Positions 1-64,000 of a stretch of DNA of 64,000 nt are shown piece after piece. This stretch comes from Rhodovastum atsumiense (GTDB lineage: Bacteria > Pseudomonadota > Alphaproteobacteria > Acetobacterales > Acetobacteraceae). The notes beneath the pieces are model-generated. The model was not told the DNA's origin, did not search any database, and saw nothing but the letters and a program-made list of their open reading frames with translations. The position numbers and the translations under genes were made by a program. Within the stretch, counting starts at the first letter, position 1; the number at the start of each line of letters is the position of its first letter. Location of the stretch: assembly GCF_937425535.1 (NCBI RefSeq), contig NZ_OW485601.1, forward strand, positions 3,331,501-3,395,500. The letters are read 5' to 3'.

Positions 1-107
1 AGGATGCGCAGCAGCGCCCGCCACAATCCGCCGCGCGGGGCGGTGCGCGATTCCGGCGCCGTGACCTCGGTCCAGCCGAGGCCGGCGCCGCTGGCGTCGG
101 GGCTCAT
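1..107 (-). CDS. N-terminus of an ABC transporter permease (partial, runs off the window)
   Basis: An ATG at 107 opens a reading frame of 35 codons that continues past the window edge. The peptide starts MSPDASGAGLGW and becomes Arg-rich and then hydrophobic (RGGLWRALLRIL), like the cytoplasmic leader before the first membrane helix of a dipeptide/nickel-type ABC permease. The start overlaps the stop of the upstream solute-binding protein gene by 4 nt (ATGA), which indicates one operon. The permease assignment rests mainly on this context, because the visible peptide is too short for a family match. Confidence 0.5.
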   Translation of the reverse strand, partial: MSPDASGAGLGWTEVTAPESRTAPRGGLWRALLRI

Positions 108-1636
108 CGGGCCCGCCGCATGCGCGCGATGTTGTAGGAAATTTCGAAGGGATCGACGACGACCCCATCCAGCGACCGGCTGACCGCGACCGTGTGCTCG
201 TACCAGGCCACCGGCACCACCGGCAGCGCTTCCTGCACCAGTGCGGCGACGCGCCCGCGCAGCCGCGCGCGCTCCTCCGCCGCGACCGGGGTCCCGCGCA
301 GCCGCGCCAGCGTCGCCGTCAGCGCCGGGCTCGACCAGCCCATGGCACCCCAGTCGCCGCCTTCCGGGCCGAAATCCTGCAGCAGCGTGCCCAGCGGATC
401 CGGCACCAGGCCGAAATTGCGCGCCATCAGCGCCATCTCCAGCGTGCCGTCCTTGTGGCCGGCCGGAATCTCGCTGCTGTTGACGATGGCGATCCGCACG
501 TCGATGCCCAGGATCCGCAACTGGTCCTGGATGGCGGCGGCGACCAGCGGCAGTTCCGGACGGTCCGAATAGGTGCGCAGCGTCACCCGGAACGGCCGTC
601 CCTCGCGCACCAGCACGCCATCGGTGCCGGCGCTCCAGCCGGCCTCGGCCAGCAGCCGCGCGGCGGCGGCGGGATCACGGCGCAGCGGCGGCAGCCCCGG
701 CAGGTGCCACTCGGCCAGCGCCGGCGGAAACAACTGCGTCGCCGCAAGGTCGGGATTGCCGAGGATCGCCCGGGCAATGCCGGCGCGGTCGATGCCGAGC
801 GAGATGGCACGGCGCACCCGCGCATCGGCGAAGAACGCCGAGCCGGCATTCAGCTTCAGGGTTTCCACCCGCGGGATCGGCAGCGCCACCACCCGCGCCC
901 GCGTGCTGTTGCGCAGCCGTGTGATGCTGGGCGGGTCGAGGGTGAAGGCGAGGTCGGCCTGACCGCTCTCTGCCATCAGCGCCCGCGCCTCGGCGCGTGG
1001 CGTGCCCAGGTAGCTGGCGCGCGCGATCGCCGGGGCCGGGCCACCGGTCCACGCCTCGTTGCGCGCCACCTCGACGCGCAGCGGCAGGCCGAGCTCGGTC
1101 ACGCGATACGGGCCGGTGCCGACCACCCGGCGGACGGCGCCCGTGGCGTCCAGACCCGAGGGGGCGAGGATCTGCATGCTGTAATGGGCCAGGAAGGCCG
1201 GCAGCGCCGCGAAGGGCTCGGACAGGCGCAGGATCACCGCGTCCTCGCCGTCCGGTTCGGCGGCCACGAAGGGCACGGCGGCGAAGGGACCGGGCTGCGC
1301 CCGCGCCCGCATCAGGTTGGCCACGACGATGCCCGGCGTTACCGGTGCGCCATCATGGAACGTCGCCCGTCGCAGCACCAGCAGCCAGGACAGGCCATCC
1401 GGCGCGACGCTCCAGGAGGTGGCGAGCGCCGGTTCCGGCAGGCCCTGCGGGGAGACGCCGATCAACGTCTCCGCCACCTGCATGCGCGTGAAGACATATC
1501 CCGCCCGCGATGGCTCCAGCGAGGCGACGTCCCAGGGGGCGACGACGCGCAACGGGGCTTCCTCGGCGCGGGCGGCCAAGGGAACCGCGACAAGAGTGAT
1601 GGCAGCGAGCAGGGGACGCATCAACGCACGACGCAC
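104..1636 (-). CDS. ABC transporter solute-binding protein, family 5 (peptide/nickel type)
   Basis: Periplasmic receptor that would deliver a peptide-like or related ligand to an ABC importer. The 510-residue length fits the SBP_bac_5 family (about 500-540). A Sec signal peptide with core LLAAITLVAVPLA ends near ARA-EEAP at residue 24. The mature part has the family landmarks: an early ETLIGVSPQGLPEPALATSW segment and the FHDGAPVTP region. I chose the GTG start at 1636 because an AGGAGG Shine-Dalgarno sits 8 nt upstream; an internal ATG at codon 6 is possible. The gene overlaps the permease start downstream. The ligand cannot be read from the sequence. Confidence 0.9.
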   Translation of the reverse strand: MRRALMRPLLAAITLVAVPLAARAEEAPLRVVAPWDVASLEPSRAGYVFTRMQVAETLIGVSPQGLPEPALATSWSVAPDGLSWLLVLRRATFHDGAPVTPGIVVANLMRARAQPGPFAAVPFVAAEPDGEDAVILRLSEPFAALPAFLAHYSMQILAPSGLDATGAVRRVVGTGPYRVTELGLPLRVEVARNEAWTGGPAPAIARASYLGTPRAEARALMAESGQADLAFTLDPPSITRLRNSTRARVVALPIPRVETLKLNAGSAFFADARVRRAISLGIDRAGIARAILGNPDLAATQLFPPALAEWHLPGLPPLRRDPAAAARLLAEAGWSAGTDGVLVREGRPFRVTLRTYSDRPELPLVAAAIQDQLRILGIDVRIAIVNSSEIPAGHKDGTLEMALMARNFGLVPDPLGTLLQDFGPEGGDWGAMGWSSPALTATLARLRGTPVAAEERARLRGRVAALVQEALPVVPVAWYEHTVAVSRSLDGVVVDPFEISYNIARMRRAR

Positions 1637-1769
1637 AGGGGGGACCTCCTACGAGTGGAGGCCGTATAGAAGCCGGCTATCCATGCAGAAACGAAATATT
1701 CAGCGTTTCCGCGAAACATCATGAGAGTGCAATATCGCCGGACTGAAGATCAGTAACGATATGTATCTT

Positions 1770-2210
1770 TCAGGGGTTGCAGATGGCATCGGCGGCGGCG
1801 CCATTTCCCGGTCCCGCCGAGCAAAGATCATAGTCGTGGCCTGCCCGGGTTGACGGGCTGCGATAAGTGTAGGGGTGGTTCCACGCATCGACCGGCACGT
1901 CGCCCTTCAGGTACGGACCATTCCACAGGGCGGCGCCGGAGGGACGCGCGACCAGCGCCTTCAGCCCCTGCTCGGTGGTGGGATAGGTGCCGACATCGAG
2001 CCTGTAGAGATCAAGCACGGAGCCGATCCGTTCGATCGACTGCTTCGCGACTGAGCCACGGGCATTGCCAAGCTGGCGCAGCGCCGCCGGCGCCACCAGC
2101 CCGATCAGCAGGCCGAGGATGGCGATGACGACGAGGATTTCGAGCAAGGTGAAGCCGGCCTCGTTGTGGGCGCGGGCGGTGCGGTTACGGGCAGGACTCA
2201 AGGGAGGCAT
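1770..2210 (-). CDS. gspG: Major pseudopilin GspG of the type II secretion system
   Basis: Main subunit of the periplasmic pseudopilus that pushes substrates through the secretin. The type IV prepilin cleavage site is clear: G19 followed by F20-T-L-L-E24 and a hydrophobic helix (ILVVIAILGLLIGLVAPA). The mature part has the GspG signature region GTYPTTEQGLKALV and a C-terminal loop rich in Asp and Gly (GHDYDLCSAGPGN), typical of the calcium-binding end of GspG. At 146 residues it has the normal length. It is the last T2SS gene, separated from the rest by the transglycosylase, whereas gspG usually lies between gspF and gspH. Confidence 0.93.
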   Translation of the reverse strand: MPPLSPARNRTARAHNEAGFTLLEILVVIAILGLLIGLVAPAALRQLGNARGSVAKQSIERIGSVLDLYRLDVGTYPTTEQGLKALVARPSGAALWNGPYLKGDVPVDAWNHPYTYRSPSTRAGHDYDLCSAGPGNGAAADAICNP

Positions 2211-2269
2211 GATGATCTTCCTGAACTGCGGGAGGGCGTTGGGGCCGTACGGGCCGGGCCTGCCATTGC

Positions 2270-2689
2270 TCAGTCGCGTGGCTTGCCGGTTTTGACGAAC
2301 AGGTCGGTCGCGGCCTGCAGCACGCGCTGGCGATAGGCGAAATGACGCGTCGGCGTGTGCGAATGGTAATAGCCGATGGCGGTCATCAGGTCGCCGCGCG
2401 CCTCGTTGAGATAGGTGCGCAGGATCGCCCCGGCGGCGGCGATGTTGAAGCAGCCATCCTGGAGCAGGCGCAGCCGGACCACCGGTGCCGGCAGCCCGGT
2501 TGCCTCGGCGAGCGGCTGGATCCAGCGCGTGTTGATCTGCATCAGGCCGAGGTCTTCCGAACCGTCGGTGTTGCGGCTGGCCATGCCGATGCTGCCACCC
2601 TCGACGCGATGGATCGACGGCAGCACACGCGGCGGCAGGTTGTAGTACGTGGCGGTCGCCACCATGCAGGCCAGCAACGGAACGGGCAT
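2270..2689 (-). CDS. Small lytic transglycosylase (Slt/VirB1-like) in the T2SS operon
   Basis: Predicted muramidase-type enzyme that opens peptidoglycan, probably to let the secretion machine cross the wall. The SLT fold is visible: catalytic Glu30 in HRVEGGSIG, then DLGLMQINTRWIQPL and the later AIGYYHSHTP segment. The N-terminus (MPVPLLACMVATATYY) is a short hydrophobic leader. At 139 residues it is a minimal catalytic domain, like VirB1/TrbN and PilT-associated enzymes. An excellent Shine-Dalgarno, GGAGG, precedes the ATG by about 10 nt. It lies between gspO and gspG, so a dedicated role in T2SS assembly is inferred. Confidence 0.85.
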   Translation of the reverse strand: MPVPLLACMVATATYYNLPPRVLPSIHRVEGGSIGMASRNTDGSEDLGLMQINTRWIQPLAEATGLPAPVVRLRLLQDGCFNIAAAGAILRTYLNEARGDLMTAIGYYHSHTPTRHFAYRQRVLQAATDLFVKTGKPRD

Positions 2690-2710
2690 GATCCGATCAC
2701 CTCCGCGACA

Positions 2711-3469
2711 TCATGGGGACACATCGCCGTAGAGCCAGGTCAGCCAGATCGCCAGCGCCAGCCATGGGCCGAAGGCCAGCGGCGCTTCCCGCGATCCGCC
2801 TGCCTGCCCCTGCACCAGCCGCAGGCTGCCGATCACGCCGAGTGCCATGACCGCGGCCAGCAGCATGACCTGCGGCAGGGCCGGCCAGCCGAGCCAGGCA
2901 CCGGCCGCAGCCAGCAGTTTGGCGTCGCCGCCCCCCAGGCCCGCGCGGCCCCGCAGCAGACGATAGCCGCCCGCCACGCCGGCGAAGATCGCCCATCCCA
3001 GCACCGCCCCGAGCGCCGCGTCGGCCACCATGTCCGGAGCAGCCAGCCAGCTTGCCGCGATGCCGCCCAGCAGCAGCGGCAGGGTCAGCACGTCCGGCAG
3101 CACCATCCATTCCAGGTCGATCCATGCCAGCGCCAGCAAGGTCCAGCCGAGCCCGCAGCCCAGCCAGGCCCGCAGCATGTCGTCACCTGCCGCCAGCACG
3201 GCCCAGGCGGCCACGCCGGTCGCTGCCAGCTCGATCCAGAGGTGGAAAGGGTCGATCGCCGCGTGGCAATGCCGGCAGCGTCCTCGCAGCCACAGCCAGG
3301 CAAGGAGCGGCACCAGATCGAGCGGGCCCAGTGCGGTGCCGCAGCTTTCGCAGCGCGAACGGGCCAGCGCCACCGGCCTGGCGTGCGGCAGCCTGCGGAT
3401 CAGCACGCCGAGCCAGCTTCCCATCACCGGGGCCGCCAGCAGCGGCGGCAGCATGCCGGTTCCGTCCAT
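2711..3469 (-). CDS. gspO: Prepilin peptidase / N-methyltransferase GspO (A24 family)
   Basis: Inner-membrane enzyme that cleaves the leaders of the pseudopilins (GspG, H, I, J, K) and N-methylates the new Phe1. The N-terminal domain has the zinc tetracysteine pattern C40-x2-C43 and C65-x2-C68 after the GSWLGVLIRRLP motif. The two catalytic aspartates of the aspartyl protease are D118 (AWIDLEWMVLPD) and D182 (GLGGGDAKL). The protein is about 252 residues with several hydrophobic helices. The frame stays open further upstream inside gspK, but the ATG at 3469, 8 nt after the gspK stop, gives the expected N-terminus; the preceding GTG codon is an alternative. Confidence 0.9.
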   Translation of the reverse strand: MDGTGMLPPLLAAPVMGSWLGVLIRRLPHARPVALARSRCESCGTALGPLDLVPLLAWLWLRGRCRHCHAAIDPFHLWIELAATGVAAWAVLAAGDDMLRAWLGCGLGWTLLALAWIDLEWMVLPDVLTLPLLLGGIAASWLAAPDMVADAALGAVLGWAIFAGVAGGYRLLRGRAGLGGGDAKLLAAAGAWLGWPALPQVMLLAAVMALGVIGSLRLVQGQAGGSREAPLAFGPWLALAIWLTWLYGDVSP

Positions 3470-3476
3470 CACCGCT

Positions 3477-4295
3477 TCAGTCCCATGCCAGGATGCGCCA
3501 GGGACGCGGCGCGTCCTTGTCGGCGGGGTCGATGCGCACCACCACGCGCCGCATCGCCCGTGCCTCGCGCCATTGCGCCTGGGCGAGGATTTCCACCACC
3601 AGGGGCGGGGCAGAGCCGTCCGGCGGTTCCTGCAGCAGCCCGGTGCTGCCCGCGCCGATGTCCTGCAATGCCCGCGCCACCACCGGATCGGCGCGCCCGA
3701 GATCGACCCGCCTTCCGGTCCAGACCGACAGATGCGGCGCCAGCCGTTCCACCACATCGGGCGTCATGCCCAGCACCAGCCCGAGTTCGTCCGGGGTGAG
3801 GAAGGCATCGTTCGGTGGCCCGTACATCTTTCCGGCGGCGCGATACCGCGCGGCCTTGCTCTTGCCCGATGCGTCGGCATCCCCGGACCCGGCCCAGTCC
3901 ACGATCGCCGTGCCCAGTGCCGTCGCCCGTGGGTCCCGCACCCCTTCGTGCCGGAGCAGGGCGGCCAGCAATTGCGGGGTCGCATAGGCAGGATTCACGC
4001 GTCCGGCGTGGTCCTGCAGCCTTATCTCGGCAACGCCACCCTCCAGCCGGACCATCCGTCGCGTGCCATCCGCGACCCAGCGGCGCGGCGAGGGATCGAG
4101 CAGGCGGAAGATCGCCTCGGCCACCAGCCCGTCGGCGGCCGCCCCGGCCGCGGCGGCGTCGCGCAGCCGCAGGCTCAGCGACGCCGCCTGCCGGGCGGTG
4201 GCGGTGACATGGGTGCCCAGCAGGGCCAGCAATGCCACCGTCCACAGCACCACCAGCAGGGCGAAGCCGCGCGGCGGCGGGCGCTTCCGGCGCAT
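3477..4295 (-). CDS. gspK: Minor pseudopilin GspK
   Basis: Tip subunit of the T2SS pseudopilus. The leader MRRKRPPPRG ends at G10 and the mature helix starts FALLVVLWTVALLALL; residue 5 of the mature protein is Val rather than Glu, as is characteristic of GspK. The large insert domain holds the family pattern NPAYATPQLLAALL and later FLTPDELGLVLGMTPDVVERLAPHLSVW. At 272 residues it is the largest pseudopilin here, as expected. It sits 3 nt after gspD and just before gspO. Confidence 0.92.
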   Translation of the reverse strand: MRRKRPPPRGFALLVVLWTVALLALLGTHVTATARQAASLSLRLRDAAAAGAAADGLVAEAIFRLLDPSPRRWVADGTRRMVRLEGGVAEIRLQDHAGRVNPAYATPQLLAALLRHEGVRDPRATALGTAIVDWAGSGDADASGKSKAARYRAAGKMYGPPNDAFLTPDELGLVLGMTPDVVERLAPHLSVWTGRRVDLGRADPVVARALQDIGAGSTGLLQEPPDGSAPPLVVEILAQAQWREARAMRRVVVRIDPADKDAPRPWRILAWD

Positions 4296-4298
4296 CGC

Positions 4299-6566
4299 TC
4301 AGCGCTCGATCCACCGGCGCACGCGGTCGCGCAGCTTCCGGCCCGGATCGTCCGACCCGGAGGCGGGAAGCGCCTGCAACTCGGCGGGCGTGACCGCGGC
4401 GTTGCGCAGTTCCTGGCGCATGTCCTCGGTCAGCGCGCGCGCGTCGCGCTGGTCGTGGATGACATGCGGCGTGATCAGCACCAGCAGCTCGGTGCGGTTG
4501 CGCTGGTTGTTCTGCTCGCCCGCCAGCAGCCCGAGCAGCGGGACGTCCTTGAGCCAGGGAATGCCGGTGTTGCCGCTGCCGGTGGTGTCGCGGATCAGCC
4601 CGGCCAGGCCGATGGTCTGGTTGTCCTGCACCACCACGCGCGAGGTGACGCTGCGCTGCTGGAATTGCGGGCTGTCGATGCCCGAGGCCCTGGGCGTGGT
4701 CGTATCGACATCGCTGACCTCCTGGGCGATGTCGAGCGTCACCAGCCCGCCGCTGTTGACCCGTGGCGTGACCTCCAGGATGACGCCGGTGGCCTGGTAG
4801 CTGACCGAGTTGACCAAGGTCGCCGTGCTGGTCAGCGTGCTTTGCGACTGCGCCGTCAGGTAGGGTACCATGGCGCCGACCTGAAGCCGCGCCGGCTGGT
4901 TGTCCACCACCACGATCTGCGGCGAGGACAGCACTTTCACCGTGGTGACGGCCTGCAGCGCCGACAGCGCGAAGGGACCGCCACCCTTCTGCGTGCCGCC
5001 GATCACCAGGCCCGGGAAGCTGGTGCTGAGCGCCGTGTCGGCGAGGTTGCCAACCGCGGTGGTGCTGGTCGGCAGGTTCAGCACGCCGTTGATGCCGCCC
5101 GACTTGAAGAACCACTGCGTGCCGTATTTCAACTGGTCGTTCAGCGTCACCTCGGCGATGGTGGCATCGATGCGCACCTGCAGCGGCAGGATGTCGATCT
5201 TGCGCAGCATCGCCAGCACCGTCTCTTCTTCCTGCGAGGTGGCGTAGACCAGGATGGCGTTGTTCTGCGGGTTGGAGAGGATGCGCATGGCGTCCGGATT
5301 CTCCGAAGCCGTGCCCTGGTCGAGCCCGCCGAGCAGCGGATTGACGGTGCTGGCGGCCGTGGTCGCGGTCGCCGTTGCAGTGGCGCTCCGGTTGTCGGTG
5401 CCGCCGGGCGTGCCGTTGGTCCCGAGCGCCGACAGGCCGCCCGTGCCGTTGCCAGTACCGATGCCACCGGTGCTGCCGCGGCCGAGGCCGTTGGCGGTGC
5501 CACCGATGCCGCCGCTGCCGGCCGACGAGGTGCCGGATGCGCTGCCCATGCGTCGTTGCCCGACGCCGGTCTGTGCCGTCGGCAAGGCCGTCACATTACC
5601 TGGCGTGAACGCCATCTGCAGCGTGTAGGCGACATCGTCGGCGTGGCTGTTCTGCAGGTAGTGGATGTGCCAGCTCCGCAGCGTGCGGCGGCGCTCCTGT
5701 TCCAGCAGGGTGTAGACCCGCCGCACCGTATCGAGGTAACGCGGTTGCGGCGCGATCACCAGCACCGCGTCGAAGCGCGGCAGCGGCACTGTGCGCACCG
5801 GCGCCGTCGCCGCCCGGCTGCGCAGGGATTCCCGCAGCGCATCGGCGAAGTCGCGCGCATTGCCGGACGAGACCGGCAGCACCGCGTAGGACTGGCCGGC
5901 GAGTTCGTCGACATCGAAGCTGCGCACCAGATCGACCAGCGGTTCGGCCTGCCCCGCCGGGGCGGCGATGACCACGGCGTTGCGCGACGGCTCGGCACTG
6001 AGGCGGGCGGTGGTGCCGGCCAGCGGCTGCAGCACCTTCACCAGTTCCTCGGCCACGGCATAGCGCAGGGCCACGACCGTGCTGTCGCCCGCGCCCACCG
6101 TGGCCAGCGGCACGACGCGCGCCACTCCCTCGGCCTGCACCACGGCGGCGCCGACGCCGGCCAGCAGCGACTGCAGCGTCGGCAGCAATTGCGCGCGCGT
6201 CAGCGGCCGGGCGGTGTGCAGCGTGACGGTGCCGCGCACCGCCGGGTCGATCGTGTAGGTCAGGTTCAGCATGCCGCCGAGGACCTGCGCCACGGCGTCG
6301 CGCACGTCGGCATCAGCGAAGTCGAGCGCGTATTCGTCGCTGCCGGCGATGCCGGCTGCGGCGGCGGCGACCGGTTCCCCACGGCCGTAGCTGATCATGG
6401 GCGAGGGCGCTGCCGGCGGCGTGCCGACATTTCCTGCGACCCGTGGCGTCGCTGCGGTATTCCCGGCCGGATCGGGCAAGGGCTGCAACGGTGTTTGCCC
6501 GGGCGCGGTGCATCCCGCGAGCAGGACGAACACGACGAGAAGCGACGAGGCACGGCGATAAGCCAT
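4299..6566 (-). CDS. gspD: Type II secretion secretin GspD (outer-membrane lipoprotein form)
   Basis: Forms the outer-membrane gate of the T2SS. The start MAYRRASSLLVVFVLLAGC carries a lipoprotein signal with Cys19 as probable lipidation site. The N0 domain follows (YALDFADADVRDAVAQVLGGMLNLTYTIDP), then N1-N3 repeats and the C-terminal secretin domain with VPYLTAQSQ and the late VPLLGLLAGEQNNQRNRTELLVLITPHVI motif. Within N3 is an unusual linker of about 75 residues of almost only Gly, Ser, Thr and Ala (roughly residues 330-410). The protein is 755 residues. The ATG overlaps the stop of the preceding gene by 1 nt (TAATG). Confidence 0.97.
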   Translation of the reverse strand: MAYRRASSLLVVFVLLAGCTAPGQTPLQPLPDPAGNTAATPRVAGNVGTPPAAPSPMISYGRGEPVAAAAAGIAGSDEYALDFADADVRDAVAQVLGGMLNLTYTIDPAVRGTVTLHTARPLTRAQLLPTLQSLLAGVGAAVVQAEGVARVVPLATVGAGDSTVVALRYAVAEELVKVLQPLAGTTARLSAEPSRNAVVIAAPAGQAEPLVDLVRSFDVDELAGQSYAVLPVSSGNARDFADALRESLRSRAATAPVRTVPLPRFDAVLVIAPQPRYLDTVRRVYTLLEQERRRTLRSWHIHYLQNSHADDVAYTLQMAFTPGNVTALPTAQTGVGQRRMGSASGTSSAGSGGIGGTANGLGRGSTGGIGTGNGTGGLSALGTNGTPGGTDNRSATATATATTAASTVNPLLGGLDQGTASENPDAMRILSNPQNNAILVYATSQEEETVLAMLRKIDILPLQVRIDATIAEVTLNDQLKYGTQWFFKSGGINGVLNLPTSTTAVGNLADTALSTSFPGLVIGGTQKGGGPFALSALQAVTTVKVLSSPQIVVVDNQPARLQVGAMVPYLTAQSQSTLTSTATLVNSVSYQATGVILEVTPRVNSGGLVTLDIAQEVSDVDTTTPRASGIDSPQFQQRSVTSRVVVQDNQTIGLAGLIRDTTGSGNTGIPWLKDVPLLGLLAGEQNNQRNRTELLVLITPHVIHDQRDARALTEDMRQELRNAAVTPAELQALPASGSDDPGRKLRDRVRRWIER

Positions 6567-7033
6567 TACGGCGAGGTCCGTCTGGTGTGGCGGGGGCGGA
6601 GCACGAGGAGCTGTCCGGCGTCGGAGAGGATGACCTGCCCCGGCGTGATCACCCGGACCACGAAGCGGCCGATGGTGCCGCCCTGCGGCACGGTCAGCGT
6701 GCCGTGTTCGCCGGCGAAGATCGCGCGGGCGCCGTCAGGCGTGACGATGACACCGGCCAGCCGGGGAAGGGCTTCGCCGGCGGCCGTGGACCGGTCGGCG
6801 GATGCGGCGGCGGCAGGTTGCCGGCCGGGCGTGAACAACGGGCGCGCGGCGATGGCTTGCGCCAGCGGGGCCAGGGTTGCCGCGGCATCGGCGCGGGCCG
6901 GCTCGCGCGGCTGAATGGCCGGCAGGGCGGGCGGCGCGGCATCCTCCCCCTGGGGCGGGGCCGAGACCAGTTCGAGCGCCAGCAGCGCGGCCAGGAGTGC
7001 GGCGAGGCCGGGCAGCAGGGCAGGGCGGATCAT
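6566..7033 (-). CDS. GspC/GspN-like HR-domain protein of the T2SS inner-membrane platform
   Basis: A 155-residue bitopic protein. One N-terminal membrane helix (LLPGLAALLAALLALELV) is followed by an Ala/Pro linker, ARPLFTPGRQP and an HR-like beta domain: LAGVIVTPDGARAIFAGEHGT, then VPQGGTIGRFVVRVITPGQVIL. In GspC this domain contacts the secretin GspD and links inner and outer complexes. No PDZ domain follows, so it is shorter than classical GspC and close to proteins annotated as T2SS protein N or PilP-like. The start overlaps the gspM stop (ATGA) and the end overlaps gspD. A paralogue lies at 21577-22083. Confidence 0.7.
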   Translation of the reverse strand: MIRPALLPGLAALLAALLALELVSAPPQGEDAAPPALPAIQPREPARADAAATLAPLAQAIAARPLFTPGRQPAAAASADRSTAAGEALPRLAGVIVTPDGARAIFAGEHGTLTVPQGGTIGRFVVRVITPGQVILSDAGQLLVLRPRHTRRTSP

Positions 7034-7632
7034 GGCGTGGCCACCGGCTGATCCGCCGGCCTGCCGGCGCGATAGCCGGTGACGCTGAAGGTGACATCGA
7101 TCGGCCACTCGGCGTCGCGGGTGCTCAGCGGCGGCCCGCGCATCTGCAGATTGTCCACCCGCAGCGGCGTATCGGCGAGCGCGATGGCCTGCAGCAATTG
7201 CGCCAGGCCGGGCATGGTGGCGGTGATCGTCACCCGCAGCGTGATGGCGCGATGCGGGCCCGCCGTCTCCGGGGGCATCACCTCGGCGCTGACGATGCGC
7301 AGACCGGTCTGGCCCGCCATGTCGTCCAGGCGCTGCTGCAGGGTCGCGGCGGCTACGGCGTCGGTGGTGCCGTCCAGCAGGCTCTCCCGGCGGGCCACGG
7401 CGTCCGCGCGCGCGGCCTCGGCGGCAGCCTGCAGCGCCGGCAGGCCCTGGACCAGCGCCGCCATGCGGCGGGCAATGGCCTGCTGGCGACGCAACGTCTC
7501 CTGCCGGTCGCCGTACCAGTCGCACAATGGTGCCACCGCGCCGGCCCACAGCAACACCAATGTCAGCAGCGCGAGCGCGAGCGAGAGCACGCGGCCGCGT
7601 GGGCCGGTGGGAAGAACCAGGGGCGTGGTCAC
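7030..7632 (-). CDS. gspM: T2SS inner-membrane platform protein GspM
   Basis: About 200 residues. A short cytoplasmic start is followed by one membrane helix (VLSLALALLTLVLLWAGAVA), an alpha-helical stretch with the repeated QQAIARRMAALVQGLPALQ pattern, and a C-terminal ferredoxin-like part (DDMAGQTGLRIVSAEVMPPE onward) like GspM/PilO. It would pair with GspL in the platform. I chose GTG at 7632 because it overlaps the gspL stop by 4 nt (GTGA) and puts the helix near the N-terminus; the frame is open further upstream but that part has no GspM character. Confidence 0.82.
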   Translation of the reverse strand: MTTPLVLPTGPRGRVLSLALALLTLVLLWAGAVAPLCDWYGDRQETLRRQQAIARRMAALVQGLPALQAAAEAARADAVARRESLLDGTTDAVAAATLQQRLDDMAGQTGLRIVSAEVMPPETAGPHRAITLRVTITATMPGLAQLLQAIALADTPLRVDNLQMRGPPLSTRDAEWPIDVTFSVTGYRAGRPADQPVATP

Positions 7633-8684
7633 GGCGCGAATTCGGCTTCGATCGCGAAGGCGTCCTTGCCGGCATCGCCGCGGACCAGCGGTGCGGCGAA
7701 GGCGGCATTGCGGATGCGGGGCTCGTCGGCGAGCGCACCGATCAGCCGGGCGGCGGCGGCGGACTGTCCTTCCAGTCGCAACCGGCCATGTTGCAGCGAC
7801 AGCGCGGTGAGGAAGGTGTCGTCGGGCAGCAGGTCGGTCAGCGTCGCCAAAGCCTGCAAGGTGGCGCCGGCCTGCGCGCGCGCCGCAGCCGCGGCCCCCG
7901 GCGCGTCGGCCCCGGAGAGGCGCCGGCGCAGCGCATCCACTGTCTCCATGCGCGGCCGTAACGCCGTGATCTGCGCCTCGGCCTGGTTGAGCGCGAGCGA
8001 TTGCCGCAGCAGCGGCGTCAGCAGCACGGCGAGCGCCAGGGCCGCGCATGCCGCCGCGCCCAGCCGTTGCCAGGTCCGCGCGGTGGGGTCCTCGTCGGCC
8101 TCGGTCATCGGGATGCGGCGCATCCGCCCATCCGGTTGCCGGGCCTCCAGCGCGACCGGCGCCAGCCCCGCCGCTCGCAATGCCGCCAGCAGCGGGGCCT
8201 GGGACTGGATCGGCACCAAAGCCAGTTCGACGTCCAGCAGCCCACGGCCAGTGTCACGCCGCAGCATCCGGCAGTCCCATGCTACGTCTTCCAATCGGAA
8301 GGGCGTCAGCCGGTCCATCTCGAAGCGGAGCACGGTGCGCAGGCCGCGCTCGGCCGCGAGCGGCAGCGTCACTCCGCGCGACAGCACCGTCTGCCCTGCC
8401 GGCGCGAGCACCAGGGGGCCGGGCCGCCGGCGTGCCTGCAGGCAGCGCCGCGCCTCCGCCAACCCCTTCGGGTGCGTGCCAAAGCGACCCAGGGGCATGA
8501 GGCGGCCGCGCCGGCGCTGCACCAGTTCGATCTCGCCGCTTCCGTCCGCCGCGTCGGGATGGCATTGCACCAGCAGCGCATCCGCCAGGGTGGGGCAGGC
8601 AGTTGCGCCGGCCGTCGTCCGCAGTCCGTGACGTGCGAGATCGGTGAGCTGTCCCGCCCACCAGGAAATGAACTCAGCCAGCAT
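7629..8684 (-). CDS. gspL: T2SS platform protein GspL (GspL/PilN-like)
   Basis: A 351-residue inner-membrane protein that would connect the GspE ATPase to GspM and the pseudopilus. The first 200 residues are a cytoplasmic domain (SRGVTLPLAAERGLRTVLRFEMDRLTPF is the recognisable GspL/PilM-type segment). A membrane helix follows (LGAAACAALALAVLLTPLL), then a coiled segment and a PilN-like periplasmic domain (LTDLLPDDTFLTALSLQHGRLRLEG). The gene overlaps gspJ by 11 nt and gspM by 4 nt. The cytoplasmic part is shorter than in enterobacterial GspL. Confidence 0.82.
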   Translation of the reverse strand: MLAEFISWWAGQLTDLARHGLRTTAGATACPTLADALLVQCHPDAADGSGEIELVQRRRGRLMPLGRFGTHPKGLAEARRCLQARRRPGPLVLAPAGQTVLSRGVTLPLAAERGLRTVLRFEMDRLTPFRLEDVAWDCRMLRRDTGRGLLDVELALVPIQSQAPLLAALRAAGLAPVALEARQPDGRMRRIPMTEADEDPTARTWQRLGAAACAALALAVLLTPLLRQSLALNQAEAQITALRPRMETVDALRRRLSGADAPGAAAAARAQAGATLQALATLTDLLPDDTFLTALSLQHGRLRLEGQSAAAARLIGALADEPRIRNAAFAAPLVRGDAGKDAFAIEAEFAP

Positions 8685-9345
8685 GTCGCGCGTCGAGGGG
8701 ACCCATGAAGGCTGCTGCTATAATCACGTCGTCTCGATCGGGAAAAAGAAGGAACCGTGACGTTCTCTGATCGATTCGAGGTGCCGCCACGATGTCCGGC
8801 CAGCGGCGTGCGTCGCCGCGCGGAAACACGATGCGCAAGCGTACCAGGGAGGGCGCCTCGGCCCTTGCCCATGACCGCAGCCAGGTGCCGCCGCCGCCCG
8901 GCTGTTCCTGCCAATAGGCGAACTCCACCCGTTCGATCCCTTCCAGCAGGACTGCTTCCCGTGCGGGGGGCGGCTGGCCGAGCCATGTGGCGTGCGGCGC
9001 CGGCACCCAGCGCAGCACCAGCCGGTGTGCGGCATCGACCTGCAGCCGTGCCACCACCGGCCCGGGCAAGCCATCCGGATGCGGCGGCAAGGAGGTGACC
9101 AGGACGCAGCCCTGTGGGCCGCCTTCCAGGGACGCATGGCCGGGCACCTCGCCAACCGGGCGGATGCGTTGGACCAGCAGCCGCAGACTCCGATCGACGG
9201 CTTCGATGTCGTTGCGCCAGCCGATGTCGCGGGCCTGCATTTCCCAGCTGCGCAGGCCGAACTGCATGCCCTGCGACAGGCCGGCCAGCACCAGCCCGAG
9301 CACCACCAGCGCTGCCAGCACTTCCATCAGCGTGAAGCCGCGCAT
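8674..9345 (-). CDS. gspJ: Minor pseudopilin GspJ
   Basis: Pseudopilus tip component, 223 residues. The leader is only MRG, then FTLMEVLAALVVLGLVLAG with Glu5. Typical GspJ features are RSWEMQARDIGWRNDIEAVDRSLRLL and a C-terminal domain with aromatic-rich strands (VEFAYWQEQPGGGGTWLRSW). The frame is open upstream inside gspI, but the ATG at 9345 overlaps the gspI stop by one base (TGATG) and gives a correct prepilin leader. GspJ forms a complex with GspI and GspK, both encoded in the same operon. Confidence 0.88.
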   Translation of the reverse strand: MRGFTLMEVLAALVVLGLVLAGLSQGMQFGLRSWEMQARDIGWRNDIEAVDRSLRLLVQRIRPVGEVPGHASLEGGPQGCVLVTSLPPHPDGLPGPVVARLQVDAAHRLVLRWVPAPHATWLGQPPPAREAVLLEGIERVEFAYWQEQPGGGGTWLRSWARAEAPSLVRLRIVFPRGDARRWPDIVAAPRIDQRTSRFLLFPDRDDVIIAAAFMGPLDARHAG

Positions 9346-9854
9346 CAGCCAGGTTCCATCGGCAATGCCGCGAGGCAGCGCGTGGCCAGGGACACTTCGT
9401 GCGGGCGCAAGGCGCCCGGCCAGGACAGGGTGACGCCGACACTGAACAGCGTCAGGCGCAGCCGTTGCCCTTCGGCGCCGCCCGGCGCGATGGCGACGCT
9501 CTCGGTCACCTGCACCCGGGTGCGCCAGCGGAAGCCGCCGCCGTCGTCGCCCTCCTGCAGTCCGGGCGCAAGCCGTGCCCCGTGGCACATCGCCTCCAGC
9601 CGTGCGGTCGCCCGTGCCACTGCCTCGTCGCGGCGCAGGGCGGCGCGGGTGCCCGCCAGTCCCTCGATGCCGCCACGATAAAGCAGCGCCAGGGCAAGGG
9701 CGGCGATAACAAAGGCCATTAGTACTTCCAGCAGGGTAAACCCGTTCGGGACTTTGCCGTGAGCTTTACGCCGCGCAGCGCTATTGGGGTGCAGGGGCCG
9801 TGTGGCCCCTGCCGGGTCCAGGGCAGAGCCCTGGCCTTCCTTTTCAATGACCAT
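9345..9854 (-). CDS. gspI: Minor pseudopilin GspI with a leader encoded by a dispersed repeat
   Basis: Pseudopilin that initiates the GspI-J-K tip. The cleavage site is G38 followed by FTLLEVLMAFVIAALALALL with Glu5, and the mature part is of normal size. The leader is unusual: about 38 residues instead of 5-15, and residues 6-28 are translated from a GC-rich double-hairpin repeat that also occurs at 39538-39687. Between the repeat and the cleavage site there is no ATG, GTG or TTG in frame, so translation has to start upstream of or inside the repeat; the ATG at 9854 overlaps the gspH end by 11 nt. Whether prepilin peptidase handles this leader normally is unknown. Confidence 0.85.
   Translation of the reverse strand: MVIEKEGQGSALDPAGATRPLHPNSAARRKAHGKVPNGFTLLEVLMAFVIAALALALLYRGGIEGLAGTRAALRRDEAVARATARLEAMCHGARLAPGLQEGDDGGGFRWRTRVQVTESVAIAPGGAEGQRLRLTLFSVGVTLSWPGALRPHEVSLATRCLAALPMEPG
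9791..9834 (-). repeat. Dispersed double-hairpin repeat, copy A (inside the gspI leader)
   Basis: Two adjacent perfect inverted repeats: 9791-9799 with 9804-9812 (GCAGGGGCC / GGCCCCTGC) and 9818-9824 with 9828-9834 (CCAGGGC / GCCCTGG). On the minus strand the flanks GACCCGGCAGGGG and CACCCCAAT also match copy B at 39538-39581. Stem bases differ between the copies in a pairing-preserving way. It lies between gspH and the gspI coding core and is translated. Confidence 0.85.
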
Positions 9855-10260
9855 CGCCGACGACGCCCACGCGCCCGGTCAGCCACTCCACCGTCACCAG
9901 CATGGCGCGTGCCTTCCCGACGACGCGCACGGCGCCGACCGAGGCGCTGCCATCGGCGGCAAAGCGGATCGCCGGGGGACCGATGATGGTGACCGCCAGG
10001 TCGCCCGGCACCGTGCGTGGCGAGCCGTCGACCAGCAATGCGGTTCCCGTCGCCTGCACCGTCACCGGCCGGGACGTGGCCAGTGCCTGCGCCCGTGCCA
10101 GCCGCAGCGTCCTCGCGACCATGTCGGTGGCGTGTGCCAGTTCCAGCCGGGCCGGCCGGCGCGGCACGAAGCCTGCCAGGATCGCCAGCACCAGCCCGAG
10201 CACGATCACCACGACGATCGTTTCCAGCAGCGTGAAGCCGCCCGGGGCCACGCGTGGCAC
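9844..10260 (-). CDS. gspH: Minor pseudopilin GspH
   Basis: Links the pseudopilus shaft to its tip. A GTG start gives the leader MPRVAPGG, cleaved after G8, followed by FTLLETIVVVIVLGLVLAI with Glu5. The rest matches the GspH/FimT fold: ATDMVARTLRLARAQALATSRPVTVQ, then a beta-rich end. The 138-residue length is normal. It begins 1 nt after the gspF stop, and its end overlaps the gspI start region. Confidence 0.86.
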   Translation of the reverse strand: MPRVAPGGFTLLETIVVVIVLGLVLAILAGFVPRRPARLELAHATDMVARTLRLARAQALATSRPVTVQATGTALLVDGSPRTVPGDLAVTIIGPPAIRFAADGSASVGAVRVVGKARAMLVTVEWLTGRVGVVGDGH

Positions 10261-10261
10261 G

Positions 10262-11473
10262 TTATTGCGCCAGGTCGTTGAGGCTGAGCATGGCGAGCAG
10301 CAGCGACGACACGATGCCGGCGATCACCGCGCCCATGACGATGGTGATCGCCGGGGTCAGCAGCGAGACCAGGCGCTGGGTCGCGAGCCGTACCTGCTCT
10401 TCATGGATCTCGGCGGCGCGCAGGGCCATGGTGCCGAGTTGCGCGGTTTCCTCGCCCAGGCGCAGCAGATGGATGGTGCGCGGCGGAAACAGCCCGGCCT
10501 GTTCGAGAGGGCCGGCCAGCCCCGCGCCGCCGCGGGCCGCCAGCGTGGCGCGGTCGAGCCCGGCCGTGCCGGCTTCGTTGCCCAGCACCTCGCGGGCGAT
10601 GGCCAGGGCCGGGACCAGTGCGACGCCATTCTGCAACAGCGTGCCCAGGGTGCGGCACAGCCGCGCCGCCATCACCTCGCGTCCCAGTGTCCCGAGCACC
10701 GGCAGGTGCAGGCGCAGCCGGTCGAAGGCAAGCCGGGGGGCGGGGCGGCGGAGCAACTGGCAGGCGATCACCAGCAGCAGGGCCAGTCCGAGCAGCGTCG
10801 CTGGTCCGTACGCCGCGACCGCATCGCCGGCTGCGATCAGGAAGCGGGTGGAATCGGGCAACTGCGCGCCGTTCTGCTCGAACAGCGGCACGAATTGCGG
10901 CAGCACCTGGGTCAGCAACAGGGCGATCGCGCCGATGGCGGCGACCAGCAGCAGTGCCGGATAGATCAGGGCGGATTGCACCGTGGCAGCCAGGCTGCGC
11001 TCGCGTTCCATCAACGTTGCCAGCCGCTCCAGCGTGGGCGCCAGCGTGCCACCGGCCTCGCCGGCGCGCACCAGCCCGATCGTCAGGCGCGGGAAGCTGC
11101 GGGGCTGCAGGGCCATCGCCGCCGCCAGGGCCGCACCGCCACGCACCGCATCGCGCAAGGCCGTGGTGATGCGACGGGTGCGCGCGGCCGCGGCGGTATC
11201 GACCAGGAAGCTCAGCGCGCGGTCGAGGTCCTGGCCCGCGCCCAGCATGGTCGCGAGTTCCCGCAGGAAGGCCGTCTGCTCCTTGCGGGTCAGCACTTCG
11301 GCGCCGCCGGATTCCAGCGTCCAGGTCCGGCGTGCCCGGACGGTGGCAAGCTGCACCGGCACCGCGCCCTGGCGGCGCAGCAGCCGTGCTACCTCGGCCT
11401 CGTCGGCGGCGTCCAGCGTTCCGGTGATGCTGCGGCCGGCACGGTCGATCGCGGTGTAGCGCCAGGTCCCCAT
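10262..11473 (-). CDS. gspF: T2SS inner-membrane platform protein GspF
   Basis: Polytopic platform protein (403 residues) that converts GspE motor action into pseudopilus growth. It starts MGTWRYTAIDRAGRSITGTLDA, the standard GspF N-terminus. Two GspF domains are visible, each with the FLRELATMLGAGQDLDRAL / LCRTLGTLLQNGVALVPAL pattern, separated by membrane helices around SALIYPALLLVAAIGAIALLL and ending SSLLLAMLSLNDLAQ. The ATG overlaps the gspE stop by one base (TGATG). The frame is open upstream, but that part is gspE shadow. Confidence 0.96.
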   Translation of the reverse strand: MGTWRYTAIDRAGRSITGTLDAADEAEVARLLRRQGAVPVQLATVRARRTWTLESGGAEVLTRKEQTAFLRELATMLGAGQDLDRALSFLVDTAAAARTRRITTALRDAVRGGAALAAAMALQPRSFPRLTIGLVRAGEAGGTLAPTLERLATLMERERSLAATVQSALIYPALLLVAAIGAIALLLTQVLPQFVPLFEQNGAQLPDSTRFLIAAGDAVAAYGPATLLGLALLLVIACQLLRRPAPRLAFDRLRLHLPVLGTLGREVMAARLCRTLGTLLQNGVALVPALAIAREVLGNEAGTAGLDRATLAARGGAGLAGPLEQAGLFPPRTIHLLRLGEETAQLGTMALRAAEIHEEQVRLATQRLVSLLTPAITIVMGAVIAGIVSSLLLAMLSLNDLAQ

Positions 11474-13167
11474 CACGCCTCGGCGCGGATGCTGCGAACC
11501 ACTTCCTCGATCGTGGTGGTGCCGGCCAGCGCCGCCGCCAGCCCGGCCTGGAACATGGTGGTCATGCCGGCGGCCACCGCAGCGCGCTCGATCGCGACGT
11601 GGTCGGCACGGGTGAACACCAGGTGCGCGATCTCCTCGTTGGGCTCGAGGAATTCGGCGATGGCGAGACGACCGCGATAGCCGGTGCCGCGGCACCGGGG
11701 GCAGCCGACGGCATGCCACAGCACCGGCCGGTCCGTTGTGGCCGCAAGGTTGAAGCGCTGCACCAGCTCGGGCGGTACCTCGGCTGGCCGGCGGCAATCG
11801 GGGCAGAGGCGGCGCAGCAGACGCTGTGCCAGCACGCCGCGCAGCACCGCGGTGATCAGGTAATCCTCCAGCCCCATGTCGCGCAGGCGGGTGATGCTGG
11901 ACGCGGCGGAGTTGGTGTGCAGGGTGGAGAGCACCAGATGGCCGGTCAGCGCCGCCTGCACCGCGATCTCGGCGGTTTCCAGGTCGCGGATCTCGCCCAC
12001 CATGATCACGTCCGGGTCCTGGCGCAGGATCGAGCGCAGCAGGCTGGCGAAGGTCAGGCCGATCTGGGGTTTGACCTGGATCTGGTTGATGCCGCGCAAC
12101 TGGTATTCGATCGGGTCCTCGATGGTCACCACCTTGCGCACCACCGAGTTCAGCGACAGCAGGCCGGTATAGAGCGTGGTGGTCTTGCCACTGCCGGTGG
12201 GGCCGGTGACCAGCACGATGCCGTTGGGCAGGTGCAGCGCCTGCGACAGTCGCGCCACCACGGCCTCGTCGAGGCCGAGTCCGGCATAGTCGAACGTGAC
12301 CGCGCTGCGGTCGAGCACGCGCAGCACCACGGTTTCGCCATGCATCGTGGCAACCGTGGAGATGCGGAAGTCCACGTCCTGCCCGCGCACCGCGAGGCGG
12401 ATGCGGCCGTCCTGCGGCAGGCGGCGCTCGGCGATGTCGAGCCGTGCCATGATCTTGATGCGCGAGATGATGGCCGCGGCCAGGCGCGGCGGATGGGTTT
12501 CAGCCTCGTGCAACACGCCGTCGTAGCGGTAGCGAATGCGGAGGGCGTCCTCGAAGGGTTCGATGTGGATGTCGGAGGCCTGGGTCTCCACCGCGCGGGC
12601 GATGATCTGGTTGACCAGCCGGATCACCGGCGCCTCGCTGGCCAGGTCCTTCAGGCGCTCGGCGTCGTCTTCCAACGGGGTGGATTCGGCCTCGGCCGGC
12701 GCTGTGTCGGTCTCGACGGGACAGAGGCGGTCCAGGGCCGCTTCCAGCTCGATCGGTACGGCGACGGCGATTCGGACCGGCAGCCCGGCGGCGGCGGCGA
12801 TCGCATCGGCGGTGAAGGTGTCGAGCGGATCGGCCAGCGCCACCACCAGTCGCCCGTGCTCGACCGCAAGCGGCAGGGCGCGGGCGCTGCGCAGGAAGCG
12901 CGGCGCGATTGCCACGGCTTCCTGCGGCAGCGCCGCGGGATAATCGGAGGACAGGACCACACCGGTCTGCAGCAATTCGGCGAAGGCGGCGGCCATGTCG
13001 CGCTCGCCGACCAGGCCGAGCTGCTGCAGCACGACATCGAGCCGCTGCCCGGTCTCGGCGGCGACACGGCGGCCGCGCTCGACCGCCCGGGCGTCGCAGC
13101 AGCCGCGCCGCAGCAGCAGCGCGGCGAGATCGGCCGAGGCGGTCGAGGCCTGGACAGCGGCTGCCAC
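11473..13167 (-). CDS. gspE: Type II secretion ATPase GspE
   Basis: Hexameric cytoplasmic ATPase that powers pseudopilus assembly. The N-terminal GspE_N/MshEN-like domain spans residues 10-150. The catalytic core has Walker A GPTGSGKT at 322-329, the Asp box VTIEDPIEY near 348, Walker B IMVGEIRDLETAE near 388-400 and the His box LSTLHTNSA near 413. A zinc-binding tetracysteine is complete (C455, C458, C489, C492). The GTG start lies directly after the TAA of the upstream HupE-like gene, with no spacer, which suggests translational coupling and a shared transcript with the HupE/PPIase genes. Confidence 0.97.
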   Translation of the reverse strand: MAAAVQASTASADLAALLLRRGCCDARAVERGRRVAAETGQRLDVVLQQLGLVGERDMAAAFAELLQTGVVLSSDYPAALPQEAVAIAPRFLRSARALPLAVEHGRLVVALADPLDTFTADAIAAAAGLPVRIAVAVPIELEAALDRLCPVETDTAPAEAESTPLEDDAERLKDLASEAPVIRLVNQIIARAVETQASDIHIEPFEDALRIRYRYDGVLHEAETHPPRLAAAIISRIKIMARLDIAERRLPQDGRIRLAVRGQDVDFRISTVATMHGETVVLRVLDRSAVTFDYAGLGLDEAVVARLSQALHLPNGIVLVTGPTGSGKTTTLYTGLLSLNSVVRKVVTIEDPIEYQLRGINQIQVKPQIGLTFASLLRSILRQDPDVIMVGEIRDLETAEIAVQAALTGHLVLSTLHTNSAASSITRLRDMGLEDYLITAVLRGVLAQRLLRRLCPDCRRPAEVPPELVQRFNLAATTDRPVLWHAVGCPRCRGTGYRGRLAIAEFLEPNEEIAHLVFTRADHVAIERAAVAAGMTTMFQAGLAAALAGTTTIEEVVRSIRAEA

Positions 13168-13782
13168 TTAGTGCGCGGCCAGGGCGTAGCCGCCCAGCAT
13201 CAGGCCGACCGCAGCAATCCAACTGCCGCAGGCGCGCACGGCAACGGCTGGCCAGGTCGCGGCGACGCCGCGCAGCAGGGATGTGGCGGCGGCGGCGATC
13301 AGCGTGACCACGGCGTAGCCGGTCAGCACCAGCCCCGACACGAACAGCACCGCATCGGTGTCAGGGCCGATGCCGGAGGCGTTCGACGCCCCGCGCAACA
13401 GGCCCACGATCGCCGTGAGCCCCAGCAGCACCGGCAGGTTCAACGGCTTCGCCACCGCCAGCAGGCATCCCAGAACCAGCATCGTGGCGGCATCAATCGC
13501 CTCGGGCATGGCCGGCAGGTGCAACAGCCGTGCACCGATGATGCCGGCCAGCAGCGCCAGCGGGAAGACCGGCACCATCCAGCGCGCCCGCCGGACATCC
13601 TGCTGCCCCGCCACCAGCCCCAGGGCCAGCCACTGCACCACGTCTTCCACGCCGGTCAGCGGATGCAGGCCGCCAGTGTAGAAGTCCCCCAGGCGTGTGG
13701 CGACGATATGGGCCTGTGCCGGGGTGGCGGCGATCGTCAGTCCTGCGATCGCGGCTGCGCCCAGAAGCAGCGGATGTTTCAC
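13168..13782 (-). CDS. HupE/UreJ-like membrane protein, first after the PPIase block to touch gspE
   Basis: A 204-residue membrane protein with signal peptide (ending TPAQA-HIV) and about six helices. The His-containing start AHIVATRLGDFYTGGLHPLTGVEDVVQWLALGL is a variant of the HupE/UreJ signature (HPLTGLDHLLAML), with Glu-Asp in place of Asp-His. HupE/UreJ proteins are regarded as nickel or cobalt permeases of hydrogenase and urease loci; neither enzyme is encoded here. It overlaps the next upstream HupE gene by 4 nt and abuts gspE. The altered motif makes the transported ion, if any, uncertain. Confidence 0.72.
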   Translation of the reverse strand: MKHPLLLGAAAIAGLTIAATPAQAHIVATRLGDFYTGGLHPLTGVEDVVQWLALGLVAGQQDVRRARWMVPVFPLALLAGIIGARLLHLPAMPEAIDAATMLVLGCLLAVAKPLNLPVLLGLTAIVGLLRGASNASGIGPDTDAVLFVSGLVLTGYAVVTLIAAAATSLLRGVAATWPAVAVRACGSWIAAVGLMLGGYALAAH

Positions 13783-14387
13783 CCTTCACCCACCAGGCTG
13801 CTGTAGAGGAAGAAGCAGCCGACCACGGCGATCGCCATGCCCACGCCGCGGATGAGGCGCGCACCGAAGGGCCAGCGCAGGGCCACGCCGATCAGGATGC
13901 CGCACAGGTGCAGACAGCCCGTTGCGACCACGAAGCCGAGTCCATACGCGAACGGATTGGCGGCATGCGGCAGCTCCATCCCGTGCGCATGGCCGTGGAA
14001 GATCGCGAAGGCACCGACAACCAGGCCGGCAAGCCACAACGGCGTACGCAGGCTGAGCGCCACGGCGCCGCCCAGCGCGATGCCTGACGCGGCGACCACC
14101 ACTTCGGTCAGCGGCAGCGGCACGCCGAGCACACCCAGCACACCGCCCACGGCCATGACCAGCGGGAAAGTGATGGGCAGCACCCAGATCGCCGGATTGC
14201 CAAGCTGCGCGCCCCAGATGCCGACGGCAACCATGGCCACCAGATGGTCAAGCCCCGTCAGGGGGTGCAGCAGGCCGCTCGACAGTCCACCGGCGACACC
14301 AATCTGTTCGTGGGCGGCAGCCGGAAACGCCAGCAGCGTCATCGCCACGACGGCAGGCCAGAGGGAGGCGGAACGGATCGAGGTCAT
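13779..14387 (-). CDS. HupE/UreJ family membrane protein (canonical motif)
   Basis: A 202-residue protein with signal peptide (AFPAAA-HEQ) and the canonical HupE signature HPLTGLDHLVAMVAVGIWGAQLG. Further conserved His residues occur in AIFHGHAHGMELP. About six membrane helices are visible. Family members are implicated in nickel or cobalt uptake. It is the middle of three related proteins in tandem, 22 nt after the larger HupE/UreJ_2-type gene and overlapping the following one by 4 nt. Its transported ion and its link to the secretion operon are unknown. Confidence 0.85.
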   Translation of the reverse strand: MTSIRSASLWPAVVAMTLLAFPAAAHEQIGVAGGLSSGLLHPLTGLDHLVAMVAVGIWGAQLGNPAIWVLPITFPLVMAVGGVLGVLGVPLPLTEVVVAASGIALGGAVALSLRTPLWLAGLVVGAFAIFHGHAHGMELPHAANPFAYGLGFVVATGCLHLCGILIGVALRWPFGARLIRGVGMAIAVVGCFFLYSSLVGEG

Positions 14388-14408
14388 TGGAAAGAATCTC
14401 CTTCAGGC

Positions 14409-15392
14409 CTAGGACGTCACCAGGATGGCCATGCGGCCGATGAACCAGAACATCGCCACGACACCGATCGCATAGCCGGGCAGCGCGTCGGCCCGCCTCG
14501 GCAAGATAGCGGTGAGGGTGCGATGCGCCCAGAACAGCCCCAGCACCAGCAGGACGAAGGCAAGCTGGCCAATTTCCACGCCGATGTTAAAGCCCAGCAG
14601 CGCAGCCGGCATCAGGTTGCGCTGGATCCCCAGCGTGATCAGCGCCCCGGCGAAGCCGATGCCATGGACGATGCCGAAGCCAAGTGAAACCGCCCAGGGG
14701 CAGCGCACGGTCAGCCCCGGCTCGCCCCGGTACAGCCGGACGATCTCCACGCCGACGAAGGCGATGCTGAGTGCGATCACCGCGTTCAGCGGCTTCTCCG
14801 GCACGCCGATCAGGCCGAAGGTCGCGGCGGCGAGCGAGATACTGTGGCCAACGGTAAAGGCGGTGATCGTCTTCGCCAGGCGCCAGCCGCCCGGGACGAG
14901 CCACATCAGGCCGAGCACGAACAGCAGATGGTCGATCCCGAGCAGGATGTGGTCGATGCCGAGGCTGATATAGGTGCTCGCGAGGTTGATCCAGACATGC
15001 AGTCCCGGCGCCTCGTTGCCCAGCACCGTCACCGAGGGATTGCCGGCGGTCAGGGTGTAGCTCTGCTCCGGACCTGCACGGGGAACGATGCGGAACATCA
15101 CCGCGGACATGTTGAAGCCGAGATTGTCGAGCGTGACCGGACCGACCAGGCCAGGTGCCGTGCATTCGAGAATCGGATCATTGAAGTGGCATTGCGGCGG
15201 GAAGGTGGGGCGCATCCGCGTCGCCATGTCGTTCGGGGTCTGGACCCAACTGCCCATGTACGTGTTCGGCTGCAGTTCCCGCAGCTCATAGACCCCCATC
15301 GAGGCTTCGTGCGCCGTGGCCGGCAGGGCAAGCAACGCCAGAATGACGGCAAGCAGCAGCCGCAGGTCACGCAACGAGCGGAAGCAGCTCAT
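14409..15392 (-). CDS. HupE/UreJ_2-type membrane protein with N-terminal extracytoplasmic domain
   Basis: About 327 residues. The signal peptide ends LPATA-HEAS. An extracytoplasmic beta-rich domain of about 120 residues (MGVYELRELQPNTYMGSW onward, with two Cys in the QCHFNDPILECTAP segment) precedes a membrane domain. That domain has GIDHILLGIDHLLFVLGLMW, the His/Asp signature of the HupE/UreJ_2 group, and later FGIVHGIGFAGAL. The ATG at 15392 overlaps the isomerase stop by 4 nt. This domain layout is often found beside parvulin-like isomerases and DUF3604 proteins, as here; that association is from memory. Confidence 0.75.
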   Translation of the reverse strand: MSCFRSLRDLRLLLAVILALLALPATAHEASMGVYELRELQPNTYMGSWVQTPNDMATRMRPTFPPQCHFNDPILECTAPGLVGPVTLDNLGFNMSAVMFRIVPRAGPEQSYTLTAGNPSVTVLGNEAPGLHVWINLASTYISLGIDHILLGIDHLLFVLGLMWLVPGGWRLAKTITAFTVGHSISLAAATFGLIGVPEKPLNAVIALSIAFVGVEIVRLYRGEPGLTVRCPWAVSLGFGIVHGIGFAGALITLGIQRNLMPAALLGFNIGVEIGQLAFVLLVLGLFWAHRTLTAILPRRADALPGYAIGVVAMFWFIGRMAILVTS

Positions 15393-16273
15393 GCCGCCGG
15401 CTCGTAGCGGATCGTGTACTTGGAGCGCAGTCGTGCCAGAGCTTCCAGTGCCTGCCGGCGTGTTTCGTCGGTCTTCCACTGCTCGATCGCCTGGCTCAGC
15501 ACGCTTTCGATTGGCACGATCACGGCCGGTACCACCTCGTCCAGCCGGGCGACATGCCAGCCTTCCTTTGACTGGATGGCGTGCCACTGTCCGTGCGGCA
15601 GGGCGAGCAGGCGGTCCAGGAAAGGCTGGCCAAGACTGACGGCGATGCTTTGGCTGGGACGGCCGATGAAGGCGCGGGCGGATTGCTGAAGCTCCTCTGG
15701 TTCCTTGCCGGCTTCCATCTCCGTAAGGAAGCGATTGGCCTCTGCCTCGGACGCCGCCGGGGCGAGGTAGAAACTCACTTTCTCCGGCGTGTCGTAACGC
15801 CAGCGGTTCTGCGCATACCATTCGCGGATCTGCGACTCCGTCGGGCTGGACACCCGGACGTCGCCGAAGATCATGATCTGCAGCTTGTGGGCCACGCGGG
15901 TACGAATCATTTCGTCGCCCCGATCCAGTCCCATGGTCTTGCCTTCGCGATAAAGCACCTCGGAGGCAACCCACAGGTCAACCATCTGCTGCACCTGTTC
16001 AGGTGTCGGATGGCGCTCGCGGTCCTCGTCCCACTGCTCGCGGATCTGACGCTGCAGGTCGGCCGTCACCGTAATCACCCGGTCGCTCTCAGAGGGGGGA
16101 TGCAACCAGGCATTCACACCGAAGATCAGGCCGGCGATCAGGGTGAAATGCACCAGCGGCTCGCGGCGAAGCTGGTGCCAGGCAGTGGCGGCGGTTCTGC
16201 GAAGCCCTCCGGCGTGTGCTGCCGGGCCGGGTGGCTGCGGCGGATCGGAGCGGGAAGCAGAGTCGTTCAACAT
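15389..16273 (-). CDS. Membrane-anchored parvulin-like peptidyl-prolyl isomerase
   Basis: About 294 residues with one N-terminal membrane helix (FTLIAGLIFGVNAWL), a helical SurA-like region with TPEQVQQMVDLWVASEVLYREGKTMGL, and a parvulin-type rotamase domain (PEKVSFYLAPAAS through QSKEGWHVARLDEVVPA). It would assist folding of exported proteins in the periplasm. I chose the ATG at 16273; an upstream start at 16327 adds 18 residues without obvious function. It is the first gene of the long minus-strand unit leading into the T2SS, so a role as chaperone for secreted proteins is plausible but inferred. Confidence 0.8.
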   Translation of the reverse strand: MLNDSASRSDPPQPPGPAAHAGGLRRTAATAWHQLRREPLVHFTLIAGLIFGVNAWLHPPSESDRVITVTADLQRQIREQWDEDRERHPTPEQVQQMVDLWVASEVLYREGKTMGLDRGDEMIRTRVAHKLQIMIFGDVRVSSPTESQIREWYAQNRWRYDTPEKVSFYLAPAASEAEANRFLTEMEAGKEPEELQQSARAFIGRPSQSIAVSLGQPFLDRLLALPHGQWHAIQSKEGWHVARLDEVVPAVIVPIESVLSQAIEQWKTDETRRQALEALARLRSKYTIRYEPAA

Positions 16274-16500
16274 AAGGGCCGAATACCGCGATGAGGTTGC
16301 AAAGGATGGCCGGGTCCAGGCATCCACGCCCGGGGCAAACCCTGTGCGCCACCGGTCAATGGCGCGAGAAGCCGTCCGTTGTCATCCGGTATGGCTATCC
16401 GTCACTGAAAGTTCACGGTTTCGAATATGTCACAAGAGCGATCGGAACCATTCGTCGTGGTAGCAGACCTTGTCAACGCCTTTATCGCGAAGAGGGATCA

Positions 16501-18498
16501 ATGCCGCTTCCTACGAGACTTGCCGTTCTTCTTGGCGGCGCCGCATCCATAGCTGCAGGCTTCAGCGGCCCTGCGGCGGCGCAGGACTGGGTGTCCACCA
16601 AGACCCCGACGCAGGTGCCTTATGTGGCCGGCGACTTCCACAACCACACCACTTGCATGGACGGCTCGGTCTCGGTGCAGTGGCTGCTCGACAAGTCGGT
16701 TGGCACCTGGGGGCTCGACTGGTTCGTCCATGCCAACCATGGCGGTCTGGCGGTGCGTGACTGCCGGTTCAACGACCCGGATATCGGCGACCTGCCGGGC
16801 AGCGGTGGTCCGGCCGGCAGCCCGCGTGCCAGCGGCGATGGCAAGACGCACTATCTTGACCAGAGCATCGGCCAGTCGATCCGCGGCATCACGATCAACA
16901 AGATCAAGGGTGATGCGGCGACCAGCAGCGGCCACCAGGGCATGTGGCGCTGGCAGCAGATCCAGGAGATCGACTACCCGATCATCATCGAGCGCAGCAA
17001 ATACTACAGGAAAGTGATCATCAACGGCCTGGAGCAGAATGTTCCGGGCCACGAGCATGCCGATACGGCGGTCCTGGCCGGCCAGTTCCCGGCCAGCGGA
17101 ACCGGCAATGCCAACGCCATGGCGCAGTACGAATTCCTGTTTGATCGCTCGGACAGCGACACCCAGGGCGACACCGTCAATGGCGTGCAGGCCTGGCCGG
17201 GCAAGATCACCACGAACAGCGGCACGGCCGGTCACGGCAAGACGGTGGCAGGCGTTGCCTGGATGCAGGCGAACTATCCGCTGGGAGCGTACATGAGCCC
17301 GACGCATGTCGAGCGTCAGGGAATGTTCAATCCGAACGGATCCAACGGCTACAACATCGAGCACTTCCGTGACTTGAACAACGCCGGCCCGACGGTCGCC
17401 TTCGGCTTCGACGGCCCGGGGCACCAGGCTGAAAGCAGCCGCGGCTCCTATGGCTCCGGCGCCGTCGGCAACGGCACGTTCGGTGGTCGCGGCATCTACG
17501 TCGCCCAGATCGGCAACGTGTGGGATGCGATGCTGGCGGAGGGCCGCAACTGGTTCTACTTCGGCAGCTCGGATTACCATAGCCGCGGCATCTTCGGGCC
17601 GACGGATCGCTACAGCACCGCGGATTTCTATCCGGGCGAGTATGAACGCAACTACATCCCCAACACCAGCAGCTTCCGCGCGCAGTCGGTGGTCGATGGC
17701 CTGCGTTCTGGCAATTCGTTCAACGTCTTCGGTGACCTGATCGGGCCGGATTTCACCTACCGTGCCTGCGTCGGCAGCGTCTGCAAGACCATGGGCGAGA
17801 CGCTGGTGGTGAACCCCGGCGACACCGTCAAGGTCGAGATGCGCGTGCTGGTGCCGGGCAAGAACAACAGCCCGTACACCTTCAACAACCCGATCCTGGC
17901 CCAGGTCGGTATCCAGCAGCCGCTGAATGCGCCGGTACTTGACCATGTCGACTTCATCAAGGGCAACATCACCGGGCTGGTGGCGCCGACCGATCCGGCG
18001 TACACGCTGCCGGTGAACGCGGCCCCCGGCACCACGTCGTGGAATCCGCAGAAGGCGCCGACCCCGATCAGCACCGCGGCGGCACTCTACAAGACCTTTG
18101 ACAAGACCAACTGGCAGTCGGTCGGCACGCGTCGGGTGATCACCTTCACCATCCCGAACGTGCAGCAGGCCTTCTTCCTGCGTGCCCGCGGCACCAACCT
18201 GCCGCAGGGCGTGCCGAACGCGACCGACAGCCAGGGTAACCCCATGGCCGACAATCGCAGCGGCACCAATGCCGAGAAGGCGACGCAGGAGATCATCTGC
18301 GCCGATGCCGCCTGCCCGGCGCACCTGCCGACCTCGGCCTCCGGCTCCGGTCAGAAGGTTGTGGACAACGACGTTCGTGGCTGGTCGTCGCTGTGGTTCT
18401 ATGCCAACCCGATCTTCGTCCGCCTGGCTACGCAGCCCAAGCTGCCGGTCGAGGTGGCCGCGGATCTGGCGAAGAGCCTGGCAACCGCTTCGAAGTAA
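16501..18498 (+). CDS. Secreted DUF3604 protein with PHP-type metal-binding motifs
   Basis: A 665-residue protein with a Sec signal peptide (LLGGAASIAAGFSGPAAA-QDW). Residues after it give a PHP-like metal site: GDFHNHTTCMDG (HxH), WFVHANHGG, SPTHVERQG and FGSSDYHSRG, matching polymerase-and-histidinol-phosphatase type hydrolases. DUF3604 has no proven reaction known to me. GAAGAGGG precedes the ATG at 16501 by a short spacer. It is divergent from the PPIase/HupE/T2SS unit and has a classical signal peptide, so it is a candidate T2SS substrate; this is an inference. Confidence 0.85.
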   Translation: MPLPTRLAVLLGGAASIAAGFSGPAAAQDWVSTKTPTQVPYVAGDFHNHTTCMDGSVSVQWLLDKSVGTWGLDWFVHANHGGLAVRDCRFNDPDIGDLPGSGGPAGSPRASGDGKTHYLDQSIGQSIRGITINKIKGDAATSSGHQGMWRWQQIQEIDYPIIIERSKYYRKVIINGLEQNVPGHEHADTAVLAGQFPASGTGNANAMAQYEFLFDRSDSDTQGDTVNGVQAWPGKITTNSGTAGHGKTVAGVAWMQANYPLGAYMSPTHVERQGMFNPNGSNGYNIEHFRDLNNAGPTVAFGFDGPGHQAESSRGSYGSGAVGNGTFGGRGIYVAQIGNVWDAMLAEGRNWFYFGSSDYHSRGIFGPTDRYSTADFYPGEYERNYIPNTSSFRAQSVVDGLRSGNSFNVFGDLIGPDFTYRACVGSVCKTMGETLVVNPGDTVKVEMRVLVPGKNNSPYTFNNPILAQVGIQQPLNAPVLDHVDFIKGNITGLVAPTDPAYTLPVNAAPGTTSWNPQKAPTPISTAAALYKTFDKTNWQSVGTRRVITFTIPNVQQAFFLRARGTNLPQGVPNATDSQGNPMADNRSGTNAEKATQEIICADAACPAHLPTSASGSGQKVVDNDVRGWSSLWFYANPIFVRLATQPKLPVEVAADLAKSLATASK

Positions 18499-18524
18499 CC
18501 CGGCTCCGCAATCACCTGCGGTGG

Positions 18525-18548
18525 CCGGCAGGGTGCGAGCCCTGCCGG
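18525..18548. terminator. Hairpin after the DUF3604 gene
   Basis: Perfect 9-bp stem CCGGCAGGG / CCCTGCCGG around a 6-nt loop, 26 nt after the stop codon. There is no T-run, so it is either a non-canonical terminator or an mRNA-stabilising structure before the next gene. Confidence 0.4.
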
Positions 18549-18600
18549 TCATCGCCTTGTGGGGGCCGCCTTCCCACTCATGACGAGACGACCCATTTTC

Positions 18601-18960
18601 ATGCCAGACGCACTCCGCAGCGCCGCGGCGATCGCCGCAACGGCTCTTATGCTGGGCATCACGGTCCGGCTGTCCCATGCCGATTGCCTCGTGGACGTCG
18701 ACCACGCACAGGTCACGGCGACAGCCATGACCAACGAACTGTCCCGACGCTTCGCTCTCTATCATCTCCAGCAGGCCCGGATCGAGGCTATGGAGGGGGA
18801 AGAGGAATGCCGCGAGCATCTCGAGGAAGCGGAGCGCATCATCGAGACCCAGCCTTTCACACTGGCGCCCGGTGAACGGCTCGGGCTGCCGGAGTCCGAG
18901 GCCCCGCCACCGGTGCTGCCCGCACAGGAGGCGATGAGCGACAGGCAGACGTCAAAATGA
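18601..18960 (+). CDS. Small secreted protein of unknown function
   Basis: Not a family I recognise. About 119 residues: signal peptide with core AAAIAATALMLGITV ending at SHA-DCLVD, then a short helical, acidic region with two Cys (C29 and the Cys in EEECREHLEEAERI) and a Pro-rich end. It lies between the DUF3604 gene and the spermidine-synthase-like gene on the same strand, so it probably belongs to that operon. An upstream in-frame ATG at 18559 would add 14 residues and spoil the signal peptide. Confidence 0.6.
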   Translation: MPDALRSAAAIAATALMLGITVRLSHADCLVDVDHAQVTATAMTNELSRRFALYHLQQARIEAMEGEEECREHLEEAERIIETQPFTLAPGERLGLPESEAPPPVLPAQEAMSDRQTSK

Positions 18961-18997
18961 TCCCCGATCTCCGGGCAATCCCGCCGCAGTTCCGTCG

Positions 18998-21556
18998 ATG
19001 ACGCAGCGAATGCCGATGCTTCTGCGCGCCCTGGCCTTTGCGTCCGGCATTGCCGGTCTTGGCTACGAACTGGTCTGGACACGCATGTTTGCCACCGTGC
19101 TCGGCCAGGAGATGCTGGCGGTGCTCGGGGTTGTGGCTGCGTTCTTCGGCGGGCTGGCGGCAGGGGGCGTCCTGCTCGACGGGGCGATCCGGCGATCCCG
19201 TCGTCCATTGTTCATCTATGCGGCATTGGAAGCGGTGATCGGCCTCTGGGCGGTTGCCAGCGTCTGGCTGGTCCCCGCGATCGGCCGCGAGCTTCCCGCG
19301 CTGCTCGGGCCTGCCCCTGCGGCTGCGATCCTCTGGGGCGTGGCGTTCCTGGTGCCGCTGCTGGTGCTGCTGCCGGCTACCATGGCGATGGGGGGCACGC
19401 TGACTGCGCTCGAGGTCGCGGCGTCCCGCCACGCCCGGGACACGCGGGCGGTGGCCGGGCTCTACGGCAGCAACACCGCGGGGGCGGTGCTGGGGGCGGT
19501 CGGCAGCATCTTCGCCGTGGCGCCGTTGCTCGGCTATTCCGGCACGCTGCTGGCCATGGCCGGGGTGAACGCGCTTTGCCTGGTGGCGGCCCTGGGCGCG
19601 GGAAGGTACCTTGGCCCCGCGATGGTCCAGGCGTTCGGCGCCATGTGGATTCCGCGGCGGTTGCAGGCCGCCTTGCTGGCCACTGGTCTGTGCGGCGTGG
19701 CTATCGAGGCTGTCATGGTGCGGGTGGCCAGCCAGTTCCTGCAGGACACGGTCTTTACCTTCGCCTGCCTGCTCGCGGCCTATCTGCTGGGAACGGCTGC
19801 CGGTGGCAGTGCCTGGGCGGCGGCGCAGCGCCGTGGCGTGGCGGTGGCGCTGCGCGCTGTGCTGCCGGTGGCGGTGGCGGTGGGATGCCTGGGCAGCATC
19901 GCGGCGATACCGCTGCTGCCGCGCATCACCGGGGGGCTCGCCGGCAGGTCTGGCCTGCTGACCGAGATCGTGGTGGCGCTGGTGTTGTTCTTCCCGCCGA
20001 CCCTGGCGATGGGCGCCTTGTTCGCCGCCCTGGCGCAGGAAGTGCGGGACTGCCGGGGCAGCATCGGCCACGCGCTGGGCCTGAACGCGATCGGCGCTGC
20101 ACTGGGACCGCCGGTCGCTGCCCTGGTGCTCATTCCCGCGCTCGGGTCGGTTCCCGCGCTGGTGCTGTTGGCGCTGGCGTATCTGCTGTTGCTGCCAGGT
20201 GACACGAACCGACGTGTCTGGCCTGCCGCGTCGCTGCCGGTCATCGGCGCCCTGGGCCTGCTGCTGGCGCGCCCCGCGGCGGTGCAACTGCCGGAGGGGA
20301 CGCGGCTGCTGGCCTTGCGCGAAGGCCCGACCACGACGGCGAGTGTGGTGGAGGGCGGCGACGGCACGCGGTATCTTGAAGTCAACGGGCATTTCCGCAT
20401 GGGCGGAACCAGTTCGCGGATGTCGGACTGGCGACAGGCGCAAGTGCCGCTGGTGTTGCACCCGGCGCCGCGCCGGGCGCTCTTCCTCGGGGTCGGTACC
20501 GGTGCCACCCTGGCTGGTGCCGCCCGCTTTCCCGGAGTCGGGGCCGAGGGCGTGGAGCTCGCGCCGGAAGTGCGCGACCTGTTGGCCTATTTCGTCGATC
20601 GCACAGATCCTGGCGAGCGGACCGGGGCGCCGATCACGCTTGCGGATGCGCGTCGCTTCGTGCGCGCAAGCCCGCAACGGTGGGATGTGATCGTCGCGGA
20701 CCTGTTCCATCCCGCCCTGGACGGATCGGGGGCGCTCTATACCCGCGAACACTTTGCGGCGGTACGGGCACGCCTGGCCGAAGGCGGGGTGTTCTGGCAA
20801 TGGCTGCCGCTCCATCAACTCGACCTGCCGTCACTGCGAACGATCATCCGCACCTTTCTCGCGGTGTACCCGCAAGGCGGGGCCTGGCTCGCGCATTACG
20901 GCCTGCCGACACCCTTGCTGGCCTTGGTGGGCGGGGCAGGGGCGCAGCGGGTGGATCCGGTCCGGCTGGCCGACCGGCTGGGGGATCCCGCGATCGCCCA
21001 GGCATTGCGGCCGGCGGGCCTGGAGCGTGCGTTCGACGTGCTGGGCCTGTACGTGGGCGATGCCGATGCCCTTGCAGGTTTCGCGGACAGCGGTCCCCTC
21101 AACACCGATGACCATCCGGTGGTGACGTTCGATGCCCTGCGCAATGTGCGGGTGCTGGCGGCGCCTTCGGCCGAGCGGCTGTTGAGCGTGCTGCAGGAGG
21201 TGCGACCCTCGCTGCGGTCCGTGCTGACCGATCCCGTGACCGCGGACCCGGCCGAGGCGGCGCGGCGGCAGCGGCTTGTCGCCTATTGGCGCGCGCGCGA
21301 CCGATTCCTGGTGCTGGGGGGCGGGCTTGGCCCGGGCTTGCAGGGGCGGGCGTTGCTGGAGGCGGCGGCACCCGGATTGCTCGATATCGTCCGGATCAGC
21401 CCCGATTTCGATCCGGCGTACCGGCCGCTCCTGGCCATGAGCCGCGAATTGCTGGACCATGACCGTGGTGCGGGAACGCGGCTGTTGGTGGAACTGGCGA
21501 CGGCGGGGCCGGGGCGGCCGGAAGCACGTCTGCTGCTGGAGGATCTGTCGCGGTAG
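18998..21556 (+). CDS. Membrane protein fused to a spermidine-synthase-like domain
   Basis: An 852-residue two-part protein. Residues 1-430 form about 12-14 hydrophobic helices beginning RALAFASGIAGLGYELVWTRMF, the characteristic start of fused MFS/spermidine-synthase proteins. Residues about 435-720 resemble the SAM-type Rossmann fold of spermidine synthase: ALFLGVGTGATLAGAARFPGVGAEGVELAPEV (glycine loop), then WDVIVADLFHP and a gatekeeper-like YTREHFAAVRARL. A C-terminal helical tail follows. Such fusions are common, but their substrate and any polyamine product are unproven. The ATG lies 37 nt after the preceding small gene, on the same strand. Confidence 0.85.
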   Translation: MTQRMPMLLRALAFASGIAGLGYELVWTRMFATVLGQEMLAVLGVVAAFFGGLAAGGVLLDGAIRRSRRPLFIYAALEAVIGLWAVASVWLVPAIGRELPALLGPAPAAAILWGVAFLVPLLVLLPATMAMGGTLTALEVAASRHARDTRAVAGLYGSNTAGAVLGAVGSIFAVAPLLGYSGTLLAMAGVNALCLVAALGAGRYLGPAMVQAFGAMWIPRRLQAALLATGLCGVAIEAVMVRVASQFLQDTVFTFACLLAAYLLGTAAGGSAWAAAQRRGVAVALRAVLPVAVAVGCLGSIAAIPLLPRITGGLAGRSGLLTEIVVALVLFFPPTLAMGALFAALAQEVRDCRGSIGHALGLNAIGAALGPPVAALVLIPALGSVPALVLLALAYLLLLPGDTNRRVWPAASLPVIGALGLLLARPAAVQLPEGTRLLALREGPTTTASVVEGGDGTRYLEVNGHFRMGGTSSRMSDWRQAQVPLVLHPAPRRALFLGVGTGATLAGAARFPGVGAEGVELAPEVRDLLAYFVDRTDPGERTGAPITLADARRFVRASPQRWDVIVADLFHPALDGSGALYTREHFAAVRARLAEGGVFWQWLPLHQLDLPSLRTIIRTFLAVYPQGGAWLAHYGLPTPLLALVGGAGAQRVDPVRLADRLGDPAIAQALRPAGLERAFDVLGLYVGDADALAGFADSGPLNTDDHPVVTFDALRNVRVLAAPSAERLLSVLQEVRPSLRSVLTDPVTADPAEAARRQRLVAYWRARDRFLVLGGGLGPGLQGRALLEAAAPGLLDIVRISPDFDPAYRPLLAMSRELLDHDRGAGTRLLVELATAGPGRPEARLLLEDLSR

Positions 21557-21576
21557 GGGCGAGGAGGGGGCGGCTG

Positions 21577-22083
21577 TCAGTCGGGCGGGGTCGCCTCGGG
21601 GTTCAGCACCAGGCCAAACGTGGTTCTTGCCGGATCGGCCCCGGGCGGCAGCAGTGAAGACGGGGGGGGCGGCGTCGCGCCGTGATTCGGCCGCAGGATC
21701 CATCTGTCCCTTGCAGTGACGAGTGTCACCGCCTGCGCTGTGATCTGCTCGATGGTGTAGCCGGCAAGTCGCTCGCCGGGACCCAGGACGACCGACTCGC
21801 CATCGACGTCGAAGATGGCCCGACGTTCTCCGGGCCAGATCAGAATGCCTGCAAGCCGGGGCGGTGGTGTCACGCCCGCTGCTGCCGCCGGGGCGGTCTG
21901 GGCCTTCGCGCAACCGGTCGAGGAGATGGCAGCGATGACGGTTGCCGTCACCATGACGAAGCCGATCCGGGCTTTGCGATTTTGCCACCATGAGAGAGTC
22001 CGCCTGGAGACGATCCGCGATTCTCCAGGCCTTGTCTGAGGGCATCCGGCCGGCCGATCGGCATCCTTCGCGCACTTGGACAT
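21577..22083 (-). CDS. Orphan GspC/N-like HR-domain protein
   Basis: A 168-residue protein with a basic N-terminus, one hydrophobic helix (IGFVMVTATVIAAIS) followed by a Cys, then an HR-like domain: RLAGILIWPGERRAIFDVDGESVVLGPGERLAGYTIEQI. This parallels LAGVIVTPDGARAIFAGEHGT of the T2SS operon protein at 6566-7033, including the order of strands, and ends in a Pro-rich tail. It may serve an alternative GspC role or another secretin. It stands alone on the minus strand, convergent with the spermidine-synthase-like gene. The start at 22083 is the only ATG giving the whole helix. Confidence 0.6.
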   Translation of the reverse strand: MSKCAKDADRPAGCPQTRPGESRIVSRRTLSWWQNRKARIGFVMVTATVIAAISSTGCAKAQTAPAAAAGVTPPPRLAGILIWPGERRAIFDVDGESVVLGPGERLAGYTIEQITAQAVTLVTARDRWILRPNHGATPPPPSSLLPPGADPARTTFGLVLNPEATPPD

Positions 22084-22132
22084 CGGTTCAGCCTTTGATC
22101 ATTGATCGCAGCAGGTCAGGATGATGCAGGCT

Positions 22133-22190
22133 ACCCTTGTTCAAGGGGGTACCGCCAGCGATGCGGATGCGTGGCACCCTTGAGGAGGGT
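22133..22190. other. Pair of hairpins in the 22084-22344 intergenic region
   Basis: Two short inverted repeats, 22133-22150 (ACCCTT / AAGGGGGT) and 22176-22190 (ACCCT / AGGGT), lie between divergent genes. The DNA from 22200 to 22344 is clearly richer in A and T than its surroundings and probably holds the promoter of the heptosyltransferase gene. I do not recognise a known riboswitch here. Confidence 0.3.
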
Positions 22191-22344
22191 AAAGGCGTAC
22201 TTACAAGATAGTGCAAATCAAAAATGAAATGGCAGTGGCACAAAAGTTTAACATAAACCAACGACTCGGACGTTTGACCATCAATATGGCCTGAGCTATC
22301 CGGACCAACCGCCGTCAGCACGAACGACTGGCAAAAATTCATGC

Positions 22345-23622
22345 ATGGGAAGCATGTCGGAAGACGTTGCTACATCCGCGGAGATGCCTGTCTCTGTCTG
22401 CGATTCATCGCGACCGGCGGCACTGCCGGCAGAAGCTGCCACAGCTCGACCCCCAGCCTATCCGTCACCGGCGATGCAGCCCACCCAGGTCGGCCCCTGC
22501 GGCATTCGCTTCGATTTCAATTTTGGTGCGCGTATTGCTCTGCCACCTGGTCAGTGGCGTGTGCGTCTGTCTGACGGCGAAACCGGCAACATCCTGTTTG
22601 AGGCGGATTCGAAGGAGGCGCTTGTCAATAGCACCAAGCGCCACTTCGTCCGGTTTCGTGTTGAGATCTGGAAGGACCGGGAACCGGTCCTTGAGCACGA
22701 CTATGACGCGGCGGAGCGTGACGTTCTGGTCCAGCTACCGGTCGGCACACTGGGTGATACGATTGGCTGGTTGCCTTACGCGGTCAGGTTCCAGCACCTG
22801 CACGGCTGCCGCCTGACCATCGCCATGGCCGGAGCGCTGATCCCGTTGTTTCGGGATGCCTATCCAGGAATCGCCTTTGTGACGCACGCGGAGGTGCGGG
22901 CCGAGCGTTTCTACGCAACCTATTCGATTGGCCTGTTTTTCGATGATGTCGACCATGTCTGGCAGCCCGCCGATTTTCGGCTGGTGGGGTTGCATCGCAC
23001 CGCGGCGGGTATCCTCGGCGTGGATCCACAGGAGGAGCCGCCGCAAATCGGCCTGCCCGATGAGGGACCACCGATCGATGGGCCTTATGTCTGCATCGCC
23101 ACGCAGAGCACGACGCAATGCAAGTACTGGAATAATCCGGGTGGATGGCGGGACGTCATCGCCTTCCTGAAAGCGCATGGCTATCGCGTGATCTGCATCG
23201 ACCGGCAGCCGGTGCACGGGCATGGCCTGATCTGGAATCATATCCCGCACGGGGCTGAGGACCAGACCGGTGACCGGCCCCTGGCCGAGCGGGTTCGATG
23301 GCTGCGCCACGCCGCATTCTTCATTGGCCTGTCGAGCGGCCTGTCCTGGCTGGCCTGGGCGGTCGGCACCAAGGTGGTGATGATCAGCGGCTTCACCCAT
23401 CCGCACAACGAGTTCACGACGCCCTATCGCGTGATCAACTACCACGGCTGCAACAGTTGCTGGAACGATCCGCGTCATCGCTTCGATCATTCCGATTTCC
23501 TCTGGTGTCCCCGTCATGCCGGCACGAGCCGCCAGTTCGAATGCACCCGGCTCATCACGGCGACCCAGGTGAAGAACGCCATTCGCCGGATTCCCGGTTT
23601 GGGCCGCATCTGCGACGCCTGA
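22345..23622 (+). CDS. TibC/Aah-type O-heptosyltransferase for strand-loop-strand repeats
   Basis: Cytoplasmic enzyme (425 residues) that would transfer heptose from an ADP-heptose donor to Ser/Thr of strand-loop-strand adhesin repeats. Landmarks are GDTIGWLPYAVRFQHLHGCRLTIAMAG near residue 135, a GT-B donor half beginning YVCIATQSTTQCKYWNNPGGW, and FFIGLSSGLSWLAWAVGTKVVMISGFTHPHNEF. Four cysteines (C369, C372, C388, C400) in GCNSC...LWCPRH...FEC match the iron-finger of TibC. The first 45 residues are a variable Pro/Ala-rich leader. The gene lies 164 bp upstream of the giant repeat protein, which is its predicted acceptor. Confidence 0.92.
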   Translation: MGSMSEDVATSAEMPVSVCDSSRPAALPAEAATARPPAYPSPAMQPTQVGPCGIRFDFNFGARIALPPGQWRVRLSDGETGNILFEADSKEALVNSTKRHFVRFRVEIWKDREPVLEHDYDAAERDVLVQLPVGTLGDTIGWLPYAVRFQHLHGCRLTIAMAGALIPLFRDAYPGIAFVTHAEVRAERFYATYSIGLFFDDVDHVWQPADFRLVGLHRTAAGILGVDPQEEPPQIGLPDEGPPIDGPYVCIATQSTTQCKYWNNPGGWRDVIAFLKAHGYRVICIDRQPVHGHGLIWNHIPHGAEDQTGDRPLAERVRWLRHAAFFIGLSSGLSWLAWAVGTKVVMISGFTHPHNEFTTPYRVINYHGCNSCWNDPRHRFDHSDFLWCPRHAGTSRQFECTRLITATQVKNAIRRIPGLGRICDA

Positions 23623-23786
23623 TGACGCAGTGCCATCGGCGGCAAGCCGCTCAGCGGATCACTTTGGTATCCACGCGACTGTTCCTTTCTAAAATCGATT
23701 CTGAAATCGTCAATTTTTCATAAACGACTCATTCATTCCGCGCTACGCGAGCCTACCCGAACCCAGTCCATGCAGAAGGCCCCGCC

Positions 23787-26700
23787 ATGACAACGACCAC
23801 GATCTCGTCGGATGAGACCCGCACCGAGGGGGTTAGCCTTGTCGGAGGTGATGGCCTCATTGTCGAAAATGGCGGCACGCTTGCCACGTCCGGTGCTGCG
23901 GCGGTGGCGTGGAAGGGAGGGAGTGGTCTCACCACGGTGGACATTGGTGGCGAGGTGCTGGCATCCGGTGGCCGTGGGATCGACGCGAGCGGCACTCTTG
24001 CTTCGGGAAGCCAGATCTCTGTCGTGGTGGAAGGTGCTGGGCGGCTGGCGAGCAGTGACGATGCCATTCGCGTCAAAAATAATTTTACATCAGGTACGAT
24101 TGAGATCGACAATTCCGGGTCGATCGTTTCCGCGGATATCGATGCGGCCGGAAAAAACGTGGCCAGCCCGGCCTCGAGTGGCCAAGCCATCGATCTGACG
24201 GCAATCACCAGCACCAGCACGACGATCGTTATTCGCAACCAGGAGGGCGGCGTGATCAGCGCCGCTGACGCCGATGCGATCCGTCCTGGTGCCAATACCC
24301 GGATCATCAACGCGGGCACGGTGACTGCGCTGGCCGAGAATGGAAATACCTCGAGCGACGGTATCGACTTCCAGGACACCGGCAGCGGCACGGTGACCAA
24401 CGAGGCAACGGGCAGCATTATCGGCGCCCGGCATGGCATCACCGCAAAGACGGCCATTTCCGTGACCAATTCCGGGACGATCCAGGGGCAGCTCGGGTCC
24501 GGCATCAATCTCGACACCACCTCGGGCGTCGCGGTGATCGAGAACGCGCCAGGCGGCCTCATCGAGGGAACCGCCAGCGGCAGCCGTGACGGTGACGGCA
24601 TTGACGTGGATTACCTGGCAACGGTGATCAATTCGGGGACCATCCGAGCTGCGGGCGTCAGCTCCGATTCAGGCACCCTGTCCGAAGCCATCACCATCGG
24701 TGGCGGCACCATCACCAACGCGAGCGGTGGACTCATCGTCAGCACCCAGCGTGCGATCACCGTGGACGACAGCAATGGGGGCGGTGCCTATGGGGCAACC
24801 ACCATCACCAATGCCGGGACTATCGAGGGAGGGAATGGGGAGGCGATCTCCATCGTTGGCACCTTCGGGGACACGCTGACCAACTCCGGTTCGATCATCG
24901 GTGGTGTTGCGCTGGCTGGTGGCGACGATGTGCTGACCAATACCGGCACCATTTCCGGAGCCGTCTCGCTTGGGGAAGGCAACGACACGTTCAATGCCGG
25001 GACCGGCTCCACTGTCGGCGGTACGATCGATGGCGGCGATGGCAATGACGTCATCAACCTTTCCGGCTCGGGCACGGGCACCCTTGCAAACGTCACCAGT
25101 TTCGAGTCGCTCAATGTGGAAAGGGGTGACTGGAGCCTGATCGGGGCGCAGAGCTATGTCAGTGGGGTGACGATCGCCGCCGATGCGATTCTTGAGATTG
25201 TGAGTGGTGCATCGGTTACCGGAGCGATCACCGTGAGCGGCACGTTGTCCGTGGACGGGGTTGCTGTTTCCGATACGACGGTGTCGGCGGGCGGGTCGCT
25301 GGTGGTGTCCAGTGGCGGCAGCGCGGACGGCAGCGTGCTGGTGGGGGGCGAAGCCTGGGTGCTCTCGGGTGGCCGCACCAACGGCACCAGCGTCAGCGAC
25401 GGCGGCACCGAATGGGTTGCGGGCGGTGTGGCGACCGGCACCACGCTGAGCGGTGGCAGCCAGATCGTGGAGGCGGGTGGCACGGCGAGCGGCACCCTGG
25501 TGGGTAGCGGCGGCGTGCTGGATGTCTCGGATGCCGGCACGGCGGTGGGCGCCGCGGTGACCGACGGTGGCACGGCGGCTTCCTACTGGGGCGGCACGCT
25601 GAACGGCACGACGGTGGCGAATGGCGGTGTCGTCTCGGCTTTCTCGGACGGCACGCTGAACGGTAGCACGGTGAACCTGGGCGGCACGCTGGTGGTGTCG
25701 TCGGGGGGCGTGGCCAGCGGCAGCACGGTAAACGATGGCGGTGCGGCCTGGGTGCGTGATGGCGGCAGCCTCAGCGACACCGTGGTGACCTCTGGTGGCG
25801 GCGTCATGGTGGAGCAGGACGGCACGGCGCTGGGCACGACGGTGTCGGCCGGTGGCTCGCTGGTGGTGTCCAGTGGCGGCAGCGCGGACGGCAGCGTGCT
25901 GGTGGGGGGCGAGGCCTGGGTGCTCTCGGGTGGCCGCACCAGCGGCACCAACGTCAGCGACGGCGGCACCGAATGGGTTGCGGGCGGCGTGGCGATCGGC
26001 ACCACGCTGAGCGACGGCAGCCAGATCGTGGAGGCGGGCGGCACGGCGAGCGGCACCCTCGTGGGCAGCGGCGGCGTGCTGGATGTCTCGGATGCCGGCA
26101 CGGCGGTGGGCGCCGCGGTGACCGACGGTGGCACGGCGGCTTCCTACTGGGGCGGCTCGCTGCGCGGCACGACGGTGGCGAATGGCGGTGTCGTCTCGGC
26201 TTTCTCGGACGGCACGCTGAGCGACACCACGGTGAACCTGGGCGGCACGCTGGTGGTGTCGTCGGGGGGCGTGGCCAGCGGCAGCACGGTGAACGATGGC
26301 GGCGCGGCCTGGGTGCGTGATGGCGGCAGCCTCAGCGACACCGTGGTGACCTCTGGTGGCGGCGTCATGGTGGAGCAGGACGGCACGGCGCTGGGCACGA
26401 CGGTGTCGGCCGGTGGCTCGCTGGTGGTGTCCAGTGGCGGCAGCGCGGACGGCAGCGTGCTGGTGGGGGGCGAGGCCTGGGTGCTCTCGGGTGGCCGCAC
26501 CAGCGGCACCAACGTCAGCGACGGCGGCACCGAATGGGTTGCGGGTGGCCTGGCGATCGGCACCACGCTGAGCGGCGGCAGCCAGATCGTGGAGGCAGGC
26601 GGCACGGCGAGCGGCACCCTGGTGGGCAGCGGCGGCGTGCTGGATGTCTCGGATGCCGGCACGGCGGTGGGCGCCGCGGTGACCGACGGTGGCACGGCGG

Positions 26701-29700
26701 CTTCCTACTGGGGCGGCTCGCTGCGCGGCACGACGGTGGCGAATGGCGGTGTCGTCTCGGCTTTCTCGGACGGCACGCTGAGCGACACCACGGTGAACCT
26801 GGGCGGCACGCTGGTGGTGTCGTCGGGGGGCGTGGCCAGCGGCAGCACGGTGAACGATGGCGGCGCGGCCTGGGTGCGTGATGGCGGCAGCCTCAGCGAC
26901 ACCGTGGTGACCTCTGGTGGCGGCGTCATGGTGGAGCAGGACGGCACGGCGCTGGGCACGACGGTGTCGGCCGGTGGCTCGCTGGTGGTGTCCAGTGGCG
27001 GCAGCGCGGACGGCAGCGTGCTGGTGGGGGGCGAGGCCTGGGTGCTCTCGGGTGGCCGCACCAGCGGCACCAACGTCAGCGACGGCGGCACCGAATGGGT
27101 TGCGGGTGGCCTGGCGATCGGCACCACGCTGAGCGGCGGCAGCCAGATCGTGGAGGCAGGCGGCACGGCGAGCGGCACCCTGGTGGGCAGCGGCGGCGTG
27201 CTGGATGTCTCGGATGCCGGCACGGCGGTGGGCGCCGCGGTGACCGACGGTGGCACGGCGGCTTCCTACTGGGGCGGCTCGCTGCGCGGCACGACGGTGG
27301 CGAATGGCGGTGTCGTCTCGGCTTTCTCGGACGGCACGCTGAGCGACACCACGGTGAACCTGGGCGGCACGCTGGTGGTGTCGTCGGGGGGCGTGGCCAG
27401 CGGCAGCACGGTGAACGATGGCGGCGCGGCCTGGGTGCGTGATGGCGGCAGCCTCAGCGACACCGTGGTGACCTCTGGTGGCGGCGTCATGGTGGAGCAG
27501 GACGGCACGGCGCTGGGCACGACGGTGTCGGCCGGTGGCTCGCTGGTGGTGTCCAGTGGCGGCAGCGCGGACGGCAGCGTGCTGGTGGGGGGCGAGGCCT
27601 GGGTGCTCTCGGGTGGCCGCACCAGCGGCACCAACGTCAGCGACGGCGGCACCGAATGGGTTGCGGGTGGCCTGGCGATCGGCACCACGCTGAGCGGCGG
27701 CAGCCAGATCGTGGAGGCAGGCGGCACGGCGAGCGGCACCCTGGTGGGCAGCGGCGGCGTGCTGGATGTCTCGGATGCCGGCACGGCGGTGGGCGCCGCG
27801 GTGACCGACGGTGGCACGGCGGCTTCCTACTGGGGCGGCTCGCTGCGCGGCACGACGGTGGCGAATAGCGGTGTCGTCTCGGCTTTCTCGGACGGCACGC
27901 TGAACGGTAGCACGGTGAACCTGGGCGGCACGCTGGTGGTGTCGTCGGGGGGTGTGGCCAGCGGCAGCACGGTGAACGATGGTGGCGCGGCCTGGGTGCG
28001 TGATGGCGGCAGCCTCAGCGACACCGCGGTGACCTCTGGTGGCGGCGTCACGGTGGAGCAGGACGGCACGGCACTGGGCACGACGGTGTCGGCCGGTGGC
28101 TCGCTGGTAGTATCCGGCGGCAGCGCGGACGGCAGCGTGCTGGTGGGGGGCGAGGCCTGGGTGCTCTCGGGTGGCCGCACCAGCGGCACCAGCGTCAGCG
28201 ACGGCGGCACCGAATGGGTTGCGGGCGGTGTGGCGACCGGTACCACGCTGAGCGGCGGCAGCCAGATCGTGGAGGCAGGTGGCACGGCGAGCGGCACCCT
28301 GGTGGGTAGCGGCGGCGTGCTGGATGTCTCGGATGCCAGCACGGCGGTGGGCGCCGCGGTGACCGAGGGTGGCACGGCGGCTTCCTACTGGGGCGGCTCG
28401 CTGCGCGGCACGACGGTGGCGAATGGCGGTGTCGTCTCGGCTTTCTCGGATGGCACGCTGAGCGACACCACGGTGAACCTGGGCGGCACGCTGGTGGTGT
28501 CGTCGGGGGGTGTGGCCAGCGGCAGCACGGTGAACGATGGTGGCGCGGCCTGGGTGCGTGATGGCGGCAGCCTCAGCGACACCGCGGTCACCTCTGGTGG
28601 CGGCGTCACGGTGGAGCAGGACGGCACGGCGCTGGGCACGACAGTGTCGGCGAGTGGCTCGCTGGTGGTGTCCAGTGGCGGCAGTGCGGACGGCAGCGTG
28701 CTGGTGGGGGGCGAGGCCTGGGTGCTCTCGGGTGGCCGCACCAGCGGCACCAGCGTCAGCGACGGCGGCACCGAATGGGTTGCGGGCGGCGTGGCAACCG
28801 GCACCACGCTGAGCGGCGGCAGCCAGATCGTCGAGGCGGGTGGCACGGCGAGCGGCACCCTGGTGGGCAGTGGCGGCGTGCTGGATGTCTCGGATGCTGG
28901 CACGGCGGTGGGCGCCGCGGTGACCGATGGTGGTGTGGCGGCAGCTTACTGGGGCGGCTCGCTGCGCGGCACGACGGTGGCGAATGGCGGTGTCGTCTCG
29001 GCTTTCTCGGATGGCACGCTGAGCGACACCACGGTGAACCTGGGCGGCACGCTGGTGGTGTCGTCGGGGGGCGTGGCCAGCGGCAGCACGGTGAACGATG
29101 GCGGCGCGGCCTGGGTGCGTGATGGCGGCAGCCTCAGCAACACCGCGGTGACCTCTGGTGGTGGCGTCACGGTGGAGCAGGACGGCACGGCAGCGGATAC
29201 CACGGTGTCGGCAGGCGGGTCGCTGGTGGTGTCCAGTGGCGGCAGCGCGGACGTCAGTGTGTTGGTCGGTGGTGAGGCCTGGGTGCTTTCGGGTGGCCGC
29301 ACCAGCGGCACCAGCGTCAGCGACGGTGGCACCGAATGGGTCGAGGGCGGCGTGGCGACCGGCACCACGCTGAGCGGTGGCAGCCAGATCGTGGAGGCGG
29401 GCGGCACGGCGAGCGGCACCCTGGTGGGCAGCGGCGGCGTGCTGGATGTCTCGGATGCCGGCACGGCGGTGGGCGCCACGGTGACCGAGGGTGGCATGGC
29501 GGCGGCCTACTGGGGCGGCACGCTGAACGGCACCACGGTGCGTGATGGTGGCACGCTCACTGTCTGGGCGGATGGACGCGCGGTCGGGACCACGGTGGCC
29601 CTGGGGGGCGTCGAGAGCGTGGGCGGCGGCGGTGTTGCCATCGGTAGCACGATCGCCCGTGGCGGCGTGCTCGAGATCGTCTCGGGGGCCAATCTCAGCG

Positions 29701-31352
29701 AAACTTCCATCTACTCCGGCGGGATCATTGATTTCGACGATCTCGCCTATTCCGCAAACGTTACCGTCAGCTACGATGTCAAGACGCAGGTGCTCAGCGC
29801 CGTGGCCAACGGCGTTGCCGAAACCATCACCCTGTGGAATCCGTCAGGGAATGCCGGCTATCTCACCTTCGCGCTCGCCAGTGACTATGATGGTAGCCTC
29901 AAGGTGACAGTGACATGGGTGGACAGCACGCCGCCAGTGGTGACGGTGGCGCTGGCCAACGACACCGGTGCTTCCGCGACGGACGGACTGACCAACAACG
30001 CGACCCTGACCGGAACCGCGACGGCAGGAGGCACTGTCGTCGTGCGCAATGGCAGCACCGTGCTGGGCAGCACCACGGCCGATGCAGCGGGGCGATGGAG
30101 TTTCACGCCGGTGCTGGCCGATGGCAGCTATGCCCTGACCGTCACGGAAACGGATGCCAGTGGCAATACCGGTGCGGCCACGCTGGCTTTCACGCTGGAT
30201 GCAACAGCCCCGACCGTCACTTTGGGGTTGGTGCATGATACCGGCAGCTCGGCGACGGATGGGGTCACCAGCAACCGGGCCCTGACCGGCACGGCGACAG
30301 CGGGCGCGACTGTCACCCTCCGCAACGGTGACACCGTGCTGGGTACTGCCACTGCGGATGCACAAGGGCGGTGGAGCTTCACGCCGGTCCTTGCCAATGG
30401 CAGCTACAGACTGACCGCGACTGAAACCGACGCTGCTGGCAACACCGGTTCGGCCACACTCGATGTCGTGTTGCAATCCGCGGTACCGCAGGATGTCGAT
30501 GGTGATGGCAGGTCGGATGTCCTGGCGACCGACGCCGATGGCGGCATCGCCCTGTGGCCGCTGGTGAACGGCACGTTCGCGGCGACGCCGTCCTATATCG
30601 GCAGCAATGCGGATGGTTGGGGCTTCCTGGCAACCGGTGACTTCAATGGCGATGGCACCGCCGATGTCCTGGCCAAGCGGGCGGACGGCAGTCTGTCGGT
30701 GTGGGAGATGCGTGACGGAGCGGTCGTCGTGACGCATGCGCTCGGTATGCCGGGCACCGGCACCAGCGTGGCCGCCATCGGCGATATCGACGGCGACGGC
30801 GTGCAGGACATCCTGCTGCAGAGTGGCACCGGCGAGATCACCGCCTGGGAGATGCAGGATGGCCACGTCCGTGCGGTCACCACGGTGGGCCATACCGATG
30901 CGAACTGGAAACTGGCGGCGGCCACGGATCTCGATGCCGACGGCACCGACGACCTGGTCTTCACCAACGCAGATGGCAACGTCGCGGCCTGGGCGGTGAA
31001 GGATGGTGTTGCCATCACCGGCTCGAGCCTTGGCTTGATGGCCGAGGGGTGGCAGTTCGTGGCGGCTGGTGACGTCACCGGTGACGGTACTGCCGACCTG
31101 GTGTTCACGCACAGCAGCGGCACCGTGGCGTTCTGGCAGGTGCAGGGCGGTATCGTCACCGCTGCGGGTGCGATCGGCCAGTATGCCGAAGGCTGGAGCT
31201 TTGCCGGCATCGGTGACTACGATGCCGACGGCACCGCAGATCTCCTGTTCAGTCATGGTTCCGGCGTGGTCGCGGAATGGCGCCTGCAAGGCGGCGTTGC
31301 CGTCGAGGCGAGGGCGTTCGGTACCCTGCCCGCGCATTGGCAGGCGGTCTGA
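23787..31352 (+). CDS. Giant strand-loop-strand repeat adhesin, predicted O-heptosylated
   Basis: A 2521-residue surface protein. Residues 1-375 form a Gly/Thr/Asn-rich beta-helix region (ITNAGTIEGGNG-like turns). Residues about 375-430 have a few RTX-like turns (GGDDVLTN, GEGNDTFN, GGDGNDVI). Residues about 455-1980 are strand-loop-strand repeats of 18-19 residues, the known target of TibC/Aah heptosyltransferases. Two Ig-like domains (STPPVVTVALANDTG..., about 2047-2235) and six FG-GAP/VCBS-like repeats with DxDxDGxxD calcium loops follow. There is no signal peptide and no autotransporter barrel at the end (AHWQAV), so type I secretion or another route is inferred. GAAGG precedes the ATG. 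The TGA stop is shared with an IS target duplication. Confidence 0.92.
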   Translation: MTTTTISSDETRTEGVSLVGGDGLIVENGGTLATSGAAAVAWKGGSGLTTVDIGGEVLASGGRGIDASGTLASGSQISVVVEGAGRLASSDDAIRVKNNFTSGTIEIDNSGSIVSADIDAAGKNVASPASSGQAIDLTAITSTSTTIVIRNQEGGVISAADADAIRPGANTRIINAGTVTALAENGNTSSDGIDFQDTGSGTVTNEATGSIIGARHGITAKTAISVTNSGTIQGQLGSGINLDTTSGVAVIENAPGGLIEGTASGSRDGDGIDVDYLATVINSGTIRAAGVSSDSGTLSEAITIGGGTITNASGGLIVSTQRAITVDDSNGGGAYGATTITNAGTIEGGNGEAISIVGTFGDTLTNSGSIIGGVALAGGDDVLTNTGTISGAVSLGEGNDTFNAGTGSTVGGTIDGGDGNDVINLSGSGTGTLANVTSFESLNVERGDWSLIGAQSYVSGVTIAADAILEIVSGASVTGAITVSGTLSVDGVAVSDTTVSAGGSLVVSSGGSADGSVLVGGEAWVLSGGRTNGTSVSDGGTEWVAGGVATGTTLSGGSQIVEAGGTASGTLVGSGGVLDVSDAGTAVGAAVTDGGTAASYWGGTLNGTTVANGGVVSAFSDGTLNGSTVNLGGTLVVSSGGVASGSTVNDGGAAWVRDGGSLSDTVVTSGGGVMVEQDGTALGTTVSAGGSLVVSSGGSADGSVLVGGEAWVLSGGRTSGTNVSDGGTEWVAGGVAIGTTLSDGSQIVEAGGTASGTLVGSGGVLDVSDAGTAVGAAVTDGGTAASYWGGSLRGTTVANGGVVSAFSDGTLSDTTVNLGGTLVVSSGGVASGSTVNDGGAAWVRDGGSLSDTVVTSGGGVMVEQDGTALGTTVSAGGSLVVSSGGSADGSVLVGGEAWVLSGGRTSGTNVSDGGTEWVAGGLAIGTTLSGGSQIVEAGGTASGTLVGSGGVLDVSDAGTAVGAAVTDGGTAASYWGGSLRGTTVANGGVVSAFSDGTLSDTTVNLGGTLVVSSGGVASGSTVNDGGAAWVRDGGSLSDTVVTSGGGVMVEQDGTALGTTVSAGGSLVVSSGGSADGSVLVGGEAWVLSGGRTSGTNVSDGGTEWVAGGLAIGTTLSGGSQIVEAGGTASGTLVGSGGVLDVSDAGTAVGAAVTDGGTAASYWGGSLRGTTVANGGVVSAFSDGTLSDTTVNLGGTLVVSSGGVASGSTVNDGGAAWVRDGGSLSDTVVTSGGGVMVEQDGTALGTTVSAGGSLVVSSGGSADGSVLVGGEAWVLSGGRTSGTNVSDGGTEWVAGGLAIGTTLSGGSQIVEAGGTASGTLVGSGGVLDVSDAGTAVGAAVTDGGTAASYWGGSLRGTTVANSGVVSAFSDGTLNGSTVNLGGTLVVSSGGVASGSTVNDGGAAWVRDGGSLSDTAVTSGGGVTVEQDGTALGTTVSAGGSLVVSGGSADGSVLVGGEAWVLSGGRTSGTSVSDGGTEWVAGGVATGTTLSGGSQIVEAGGTASGTLVGSGGVLDVSDASTAVGAAVTEGGTAASYWGGSLRGTTVANGGVVSAFSDGTLSDTTVNLGGTLVVSSGGVASGSTVNDGGAAWVRDGGSLSDTAVTSGGGVTVEQDGTALGTTVSASGSLVVSSGGSADGSVLVGGEAWVLSGGRTSGTSVSDGGTEWVAGGVATGTTLSGGSQIVEAGGTASGTLVGSGGVLDVSDAGTAVGAAVTDGGVAAAYWGGSLRGTTVANGGVVSAFSDGTLSDTTVNLGGTLVVSSGGVASGSTVNDGGAAWVRDGGSLSNTAVTSGGGVTVEQDGTAADTTVSAGGSLVVSSGGSADVSVLVGGEAWVLSGGRTSGTSVSDGGTEWVEGGVATGTTLSGGSQIVEAGGTASGTLVGSGGVLDVSDAGTAVGATVTEGGMAAAYWGGTLNGTTVRDGGTLTVWADGRAVGTTVALGGVESVGGGGVAIGSTIARGGVLEIVSGANLSETSIYSGGIIDFDDLAYSANVTVSYDVKTQVLSAVANGVAETITLWNPSGNAGYLTFALASDYDGSLKVTVTWVDSTPPVVTVALANDTGASATDGLTNNATLTGTATAGGTVVVRNGSTVLGSTTADAAGRWSFTPVLADGSYALTVTETDASGNTGAATLAFTLDATAPTVTLGLVHDTGSSATDGVTSNRALTGTATAGATVTLRNGDTVLGTATADAQGRWSFTPVLANGSYRLTATETDAAGNTGSATLDVVLQSAVPQDVDGDGRSDVLATDADGGIALWPLVNGTFAATPSYIGSNADGWGFLATGDFNGDGTADVLAKRADGSLSVWEMRDGAVVVTHALGMPGTGTSVAAIGDIDGDGVQDILLQSGTGEITAWEMQDGHVRAVTTVGHTDANWKLAAATDLDADGTDDLVFTNADGNVAAWAVKDGVAITGSSLGLMAEGWQFVAAGDVTGDGTADLVFTHSSGTVAFWQVQGGIVTAAGAIGQYAEGWSFAGIGDYDADGTADLLFSHGSGVVAEWRLQGGVAVEARAFGTLPAHWQAV
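25281..29545 (+). repeat. Tandem 561-bp units within the adhesin gene
   Basis: The same landmark (GTGTCGGC, encoding VSAGG) recurs at 25281, 25842, 26403, 26964, 27525, 28086, 28644 and 29205: spacing 561 bp throughout except one 558-bp unit that lost a Ser codon. Each unit encodes 187 residues, made of ten strand-loop-strand repeats (seven of 19 and three of 18 residues). The DNA from 26403 to about 27866 appears identical from unit to unit on reading, while outer units carry scattered substitutions. This suggests recent amplification or gene conversion in the middle. Confidence 0.95.
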
Positions 31353-32275
31353 GAGTCTGTCTCTGAACTCATGCGGAACGAGCGAGCCGCCGGGTGAGGA
31401 GCATGACGGAGGCGGCGTAGAGGAAGGCGGTAGCCGAGGCGATGGTGGCCTCGAAGTCTCGGGCGAGACGGCGGTTTCGGCCGAGCCACGCGAAGCACCT
31501 TTCAACCACCCAGCGCCTTGGGTGAACGGCGAAGCCGACCTGACCGGCGGGCTTGCGGACGATCTCGATGGCGATGCACGTCGCGGCAGCCACACGCTCG
31601 GCGGCGTAGGCGGCATCGGCAAAGACACGCTCGATGAACGGGAAGCTGGCGCGCGACGCCTTGAGCACAGGCGGTGCGCCGTCGCGGTCCTGCACGCTGG
31701 CCGGGGTTACTTGGCCGACCAGCGGGCGTCCATCAGTGTCCACCAGAAGGTGGCGCTTGCGCCCGTTGATCTTCTTGCCTGCGTCGTAGCCGCGCGGGCC
31801 ACCTGCCTCGGTGGTCTTGACGCTCTGGCTGTCAATCACTGCCGCCGAAGGGCTGGCCTCGCGACCGGCACGCTCACGGTCGGCCATGACGAGGTGGTGG
31901 TTGATCACCTCAAACACGCCCCGGTCGCGCCAGCGGGCAAACCAGCCATAGACCGTCTGGTGCGGCGGGAAGCAAGGCGGCAGCATCCGCCACGGAATGC
32001 CGCCGCGGAGCACGTAGAAGACCGCATCTATAATGTCGCGCAGCGGCCATTCCGGTGTGCGGCCCCGTGGTGAAGGGGGCGGCAATAGCGGCCTCAGCAC
32101 GGCCCACTCGGCATCGGTGGTGTCGCTGGCGAAGCGCAGGCCATCGCGTCTATGTTGGGCGCGGGTGGTCGGGGTCCACATCAGGTGTCCATCCAACTCG
32201 GTCTCGACAACCTGTTGGAATCATACCTAACCCGGCCATCCAACCCCCATTCCGCATCCGTTCAGAGACAGCCTC
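31353..32275 (-). mobile_element. Intact IS5-family insertion sequence (923 bp)
   Basis: The ends are 16-bp inverted repeats with one mismatch, GAGTCTGTCTCTGAAC at 31353-31368 and the complement of GAGGCTGTCTCTGAAC at 32260-32275. The similarity extends inward (ATGCGGAA on both sides). The flanking direct repeat TGA at 31350-31352 and 32276-32278 is a 3-bp TNA target duplication, typical of the IS1031/IS427 side of the IS5 family. The left copy is the stop codon of the adhesin gene. One uninterrupted transposase gene is inside, so the element looks functional. Confidence 0.95.
31369..32181 (-). CDS. IS5-family DDE transposase
   Basis: About 270 residues starting MWTPTTRAQHRRDGLRFASD, the usual N-terminus of this transposase group; an ATG 5 codons earlier (32196) is also open. 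The helix-turn-helix part has the WAVLRPLLPPP and VFYVLRGGIPWRMLP motifs. The catalytic triad is complete: D in AVIDSQSVKTTE, D in VFADAAYA and E in RRWVVERCFAWLGRNRRL. Many relatives need a frameshift to join two frames; this one is a single frame. It lies 1 bp inside the left inverted repeat. Confidence 0.95.
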   Translation of the reverse strand: MWTPTTRAQHRRDGLRFASDTTDAEWAVLRPLLPPPSPRGRTPEWPLRDIIDAVFYVLRGGIPWRMLPPCFPPHQTVYGWFARWRDRGVFEVINHHLVMADRERAGREASPSAAVIDSQSVKTTEAGGPRGYDAGKKINGRKRHLLVDTDGRPLVGQVTPASVQDRDGAPPVLKASRASFPFIERVFADAAYAAERVAAATCIAIEIVRKPAGQVGFAVHPRRWVVERCFAWLGRNRRLARDFEATIASATAFLYAASVMLLTRRLARSA

Positions 32276-32278
32276 TGA

Positions 32279-32659
32279 GGCGGACCCGCCGGGTCAGGGC
32301 ACGGTGGATGTGCTCCGGCGCCGGGCCCGGCGGAGATAGTCGTGCGGTGTGCCGCCTGGCGGCAGGTCCTTCGGGATCGCCCGCCACCGGCAGCCGGTGG
32401 CGACGATGTCCATCGGCCTGTTGACGCTATTCCCGCAAATTCACAGGACAATCGGATATTTGGCACCGTCCTGCCTGCCAGGCAGGATCAGAGGGACCAC
32501 AAGGGCCAATTCCTGGTTGGTCAGGTTGCTTGCATGTCGCGGCCGGCTACGGCCACGCCGCGCCCGGCTTTCCTTCGCCCAAAGCCCCGCAAGATGTCAG
32601 GCCGTTCATGGAATTCAAACCCTCCCCGGACAGACACCGGCGGGGGGCGTCCGGCCGGT
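32279..32659. other. Gene-free region between the IS and the esterase gene
   Basis: I see no supportable gene here. It is the original downstream flank of the adhesin gene. It contains several GC-rich hairpins, including 32382-32402 (CGCCACCGG / CCGGTGGCG) and the 19-bp palindrome 32469-32487 (TCCTGCCTG / CAGGCAGGA), which could end transcription from either side. Confidence 0.6.
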
Positions 32660-33538
32660 TCAGCGCCCCGCCATGTGCTGCGTCGGGACAGGTCCGTCGC
32701 CGGCGGGCAGGACCGGCCGGCTCAACCGCTGGAAGACGAAGTCCAGCGCTTGTGGCAGCAATTCCCGCCATAGCACGAAATCATGATGCCCGGGCAGGAT
32801 ATGCAGGCTGGCCGGCCAGTCATGCTCGCGCCAGAGCCTGAACAGGGTGGCGGCGTGGCGGGCGATGTGCAACTCGTCCTCGGCGCCCGCGGCGATGAAC
32901 AGCGGCACCGAGAGGTTGCGGGCGGCATAGGTGGTGATCAGGGAGGGATAGTTGAAATTCTGCCAGAGCGTCGGATCGAAGGCGCCCGCGCGCTGGAACA
33001 CGGCCGCCTTGCGGCTGGCGGACTGCAGGGGCGGTTCGGGAACATAGATGGCGGGGCTGAGCAGCGCCGCCGCGGCGAAGCGATCGGGATATTTCAGCAC
33101 GAAGCGCAGCGCGCCGTACCCGCCCATGGACTCGCCCGCGATTGCGCGTCCCTCGCGCGCGGCGATGGTGCGGAAACGGGCGGCGATGCGCGTGAGCAGA
33201 TCCTCAACCAGGGCGGTCTCGACCCGTTCCCCGCGGTCGAGGTACCAGCTTCCCCGTGCGTATGGCATCACGATCAGGCATGGTGGAATCCTGCCCGTGG
33301 CGATCATGGCATCGGCGATGCGGCCGACCTGCCCCTGCGTGACCCATTCCTGCTCGTCCTGGTTGGCGCCATGCAGCAGATAGAGTACCGGATAAGAGAG
33401 GCGGCTGGTTTCGTAACCGGTCGGAAGATAGACGTTGTATGCCCATTCCCGACCGAGCGTGGCCGAGGTGAACCGTTCCGTCACGACGCTGCCGGCGCGT
33501 GCGGCGGCGACCAGGGACAGCAGGATGAGCAGTGCCAT
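32660..33538 (-). CDS. Secreted putative esterase (Esterase D / antigen 85-like alpha/beta hydrolase)
   Basis: About 292 residues with a short signal peptide (ALLILLSLVAAARA-GSVV). The alpha/beta hydrolase signs are YNVYLPTGYETSRLSYPVLYLLHGANQDEQEW, the nucleophile elbow GESMGGYGALRF, an acid in the AAGAEDELHIARH segment and a C-terminal His in LHILPGHHDFVLW. This group includes tributyrin esterases and S-formylglutathione hydrolases, and the true substrate is open. The frame is open up to 33754, but a start at 33538 places the signal peptide at the N-terminus. It is divergent from the OpgC gene; an acyl-sugar substrate would suit that neighbour, but this is inference. Confidence 0.82.
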   Translation of the reverse strand: MALLILLSLVAAARAGSVVTERFTSATLGREWAYNVYLPTGYETSRLSYPVLYLLHGANQDEQEWVTQGQVGRIADAMIATGRIPPCLIVMPYARGSWYLDRGERVETALVEDLLTRIAARFRTIAAREGRAIAGESMGGYGALRFVLKYPDRFAAAALLSPAIYVPEPPLQSASRKAAVFQRAGAFDPTLWQNFNYPSLITTYAARNLSVPLFIAAGAEDELHIARHAATLFRLWREHDWPASLHILPGHHDFVLWRELLPQALDFVFQRLSRPVLPAGDGPVPTQHMAGR

Positions 33539-33778
33539 GCCGCCGCGCCGAAGGCCATTGCGAATGATCGGACGGCGTGAACGCGCGGCGCAGACAGCCC
33601 CTTGCCTCAACCAAGGCCTCCCGTTGGGGCCGGCGGGAGATGCGACATCGTTCCGCCGGAATGACGCGGCATCCGTCCGATACGGCGATGCCAACAGCCT
33701 CTGTAACGTGACGGATGCGGCCCGCTGCCGCAAGCCTTCGATGCGATGTGCCATGATCAGTCGGACAGCGTGATCCGG

Positions 33779-35032
33779 ATGACACGATTTGCCCGTTCCC
33801 CCGGCGACGGCCGGGTCCGTCCTGCCCGGGAAGGGCAGGGGAGGTCAGGGGGCGGCCGGGCTGACCCGGCGCCCGCCGGCGCGTCCCGGCGCGGCTCCGG
33901 CGAGCGGGACTACCGGCTCGATTTCTTCCGCGGGCTGGCGCTGGTCTTCATCTTCATGGACCACATCCCCGACAACATCCCAAGCTATTTCACCCTGCGG
34001 TCCTTCGCGCTGTCCGACGCGGCGGAGGTCTTCATCTTCATCTCCGGCTACACCGCGGCCCTGGTGTATGGCCGGGCGCTGATGCGCGAGGGCGCGCTGA
34101 TGGCCGGGGCGCATGTCTGGCGGCGCACCTGGCAGCTCTATGTCGCGCATCTGTGCATGTTCATGCTGTTCAATGCGCAGGTTTCCTTCACGTTACAGCA
34201 TTTCAACAATCCCCTGTTCGCCGAGGAACTGGGGATCGGTGCCTATCTGGACCAGCCGGAGGAGGCGATCCTGCGGGTGCTGCTGCTGCAGTTGCAGCCT
34301 TCCTTCCTGAACATCCTGCCGCTGTACATCGCGCTGCTGGCGGCCTTTCCGCTGGTGCTGGTGGCGCTGCGCGCGCATCCGCTGCTGGCATTGCTGCCCT
34401 CGGCCGCGCTGTGGGCGGTGGTGCAGGTGTGGGATGTGAACCTGCCGGGCTATCCGGAGGCCCGGGAATGGTATTTCAACCCGCTGGCCTGGCAGTTCCT
34501 GTTCGTCATCGCCGCGACCTTCGGCTTCCGGCGGGCGCTGGGCCAGGAGCCGGTGCGCTGGCCGCGATGGCTGCTGCCGGCCGCCGCGGGATTCCTGGTC
34601 GTGGGCGGCGTCGTGCAGATGGCGACGATGCTGCATGCGATCCTGGGCGCCCCCACGGGATTCCTGGTCCTGCCGCTCTGGGCGGTGGACAAGACGCCGC
34701 TGCCACCGTTGCGATTGATCAGCATGCTGGCGCTGGCTTATCTGGTCGCCATGCTGGTGCCGCGCGACAGCCGTTTCATGATCTCACGCCCGGGTTGGCT
34801 GCTGGTCCTGTGCGGGCAGCAATCGCTCTATGTGTTCTGCCTGAGCATCCTGCTCTCGGTGCTCGGCAACATGGTGCTGACCATGTTCGGCGGCCGGCTG
34901 GGGCTGCAGATCCTGGTGAACCTGGCGGGGATCGTGGCGCTGATCGGCTTCGGCCTGCTGCTCTCCTGGTATTCCGGCGGCGGCCGCCTGCCGGTGCGGC
35001 CCCGGCCGCCACCGGCAGGGGGGGCGGCATGA
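33779..35032 (+). CDS. OpgC-type integral membrane acyltransferase
   Basis: About 417 residues. A Pro/Gly/Arg-rich cytoplasmic start is followed at about residue 45 by RDYRLDFFRGLALVFIFMDHIP, the OpgC/acyltransferase-3 signature with catalytic-type His-Ile-Pro context. About ten membrane helices follow, with FALSDAAEVFIFISGYTAALVYGR as second conserved block. OpgC proteins add succinyl or other acyl groups to periplasmic glucans; no glucan synthase (opgGH) is present in the window. The start is uncertain: ATG 33779, or 33746 eleven codons earlier. The stop overlaps the next gene (ATGA). Confidence 0.88.
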   Translation: MTRFARSPGDGRVRPAREGQGRSGGGRADPAPAGASRRGSGERDYRLDFFRGLALVFIFMDHIPDNIPSYFTLRSFALSDAAEVFIFISGYTAALVYGRALMREGALMAGAHVWRRTWQLYVAHLCMFMLFNAQVSFTLQHFNNPLFAEELGIGAYLDQPEEAILRVLLLQLQPSFLNILPLYIALLAAFPLVLVALRAHPLLALLPSAALWAVVQVWDVNLPGYPEAREWYFNPLAWQFLFVIAATFGFRRALGQEPVRWPRWLLPAAAGFLVVGGVVQMATMLHAILGAPTGFLVLPLWAVDKTPLPPLRLISMLALAYLVAMLVPRDSRFMISRPGWLLVLCGQQSLYVFCLSILLSVLGNMVLTMFGGRLGLQILVNLAGIVALIGFGLLLSWYSGGGRLPVRPRPPPAGGAA

Positions 35033-35814
35033 GCGGGCCCGGCCTGTGGCTGGCACGGGCTATGGTGCTTCCGGCCTTGCTGCTGCCGGCCACGCCGTTG
35101 CCGGCCGTGCCCGCCGATCCGGCCTCCGCCGCGTCCACCGCCTGCCCCGTTCCGGACGAAATCGGGCTCTCTGGCATCGTCCTGCCGGCGGCGCGTGCGG
35201 CGGTACGGCGGGACCATCGGCTGGTGGTCCTTGCGCTTGGCGACGGTTCGACGCTGGGCAAGGCCGCGCAGGGCCCCGAGTACAGCTATCCGGCCCGGTT
35301 GCAGGCGCGGCTGCGGCAGGCCCTGCCCGGGGTGGACGTCAGCGTGGTGACGCGTGCGGCGCCGCACCGGACGGCGGCGGCGGTGGTGCGGAGCCTGGAT
35401 GCCGACCTCGCCGGCACCGGGGCGCGGCTGGTGATCTGGAATGCCGGCACGGTGGAGGCCGGTCTCGGCACCGATCCGCTGGACCTCGCCGATGACATCA
35501 GCGCCGGGATCGCCCTCATCCGGGCCACCGGCGCCGACCTGATCCTGGTCGATCCGCAATTCGCCCCGAGCATCTCCCGCATCGTCGACCTGGCCCCCTA
35601 TCGCGAGGCGGTGCGTCGCAGCGGCGCATCGAATGACGTGCCGGTGCTGGACCGCTACGAATTGATGCGGTCCTGGAGCAATTCCGGCCTGCTCGACCTG
35701 GATGTCACGGAGCCCGGGCGGCGGGTGCAGGTGGCGCGGCAGGTGTTCGATTGCCTTGCCGCGGCCCTGGCCGAGGCGATCCTGCCGGCGTTGACCCACG
35801 AGGACACGCCGTAG
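35029..35814 (+). CDS. SGNH-hydrolase-like periplasmic partner of OpgC
   Basis: About 261 residues with a signal peptide (VLPALLLPATPLPAVPA). The SGNH fold is suggested by LVVLALGDGSTLGKAAQGPEYSYPARLQARLRQALPG at block I, IWNAGTVEAGLG for block III, and DLILVDPQFAPSI. Block I reads GDGST rather than GDSx, and the usual C-terminal DxxHP is replaced by LDLDVTEPGRR without His. A normal triad is therefore not visible, and it may be a divergent enzyme or a binding protein. It is translationally coupled to opgC by a 4-nt overlap, which suggests acyl-group transfer or removal on the same glycan. Confidence 0.7.
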   Translation: MSGPGLWLARAMVLPALLLPATPLPAVPADPASAASTACPVPDEIGLSGIVLPAARAAVRRDHRLVVLALGDGSTLGKAAQGPEYSYPARLQARLRQALPGVDVSVVTRAAPHRTAAAVVRSLDADLAGTGARLVIWNAGTVEAGLGTDPLDLADDISAGIALIRATGADLILVDPQFAPSISRIVDLAPYREAVRRSGASNDVPVLDRYELMRSWSNSGLLDLDVTEPGRRVQVARQVFDCLAAALAEAILPALTHEDTP

Positions 35815-35916
35815 CCGGTGCATGCCTTCCTGCCGGTTTCATGGCAGGATCCCAAGCCCGGGATGACCACGCCGCGCCGGGGCGGAATGGGCTGTCTTTG
35901 ATGGAGGGCAGGTGAA

Positions 35917-36147
35917 ATGGGAAACTTCATCCTGGTATTTCAGTACGACGAGAATTCGCCAAAGCGCAGGAATGAACAGAAGCCATATCGCATCAATATA
36001 GACAGTATCGTATCTTACGAAAACACAGGCGAGTCTCGTTCGATCATAACCCTGGCGAATCAGGGCATTATCGATGCTGGCCATCATGTAAAGGATATTG
36101 ATGAACTGATCCGTCGGGCCGGTGGGAAGATTGCCACCCTCGATTGA
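35917..36147 (+). CDS. Small orphan protein, AT-richer than its surroundings
   Basis: I do not recognise a family. A 76-residue soluble, charged protein: MGNFILVFQYDENSPKRRNE, a strand-forming IDSIVSYENTGESRSIITLA and a helical VKDIDELIRRAGGKIATLD. An AGGTG motif lies a few bases before the ATG, next to GGAGGG. Base composition is near 46 percent G+C by eye, against roughly two-thirds around it, which suggests recent acquisition. A strong hairpin follows at 36206-36233. Confidence 0.6.
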   Translation: MGNFILVFQYDENSPKRRNEQKPYRINIDSIVSYENTGESRSIITLANQGIIDAGHHVKDIDELIRRAGGKIATLD

Positions 36148-36205
36148 AGACCTGCGCGGATGGCGCCGCGCTGATCCGCCCTGCGGTTGCGCTCGAGGCG
36201 TGCTC

Positions 36206-36233
36206 CGGCGACCGGCTGATGCGCCGGTCGCCG
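36206..36233. terminator. Bidirectional hairpin between convergent small genes
   Basis: Perfect 11-bp stem CGGCGACCGGC / GCCGGTCGCCG with a 6-nt loop, midway between genes converging at 36147 and 36243. There is no clear T-run on either side, as is common in GC-rich genomes. Confidence 0.5.
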
Positions 36234-36242
36234 CGCGCGGCT

Positions 36243-36473
36243 TCAGCCGAGCCCGGCCGGGTGGGGGGCACCGTTGCCGCGGCGGCGCGGCGGCTCCCCG
36301 GGGCGGAACGTGGTCGGCAGTTCGTCCACCTTGCGCAGGACGTTGACGATGGCGTCCCGGCACAACAGCAATTGCCAGCGGGTCTTGCCCGGCAGGGCGA
36401 CGTCGTTCGAGGTCCGGTCGATGCAGGCCAGGGCGCGTTCCAGTTCAGTGCTCAGTTGCAATGGGCTGGGCAT
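36243..36473 (-). CDS. Small hypothetical protein
   Basis: No recognised family. A 76-residue protein, MPSPLQLSTELERALACIDR..., mostly helical in the first 55 residues, with a Pro/Arg/Gly-rich tail. GGAGG lies 5 nt before the ATG at 36473, which decides the start; the frame is open to 36536. It follows the iron-locus genes on the same strand after a 136-bp gap, so it may be its own unit. Confidence 0.5.
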   Translation of the reverse strand: MPSPLQLSTELERALACIDRTSNDVALPGKTRWQLLLCRDAIVNVLRKVDELPTTFRPGEPPRRRGNGAPHPAGLG

Positions 36474-36609
36474 GGGAGCCTCCGGAAACGAGCGCCGGCG
36501 ATTACCGGAAGTCGATGTTTTCGCTGTTATAAGCACGTGAACGCGGAGGTTTTCTGGCGGGACAGGCGTTAATAGTGCGCTTGCTCACATGGTTTTTCAT
36601 GCGCCACGG

Positions 36610-36888
36610 TCAGCGGCGGCCGGCGGCACCGGGCAGATAAAGCGTGTGGTGCCAGTAGGCCGTCCCGAGCAGCGCCACCCCGGCGGCAAGATGTGCCACG
36701 CGGGCGGCGTGGCGGTAATTCCGCCCCCCATGATCCATGAGATAGCCGGTCAGCACCAGCGCCCCCATGGAAACCACCATGGCATTCTTGGCGTCGTTGC
36801 GGTGGCGGCGCAGGCGTTCGAGACTGGTATCCACCTCCCGCTCCGCGGCAGCCGGGACGGCGGGGAGCGTGGTCTGCGTCGTGCTCAT
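36610..36888 (-). CDS. Small membrane protein at the end of the iron/P1B-6 ATPase operon
   Basis: A 92-residue protein with a helical cytoplasmic start (EREVDTSLERLRRHRNDAKNA) and two hydrophobic helices (AMVVSMGALVLTGYLMD and RVAHLAAGVALLGTAYW) separated by a His-rich turn (HGGRNYRHAARVAH). No family recognised. The start overlaps the ATPase stop by 4 nt (ATGA), so it is translationally coupled to it and likely works with it in the membrane. Confidence 0.65.
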   Translation of the reverse strand: MSTTQTTLPAVPAAAEREVDTSLERLRRHRNDAKNAMVVSMGALVLTGYLMDHGGRNYRHAARVAHLAAGVALLGTAYWHHTLYLPGAAGRR

Positions 36889-39008
36889 GCGATCGGTTCC
36901 TTGGTGATCCTGGGAAGAGTGCCGGGGGCGCGCTGCCCGTCGCCGGCCATCGCATCGGCGAGCAGGGCGATGGTGGTGCCGTTGTGCAGCAGCGAGGACA
37001 GCACCGGCGGCAGCACGCCGAGCGACGCCCCCCCCATGATCGCGGTGTTCACCCCGACCGCGGCGGCGAAGTTGCGGCGGATCGTCGCCATGGTGGCGCG
37101 GGCGACGCCCATCGCCTCGACCAGCGCTTCCAGCCGGTCTTCCAGCAGCACCATGTCGGCGGTGGCGCGGGCGATGTCGCTCGCGCGTGGCATGGCGATG
37201 CCGAGATGCGCCGTCATCAGCGCTGGGCCGTCGTTCACGCCATCCCCGACATAGGCCACCTTGTGGCCATGCTGCTTCAACTCCTGCAGCACCGCGGCCT
37301 TCTGCTCCGGGTCGGCCTCGCAGATGATCTCGTCCAGGCCGAGCCCGTCGGCGATGTGATGCGCGCTCTCGCGCCGGTCGCCGGTGACCATCACCAGCCG
37401 CCGCACCCCGAGCCGGCGCAGCGCCGCCAGCGTCTCCGCCGCCTCGGCGCGGCGGCGGTCGCGCAGGGCGATGACGCCAAGCGGCCGGCCATCGAGCGCG
37501 ACATGCAGCACCGTCTTGCCCTCGGCCTCGTAGCCGTCGAGCAACGGGGTGTACTGGGCGAAGGCCACGCGCTCGTGGTCGACCAGGTAATGGCGGCTGC
37601 CGATATGCAGCGTGCCGGCCTCGACCCGCGTGGTCAGGCCATGGCCGATGACGAAATCGACCTCTTCGTGGCCGATGTGGTGCATGCCCTCGGCGCGGGC
37701 GAGCCCGACCACGGCGGCGGCGACGGGATGGGTGGAATGCTCGGCGACCGAGGCGATGGTGGCGAGGAAGCGCTCGCGCGGCCAGGACTCCGGGTCGAAC
37801 ACCAGCACGTCGGTCACCACCAGCCGCCCATGCGTCAGCGTGCCGGTCTTGTCGAACACCACGGTGTCGATGCCGGCCAGCGCCTCCAGCGCCGGGCCGC
37901 CCTTCAGCAGGATGCCGCGCCGGGCGCTTTGGTACAGCGCCGACTTCACCGCGACCGCCGCGCCCAGCTTGAGCGCACAGGAATAATCGACCAGGAACAT
38001 CGAGGCGAGCCGTCGCGTATCCCGCGTCAGCGCGAACACCAGCGCCCCGGAGCCGAGGCTGATCCAGACGCGTCGGTCGGCCAGGTCCTCGGCCACGCGC
38101 TGGATGTCGCCGCGCCTGTTCAGCGCTTCCTGGATGAAGCGGCTGATGCGCGCGGTGGTGGTGGCCTCGCCGACCCGCTCGGCGAGGATGACCAGCCGGC
38201 CTTCCTCGACCACCGTGCCCGACAGCACCGGGTCGTCGGCCTCCTTCGGAATGGGCAGGCTCTCGCCGGTGACCGAGGACTGGTTGACGGTGGCGCCGCC
38301 GGCCAGCACGCGCCCGTCCACCGGGATCATCTCGCCGGCCTGGACATGCACGCGGTCGCCTTCGACCAGCAGGGCGAAAGCGAGCGTTATCACCTCGCCG
38401 TCGCGCTCGACCATCGCGGTGTCCGGGTTGGGGCGCAACAGGCGGCGGATCAGCGCATCGGAGCGGCGCCGGGTCGAGGCCTCGATGTATTCAGACAGTT
38501 CCAGCAGGAACTGGGTGGCGCAGGCGGTGAAATAATCCTGCCGCGCCGCGGCAAGGCCGATCGACAGCGCGTCCAGCACTTCCACCTTCACGCCGCGCCG
38601 GGCCAGCACGCGCGCCCCCCGCGCCAGGGTCGGGGCGATGCTGGCCAGCGTCAGCGCCAGTCGCAGCGGCGGCGGCAGCAGCAGCGAGGCCAGCGCGGCG
38701 GCGCCGGTGAAGACCAGCGGGCCGGGCGAGGCCTCCGCCGCCTCGGTGCCGTCCGGTGGCGGCAGGTCGGCGGCGCGCAGCCCCGCCAGGGTCCGCAGCA
38801 CCCGCTCCCGCGTGCCACGCCGTCCGTCATGCTCGACCACGACGCAGCCGGCGCGCGCATTGACGCGCACGCCGTCGACGCCGGGGACGGCCTCGATCCG
38901 CGACGCCAGCGCCCCGGCCTCGACCCGGGCGAGGTCGAGGCCGCCGGGGCGCAGACGCAGCCGCAGCGGGGTTTCATGGAGGATGCGGCATGGCACGGGG
39001 TGGGTCAT
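36885..39008 (-). CDS. P1B-6-type metal ATPase (FezB-like, SCA motif)
   Basis: A 707-residue heavy-metal P-type ATPase. An N-terminal HMA2-like fold (residues 7-80, no CxxC) precedes the membrane domain. Catalytic landmarks are complete: TGES at 247-250, phosphorylated D386 in DKTGT, HP at 427-428, TGD at 542-544 and GDGVND at 588-593. The ion-site helix has S343-C344-A345 (DYSCALKL) in place of CPC, the mark of subgroup P1B-6. P1B-6 ATPases are the FezB proteins that load iron into ferrosomes; no soluble CxxC is present, as expected. It is coupled by 4-nt overlaps to the genes on both sides, and feoAB lies upstream in the same direction. Confidence 0.9.
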   Translation of the reverse strand: MTHPVPCRILHETPLRLRLRPGGLDLARVEAGALASRIEAVPGVDGVRVNARAGCVVVEHDGRRGTRERVLRTLAGLRAADLPPPDGTEAAEASPGPLVFTGAAALASLLLPPPLRLALTLASIAPTLARGARVLARRGVKVEVLDALSIGLAAARQDYFTACATQFLLELSEYIEASTRRRSDALIRRLLRPNPDTAMVERDGEVITLAFALLVEGDRVHVQAGEMIPVDGRVLAGGATVNQSSVTGESLPIPKEADDPVLSGTVVEEGRLVILAERVGEATTTARISRFIQEALNRRGDIQRVAEDLADRRVWISLGSGALVFALTRDTRRLASMFLVDYSCALKLGAAVAVKSALYQSARRGILLKGGPALEALAGIDTVVFDKTGTLTHGRLVVTDVLVFDPESWPRERFLATIASVAEHSTHPVAAAVVGLARAEGMHHIGHEEVDFVIGHGLTTRVEAGTLHIGSRHYLVDHERVAFAQYTPLLDGYEAEGKTVLHVALDGRPLGVIALRDRRRAEAAETLAALRRLGVRRLVMVTGDRRESAHHIADGLGLDEIICEADPEQKAAVLQELKQHGHKVAYVGDGVNDGPALMTAHLGIAMPRASDIARATADMVLLEDRLEALVEAMGVARATMATIRRNFAAAVGVNTAIMGGASLGVLPPVLSSLLHNGTTIALLADAMAGDGQRAPGTLPRITKEPIA

Positions 39009-39520
39009 CGCTGCGGCGGCGTGCCGTCGGTGGGGGGCATGCCGGCCGTCTGGCGCAGCTCCGCCTCCGCGTCGCGGAAACGCTCCTTCACCTCCTCGAG
39101 CCCGCCCTGCACGCCGGCCCAGGCCGAGACCAGGCTGCGGATCAGGGTGCGCTGCACCGCCTCGTTGCTCAGCAACGCAGCCGCGGCGGCACCGACCAGC
39201 ATGCCGGTGAGCAGGTCATGGTGCTGGCCATGGTGCCAGGGAGTGGCGGGGCCACCGGCCCGGCTGGGATCGACGGCCGGCGCGGGGCCGTAGCCCGGCG
39301 GCGGATACCAGCCCGGGGCGGTGCCAGGATGCCAGTGGGGGTAACCGGCGGGATGGCCATGCGGCGCATGCCACTGGCCGGGGGGCGGGCCATACCAGCC
39401 ATAGGGCGGGGGCGGCGGCGGGTAGGCGCCGCCGGGCCAAGGCTGTCCCTGCGCCTCGTCGGGTCCTGGTGCGGTGGCCTGCGGATGTGGATCGGTCACG
39501 GTGATGGGTCTCCTCGGCAC
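39005..39520 (-). CDS. Pro/His/Gly/Tyr-rich membrane protein next to the P1B-6 ATPase
   Basis: A 171-residue protein in two parts. Residues about 10-95 are low-complexity and rich in Pro, Gly, His and Tyr/Trp (WPGGAYPPPPPPYGWYGPPP; many HG/HW pairs). A membrane helix with small residues (LLTGMLVGAAAAALLSN) and an amphipathic, charged helix (GGLEEVKERFRDAEAEL) follow, YtxH-like in layout. The start codon needs care (ATG 39520). It overlaps the ATPase by 4 nt. A His-rich tail next to a glycine-zipper helix would suit a protein that lines an iron-loaded membrane; this is an inference. Confidence 0.7.
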   Translation of the reverse strand: MPRRPITVTDPHPQATAPGPDEAQGQPWPGGAYPPPPPPYGWYGPPPGQWHAPHGHPAGYPHWHPGTAPGWYPPPGYGPAPAVDPSRAGGPATPWHHGQHHDLLTGMLVGAAAAALLSNEAVQRTLIRSLVSAWAGVQGGLEEVKERFRDAEAELRQTAGMPPTDGTPPQR

Positions 39521-39537
39521 GTCACGTCAGGGGAAGG

Positions 39538-39687
39538 CAAGGGCTCCGCCCTTGACCCGGCAGGGGTCAGGGGACCCCTGCACCCCAATTCGCGCTGCGC
39601 GGCACAGAATGGGATCCAAGGGCCTGTGGCCCTTGGTGGAGGTCCAGGAGGCAAAGCCTCCTGGCAGGGTCCGGGGCAGCGCCCCGG
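39538..39687 (+). repeat. Dispersed hairpin repeat, copy B (five consecutive hairpins)
   Basis: Fills most of the 168-bp gap between two iron-locus genes. Hairpins lie at 39538-39554 (CAAGGGC / GCCCTTG), 39560-39581 (GCAGGGGTC / GACCCCTGC), 39616-39636 (CCAAGGGCC / GGCCCTTGG), 39644-39664 (CCAGGAGGC / GCCTCCTGG) and 39671-39687 (CCGGGGC / GCCCCGG). The first two, and their flanks, match copy A at 9791-9834 with pairing-preserving changes. It may act as a structured mRNA spacer or partial terminator. Confidence 0.88.
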
Positions 39688-39688
39688 A

Positions 39689-39919
39689 TCAGCCCTGGCT
39701 GGCGGTGCCGTCGTCCCGCGCCGGCGCCGCCGGGCGCGACTGCAGCAGCATCACCGCCGCCGCCCCGATCGCGGCCCCCACCCAGAAGCCGCGGCCGCCG
39801 AGGGCGGGCAACTGGGACAGCAGGGCGTGGTAGGGCGAAGCCGGATGAGGGGCGTCGTAATGCGGCCCGTATCCCGGCGTGCCGGGGGGATACGGATAGG
39901 GGTAGGGGGGATGCGACAT
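39689..39919 (-). CDS. Small Pro/Tyr-rich membrane protein, related in layout to the 171-residue neighbour
   Basis: A 76-residue protein: MSHPPYPYPYPPGTPGYGPHY is a Pro/Tyr/Gly tail, followed by a helix FWVGAAIGAAAVMLLQS with small residues and a short charged end. The architecture is a shortened version of the 39005-39520 product. AGGAGG lies 5 nt before the ATG at 39919, which sets the start inside a longer open frame. It is the gene after the HMA2 protein in the same operon. Confidence 0.7.
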   Translation of the reverse strand: MSHPPYPYPYPPGTPGYGPHYDAPHPASPYHALLSQLPALGGRGFWVGAAIGAAAVMLLQSRPAAPARDDGTASQG

Positions 39920-39948
39920 GTTGCCTCCTTGATTCGATGTGCCGGCGC

Positions 39949-40284
39949 TCAGATGGCTGTGCCGGGTTCCGCCGCCTGCAGGCGGTCGAGCAGCCCGGCG
40001 GCCTCGCCGGCTGCGAGGGTGAGCAGGCGTTCCCAGGTGGCCGGTGCCAGCACGGCCGGGTCGTAGGCGACGACCAGGCTGCGGGCGGGCAGGTTGAGGT
40101 CGATGCCGGCGATGCCGCGGATGCGCCCGAGCAGGGGGCGCAGCCGTTCGGTGCGTCCGCCCATGGCGCGGCTCAGCGGCAGCGGGTCGAAGCGCAGCCG
40201 GATGCGGCCGGGGATGTGGTGGGCGATGGTGATATACCGTCGTGCCGCCAGCAGGGCCGCGAGGTCTTCGGCCGGCAGGCTCAC
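39949..40284 (-). CDS. HMA2-domain protein of the iron locus
   Basis: About 111 residues. The core ITIAHHIPGRIRLRFDPLPLSRAMGG and IRGIAGIDLNLPARSLVVAYDP forms an HMA2-type ferredoxin-like fold without the metal-binding CxxC; the ATPase N-terminus carries a related sequence (RILHETPLRLRLRPGG, GVDGVRVNARAGCVVVEHD). Such stand-alone proteins occur beside P1B-6 ATPases. The GTG start at 40284 overlaps the stop of the Cys-rich gene (GTGA), which sets the start within a longer open frame. Confidence 0.78.
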   Translation of the reverse strand: MSLPAEDLAALLAARRYITIAHHIPGRIRLRFDPLPLSRAMGGRTERLRPLLGRIRGIAGIDLNLPARSLVVAYDPAVLAPATWERLLTLAAGEAAGLLDRLQAAEPGTAI

Positions 40285-40469
40285 GAACAGCACCCCGACT
40301 TGCCGCCCCCATCTCCGCCGCAGCCGGAGCAGCCGCAGCCGCGTTGGGCCGGCGGGCGTCCGGCCAGCCGGCGCAGCCGGTCGGTCACCGCGCGTGGCAG
40401 CAGCATCGACCAGAGGATCCAGCCGACTGCCGCGCTCACCAGCACCAGGACGACGAGTTCCTGCCACAT
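40281..40469 (-). CDS. FeoB-associated Cys-rich membrane protein
   Basis: A 62-residue protein: one membrane helix (ELVVLVLVSAAVGWILWSMLL), a basic linker and a Cys/Gly tail (RGCGCSGCGGDGGGKSGCCS) with six Cys. Small proteins of this form commonly follow feoB and are thought to help ferrous transport or to act as a sensor. It starts 4 nt after the feoB stop and overlaps the HMA2 gene, so it is part of the same operon. Confidence 0.82.
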   Translation of the reverse strand: MWQELVVLVLVSAAVGWILWSMLLPRAVTDRLRRLAGRPPAQRGCGCSGCGGDGGGKSGCCS

Positions 40470-40473
40470 CGGC

Positions 40474-42363
40474 TCAGCCCCCCAGCAGCGCGGTGGCGAC
40501 GCGGAAGGTGACGAAGGACGCCGCGTACGCCAGTGCCAGCAGGTAGGTGAACATCGCCAGCGGCCACAGCCAGGAATTGGTCTCGCGCCGCACCACCCCC
40601 AGCGTGGAGATGCATTGCGGGGCGAACACGAACCAGGCGAGCAGGGCGAGCGCGGTGGGCAGGCTCCAGTCGGCGGCGAGGGTGCTGGCCAGCGATGCTT
40701 CCAGGGCGTCGCCGGTCTCGCTGAGCGCGTAGACGGTGCCGAGCGCCGCCACCGCCACTTCCCGTGCCGCCATGCCGGGCACCAGGGCGATGGCGATCTG
40801 CCAGGTGAAGCCGATCGGGGCGAGCAGCGGTGCCAGTGCCTTGCCGATCTGCCCGGCGAAGCTGTAGTCGATGGCCGGGCCGGTGGCGCCGTCCGGTGGC
40901 ACCGGATAGGAGGCCAGGAACCACAGCAGCACCATGATGGCGAAGATGATCGTGCCGGCGCGCACCAGGAAGATCCGGGCGCGTTCAAGCAGGCCGAGCA
41001 GCACGTCGCGTGGGTTGGGCCAGCGATAGGCGGGCAGTTCCATCAGCAGCGGCTCGCGCGCGCCGCGCAGGGTGGTGCGCTTGAGCACGAAGGCCACCGC
41101 CAGCGCCGCCAGGATGCCGGCCGCGTACAGCGCGAACATCACCAGCCCCTGCAGGCCGACGAAGCCGCCCAGCACGGTTTCGGCGGGGATGAAGGCGGCG
41201 ATCAGCAGGGTGTAGACCGGCAGCCGCGCCGAGCAGGTCATCAGTGGCGCGATCATGATGGTGGCCAGCCGGTCGGCGCGGTTCTCGATGGTGCGCGCGG
41301 CCATGATGCCGGGGATGGCGCAGGCGAAGCTGGAGAGCAGCGGGATGAAGGCGCGGCCGTGCAACCCGACCCCGCCCATCAGCCGGTCCAGCAGGAAGGC
41401 GGCGCGCGCCATGTAGCCGGAGGCTTCCAGGATCTGGATGAACAGGAACAGGATCAGGATCTGCGGCAGGAAGATCACCACGCTGCCCACGCCCGCGATC
41501 ACGCCGTCCACGATCAGGCTTTTCAGCGGGCCGTCCGCCATGGCCGCGCCGACATGGGCCTGCAGCCCGCTCATGCCGGCGTCGATCAGGTCCATCGGCG
41601 CCGCCGCCCAGGCGAACACCGCCTGGAACACCAGGAACAGCACCGTCAGCAGCGCCAGCATGCCGGCCAGCGGGTGCAGCAGCACCCGGTCCACCCGCCG
41701 CGTCAGCTCCGGCGGGCGGCCCGGCTCGCGCAGGGCGTCTGCCAGGATGCGGTCGATTTCGCGGCGGAAGCCGCGCAGCTCGACCGGCCCGGGCTCGACC
41801 CAGTCGCAGCCGCCGGCCTGCTGGCGCAGCGCCGGCGCCAGCGTGTCGATCTGCGCCAGCAGGTCGGCGATGCCGTCGCGGCGGATTGCCACCGTCGGCA
41901 CCACCGGCACCCCGAGCGCGGCCGAGAGCGCCGCCGTGTCGATGCGGCAGCCACGCCGCTCTGCCATGTCCATCATGTTCAGCGCCACGATCAGCGGCCG
42001 GCCGAGCCGCTTCAGTTCCAGCGCGAGGCTGAGATTGAGCCGCAGATTGGTGGCATCGGCGACGAACACCACCACGTCGGGCGGGGCTTCATGGGTGAAG
42101 CGGCCGAGCACGACGTCGCGGGTGACCGCCTGGTCGGGGCTGTGGGCGGTGAGCGAATAGGTGCCGGGCAGGTCCACCACCTGCACGCGGCGGCCGCCGG
42201 GGCTGACCAGTTGCCCGACCTTCCGCTCCACGGTCACGCCGGGATAGTTCGCCACTTTCTGGCGGCTGCCGGTAAGGGCGTTGAACAGCGCGGTCTTGCC
42301 GCAATTGGGATTGCCGACGAGGGCAATGCGTGGCGCGCCGACCAGCGCGGTGGTGGCGGACAT
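40474..42363 (-). CDS. feoB: Ferrous iron transporter FeoB
   Basis: Inner-membrane Fe(II) transporter (629 residues) with an N-terminal G domain: G1 GNPNCGKT at 17-24, the VANYPGVTVERKVG switch I, G3 DLPGTYSL and G4 NMMD. The membrane core has two Gate repeats, with the Cys-containing FACAIPGIMAARTIENRADRL and LMTCSARLPVYTLLI blocks and the later VPGMAAREVAVAALGTVYAL. It is shorter than the 773-residue enterobacterial form, within the family range. FeoA is encoded 34 nt upstream; the Cys-rich protein follows directly. Confidence 0.96.
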   Translation of the reverse strand: MSATTALVGAPRIALVGNPNCGKTALFNALTGSRQKVANYPGVTVERKVGQLVSPGGRRVQVVDLPGTYSLTAHSPDQAVTRDVVLGRFTHEAPPDVVVFVADATNLRLNLSLALELKRLGRPLIVALNMMDMAERRGCRIDTAALSAALGVPVVPTVAIRRDGIADLLAQIDTLAPALRQQAGGCDWVEPGPVELRGFRREIDRILADALREPGRPPELTRRVDRVLLHPLAGMLALLTVLFLVFQAVFAWAAAPMDLIDAGMSGLQAHVGAAMADGPLKSLIVDGVIAGVGSVVIFLPQILILFLFIQILEASGYMARAAFLLDRLMGGVGLHGRAFIPLLSSFACAIPGIMAARTIENRADRLATIMIAPLMTCSARLPVYTLLIAAFIPAETVLGGFVGLQGLVMFALYAAGILAALAVAFVLKRTTLRGAREPLLMELPAYRWPNPRDVLLGLLERARIFLVRAGTIIFAIMVLLWFLASYPVPPDGATGPAIDYSFAGQIGKALAPLLAPIGFTWQIAIALVPGMAAREVAVAALGTVYALSETGDALEASLASTLAADWSLPTALALLAWFVFAPQCISTLGVVRRETNSWLWPLAMFTYLLALAYAASFVTFRVATALLGG

Positions 42364-42397
42364 GGCGGATCGATCCTGCTGAAAGGGGGCGGGGCGG

Positions 42398-42682
42398 TCA
42401 GGCGAGCGGGGCGATGCGCACCGCGCGGGCCTCGTTGCGGCGCAGCGCCAGCACGTGCTCGTCCACCCGCACGGCGATGGGGTCGTGGCCCGGGAAGCCT
42501 TCGTGCATCACCTCGAGCTGCGCGCCCTCCACCAGGCCCATCTCGATCAGCCGCCGCTCCAACTGGCCGGCGGCGAAGGGGGTGGCGACACCGGTCTCGT
42601 CGAGCGCGGTCACGCTGGCGCGCTGGCCCTTGCGCAGGTCGGCGAGGCTGGTGGGCACGCGGGGCGCGGGAGAGCTGGGCAT
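42398..42682 (-). CDS. feoA: FeoA, SH3-like partner of FeoB
   Basis: A 94-residue cytoplasmic protein with the FeoA SH3-like fold: SLADLRKGQRASVTALD, then LERRLIEMGLVEGAQLEVMHEGFPGHDPIAVRVDEHVLALRRNEARAVRI. It modulates FeoB. The ATG at 42682 gives the usual FeoA start after a short Pro/Ser leader; the frame is open for 86 more codons upstream, but those overlap the promoter region. First gene of the iron operon. Confidence 0.93.
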   Translation of the reverse strand: MPSSPAPRVPTSLADLRKGQRASVTALDETGVATPFAAGQLERRLIEMGLVEGAQLEVMHEGFPGHDPIAVRVDEHVLALRRNEARAVRIAPLA

Positions 42683-43020
42683 GGTGTCTGCGACTCCTGT
42701 CCGGTCGGCGGGCTTGTCCGCGGCAGCGGAATGTTGCTGCCTGCCATAATGCGAATAGATCTTATTTTCAACTCCAACCACCCGGACAGATCGCGCGCCC
42801 CGTCCCGTAGGTGCGGTAATGGCGTGTGCGATCGGTGGGCCATTTGGCGTGCGAAACTCCTTTTCCATACAACCTGTGCGTGCTACATGTCCGCGCGAAA
42901 GATGGTCACGCTCTGGGCCGACTGCCGGGGGTGCGATCACGGAAACACCCGATTTCGTCGCATCGCGCGTCGATGGTCAGAGCCAGGGGACGAAGAGACG
43001 TGTCTGACGCTGGGGCACCC
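42683..43020. other. Divergent intergenic region between feoA and the chemotaxis operon
   Basis: No gene is visible. The feoA-proximal half contains an AT-rich promoter with an imperfect palindrome (42743-42771). The half next to the STAS gene has no promoter I can single out. Confidence 0.6.
42743..42771 (-). promoter_or_regulatory. Candidate feoA promoter with iron-regulator-like palindrome
   Basis: On the minus strand TTGAAA (42766-42771) and TATGGC (42743-42748) are spaced by 17 nt. The palindrome TGnnAATA-n5-TATTnnCA at 42750-42770 covers the spacer and touches the -35, a position where a repressor would block polymerase. Fur or a related iron regulator is the natural candidate, but the match to a known Fur/Irr consensus is only partial. 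It lies about 65 nt upstream of feoA. Confidence 0.45.
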
Positions 43021-43338
43021 ATGCCGGCTGTGATCTGCCTGGACGGGCCATTGACGATCGGGACGGCGGATCCGATTCGTGGGCGAATCCTCGAAGCTCT
43101 GGGTCAGCATCGTGCGATAGAAATCGATTGTGCGGCTGATAGCGAAACCGATATAAGTTTTGTCCAGATATTGATAGCGACCCACATTCTTGCAAAGCAA
43201 CAGGATCGATTGCTTACAATTTCGGGTCGTTTTCAGTTGATTGTTCGAAACCTTATGGAACGTGCCGGTCTGCCCGGCAGTTTCAGCAGTGATGTTTTGT
43301 CGTTCGACAAGGCATCGATCGGAAAGAGCGCCCCGTGA
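43021..43338 (+). CDS. STAS-domain protein, first gene of the chemotaxis operon
   Basis: About 105 residues with an anti-anti-sigma/STAS fold: VICLDGPLTIGTADPIRGRILEAL, an IEIDCAADSETDISFVQILIA core and a LLTISGRFQLIVRNLMERAGL end. The conserved position before the phosphorylatable Ser reads DSETDISFVQ, with a Ser present in IS. STAS proteins of this type open several alphaproteobacterial che operons. The start is ATG 43021 or GTG 43000. It is less GC-rich than its neighbours. Its stop overlaps the cheY start by 3 nt. Confidence 0.72.
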   Translation: MPAVICLDGPLTIGTADPIRGRILEALGQHRAIEIDCAADSETDISFVQILIATHILAKQQDRLLTISGRFQLIVRNLMERAGLPGSFSSDVLSFDKASIGKSAP

Positions 43339-43703
43339 CAAAGACAATTCTTGCCGTCGACGATTCCGCCAGCATGCGCCAGATGGTGCGACTGACGCTT
43401 TCCTCGGCCGGGTACCAGGTCATCGAAGCCGCGAATGGTGCCGAAGGTCTTGCGAAACTTCAGGCCTCCGGTGTGCAGATGGTGGTGACCGACCTCAACA
43501 TGCCGGTGATGGACGGCCTGACCTTCATCCGCGAGGCCCGCAAGCTGCCGGTGGGGCGCGGCCTGCCCATCGTCTTCCTGACCACCGAATCCGATGCCGG
43601 GATCAAGCAGCAGGCCAAGGAAGCCGGCGCCACCGGCTGGATCGTCAAGCCGTTCCAGCAGGAGCAGCTGGTGGCGGTCATCAGAAAGGTACTGGGCCCA
43701 TGA
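43335..43703 (+). CDS. cheY: CheY, single-domain chemotaxis response regulator
   Basis: A 122-residue receiver domain with acidic D9/D10, phospho-acceptor D53 in VVTDLNMPVMDG, Thr in FLTTES and the lysine in IVKPF. It would carry the phosphate signal from CheA to its output. GTG start within the overlap GTGA with the STAS gene. Translationally coupled to cheA downstream. Confidence 0.95.
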   Translation: MTKTILAVDDSASMRQMVRLTLSSAGYQVIEAANGAEGLAKLQASGVQMVVTDLNMPVMDGLTFIREARKLPVGRGLPIVFLTTESDAGIKQQAKEAGATGWIVKPFQQEQLVAVIRKVLGP

Positions 43704-45772
43704 ATGCGCCGGATCCGTCCGAGACCTTCCGCCAGGAAGCCGCCGAGCTCCTGGAACAACTCGAGCAGGCGTTGCTCGACCTCGAACAGGATCCGACCAA
43801 TCACGAGCCGCTCGATTCCGCCTTCCGGGCGCTGCACACCATCAAGGGCTCGGGGGCCATGTTCGGCTTCGAGCCGGTGGCGGTCTTCACCCATGATTTC
43901 GAAACCGCGTTCGATCGCTTGCGAAAAGGGAAGGCGCAGACCAGCCACGAGCTGATCGCCGTTGCCCTGCTGGCCAAGGATCACATCCGCACCCTGATCC
44001 AGGCCCCCGAGCAGGCCGACGCGGCGGCCGGCGAAGCCATCCTGCGGGACCTGCAGGCCATTGTCGCGCCGGGGGGCGCGCCTGCCATTGTCCCGGCGGG
44101 AGGTGAGGCCGCCCCGGCCAGCCCGCCCCCCGTGCCGGCCGCGCCGCCGGCGGGCACGACCTGGCGCCTGCACATAAGGTTGCCACGAAACGCTCTCACC
44201 AATGGCACCAACCCGCTGCTGCTGCTGGACGAGCTGCGCACGCTGGGCGAGTGCGTCGTCACCGCCCTGATCGACGAGGTGCCGCCCCTCGACGACCTGG
44301 ATGCGGAGGCCTGCTATCTGCACTGGGAGGTGGTGCTCACCACCACCCACCCGCGCTCGGCAATCGACGACGTGTTCATCTTCGTCATCGACGACATGAC
44401 GCTGAGCATCGAACGGGTCGAGCCCGACACCGTCGCGCCGCCATCCGCCGCCCCGCCCGTCGAGGTTGCGCCCGCCGGGGTCCCGGCGGCCACGGCGCCG
44501 CCGCCCGCCGCGCCGGCCCCCGCCCGAGCCACGCCCGCATCCCCCGCCCCGCGCGAGGCCGCGCCGGCCCGCGAGGCCGCCAAGCCCGGCTCCACCAGCC
44601 TGCGCGTCCCGGCCGAACGACTGGACGAGCTGATGGACCGCGTCGGCGAACTGGTGATCACCCAGGCCCGGCTGTCCCAGCTTGCCGGCGTGCTCGGGGA
44701 CGCCAACCTCAAATCCGTCGCCGAGGAGATCGAGCGCCTCGCCAGCGGCCTGCGCGACACCACGATGGGCATCCGCATGGTGCCGATCGGTTCGTTGTTT
44801 GGCCGCTTCCGCCGGGTCGTGCACGACCTCTCGCGTGACCTGGGCAAGCAGGTGGAGCTGGTCACGTCCGGCGAGGAGACCGAGCTCGACAAGACCATGA
44901 TCGAGCGGCTCGCCGACCCGCTGGTCCACCTGATCCGCAACGCCATCGACCACGGCCTGGAAGCGCCGCCGGCCCGCATCGCCGCGGGCAAGCCGGCCGG
45001 GGGGCAGGTGCGGCTGACCGCGCGCCATGCCGGGGCCGAGGTGCTGGTCTCGCTCGCCGATGACGGGCGCGGGCTGGATCGCGAACGGATCCTTGCGAAA
45101 TGTCGTGAGCAGGGACTGCTCACCACCGAAAATCCGCCCGATTCCGAACTGTTCCAGTTCATCTTCCATCCCGGCTTCTCCACCGCGAAGGAGATCTCGG
45201 CCGTCTCCGGGCGGGGCGTGGGCATGGACGTGGTGAAGCAGACGATCGAGGCCCTGCGCGGCGCGATCGACCTGGTCAGCCGGCCGGGGCAGGGCACCGA
45301 GGTCACGCTGCGCCTGCCGCTGACGCTGGCGATCATCGAGGGACTGCTGGTGCGGGTCGGGCGCGGCACCTACGCCTTGCCGCTCTCGGCGGTGGAGGAA
45401 TGCGTCGAGCTGCCCTCGGCCGATGAAACCCGTTCCCGCGGCCGCAGTTTCCTCAACATCCGCGGCGAGCTGGTGCCGTTCCTGCGCCTGCGCGACATCT
45501 TCGCGGTGCAGACGCCGCCCGACCCGTTCCAGAAGGTGGTGGTGGTGTCGGCGGGTGACCTGCGCGTCGGGCTGCTGGTCGACCAGATCGTCGGCAGCCA
45601 CCAGACCGTCATCAAGTCGCTCTCGAAGCTGCATGCCGGCATCGGGCATTTCTCCGGCGCGACCATCCTGGGCGACGGCACCGTCGCGCTGATCCTGGAC
45701 ATCCCGCATCTGGTCGAAACCGGCCAGCAGCGCGAGGAGCGGTTGCGCGCCGCGCAGATGGAGGCGGCATGA
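43700..45772 (+). CDS. cheA: Chemotaxis histidine kinase CheA
   Basis: A 690-residue kinase. The P1 HPt domain has phospho-H46 in ALHTIKGSGAMFGF. A Pro/Ala linker and a P2-like middle region follow, then P3 (RVPAERLDELMDRVGELVITQARL), the P4 catalytic domain with HLIRNAIDHGLE (N box), LADDGRGLD (G1) and GRGVGMDVVK (G2), and a CheW-like P5 (VRVGRGTYALPLSAVEECVEL). All are intact. The ATG overlaps the cheY stop; cheW follows with a 4-nt overlap. Confidence 0.97.
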   Translation: MNAPDPSETFRQEAAELLEQLEQALLDLEQDPTNHEPLDSAFRALHTIKGSGAMFGFEPVAVFTHDFETAFDRLRKGKAQTSHELIAVALLAKDHIRTLIQAPEQADAAAGEAILRDLQAIVAPGGAPAIVPAGGEAAPASPPPVPAAPPAGTTWRLHIRLPRNALTNGTNPLLLLDELRTLGECVVTALIDEVPPLDDLDAEACYLHWEVVLTTTHPRSAIDDVFIFVIDDMTLSIERVEPDTVAPPSAAPPVEVAPAGVPAATAPPPAAPAPARATPASPAPREAAPAREAAKPGSTSLRVPAERLDELMDRVGELVITQARLSQLAGVLGDANLKSVAEEIERLASGLRDTTMGIRMVPIGSLFGRFRRVVHDLSRDLGKQVELVTSGEETELDKTMIERLADPLVHLIRNAIDHGLEAPPARIAAGKPAGGQVRLTARHAGAEVLVSLADDGRGLDRERILAKCREQGLLTTENPPDSELFQFIFHPGFSTAKEISAVSGRGVGMDVVKQTIEALRGAIDLVSRPGQGTEVTLRLPLTLAIIEGLLVRVGRGTYALPLSAVEECVELPSADETRSRGRSFLNIRGELVPFLRLRDIFAVQTPPDPFQKVVVVSAGDLRVGLLVDQIVGSHQTVIKSLSKLHAGIGHFSGATILGDGTVALILDIPHLVETGQQREERLRAAQMEAA

Positions 45773-46224
45773 CCATGGCATCCCCCGAGCCCACCACGCC
45801 GCTGCAGGTGCTCATGCTGGGCCTGGGCGACGAGATCTTCGCCGTCGAGGCCGCGATCGTGCGCGAGATCCTCGACCCGGTGCCGGTCACCGAGGTGCCC
45901 GGCGCCCGCGGCTTCGTCGGCGGCGTGGTGAACGTGCGCGGCAAGGTGGTGCCGCTGGTCGATCTGCGGCTGCGCTTCGGCATGGAGGCGATCCGCTCCA
46001 CCGTCGACACCCGCATCGTCGTCATCGAGATCGATCTTGGCGGCGATCCCACCATCGTCGGCATGCTGGCCGACAAGGTGCACGAGGTAACCGAGATCTC
46101 GGCAGCCTCGCTGGAAAAGCCGCCGCCGGTCGGCATGCACTGGCGGCCGGAATTCATCCGCTTCATCGGCAAGCACCGCGACGGCTTCGTCATCGTCCCC
46201 GACATGGACCGCCTGTTCACCTGA
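45769..46224 (+). CDS. cheW: CheW adaptor 1
   Basis: A 151-residue CheW: LQVLMLGLGDEIFAVEAAIVREILDPVPVTEVPGARGFVGGVVNVRGKVVPLVDLRLRFG is a typical CheW core. It couples receptors to CheA. ATG within the cheA stop overlap. A second, different cheW is at 50964; each precedes one or two receptor genes, as if paired with them. Confidence 0.93.
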   Translation: MTMASPEPTTPLQVLMLGLGDEIFAVEAAIVREILDPVPVTEVPGARGFVGGVVNVRGKVVPLVDLRLRFGMEAIRSTVDTRIVVIEIDLGGDPTIVGMLADKVHEVTEISAASLEKPPPVGMHWRPEFIRFIGKHRDGFVIVPDMDRLFT

Positions 46225-46296
46225 GCCTTCCCGAAGGGGTGGCAGCGCGCTGCGCCGCGACCCGCAGACTGCCACGACAGATCCGGAACACGCCCG

Positions 46297-48615
46297 ATGC
46301 GGCTCACCATCAAGTTCAAGCTGATCCTCGCCTTCGGACTCGTGATCGTCATGTCGATCATCGCCGGAGGCTTCGCCTATTCCAGCCTCACGAATCTGAA
46401 CTCCTCCTTCGAAACGGTGGTGAACGGCTTCGGTGAACGGCGGTCACTGGCGCGCGACATGCAGACCCAGTTGCTGCTGGCCTCGCGTGATCTCAAGTCC
46501 ATGATCCTCGCGCCCTCCCAGGAAGAAACCGAGCGTCTCGGCGAGGCGGTGCGGCAGGGCTTCGACCGGGTGCGCCAGATCAAGGAGCAGATCTTCGCCA
46601 CCGTCACCCCGGAAGGCCGGCGGCGGCTGGACGGGATCGATGCCGCCATTGCCCGCTACGGCGAGCTGCAGGAGAAGGTGATCAGCTTCGCGCGGCTCAA
46701 TTCCAATGAGCGCGCCAATGCCCTGCTGATCGGTGACGGCGTGAAGGACTACGATGCCCTGCACCGGGCGATCGATGGCCAGATGCAGGCGCTCGGCAGG
46801 CTGCCCACCGGAGAGCCGCGCAGCCAGGCGATGCTCGCGCTCATGCGGCTGCGGGGCGACATCGAGAGCTTCCGCAGCGATCTGCGAGCCATGGTGCTGG
46901 CCTCCTCCATGCCCGAACTCGAACGGCGCAACCGTGCCCTTGTGGAGACCAGCGAGGCGCTGCGCCGACAGATAGTCGCACTCGGCCAGCAACTCGGCGG
47001 CATCGGCATCCCCGACATGGTCAACGCGGCCTTCGGTCCATGGTACGGCCTGGTCATGCGCGCGGCGACGATCGCCGCCGAGGGCGGCACCATCCAGGCC
47101 AACACCCTGCAATCCGGCGACCTGACACGGGCGGAAGTCGAGCTCAACAAGATCGTCATGGGTTATGTCAACTTCGCCCGGGAGCTGATGGGCGCGGCGA
47201 CCGTCCGGGCAGCGGACGAATACGAACACGCACGGATGGTGCTGCTCACCGTGCTCGGGTTCTGCACCGCGCTGGCAATGGGCGCGGCACTGTGGATCTG
47301 CATCGGCATCAGCCGCGGGCTTTCCCGGGCTACCGGCCTCGCCAATGCGGTGGCGCAAGGGGACCTGTCACGGCAGGTGAGCGTCAGCGGCAATGACGAG
47401 ATCCAGGATCTGGTCACTGCGTTGAACCGCATGACCGGCAACCTGCAAGCCACCGCGAAGCTGGCTGAGGCGATCGCGGAAGGCGATCTTGCCGTCGAGG
47501 CGAAGCTGCTTTCGGAGAAGGATGCGCTCGGCATCGCGCTGAACCGCATGATCGCCAATCTGCGCCACACCGCGACACTGGCCGAGGCGATCGCGGAGGG
47601 CGACCTGACGGTGCAGGCGAGCCGCCTGTCCGATCGCGATGTCCTGGGCACCGCGCTCGAGACCATGCTGAACCGCCTGCAGGCGATCGTCGCCGATGCC
47701 AACGAGACGGCGCAGGGCGTCGCCTCCGGCAGCCAGGAACTGTCATCCTCGGCCGAGCAGTTGGCGCAGGGTTCCACCGAGCAGGCGGCCTCGGCCGAGG
47801 AGGCGTCGTCCTCGATGGAGCAGATGGCAGCGAACATCAAGCAGAACGCCGAGAATGCCGGGCAGACCGAGAAGATTGCGGTGCAGTCGGCCAAGGACGC
47901 GCAGGCGAGCGGCGAGGCGGTGCAGCGGGCGGTGGAGGCGATGCAGACCATCGCGCAGAAGATCACCATCGTGCAGGAGATCGCGCGCCAGACCGACCTG
48001 CTGGCGCTGAACGCGGCGGTCGAAGCGGCACGCGCGGGTGAGCATGGCAAGGGCTTCGCCGTGGTCGCTTCCGAGGTGCGCAAGCTGGCCGAGCGCAGTC
48101 AGGCCGCCGCGGTCGAGATCGGCACGCTTTCCACCGACACGGTGAAGGCGGCGACCGACGCCGGGGCGATGCTGGCGCGGCTGGTGCCTGACATCCGGCG
48201 CACCGCCGACCTGGTGGAGGAAATCACCGCCGCCTGTCACGAACAGGATGTCGGCGCCACGCAGATCAACCAGGCGCTGCAGCAGCTCGACAAGGTGATC
48301 CAGCAGAACGCCGCCGCGTCGGAAGAGATTTCCGCCACATCCGAGACTCTGGCGGCCCAGGCCGAGCAGTTGCAGGGCACGATCGCCTTCTTCCGCACCG
48401 ACGCGGAAACCACGCACGCCCATGCCGACCATGCGGCGGCGGCAGCGGCAGTTCCCTCGCGGGGACGGCGGCCCGCTCCCCCCGTGCCGACGCCCCGGGC
48501 GGGGAAGAAGCATGGCGCCAACTCCAGGAAGGCCGGGTTCACCCTTGGCATGGCCGAGGACGAGGACAGGCTCGACGGAGACTTCCGGCGCTACACATCT
48601 TCTTCTCATGGCTGA
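46297..48615 (+). CDS. Methyl-accepting chemotaxis protein 1 (three HAMP-like units)
   Basis: A 772-residue receptor. TM1 is residues 7-29 ([25 protein letters not shown]); a helical periplasmic domain follows to a second helix at about 314-337. Three HAMP-like repeats come next, each with an AIAEGDL or AVAQGDL motif (about 347, 392 and 430), before the signalling domain with [41 protein letters not shown] Pro/Ala linker leads to a conserved tail ending [16 protein letters not shown]. The signal sensed cannot be read. Confidence 0.93.
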
Positions 48616-48733
48616 AACTGCCATGAGCGGCCGTCCCGACATGGACCGGCCCATCGCCTAAGACCACGGGGGCGGCGGGGAAAGGCTTCGCCACGATCGC
48701 CCGAACGCCACCGCCAGACAAAGAACAGGACCG

Positions 48734-50950
48734 ATGCGGTTCACCATCAAGCTCAAGCTGATCCTTTCCTTCGGTCTCATGATCGCGATGTCGATCATCG
48801 CCGGTGCTGTCGCTTACTCGAGCCTTGCCGAGCTCAATGCGACGCTCGACAGCATCGTCAATGGCAGGCAGGCGCGGCGGGCGCTCGCCTACCAGATGCA
48901 GATTCAACTGGCCAGGTCGTCGCGGGACCTCAGGGCCATGATTCTCGCGACCAGCCAGGAAGAGACCGAACGCCTCGGCGAGTTGGCACGCCAGGGACTC
49001 GGGCAGCTGCGGCAGACCAAGGATGAGATCCTGTCCACGGCAAGCCCCGATGGTCGGCGGCGACTGGAGGCAACCGATGGTCCGCTTGCCCGATATGCGG
49101 ACATACTCGGGGCAGCCTACAAATTCGCGCGGATGAATTCCAATGATCGCGCCAATGCAATGCTGCTCAATGACGGCCAGAAGACCCACGAGGCGGTGCG
49201 TCAGGCATTCATTGCACAGTTGCGGGCAATCGAGAAGGCACCAACAGGCGATCTGCGTGGCCAGGCGATGCTGGCGACCGCGCAGCTGCGCGGCGACGCT
49301 GAAAGCTACTGGAGCGATCTTCGCGCCCTGATCCTTTCCGGCTCCATGCAAGGGCTTGAGCGTCGGAGTCGTGCTCTCGCCGATACCACCGAGGCACTGC
49401 GCCAGCGCAAGGCAGCCCTTTCCAAAACCCTGTCCGATATCGGCGTGACGGATGTCTTGGCCGAGCCATTCGGTCAATGGCAGAGCGTGGGGACACGGGT
49501 CGCCGCGATCGCCGCCGAAGGAGGCAATATCCAGGCATCTGCCCTGCTGCTGGGAGAAGGAGTGCAGGCGGAGAAGGATCTCGACAAGGCAGTGACCAGC
49601 TATGTCGATTATATCCAGCAGACCACGGCCACTGCGATCGCCGAGTCGTCTATGCAGTACGAACGGGCGCGCGCGGTGCTGCTGGCGGTGCTGGGCGTCA
49701 GCACCGCGCTGGCACTGGGGGCTGCGTTGTGGATCTGCATTGGCATCAGCCGCGGCCTTTCCCGTGCCACCGGCCTTGCCGACGCGGTGGCGACCGGCGA
49801 CCTGTCGCAGCAGGTGAGCGTCACCACGCATGACGAGATCCGCGATCTCGTCGATGCCCTCAACCGCATGACCGCGAACCTGCAGTCCACGGCGAAGCTG
49901 GCCGAGGCGATCGCCGCCGGCAATCTCACCGTCGAGGCGAAGCGCCTGTCGGAGAAGGACGCACTTGGCATCGCGCTCGAGACCATGCTGGCGCGACTGC
50001 GCGCGGTGGTGACGGAGGCGAACGATGCCGCCCGCAACGTCACCAGCGGCAGCCAGGAACTGTCTTCCGGTGCCGAGCAGTTGGCGCAGGGCTCCACCGA
50101 ACAGGCTTCCTCGGCCGAGGAAGCATCCTCCTCGATGGAGCAGATGGCCGCCAACATCAAGCAGAATGCCGAGAATGCCGGGCAGACGCAGAAGATCGCC
50201 ACGCAGTCGGCGAAGGATGCGCAGACGAGCGGCGAGGCGGTGCACCGGGCGGTGGAGGCGATGCAGACCATCGCGCAGAAGATCACCATCGTGCAGGAGA
50301 TCGCGCGACAGACCGACCTGCTGGCGCTGAACGCGGCGGTGGAGGCGGCGCGCGCGGGCGAGCACGGCAAGGGCTTCGCCGTGGTTGCCTCCGAGGTGCG
50401 CAAGCTGGCCGAGCGCAGCCAGAGCGCCGCGGTCGAGATCGGCACGCTGTCCGGCGAGACGGTGAAGGCGGCGACCGAGGCGGGGGCGATGCTGGCACGG
50501 CTGGTGCCGGACATCCGGCGGACCGCCGAGCTGGTGGAAGAGATCACCGCTGCCTGCCGCGAACAGGATGTCGGCGCCGAGCAGATCAACCAGGCGCTGC
50601 AACAGCTCGACAAGGTGATCCAGCAGAACGCCGCCGCGTCGGAGGAGATTTCGGCTACTTCCGAGACGCTGGCCACCCAGGCCGAGCAACTGCAGACCAC
50701 CATTTCCTTCTTCCGCACCAACAATGAAATGGCGCGCCCTTCCGCGCCGGCGCCCGCCCGCGCACGCCATGCGGCATCCCCCCCTGCGCCCTCGCGCGCC
50801 CGTACGTCCACCGCTTCGGCAACCGGCAAGGCCAGGGCCAAGGTGAGTGCGGCGCCGGCGGCCGAGAACGGCTTCACCCTCGGCATGGCGGATGACGAGG
50901 ATGCGCTCGACGGCGAGTTCCGGCGCCATCGCTCCTCCGGCCGGACCTGA
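48734..50950 (+). CDS. Methyl-accepting chemotaxis protein 2 (two HAMP-like units)
   Basis: A 738-residue paralogue of receptor 1. TM1 is [24 protein letters not shown] and TM2 is [23 protein letters not shown]. There are two HAMP-like units ([18 protein letters not shown] and [19 protein letters not shown]) and a signalling domain nearly identical to that of receptors 1 and 3, with the tip [27 protein letters not shown]. The Pro/Ala linker and tail ([18 protein letters not shown]) are conserved. The sensor half has diverged from receptor 1 but keeps its length, indicating a tandem duplication. Confidence 0.93.
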
Positions 50951-50963
50951 GCGGGATCATGCC

Positions 50964-51476
50964 ATGAGCAGCAACGTCCAATACGTCACCCTCGGCATCG
51001 AGCGGGACACCTTCGGCATCCCTGTCGCCTGTGTCGAGGAAATCCTGGACATGCGTGAGGTCTCGCGCCTGCCGCATACGCCGGCCAGCCTGCTCGGGCT
51101 GATCGACGTGCGCGGGCGCAGCATTCCGGTCATTGACCTGCGCTGCCGCCTCGGCCTGCCGCCGGCGGCGGCGACGGCGAGCACGCGCATCCTGGTGCTG
51201 CGGCTGAGCTGCGGGACCGCCATCCTGCAGATCGGCCTGGTTGCCGATCGTGTCTTCGAGGTCACGGACCTCGACCGCGGTGAGGTCGAGGCGGTGCCGG
51301 ATGTCGGGCCGCACTGGCGCTCTGCCTGCGTTGCTGGCGTGGGCCGGCGGCGGGGCGGATTCGTCATCATCCTCGACGTGACGAAGCTGATCGAGGCCGC
51401 TGATCTCACCTTCACCACTGCCGCCATCCCCACGGACCTCCGGAACAGCCTGCAAGAGAACCTGTCAGAAAAGTAG
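50964..51476 (+). CDS. cheW: CheW adaptor 2
   Basis: A 170-residue CheW, starting MSSNVQYVTLGIERDTFGIPVACVEEILDMREVSRLPHTPASLLGLIDVRGRSIPVIDLRCRLGL. The start at 50964 is fixed by the CheW N-terminus within a longer open frame. It is 13 nt after receptor 2 and 9 nt before receptor 3. It differs from the first CheW at most surface positions, which suggests different receptor preference. Confidence 0.92.
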   Translation: MSSNVQYVTLGIERDTFGIPVACVEEILDMREVSRLPHTPASLLGLIDVRGRSIPVIDLRCRLGLPPAAATASTRILVLRLSCGTAILQIGLVADRVFEVTDLDRGEVEAVPDVGPHWRSACVAGVGRRRGGFVIILDVTKLIEAADLTFTTAAIPTDLRNSLQENLSEK

Positions 51477-51485
51477 CAGAACGCC

Positions 51486-53603
51486 ATGCGCCTTACGATC
51501 AAGCTCAAGCTCGCCCTCGCCTTTGGCCTCATCATTGCCATGTCGCTGCTGGCGGGCACCGTCGCCTATCTGAAGCTGGGCACGCTGAACGACGCCATCG
51601 ACCTCATTGCCAACGGCACGATGCGACGAATGATGCTGGCGGTCGACGTGCGCGCGGCGCTCAAGGATTCCGTCCGCAATCAGCGCGACATCCTGCTCGC
51701 GGCTTCCGAGGAGGAGATCGACCAGGCCATGGAGAAGCTGCGTGGCGCCAATGCCGCCATGCTGCGCGCCGAGCAGGAGATCTATGCCAGCACCTCCGAG
51801 GGCGGACGGCGCGCGCTGGAGAAATTCCAGGGGACCTATGATCGCTACGTGCAGGTGCAGGAGAAGATCTATTCGCTGGCACGGCTGCGCTCCTACGGGC
51901 GGACCCGCGATATCATCATGCGCGAGGGGCAGCCGGTGCTGGAGGGGCTGAACACCGCCCTGGAGGAACTCGGCACCGCGATCAACCGGCTGCCGGCGGG
52001 AGAGGCGCGGGCCCAGGCCCTGCTTGCCACCACGCGCTTCCAGGCGAGCGTGGCCGGGTACTGGGGTGATGTGCAGCAAGTCGGCCTGGCCGACACCGTG
52101 CAGGCCATCGAGCAGGAGAGCCGCGACGTGGTCGCCCGGTCCACCACCCTGCAGCGTGAGGCCCAGGCGCTGGTGCGCAGCGCCGGTGCTCTCGGCGATC
52201 TTCCTGCCGCGGCGTTGGTGGTGACGCGGTACGATGCCCTGGTGAAGCTGGCTGACCGGGCGATCGCGACGCGGCGCGAGGCCGGCAATGCCCAGGCCAC
52301 GGCGCTCTCGCGCGGCGACAGCGCGCGGCTGATCGGCGAACTCGAGGGCATCATCAGTGACTACTTCGCCACGGCGCGCACCCGCCTGGCGGAGACGCAG
52401 GCTGATGCCGGCCAGCAGTATGAAATGGCACGGATGCAGTTGATTGCCGTCTTGGCAGCCAGCCTGGTGCTGGCCCTGGTCGCGGCATGGCTGATCAGCC
52501 GTGGCATCGGGCGGAGCCTGGGGCAGGCGCGCGATCTGACCAAGGCCGTGGCCGAGGGCGACCTGACCCGCAACGTCACCTCCAGCTCCAGCGACGAGAT
52601 CGGCGAGGTGCTCGGCCATCTGGACGAGATGACGACGCGCCTGCGCGACGTGCTCGGCGAGGTGAACACGGCCGCCGCCAGCGTCTCGGCCGGCAGCCAG
52701 GAACTGTCCTCCTCGGCCGAGCAACTGGCGCAGGGCTCCACCGAACAGGCGTCCTCGGCCGAGGAGGCGTCGTCCTCGATGGAGCAGATGGCCGCCAACA
52801 TCAAGCAGAACGCCGAGAACGCCGGGCAGACGCAGAAGATCGCCACGCAATCGGCGAAGGATGCACAGGCGAGCGGCGAGGCGGTGCAACGGGCGGTGGA
52901 GGCGATGCAGACCATCGCACAGAAGATCACCATCGTGCAGGAGATCGCGCGGCAGACCGACCTGCTGGCGCTGAACGCGGCGGTGGAGGCGGCGCGCGCG
53001 GGCGAGCATGGCAAGGGCTTCGCCGTGGTTGCCTCCGAGGTGCGGAAACTGGCCGAGCGCAGCCAGGGCGCCGCAATCGAGATCGGCACGCTGTCCAGCG
53101 AGACGGTGAAGGCGGCCAACGATGCGGGGACGATGCTGGTGCGACTGGTACCGGACATCCGGCGCACCGCCGACCTGGTGGAAGAGATCACCGCCGCCTG
53201 CCGCGAACAGGATGTCGGTGCCGAGCAGATCAACCAGGCGCTGCAGCAGCTCGACAAGGTGATCCAGCAGAACGCCGCGGCGTCGGAGGAGATCTCCGCC
53301 ACCTCGGAGACCCTCGCCACCCAGGCTGAACAGTTGCGTGGTGCCATCGCCTTCTTCCGGCTGCAATCGAAGGGGGGAGCGGCGGCGCCGTCCTACGCAC
53401 CCCAGACGCGGCGTTCGGCCATCGTCCGCCGGACCCAGGCGGCGGTGCAGGTGACCCGCGCGCAGGGGACGGGGAAAGGCGCGGCGCCGGTCGCCCGGGT
53501 CCGCCCCGGCGAGGGCAAGGTCGCCAAGCCAGGGCCGGGCTTCGCGCTTGCCATGACGGGGGCCGAGGAAGACAGCCTGGATGAGGAGTTCCACCGGCGC
53601 TGA
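51486..53603 (+). CDS. Methyl-accepting chemotaxis protein 3 (single HAMP)
   Basis: A 705-residue receptor with TM1 [24 protein letters not shown], a helical sensor region, TM2 [20 protein letters not shown], one HAMP ([22 protein letters not shown]) and the same signalling domain and tip as receptors 1 and 2. The linker is longer, with Arg/Gln, and the tail reads [20 protein letters not shown]. It is the shortest of the three by about one HAMP unit per step. Confidence 0.93.
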
Positions 53604-53707
53604 GCGCGATCCGCGCCCGGGGGCGCTGGCCCGGCCGTCGCCCCTGGCCGGCCGGGCCCCCATCCCGCTTCGTTCGCAAGGCATTATCGAAAGCCCGGAT
53701 CCACGGA

Positions 53708-55695
<1,988 letters not shown>

Positions 55696-55721
55696 GCGGC
55701 CGGTGCTGATTCGCGATCGGG

Positions 55722-57488
55722 GTGACCGCTGACATGATCGAGACGGGGTTGCAGGACGACCTGCGAGCGCTGATGGACCTGCTGCGGGCGCCGGGAGAGA
55801 TGCTGGAGGAGCGGGTCGGCCGGATCGGTTCGCAGCTTTGCACGGCGGTGGAGGTGCTCGGACGGCTGACTGCCGCCTTCGAAGCGGTGCGCCTCGGGTT
55901 CGACCGGCCGGACGTGGCGGAGGCGATGGCGGACCTGACCCGCACCGCCGCGCATATTGCCGCGATGGCCGGGCAGATCCCGGCCGAGCGCCGGCATCTC
56001 GAGCAACTGGCCGCTTCGCTCGAGGACATGAGCGGGCGGATCACCCGCATGCGCACCACGGTCAAGGTGATCGAGGTGCTGGTGGTGAATGCCCGCATCG
56101 CCGCGGCCTATATCCACAACCAGCAGGTCGAGCTGTCGGTCTTCACCGGCGAGGTCAGCGAGCTGGCCGGCACCACGCGCCAGACCGTGGAGAACTTCGC
56201 CACCGGCCACCGCCGTCTGACCACTCTGGTGCGCCAGGCCCATGAAGGGCACACGCGCTTCGAGCGGGAGAACCTGCAGCGGCTGCATCAGGTGGCGGAG
56301 CGGCTGGGGACTGCGGTCACGGCGGTGGACACGCGGCGCGCCAACATGGCCACGGCCGCGGGCGACATCACCGTGCGCTCGCGGCGTATCGGCGAGCAGG
56401 TCGGAACCGCGGTGATGGCCCTGCAGATCGGCGACCGCACCCGCCAGCGCGTCGACCATCTCGTCGAAGCGATCGGCTTCCTGGTGGATCCTGCCGGCGG
56501 GGAAGGGACGGCGGCGGCGAACTGGCAGGCCGGGCTCACCCCGGAGGAGCAGGGCATGGTGGCGGCCTCGATCTGCCGCCTGCAGCAGGCGCAGTTGCGT
56601 AGCACGGTCGATGATTTCGACGCGGAGCTGCGGCGCGTGATCGGTGCGCTGGAGCGGCTTGCCGTCGATGTCGTGGATCTGGTCCGTTCCAGCACCGGTC
56701 TCTATGCCAGTGGCGACGCCGGGGAGGATGCGTTCCTGCAGCAGCTTGGGACCGAGATCACCCATGCCGAACAGTTGATGCGGCTTTGCGGCAGCAGCCG
56801 GGCGGAATTCGATGCCGTGGCCACGGAAGCCGCCGGCGTGCTGAAGGAATTGCTTGGCCAGGCCGGTGCGGTCGAGCTGATCGAAACCGACATGCGCCTC
56901 GCTGGCCTCAACACGGTGCTGATCTGCGGGCGGCTTGGCACGGACGGGCAGGCGCTGAAAGTCATCGCCGAGGAACTGAACGGTGCCGCGGGGGAGACGG
57001 TGCGGCAGGCGCAGGACGTGATCACCGGCATCCGCAGCGTGCAGGGTGAAGCGGCGGCGGTGGGGCAGGTGGCGACGGCGCAGAACGCGACCACGCTGGC
57101 GGAGCTCGACCAGCGCATGGGGGAGGCGTTGCGAATCCTGGAAGGGGTGTGTTCGGAACTTGGGGCGGCGCTGGGAATGCTGCGGGAAGACGGAGGCCGC
57201 CTGACCGCCCTGCTGCAGGAGACGACGGGTGGCATCGACATCCATACGGAATTCCGCCGGGCCATGGAGGCGGCGGCCGAGCAGTTGGGGCGTGTCGGCG
57301 CGGTGCCGGCCGTGCTTCCCGCCAAGGCCGCGGCGGCGAGCGAGCGTCTGCTCGGGGTGATCCGCGACCGCTACAGCATGGCGAGCGAACGGGAGATCCA
57401 TGATCCGCTGTCCGGCCAGACCGCGCCGGCCATGGCCGCCGCCGGAGGTGCAACCGCCGCGGCCGAGATCGACGACCTGCTGTTCTGA
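55722..57488 (+). CDS. Soluble helical chemotaxis protein with MCP-tip-like and CheZ-like features
   Basis: A 588-residue protein, last in the che operon, with no membrane segment. Two segments resemble the MCP signalling tip: 116-160 (VIEVLVVNARIAAAY through VFTGEVSELAGTTRQT, compare LALNAAIEAAR and FAVVAxEVRxLA) and about 388-430 (DMRLAGLNTVLICGRLG through ALKVIAEELNGAAGETV). Between them, LQIGDRTRQRVDHLVEAI has D238-x3-Q242, like the catalytic DxTxQ helix of CheZ. The last residues AAEIDDLLF, after an Ala/Gly linker, resemble the CheY-docking end of CheZ (VDDLLDSLGF). A CheY phosphatase or CheA-array component is therefore proposed. The start is GTG 55722 or ATG 55734. Confidence 0.6.
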   Translation: MTADMIETGLQDDLRALMDLLRAPGEMLEERVGRIGSQLCTAVEVLGRLTAAFEAVRLGFDRPDVAEAMADLTRTAAHIAAMAGQIPAERRHLEQLAASLEDMSGRITRMRTTVKVIEVLVVNARIAAAYIHNQQVELSVFTGEVSELAGTTRQTVENFATGHRRLTTLVRQAHEGHTRFERENLQRLHQVAERLGTAVTAVDTRRANMATAAGDITVRSRRIGEQVGTAVMALQIGDRTRQRVDHLVEAIGFLVDPAGGEGTAAANWQAGLTPEEQGMVAASICRLQQAQLRSTVDDFDAELRRVIGALERLAVDVVDLVRSSTGLYASGDAGEDAFLQQLGTEITHAEQLMRLCGSSRAEFDAVATEAAGVLKELLGQAGAVELIETDMRLAGLNTVLICGRLGTDGQALKVIAEELNGAAGETVRQAQDVITGIRSVQGEAAAVGQVATAQNATTLAELDQRMGEALRILEGVCSELGAALGMLREDGGRLTALLQETTGGIDIHTEFRRAMEAAAEQLGRVGAVPAVLPAKAAAASERLLGVIRDRYSMASEREIHDPLSGQTAPAMAAAGGATAAAEIDDLLF

Positions 57489-57631
57489 TCGCGGTTTATG
57501 CGTGGCCCGGAGTGGGCATGCCGCCTCGCCCTACATGGCATCGCCTGGATGGAAACCTCGACCGTCCCCCCAGGTCGGTCGCACCTTGCCACGGCAATAC
57601 CATGCCGACGCGGGCAGGGGTGCGAGCGTAA

Positions 57632-57657
57632 CCGGCAGGTCCAGGCGGACCTGCCGG
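57632..57657. terminator. Strong hairpin between the chemotaxis and glycan-modification operons
   Basis: Perfect 11-bp stem CCGGCAGGTCC / GGACCTGCCGG with a 4-nt loop in the 196-bp gap between two convergent transcription units. No T-run, but the position suits a bidirectional terminator. Confidence 0.55.
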
Positions 57658-57684
57658 AGGAATTATGGTTGATTCAGGAATGCA

Positions 57685-60114
57685 TCAGCATCCAACCAAC
57701 TGACGGGTGATCTCGTTTGGTTCGAACTGCGGGAAGCGCTCACATGCTTCATGGAACACGGCGCGCGCGTTCTCCTTGCGGCCCTGGTTGAGATAATAGA
57801 TGGCCAGCGTATGGAGAAAGATCATGCGGTTTTCGTCGTAATGGCAGCTTTCGATCATGCTCCGCAGCAGCGGAACGTTGGTGGCAACATCGGAATACCA
57901 TGACGAGTCGGCGCCAAAGCGCTCTCGCACCGTCTGCTGCGTGACGGGCTTCGTGCAGGTGAAGGCGACACTGCCTCCCCATTTGAGCTCGACATAGGTT
58001 TCGAAGTGGTCGGCCAGCCGCAGCATGGAAAGATGGATGTGTGGATGGAACTCGTGCACGAAATCCTGCTGGATCACGAGCGCCCCGGGCAGAAGGCGTG
58101 GGAAGAAGTTCCGGACTGTGTAATCGGTGACCACCAGGGCCTTGCAGAAATCCACTCCGAACAATTCGATCGGCTGGCTGTCCGGATAACCTGTCCGGGT
58201 GACGTCCCCAGGGCGAACCTGCAGCATGTCCTTTTCGTGCTGTAGATTTTCCTCAAACACCGGCAGGAAGCTGGTCTGCGGCTGGAAATGCCGGTTCGGG
58301 TAGTTTTCTTGCAGATGACGTAGGATATAGTCATCGTCGATCTGGAACATGTCGTAGACGCGGATCAGGCCCTGCGTATCGGCGTGTCCGTCGCGAACCG
58401 CCGGGTTGTGCCGCAGTCCTTCGACGAGGCTCAGTGTCGTGCCGCCGACAAAGCAGCCGCCATCGACGATGCTGCCGCGGAAGCCGAAGTTCCTGGCGGC
58501 ATGGAAGTAGAGCGCCCGGTCGCCAAAGGTCAGCATCGCCGGGAAGGATTTCAGGCGCTCGCTCGCGGTCGATGCATAGTCATCAAGGATGCGGGCCTGG
58601 AAGTTCTCGTTGTCGGCAAAGCGGTCATGTTCTGTGCGTTCACCCGGTTCCTCTGTCCTGGGGATTGTCTGATTACCGGTTGAAGCCCGTGCGTCGATCG
58701 TTGAAAGGTGAGCTGGTTGCGGCTCCATGTCGTGAGACCGGAGCCTTAGCAGAAGGCGGCGGGCAAAGCGTGCCGAAGGGGCGAGAACGGCGCGTACCTG
58801 CCGCGCACTTGCGGGGAAGCGGTTGCAGAAGCTGCGCGCCGGCCGGGTTACTCGCCAGAAGGTGCTGCGATTGATCGCCTGATAGCGTGCCTCGCTGTCC
58901 CGTGCGGCGGCTTCGGCCTGCCACAGGGCCGCCTCCAGTTCATGTAAGCTGGACTCAAGTTCCTGCACTCTGGCGGTATATCCGGTGTTTTCGGAGGTGT
59001 CGTGTCGTTCCGGTGTCGCCTGCTTGAGCATGCTGCGGTATTTATCGCACAGGAACAACGCCTCGTGGCCGCTGGCGGCTGCTTCCCGGCCTCGCTGTTC
59101 CGCTTGTTGCCGCGCCACGACGGCTGCTGCGGCAACTCGCGCGATCTGCGCTTCGCACGCATGCAGGTCCGCGTGCGCCACCACGAGCGCATCCTGAGTC
59201 TCCGCCAACTTGTGCTCGAGACTCGCCGTCTTGCTTTGTAGCGCAGATAACTCCGCGACTGCGGCATCGCGTGCGCGTTCAGCGGCGGCGAGATCTTGCC
59301 TGATTCTAACGGTCGCGGCGGTTTCCGCCTGCAGGGCGGTGCGTAGATCGGTGATCATGCTTGCACTGTTGTCATCCAACCTGCCGGATCGTGCCGCATC
59401 CAGGGCGATCAGGTTGACGGGAGTCCGCGCCACCACGATGTAGCCCGCACCCTCCAGCAGGGCGGTGAGAGCGTCCGCATTCCCGGGATGATAATGCTCG
59501 GAGGGCTCGGTCTGCACGATAGCCGGGCGCCAGCGCGTCCAGTCGAGCGTGCGCAGCACGTCCAAATCCATCCCTTCGATATCGATCGAGAGGAAGAGAG
59601 GGGCACGTCCGGCGAACTCACGCTCGAGCAACTCCGGCAACGACAGCGCCGGAACAGAAAGGCTCTCGCGCAGCGCAACCTTCCAACCCGGCCAATCCTC
59701 CACGAAACGTCGGTCGAGCGAGGTCAACTCGTCCTCTTCCGCGATATGAATGGTGGCGTCGCCGCCGCCCTGAGGCGTGATGGCAAGGTGCAGCACCAGA
59801 TCCTGGGGGCGGAAGCGGCGCAACTCATCAAGAAGCCGTGGATTGGCTTCCACCAGCACGCCGCACATGTTCAGGCGGCGATGCAGCAGGTAGGTGGTGC
59901 TGCAGGAAACCGGGTGGTTCGCGCCGATCTCTAGATAGCGCTCATGGCCGAGGTCCAGGCCCTCGCGTGCCGCCAGCGCGACCAGGAGCGCGCAGACGAT
60001 CAGGTCCTCAGCACATTGTCCGTAACTCTCGGTCGCGTAAACCGGAATATCCGGAACCTTCAGCCGATTGCCTGCAATGACTTCATAGATATGGGGGTTG
60101 AGGATCTGCGCCAT
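57685..60114 (-). CDS. Two-domain methyltransferase: FkbM-type plus TylF/macrocin-like, joined by coiled coil
   Basis: About 809 residues. The N-terminal 250 residues are an FkbM-family methyltransferase (YLEIGANHPVSCSTTYLL SAM motif; LFLSIDIEGMDLDVLRTLDW). Residues about 265-440 are coiled coil (heptad-rich QDLAAAERARDAAVAELSA, ending before FWRVTRPARS). Residues about 500-720 form a second SAM-type domain (FRGSIVDGGCFVGGTTLSLVEGL, then GALVIQQDFVHEFHPHIHL) like macrocin O-methyltransferase, and a short TPR-like end follows (FLHTLAIYYLNQGRKENARAVF). It would O-methylate surface sugars. The ATG at 60114 is 16 nt after the GT2 stop; an upstream GTG is an alternative. Confidence 0.8.
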   Translation of the reverse strand: MAQILNPHIYEVIAGNRLKVPDIPVYATESYGQCAEDLIVCALLVALAAREGLDLGHERYLEIGANHPVSCSTTYLLHRRLNMCGVLVEANPRLLDELRRFRPQDLVLHLAITPQGGGDATIHIAEEDELTSLDRRFVEDWPGWKVALRESLSVPALSLPELLEREFAGRAPLFLSIDIEGMDLDVLRTLDWTRWRPAIVQTEPSEHYHPGNADALTALLEGAGYIVVARTPVNLIALDAARSGRLDDNSASMITDLRTALQAETAATVRIRQDLAAAERARDAAVAELSALQSKTASLEHKLAETQDALVVAHADLHACEAQIARVAAAAVVARQQAEQRGREAAASGHEALFLCDKYRSMLKQATPERHDTSENTGYTARVQELESSLHELEAALWQAEAAARDSEARYQAINRSTFWRVTRPARSFCNRFPASARQVRAVLAPSARFARRLLLRLRSHDMEPQPAHLSTIDARASTGNQTIPRTEEPGERTEHDRFADNENFQARILDDYASTASERLKSFPAMLTFGDRALYFHAARNFGFRGSIVDGGCFVGGTTLSLVEGLRHNPAVRDGHADTQGLIRVYDMFQIDDDYILRHLQENYPNRHFQPQTSFLPVFEENLQHEKDMLQVRPGDVTRTGYPDSQPIELFGVDFCKALVVTDYTVRNFFPRLLPGALVIQQDFVHEFHPHIHLSMLRLADHFETYVELKWGGSVAFTCTKPVTQQTVRERFGADSSWYSDVATNVPLLRSMIESCHYDENRMIFLHTLAIYYLNQGRKENARAVFHEACERFPQFEPNEITRQLVGC

Positions 60115-60130
60115 TAGCGGGGTTCCGGCA

Positions 60131-61345
60131 TCAGCGGCGCCCACGGATGCGTGCGATCAGTCGGCGCAGCGGAAGCAGCCTGAGCCAGGCCCAATGCATG
60201 GGCCGGAGCAGCTTGCGGAGCCAGGAGGCAACGATGCCGATGTCCCGGACCCCTGCCTCGATGACTTCCATGCGCTCCTGGATGGTTTTCAGCTTTCCCC
60301 CAATTGCCGCCAGTTCCCCCCTGATGGCCTGCTGTTCCCACTTGATCTCTTCTTGCTTCCCGTTGATCGCCTCCAGCCATCCGTTAAGCGTGTCCAGCCG
60401 CCCCGTGATTTCCGTCGGGGGGGCTTTCGGCACACCATCCTGCATTGCCTGGCTTTGCGCGAACAGCACCGCCTGTACCGTCCCGAGTGTGGCCGGCTGC
60501 TCGGCGATTGCATTACGCAGGATGCTGTTGCGCAACAGGATATTTTGACGTTGTTGCTGTGCCTGCCCGTCGACGACGGTGTTTCCGTATGCCGCTCCGC
60601 TGCCGCGTACGCGCAGATGGTAATTGGCGAGGTTGCGGTCTAGGAAGTCGATCTCGCCCAGTAGCAGCAGCCGGATGTTGAATTCCCAGTCGCCCAGTAC
60701 CGGCAGGGCACCGTTGAACGGGCCGATCCGCTCCACGGCCGCGCGGCGGAACAGCAGGCAGATCGGCGGGAACCTGTTCTCCACCAGAAGGGCGGGTAGG
60801 TCGACCAGCGTCCTGTTGCTCCTCCTCACCGTCCGGTCGATTTCCTCGATATCGTCGTCGTCCAGCCGCTCGGTAACCTGCGTGCATCCGGTCACCACGC
60901 CGACGCAGTGCTCGTTCGCGGGGGCAGAGAGGAAGGCCGTGGTTGCCTCCAGGAACTCCGGGTGCCAGCTGTCGTCATCGTCGTGTACGGCCACGAATTC
61001 CTCGCGTCCCAGCGATAGGCCGGCATTGGAGGCGTTCTCCATGCCTTGGCTTGTCGCATGGTGCACCACGGTGAGCCGGTTCCCGAAGGCGGAATCGTAG
61101 TCGACGAGTAAGTCTTCCAGTTGCTCGCGGTTCCCACCGTCGTTCACCAAATAAAGATGCCAGTTCGGCGATGTCTGGCACAGCACGCTGGCAAGCGCCC
61201 GGTGGAGCAGCAGGGGGCGGTCCTTCGTCCGCATGATCACGGCGACACTGCCGGCCAACTCTGGTACGGGCTTACCGAGCGGTACCGTGCTTGGGAACAG
61301 GCGTGGCAGCGTCGGGGCGGCGCCTATGGAAGAAATCTTATTCAT
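60131..61345 (-). CDS. Family-2 glycosyltransferase with coiled-coil C-terminus
   Basis: About 404 residues. The GT-A fold is clear: VAVIMRTKDRPLLLHRALASVLCQTSPNW, GMENASNAGLSLGREEFVAVHDDDDSWHPEFLE (DxD region) and FRRAAVERIGPFNGALPVLGDWEFNIRLLLLGEIDFL. The last 100 residues carry a Leu/Ile/Gln heptad helix (RLDTLNGWLEAINGKQEEI...) and a basic end. The ATG at 61345 overlaps the stop of the HAD gene by 4 nt, which sets the start. Sugar donor and acceptor are unknown. Confidence 0.88.
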   Translation of the reverse strand: MNKISSIGAAPTLPRLFPSTVPLGKPVPELAGSVAVIMRTKDRPLLLHRALASVLCQTSPNWHLYLVNDGGNREQLEDLLVDYDSAFGNRLTVVHHATSQGMENASNAGLSLGREEFVAVHDDDDSWHPEFLEATTAFLSAPANEHCVGVVTGCTQVTERLDDDDIEEIDRTVRRSNRTLVDLPALLVENRFPPICLLFRRAAVERIGPFNGALPVLGDWEFNIRLLLLGEIDFLDRNLANYHLRVRGSGAAYGNTVVDGQAQQQRQNILLRNSILRNAIAEQPATLGTVQAVLFAQSQAMQDGVPKAPPTEITGRLDTLNGWLEAINGKQEEIKWEQQAIRGELAAIGGKLKTIQERMEVIEAGVRDIGIVASWLRKLLRPMHWAWLRLLPLRRLIARIRGRR

Positions 61346-63414
61346 GGAAACATTCTCGCCGAGCGTGGGTCGAGCCCGTCGCGGAAACTGTGCACCTTGG
61401 CCAGCACAACTTCCCGCCACTCCTGGTTTGCGGCTTGTTCCTTGGCGGCATCCTGCCAGGCCAACGCGGTCCCCCCGGGCCAATCCGTCCTCCATGGCCA
61501 GGGGGGCGCTTCGCCTTCAGCGGGGTCGGGAATGAGTGGCCGGAACTTCGAATGCTCGAATTCGACCGCGTGCACGATCTTTCCCAGCACGGTGCGTTCT
61601 TCGAGGGTCGGGCTGAGCGAAAGCCGTTCGATGGCGGCAAGTCCGGCTTTCCAGTCCAGCTGCTGCAGGATCGCCGTGCTGCTGTCCATGTCCGCAAACA
61701 ATCTGCTGACAGCTGCGACACTCGACTCCTGGAAGGGAGCAATCATGGCAGCGTGCTGTGCCCTCTCGATGGGAGAGTCTTGAAGGATCGGTGTCCATTG
61801 GCAGTCGGCCAGTCGGTACCCGATCGTGGATCCATGCGGTGCCACATGAAGATTCTCCAGGATGGCGACCGCGCTGTGCAAGCCGCGCCGTTCTTCAGGT
61901 GGCCAGAAATCGTTGGTGAAGCAGCCTTCCATCCAGCCGGTGAAGGGGCGGCGTGCATGCGCCCTTGGCCAAAGGCCGTAATAGAAGCCGAACAAGGCAG
62001 GGCGCTCCGTCCGGGGACCAAGCTGCCGGACGATCGAGGACTGCAGTGTGCCATGCCAGCCGATATCCACGATGCCGACCCTGCCCGTGGATGGCAGTGT
62101 CTGGTGGAGATAGCCCGCCGCCGCTTCGTGGAAAGGCTGTAACGCCCGAAGCACATCGGTCTGGTGCCGGGTCAACAAGTCACGGAAACGCCATGTTCCT
62201 TCAGGCCATTTTAGTAAAGTATCGAGTCCACCGAATTCTTGTGCTGCATCGGCACGCAGACGCTCGCATTGCAGCAGGTTCGAGCGTGACAGCAAAGTTC
62301 TGACCGGCAACTCGCCTGCCGCAAGCCGCTCCAGTGACCGCGCCGACAGCTTGCCGCGCTCCTCATCCAGCGCTGCCTCCGCAAGATTGAGCGCACGTCG
62401 CGAGACATACAGATAGCCGGTTTCGACTCCGGTGCGGGTGTCGCATCCTGCTGCCTTCCACGCGTGGTAGGGCAGCCACCCGTCGCGGGCGCAGAAGAAA
62501 AGATGGGTCAGTCGGTGCTGCCGGGCCTTTTCTTCCAGCCATCGGATGAAGGATCCGACGACGACAGCCCCCCAGGTCTCGCCGAGTCGGCGCATGAAGT
62601 CGGCCGGATCCCTCTCTGCATCCGCCGTGACGGGGCACGCGCCGGTACCGGTGGCTGGGTCTGCGAGCCGTGCCGCCCGCGCGAGGCGCGAGTAAGGCAG
62701 GATGGCAGGCGTCAGTGGTCCTCCCAGCCGACGGTCGGACCGTGCGGCGGAGAACAACCACCCGCCAATCCCGTGCTTGCGTGGCGAGGCGACGTCGCTC
62801 CACTGATCGTCGCCGATGTGCAAGATGCGTGCGCTTTCGCCGACCAGCTTCCGCAGCACGGCCCATTGTGAACCCGTCGCCTTCGTGCGCCCCGTCTCCG
62901 AGGAAACCAGCAGGCCCTCTGACGGGTCAAAGCCGCAGGCACGGAGCAGGCGGTCGATCTCGGCCCCGGGCAGATACATGTCCGATACGAAGACAACACG
63001 CCTTCCCTTCGCCCGTACCCGGGCCACGAGTTCGGCGATCTCCGGAACGGGGCGCAGGACTGAGGTTTCGGCGGCGATCTCCTCGTGCCAGATCGCCGCG
63101 CCATGCGGACGCAGCTCGGGTCGGAGGGGCCACAGGCATGCGTGGATGTCGGCAAGCGACACCTCCTCGCGCCCCGCGGCGCGGGCGAGGGCACGGGCTT
63201 CTTCCTCGGCGCGCTCGCGCAACCAGCCGAATCCATGGGCCACCGCACCGATAGCACCGACCAGCCGCTGTTCCGTCAGAGCAAAGACGTCAACAGGCGT
63301 TTCCAGGCACCGTGTAATCGCGGTGTCGAAGACGTCCACGGAAAGGACATCGAATCCGAGCCTGGGAAGCTCCGCGAGAAGACAGCCGTCAGGTTCCATC
63401 AGATCGACATGCAT
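61342..63414 (-). CDS. HAD-domain protein of a glycan-modification cluster
   Basis: About 690 residues. Residues 20-230 are an HAD fold with motif I VDVFDTAITR, motif II VVFVSDMYLPG, a Lys in GRTKATGSQW and motif IV ILHIGDDQWSDV. The rest (FFCARDGWLPYHAWKAAG, then GRVGIVDIGWHGTLQSSI and YGLWPRAHARRPFTGW) is a conserved second domain found in such proteins of capsule and glycan loci; its reaction is unknown. The frame is open to 63657, but I take ATG 63414, preceded by AGAAG, because the longer N-terminus has no HAD character. Confidence 0.75.
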   Translation of the reverse strand: MHVDLMEPDGCLLAELPRLGFDVLSVDVFDTAITRCLETPVDVFALTEQRLVGAIGAVAHGFGWLRERAEEEARALARAAGREEVSLADIHACLWPLRPELRPHGAAIWHEEIAAETSVLRPVPEIAELVARVRAKGRRVVFVSDMYLPGAEIDRLLRACGFDPSEGLLVSSETGRTKATGSQWAVLRKLVGESARILHIGDDQWSDVASPRKHGIGGWLFSAARSDRRLGGPLTPAILPYSRLARAARLADPATGTGACPVTADAERDPADFMRRLGETWGAVVVGSFIRWLEEKARQHRLTHLFFCARDGWLPYHAWKAAGCDTRTGVETGYLYVSRRALNLAEAALDEERGKLSARSLERLAAGELPVRTLLSRSNLLQCERLRADAAQEFGGLDTLLKWPEGTWRFRDLLTRHQTDVLRALQPFHEAAAGYLHQTLPSTGRVGIVDIGWHGTLQSSIVRQLGPRTERPALFGFYYGLWPRAHARRPFTGWMEGCFTNDFWPPEERRGLHSAVAILENLHVAPHGSTIGYRLADCQWTPILQDSPIERAQHAAMIAPFQESSVAAVSRLFADMDSSTAILQQLDWKAGLAAIERLSLSPTLEERTVLGKIVHAVEFEHSKFRPLIPDPAEGEAPPWPWRTDWPGGTALAWQDAAKEQAANQEWREVVLAKVHSFRDGLDPRSARMFP

Positions 63415-64000
63415 AAGTGTGCTTCTTTGTTGGCTCTGCTGCGGCTCAGGGAGCGGCGGCGGGATCGTGTCCTGGCGTGTCGGGATCGGCATGACGTCGA
63501 GCATTGCACGGGGATGGTCCGACAGCGCGGCTTTCGCTGAAATCGTCCAATAGATGGAGAAGCTTGCGATGCCCATATCCATGGGCACCAGCAACCAGAA
63601 CAGGATTCGGTGACGCCGGTTTGCTTGGTCGAGGCAAGAGACGTTCCACGCGCGCACTCGTTTGTATCACGCGCCTCACTCCAACCTGGACTCGATGCCA
63701 CAATGGCTTTCAGCGGTTGCCGCGTATCACTAACGAAGACCCGTGACCTTGGCAGCACAATCCCGATCATGTTATGGTTTCAGAACGGTTTTTAAGCGTT
63801 TTGCACGATTGATGTCAATCGCCTGACCTGGGGCGACGACAACGACTGTGGCGACCGTCCAGACATTCTAATCTTGACCATGAAGGCGGCGGCTCCGTGC
63901 ACACGATCGGCGGCGCTTCGTCCGGCCGCGAGGTGTTAGCTCGCTCACTGCGCCGTCCCGTCGTCAGGAGCTTATCTGTTCGCGAGCCACAGCATCGCTG
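63415..64000. other. Upstream region of the glycan-modification operon
   Basis: No credible gene is seen. The 63740-63830 part is markedly AT-richer and carries a promoter (63790-63818). The long untranslated leader this implies (about 370 nt) would shrink if the HAD gene starts at 63657 instead. Confidence 0.5.
63790..63818 (-). promoter_or_regulatory. Sigma-70-like promoter of the glycan-modification operon
   Basis: On the minus strand: TTGACA (63813-63818), a 17-nt spacer, then TTAAAA (63790-63795). The -35 is a perfect consensus match with optimal spacing and lies in an AT-rich patch. Transcription would start near 63783 and run into the HAD, GT2 and methyltransferase genes. Confidence 0.6.

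Follow-up and report, generated by a model that had tools for sequence, protein, structure and literature searches.

A putative ferrosome gene cluster linked to ferrous-iron uptake genes in Rhodovastum atsumiense

The stretch of DNA analysed here (64,000 nucleotides, hereafter the window) contains eight co-directional genes on the minus strand between positions 42682 and 36610, comprising a feo part and a fez-type part (Table 1). From the sequence, we consider, with a probability of about 0.8, that this locus combines a ferrosome (fez) gene cluster, a known kind of system, with genes for ferrous-iron import. Ferrosomes, which store iron, were recognised as organelles only recently and have been studied in few species. 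The initial annotation had read the locus as a ferrosome locus combined with an Fe(II) uptake operon, and this reading was supported by the grouping of the pump in phylogenetic trees, by the gene content and by the presence of FeoB on seven of 25 loci with SCA-type pumps (on the strand of the pump at five of the seven), compared with one of 59 control loci. Gene content, pump grouping, the position of a FezA-type gene directly before FezB and the recurrent feo linkage are all observed in the genes themselves.

Table 1 Features of the feo-fez locus, with positions in the window.
Feature	Position	Strand	Basis
feoA	42682-42398	-	PF04023, 5.6e-16, 58.8 bits
feoB, 629 aa	42363-40474	-	TIGR00437, 1.7e-151, 505.9 bits (cut-off 315.65)
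Cys-rich membrane peptide, 62 aa	40469-40281	-	One hydrophobic stretch and Cys-rich tail
HMA_2-type small protein, 111 aa, GTG start, without cysteine	40284-39949	-	PF19991, 2.2e-5, 24.9 bits, below cut-off of 30
PGY1, 76 aa	39919-39689	-	P/Y-rich N-terminus and one hydrophobic segment
Dispersed repeat	39531-39687	.	Three perfect 9-bp hairpins; many copies in own genome
PGY2, FezA-type membrane protein	GTG 39499 or 39520 to 39005	-	P/G/Y/H-rich N-terminus, hydrophobic segment, charged EExKERFRDAEAE tail
FezB, P1B-6-type ATPase, 707 aa	39008-36885	-	TIGR01525, 481.6 bits (cut-off 346.25)
FezC-like small membrane protein, 92 aa	36888-36610	-	Conserved His66 and His80; DUF4405-like, E 0.02, below cut-off

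All eight genes of the single-direction set described in the initial annotation were found on the same strand with open frames. Its description of most junctions as a few bases or 4-nt overlaps held for four of the seven, which by their coordinates comprised three 4-nt overlaps and one 4-nt gap. The other three junctions measured 34, 29 and 168-189 nt, and the last of these, between PGY1 and PGY2, is a real break. The GC content was 0.67-0.73 over 36-45 kb, inside the range of the window (0.63-0.73), and thus gave no base-composition sign of transfer for the operon. A promoter scan found none, and a terminator scan returned one terminator-like site, inside the ATPase gene (shuffle mean 1.3). 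In C. difficile, fez is repressed by iron via Fur (PMC12574912, consulted in part). A scan for palindromes (iron boxes) before feoA was empty; the same scan returned nothing at two further feo genes in the host and missed a look-alike at another feoA. By eye, TTGAAAAT and ATTCGCAT were seen before feoA, 7 nt apart.

The SCA motif that had been claimed for the ion-site helix of the ATPase is present at residue 343, in TM4. The other motifs were TGES at 247, DKTGT at 386, GDGVND at 588 and HNGTT at 675, and the N-terminus gave a weak HMA_2-like match. The four other P1B pumps found in the host all carried CPC, indicating that SCA is not the default of this host. An HN..T motif occurred in all 24 SCA-type rows versus 2 of 66 other ATPases. 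Two trees built with the TM4 motif masked each united the window ATPase, at 100/99, with those of Rhodopseudomonas palustris XCP, Rhodomicrobium udaipurense and a Xanthobacter MAG. The 19-row SCA-type set enclosing it was supported at 100/99 in the 66-row tree and at 100/98 in the 70-row tree, which added SPC and TPC pumps. Support for the whole 24-row SCA set fell from 96/91 to 74/0 between these trees (bootstrap not settled in the latter), which leaves the link to the Desulfovibrionaceae pumps weaker than that to R. palustris. The ATPase stood apart from the CPC, CPH, SPC and TPC rows and did not group with P1B-1 to P1B-5 pumps, a grouping that the initial annotation had named as counting against a ferrosome role; the SPC, TPC and CPH references comprised one row each, the TPC row being a long branch. 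It should be noted that the first tree omitted 24 of 90 extracted ATPases (thinned CPC-type near-copies and one wrong ORF pick) and the second the same 24, of 94. One locus (L043) yielded no ORF for the trees and is yet among the 25 SCA-type loci counted, and another (L022), whose pump is broken and lies at the end of a contig, was left out of both counts.

We take P1B-6 to be the subgroup with SCA, as did the initial annotation, and the subgroup labels of the reference pump rows were likewise assumed from their motifs. The part of PMC4932525 consulted mentions P1B-6 as a subtype recognised from sequence and does not contain the term SCA. The exact SCA motif was carried by 21 of the 24 SCA-type rows, the others having SCT, ACA and ACP. 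Among six relatives chosen by ATPase similarity and not by motif, four carried SCG or ACG, and in these four, too, the FezA-type gene preceded the pump. SCA thus marks most of the SCA-type rows, but these variants weaken it as the sole mark of the clade.

Every occurrence count for the pump includes its own genome, and the E limits differ between ranks. The pump was found in one of seven genomes of the genus (its own only; E <= 1e-120; five of the seven at least 90% complete), in one of 200 of the order (E <= 1e-120), in five of 385 of the class (E <= 1e-90; two with GTG or SCG in TM4) and in eight of 398 of the phylum (E <= 1e-105). The six motif-independent loci are these eight phylum matches minus the window's own and a broken one (G539), and a FezA-type gene directly preceded the pump in all six.

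The initial annotation had suggested that the small proteins could be new ferrosome components. However, all of them have counterparts at other loci, and a search for fez clusters with the same small genes found matching gene content in other species. Profiles were run against the 25 SCA-type and 59 control loci, some matching loci being profile seeds. PGY1 matched at 17 SCA-type loci (six seeds), gene X, which lies between PGY1 and PGY2 in relatives, at 18 (six seeds) and PGY2 at 20 (seven seeds), each with no match among the controls. The FezC profile matched at five SCA-type loci, of which four were seeds, giving one non-seed gain; it matched no control and none of the six motif-independent loci. 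HMA2 is not specific to fez loci since eight of the 59 controls matched, although its counterparts, like those of PGY1, recur at other fez loci. PGY2 aligned with the gene preceding FezB in a Desulfovibrionaceae locus, which its profile matched at E 3e-5 but, at a larger search size, not within 1e-4; we infer that PGY2 corresponds to what the literature calls FezA. The 92-aa protein aligned with four FezC-like proteins in which His66, Gly70 and His80 were invariant, and DUF4405 was matched by four of five homologues when the limit was relaxed to E <= 5 (best 2.9e-5). In bacteria with ferrosomes, FezC is reported to be a haem-b protein related to DUF4405 (PMC10979944, consulted in part), and by analogy the 92-aa protein, a weak match, is probably FezC-like and a haem-b cytochrome. 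A family search with the 62-aa Cys-rich peptide gave nothing above the family's cut-off, and its position suggests a FeoB-associated protein.

Among known systems, ferrosomes are made from the fez genes RPA2333-2338 in R. palustris CGA009 (PMC12016538, consulted in part) and need FezA and FezB in Clostridioides difficile (PMC12574912). The R. palustris sequence compared here is that of strain XCP, not CGA009, with the gene order FezC-like, FeoA, FeoB, FeoC, HMA2, PGY1, X, PGY2, FezB. Its FezB is 53-55% identical to that of the window, the HMA2, PGY1, PGY2, FezB and FezC-like genes are present in both, and feoAB adjoins them in both. In contrast to XCP, the window has a dispersed repeat instead of gene X, its FezC-like gene lies after FezB rather than before feo, its FeoB is of another type (38% identity), and the Cys-rich peptide replaces the FeoC-like protein. 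The Desulfovibrionaceae locus (taken as the fezABC type) shares the order FezA-type, FezB, FezC-type with the window, but its protein of FezC type combines an HMA_2 domain and a membrane part in one chain, whereas the window has two separate genes. In Shewanella sp. TC10, HMA2, PGY1, PGY2 and FezB are ordered as in the window; this locus differs in having X, in lacking a FeoB match on the fetched stretch and in lacking a FezC profile match. Compared with feoABC ferrous-iron uptake operons, feoA and feoB of the window are canonical by family match, but they are joined to fez and the Cys-rich peptide stands where FeoC would be; in R. palustris XCP and the Xanthobacter MAG, FeoC-like genes are found there. 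A literature search found no paper combining three or more of the terms P1B, SCA, P1B-6, FeoB and granules.

The window FeoB was 64% identical to the host's own second FeoB versus 38% to the fez-adjacent FeoB of R. palustris XCP, and paired with the former, not the latter, in an 11-row tree. This pairing suggests that the feo-fez linkage arose more than once, and feoAB was probably acquired here independently of the R. palustris feoAB. Such a hint of independent attachments of FeoB types points to a coupling of iron import and compartment filling.

Gene X was absent from the locus and had no match in the host genome, in a genome search run without a positive control. Its place in relatives is occupied here by the dispersed repeat, which had 42 matches in its own genome, 40 of them strong (itself included). 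The loci compared suggest that X is among the six published fez genes; as X is absent, the full R. palustris/Shewanella-type set of six is incomplete and the locus is not filed under the six-gene subtype. X was also missing at six of the other 24 SCA-type loci (including the Xanthobacter MAG) and at four of the six motif-independent loci, of which short contigs may hide some, and thus seems dispensable. Together with the split of FezC into HMA_2 and membrane parts, such X-less loci show which components may be dispensable.

A decaying fez cluster, in which the loss of X and the hairpin repeat uncouple PGY2, FezB and FezC from the genes upstream and ferrosomes are not made, would account for the repeat in the place of X and the 168-189 nt gap, where the hairpins could cut transcription. 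The presence of the pump in its own genome only, among the seven of the genus at E <= 1e-120, also fits this explanation. We regard it as unlikely, since none of the eight frames is interrupted, the catalytic motifs of the pump are intact and X seems dispensable elsewhere. P1B pumps are mostly exporters, and the pump could instead reside in the cell membrane and export Fe(II) or a similar metal, guarding against excess imported by FeoAB with no organelle involved. A ferritin-family gene in the same genome could serve ordinary storage, and Ni and Fe are given as substrates of the P1B-5 pump Nia (PMC4932525). Moreover, in the part of PMC9938234 consulted, the probable host, supplied with 50 uM ferric citrate, is reported to have shown no magnetosome-like particles when stationary-phase cells were viewed by electron microscopy. 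The grouping of the pump with R. palustris FezB and its FezA-type companions at 20 of 25 and six of six loci make an export role quite unlikely, and an exporter and an importer in one operon would make little sense. An ordinary copper or zinc pump beside feo by chance is compatible with the TIGR01525 heavy-metal P-type family match but extremely improbable: TM4 lacks CPC, SPC and TPC, the neighbourhood is conserved across orders, and this identity was rejected on the motif-masked trees, in which CopA, ZntA, the host CPC pumps and the SPC and TPC references grouped apart from the window pump.

Under the preferred reading of a ferrosome cluster joined to an Fe(II) importer, FeoAB would import Fe(II) through the inner membrane. 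PGY2, as the FezA-type protein, would act together with PGY1 and the HMA_2 protein to shape or mark a membrane vesicle, into whose lumen FezB would pump Fe(II) at the expense of ATP. The FezC-like protein may pass electrons across the vesicle membrane, allowing storage as Fe(III) and release as Fe(II). Vesicle formation, the direction and ion of transport and haem binding are predicted here by analogy with published work on other species.

The locus predicts ferrosomes in a genetically tractable phototroph. While the fez-type cluster itself is known, its host is unusual: its genome contains mam genes, and it is very probably R. atsumiense G2-11, known for silent magnetosome genes and amenable to conjugation and gene deletion (PMC9938234). 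One tractable phototroph would then carry the genes of both organelle programmes, and the two iron organelles could be studied side by side in the same cell. A joint reading, which we hold as doubtful, is that a functional ferrosome pathway, supplied by a FeoAB recruited of its own, operates in G2-11 next to the silent magnetosome island, that the pump competes for the same Fe(II), and that importers of different types were repeatedly attached to fez. If true, competition for Fe(II) could account in part for the silence or cost of magnetosome genes in G2-11 and for the finding that transplanted ones yielded no more than small crystals and soon disappeared, and the repeated attachment of Fe(II) importers would make import and compartment filling one unit.

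The locus is, judged from its sequence, a fez-type cluster (fez, genes of the ferrosome, an iron-storage organelle) with a probably recruited feoAB, a kind that is already known. All eight open genes of the one-direction feo, pump, and small-gene cluster described in the initial annotation were found on one strand. Its description of most junctions as tight held for four of the seven; the three wider ones measure 34 nt (feoA-feoB), 29 nt (HMA2-PGY1), and 168-189 nt (PGY1-PGY2). Beyond feoA, on the opposite strand (43335-46224), putative CheY-, CheA-, and CheW-like chemotaxis-type genes were recognized from reading alone.

Genes of the fez-type locus, in order from feoA
Gene or product	Length	Strand	Position in window	Remark
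feoA		minus	within 42682-36610	open gene
feoB		minus	within 42682-36610	open gene
Cys-rich membrane peptide	62 aa	minus	within 42682-36610	
HMA_2 protein (HMA2)	111 aa	minus	within 42682-36610	GTG start
PGY1	76 aa	minus	within 42682-36610	
PGY2		minus	within 42682-36610	
P1B ATPase	707 aa	minus	within 42682-36610	
Membrane protein	92 aa	minus	within 42682-36610	

The catalytic motifs of the ATPase are conserved, and its ion-site helix reads SCA, as the initial annotation had noted; the four other P1B pumps found in the host have CPC. Relatives came from scanning named genomes with an alignment-based method (best 80 of at least 585 candidates encoding a relative). Since one of the two scan patterns takes in part of the TM4 motif, this motif is not independent evidence among the scanned relatives, and trees were therefore computed with the motif masked. 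In the 66-row tree, the 24 SCA-type rows formed one clade (96/91), with the window pump grouping with those of R. palustris XCP, Rhodomicrobium udaipurense, and a Xanthobacter MAG (100/99), nested in a 19-row set (100/99), and CopA, ZntA, the CPH row, and the host CPC pumps all falling outside. Adding an SPC pump (C. metallidurans), a TPC pump (S. meliloti), and two more CPC pumps gave a 70-row tree with the same placement (4 rows 100/99, 19 rows 100/98). There, the SPC pump joined the ZntA-type rows (100/99). The TPC pump formed a long branch apart from the window pump. Support for the whole 24-row set, including the Desulfovibrionaceae pumps, went down to 74/0, and the groups were intact in 96% of 200 bootstrap trees, both from an unsettled bootstrap. 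The proposed separation from P1B-1 to P1B-5 pumps is borne out by this grouping, the window pump standing apart from CPC, CPH, SPC, and TPC rows, whose subgroup names we presume from their motifs. A second motif, HN..T, occurs in 24/24 SCA-type rows versus 2/66 other ATPases. The best solved-structure matches (E <= 1e-20) were CopA-type pumps.

The nearest sister group in the 66-row tree has GTG/ATG-like motifs and comes from cyanobacteria and some Alphaproteobacteria. Its P1B-like pumps at seven loci (L023, L048, L050, L052-L055) carry DYGTG or DFxTG without Cys in TM4, and the HMA2 profile matched all of these loci except L054. At four further loci (L118-L121), FezB-like pumps have FSCG or FACG rather than YSCA in TM4, yet the gene immediately preceding each is still of FezA type, which suggests that the fez group is wider than the SCA motif would indicate.

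Ferrosome formation from RPA2333-2338 is reported for R. palustris CGA009 (PMC12016538); another paper lists these genes as having a part in metal ion transport and as lowered in low light (PMC6879726). The gene order in R. palustris XCP is FezC-like, FeoA, FeoB, FeoC, HMA2, PGY1, X, PGY2, and FezB, where X is a small gene recurrent at fez loci. Profiles built on few seed loci matched PGY1 at 17, X at 18, and PGY2 at 20 of the 25 SCA loci (seeds 6, 6, and 7, respectively), and none of 59 controls, which were the remaining loci of the relatives scan plus two from a class-level ATPase search. The FezC profile matched 5/25 and 0/59 (four seeds, one non-seed locus gained), and the HMA2 profile 19/25 but 8/59, pump N-termini being matched too. 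At six loci of a phylum sample chosen by ATPase similarity, irrespective of motif, we found PGY2 in 6/6, PGY1 in 5/6, a separate HMA2 gene in 4/6, X in 2/6, FeoB in 1/6, and a FezC profile match in 0/6, the profiles being applied at E <= 1e-3.

PGY2 can be aligned with the small gene preceding FezB in a Desulfovibrionaceae locus and is taken as FezA type on this likeness; its profile reached that gene at E 3e-5 in one search and not within 1e-4 in the 25+59-locus search. An alignment of the 92-aa protein and four FezC-like proteins, among which is an HMA_2 fusion encoded at that same Desulfovibrionaceae locus, shows His66, Gly70, and His80 to be invariant. Four of these five matched DUF4405 at a loose E <= 5 (best 2.9e-5; window 0.02, weak), and one matched cytochrome b561 (0.00097). 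Published work describes FezC as a haem-b protein related to DUF4405 (PMC10979944). Because profiles and alignments match other fez loci and FezC is reported as DUF4405-related, the small genes are, by sequence, known kinds, and the idea of new ferrosome components raised in the initial annotation has to be given up. An HMA_2 match lies directly behind the pump at L042 (10099-10593; Desulfovibrionaceae), L043, L044, L046, and L068, fused at L042 to a FezC-like membrane part.

In relatives, X lies between PGY1 and PGY2. The window has there (39531-39687) a dispersed repeat of ~155 bp, which contains three perfect 9-bp hairpins. Counting the repeat itself, it has at least 42 genome matches, at least 40 being strong, from the scoring of 40 among 355 candidates. 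A search of the host genome, run without a positive control, found no X. X is also missing at 6/24 other SCA loci and 4/6 loci picked without the motif, and therefore does not seem essential to the fez kind.

FeoB was found at 7/25 SCA loci versus 1/59 controls, on the pump strand in five (window, L025, L026, L027, and R. palustris XCP) and opposite in two (L031, L037). In a midpoint-rooted tree of 11 rows, three from joined pieces, the window FeoB paired with the host's second FeoB (64% identity, 100/100); its identity to the FeoB of the R. palustris locus is 38%. The histories of FezB and FeoB therefore appear to differ, a sign that the feo-fez linkage may have been assembled more than once; a feoB swapped in place later is a possible alternative account of the same pairing. 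Upstream of the host's second feoAB, a Fur-box-like near-palindrome, TTGCAAACAATTCGCAA, was seen by eye. Upstream of the window feoA, half-sites only, widely spaced, were seen by eye; an iron-box scan there gave no match and also missed a look-alike at another host feoA.

The host genome has two reaction-centre (PF00124) genes and one ferritin-family gene. PMC9938234 describes R. atsumiense G2-11 as having one 6.48-Mb chromosome, eight plasmids, and silent magnetosome genes including feoAmBm-mamPAQRBST. Around another feoAB of the host genome (G000:C1, ~84-106 kb; loci L124, L125), MamB adjoins feoB (397.3 bits, cut-off 350). The other side of feoB holds MamH (570, cut-off 300) together with MamO- and MamE-like proteins that score below cut-offs of 800. 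These genes match that published island, and the host is therefore very probably G2-11. The word ferrosome is absent from the main text of PMC9938234, and no mention of it in Rhodopila or Acetobacteraceae was found among the literature matches listed.

Counted against a ferrosome are the missing X with a repeat in its place, the weakness of the FezC match, the lower support in the 70-row tree for a tie to Desulfovibrionaceae pumps, and published micrographs of the probable host which lack magnetosome-like particles (PMC9938234) and are of cells other than iron-starved, re-fed ones. For the fez-type cluster, we propose that FeoAB would bring in Fe(II), FezA-type and accessory proteins may shape vesicles, FezB would fill them, and the FezC-like cytochrome may tune the redox state of the iron. 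What the locus itself displays is its anatomy; its working we infer from other species. The locus is of moderate interest, chiefly owing to its host.
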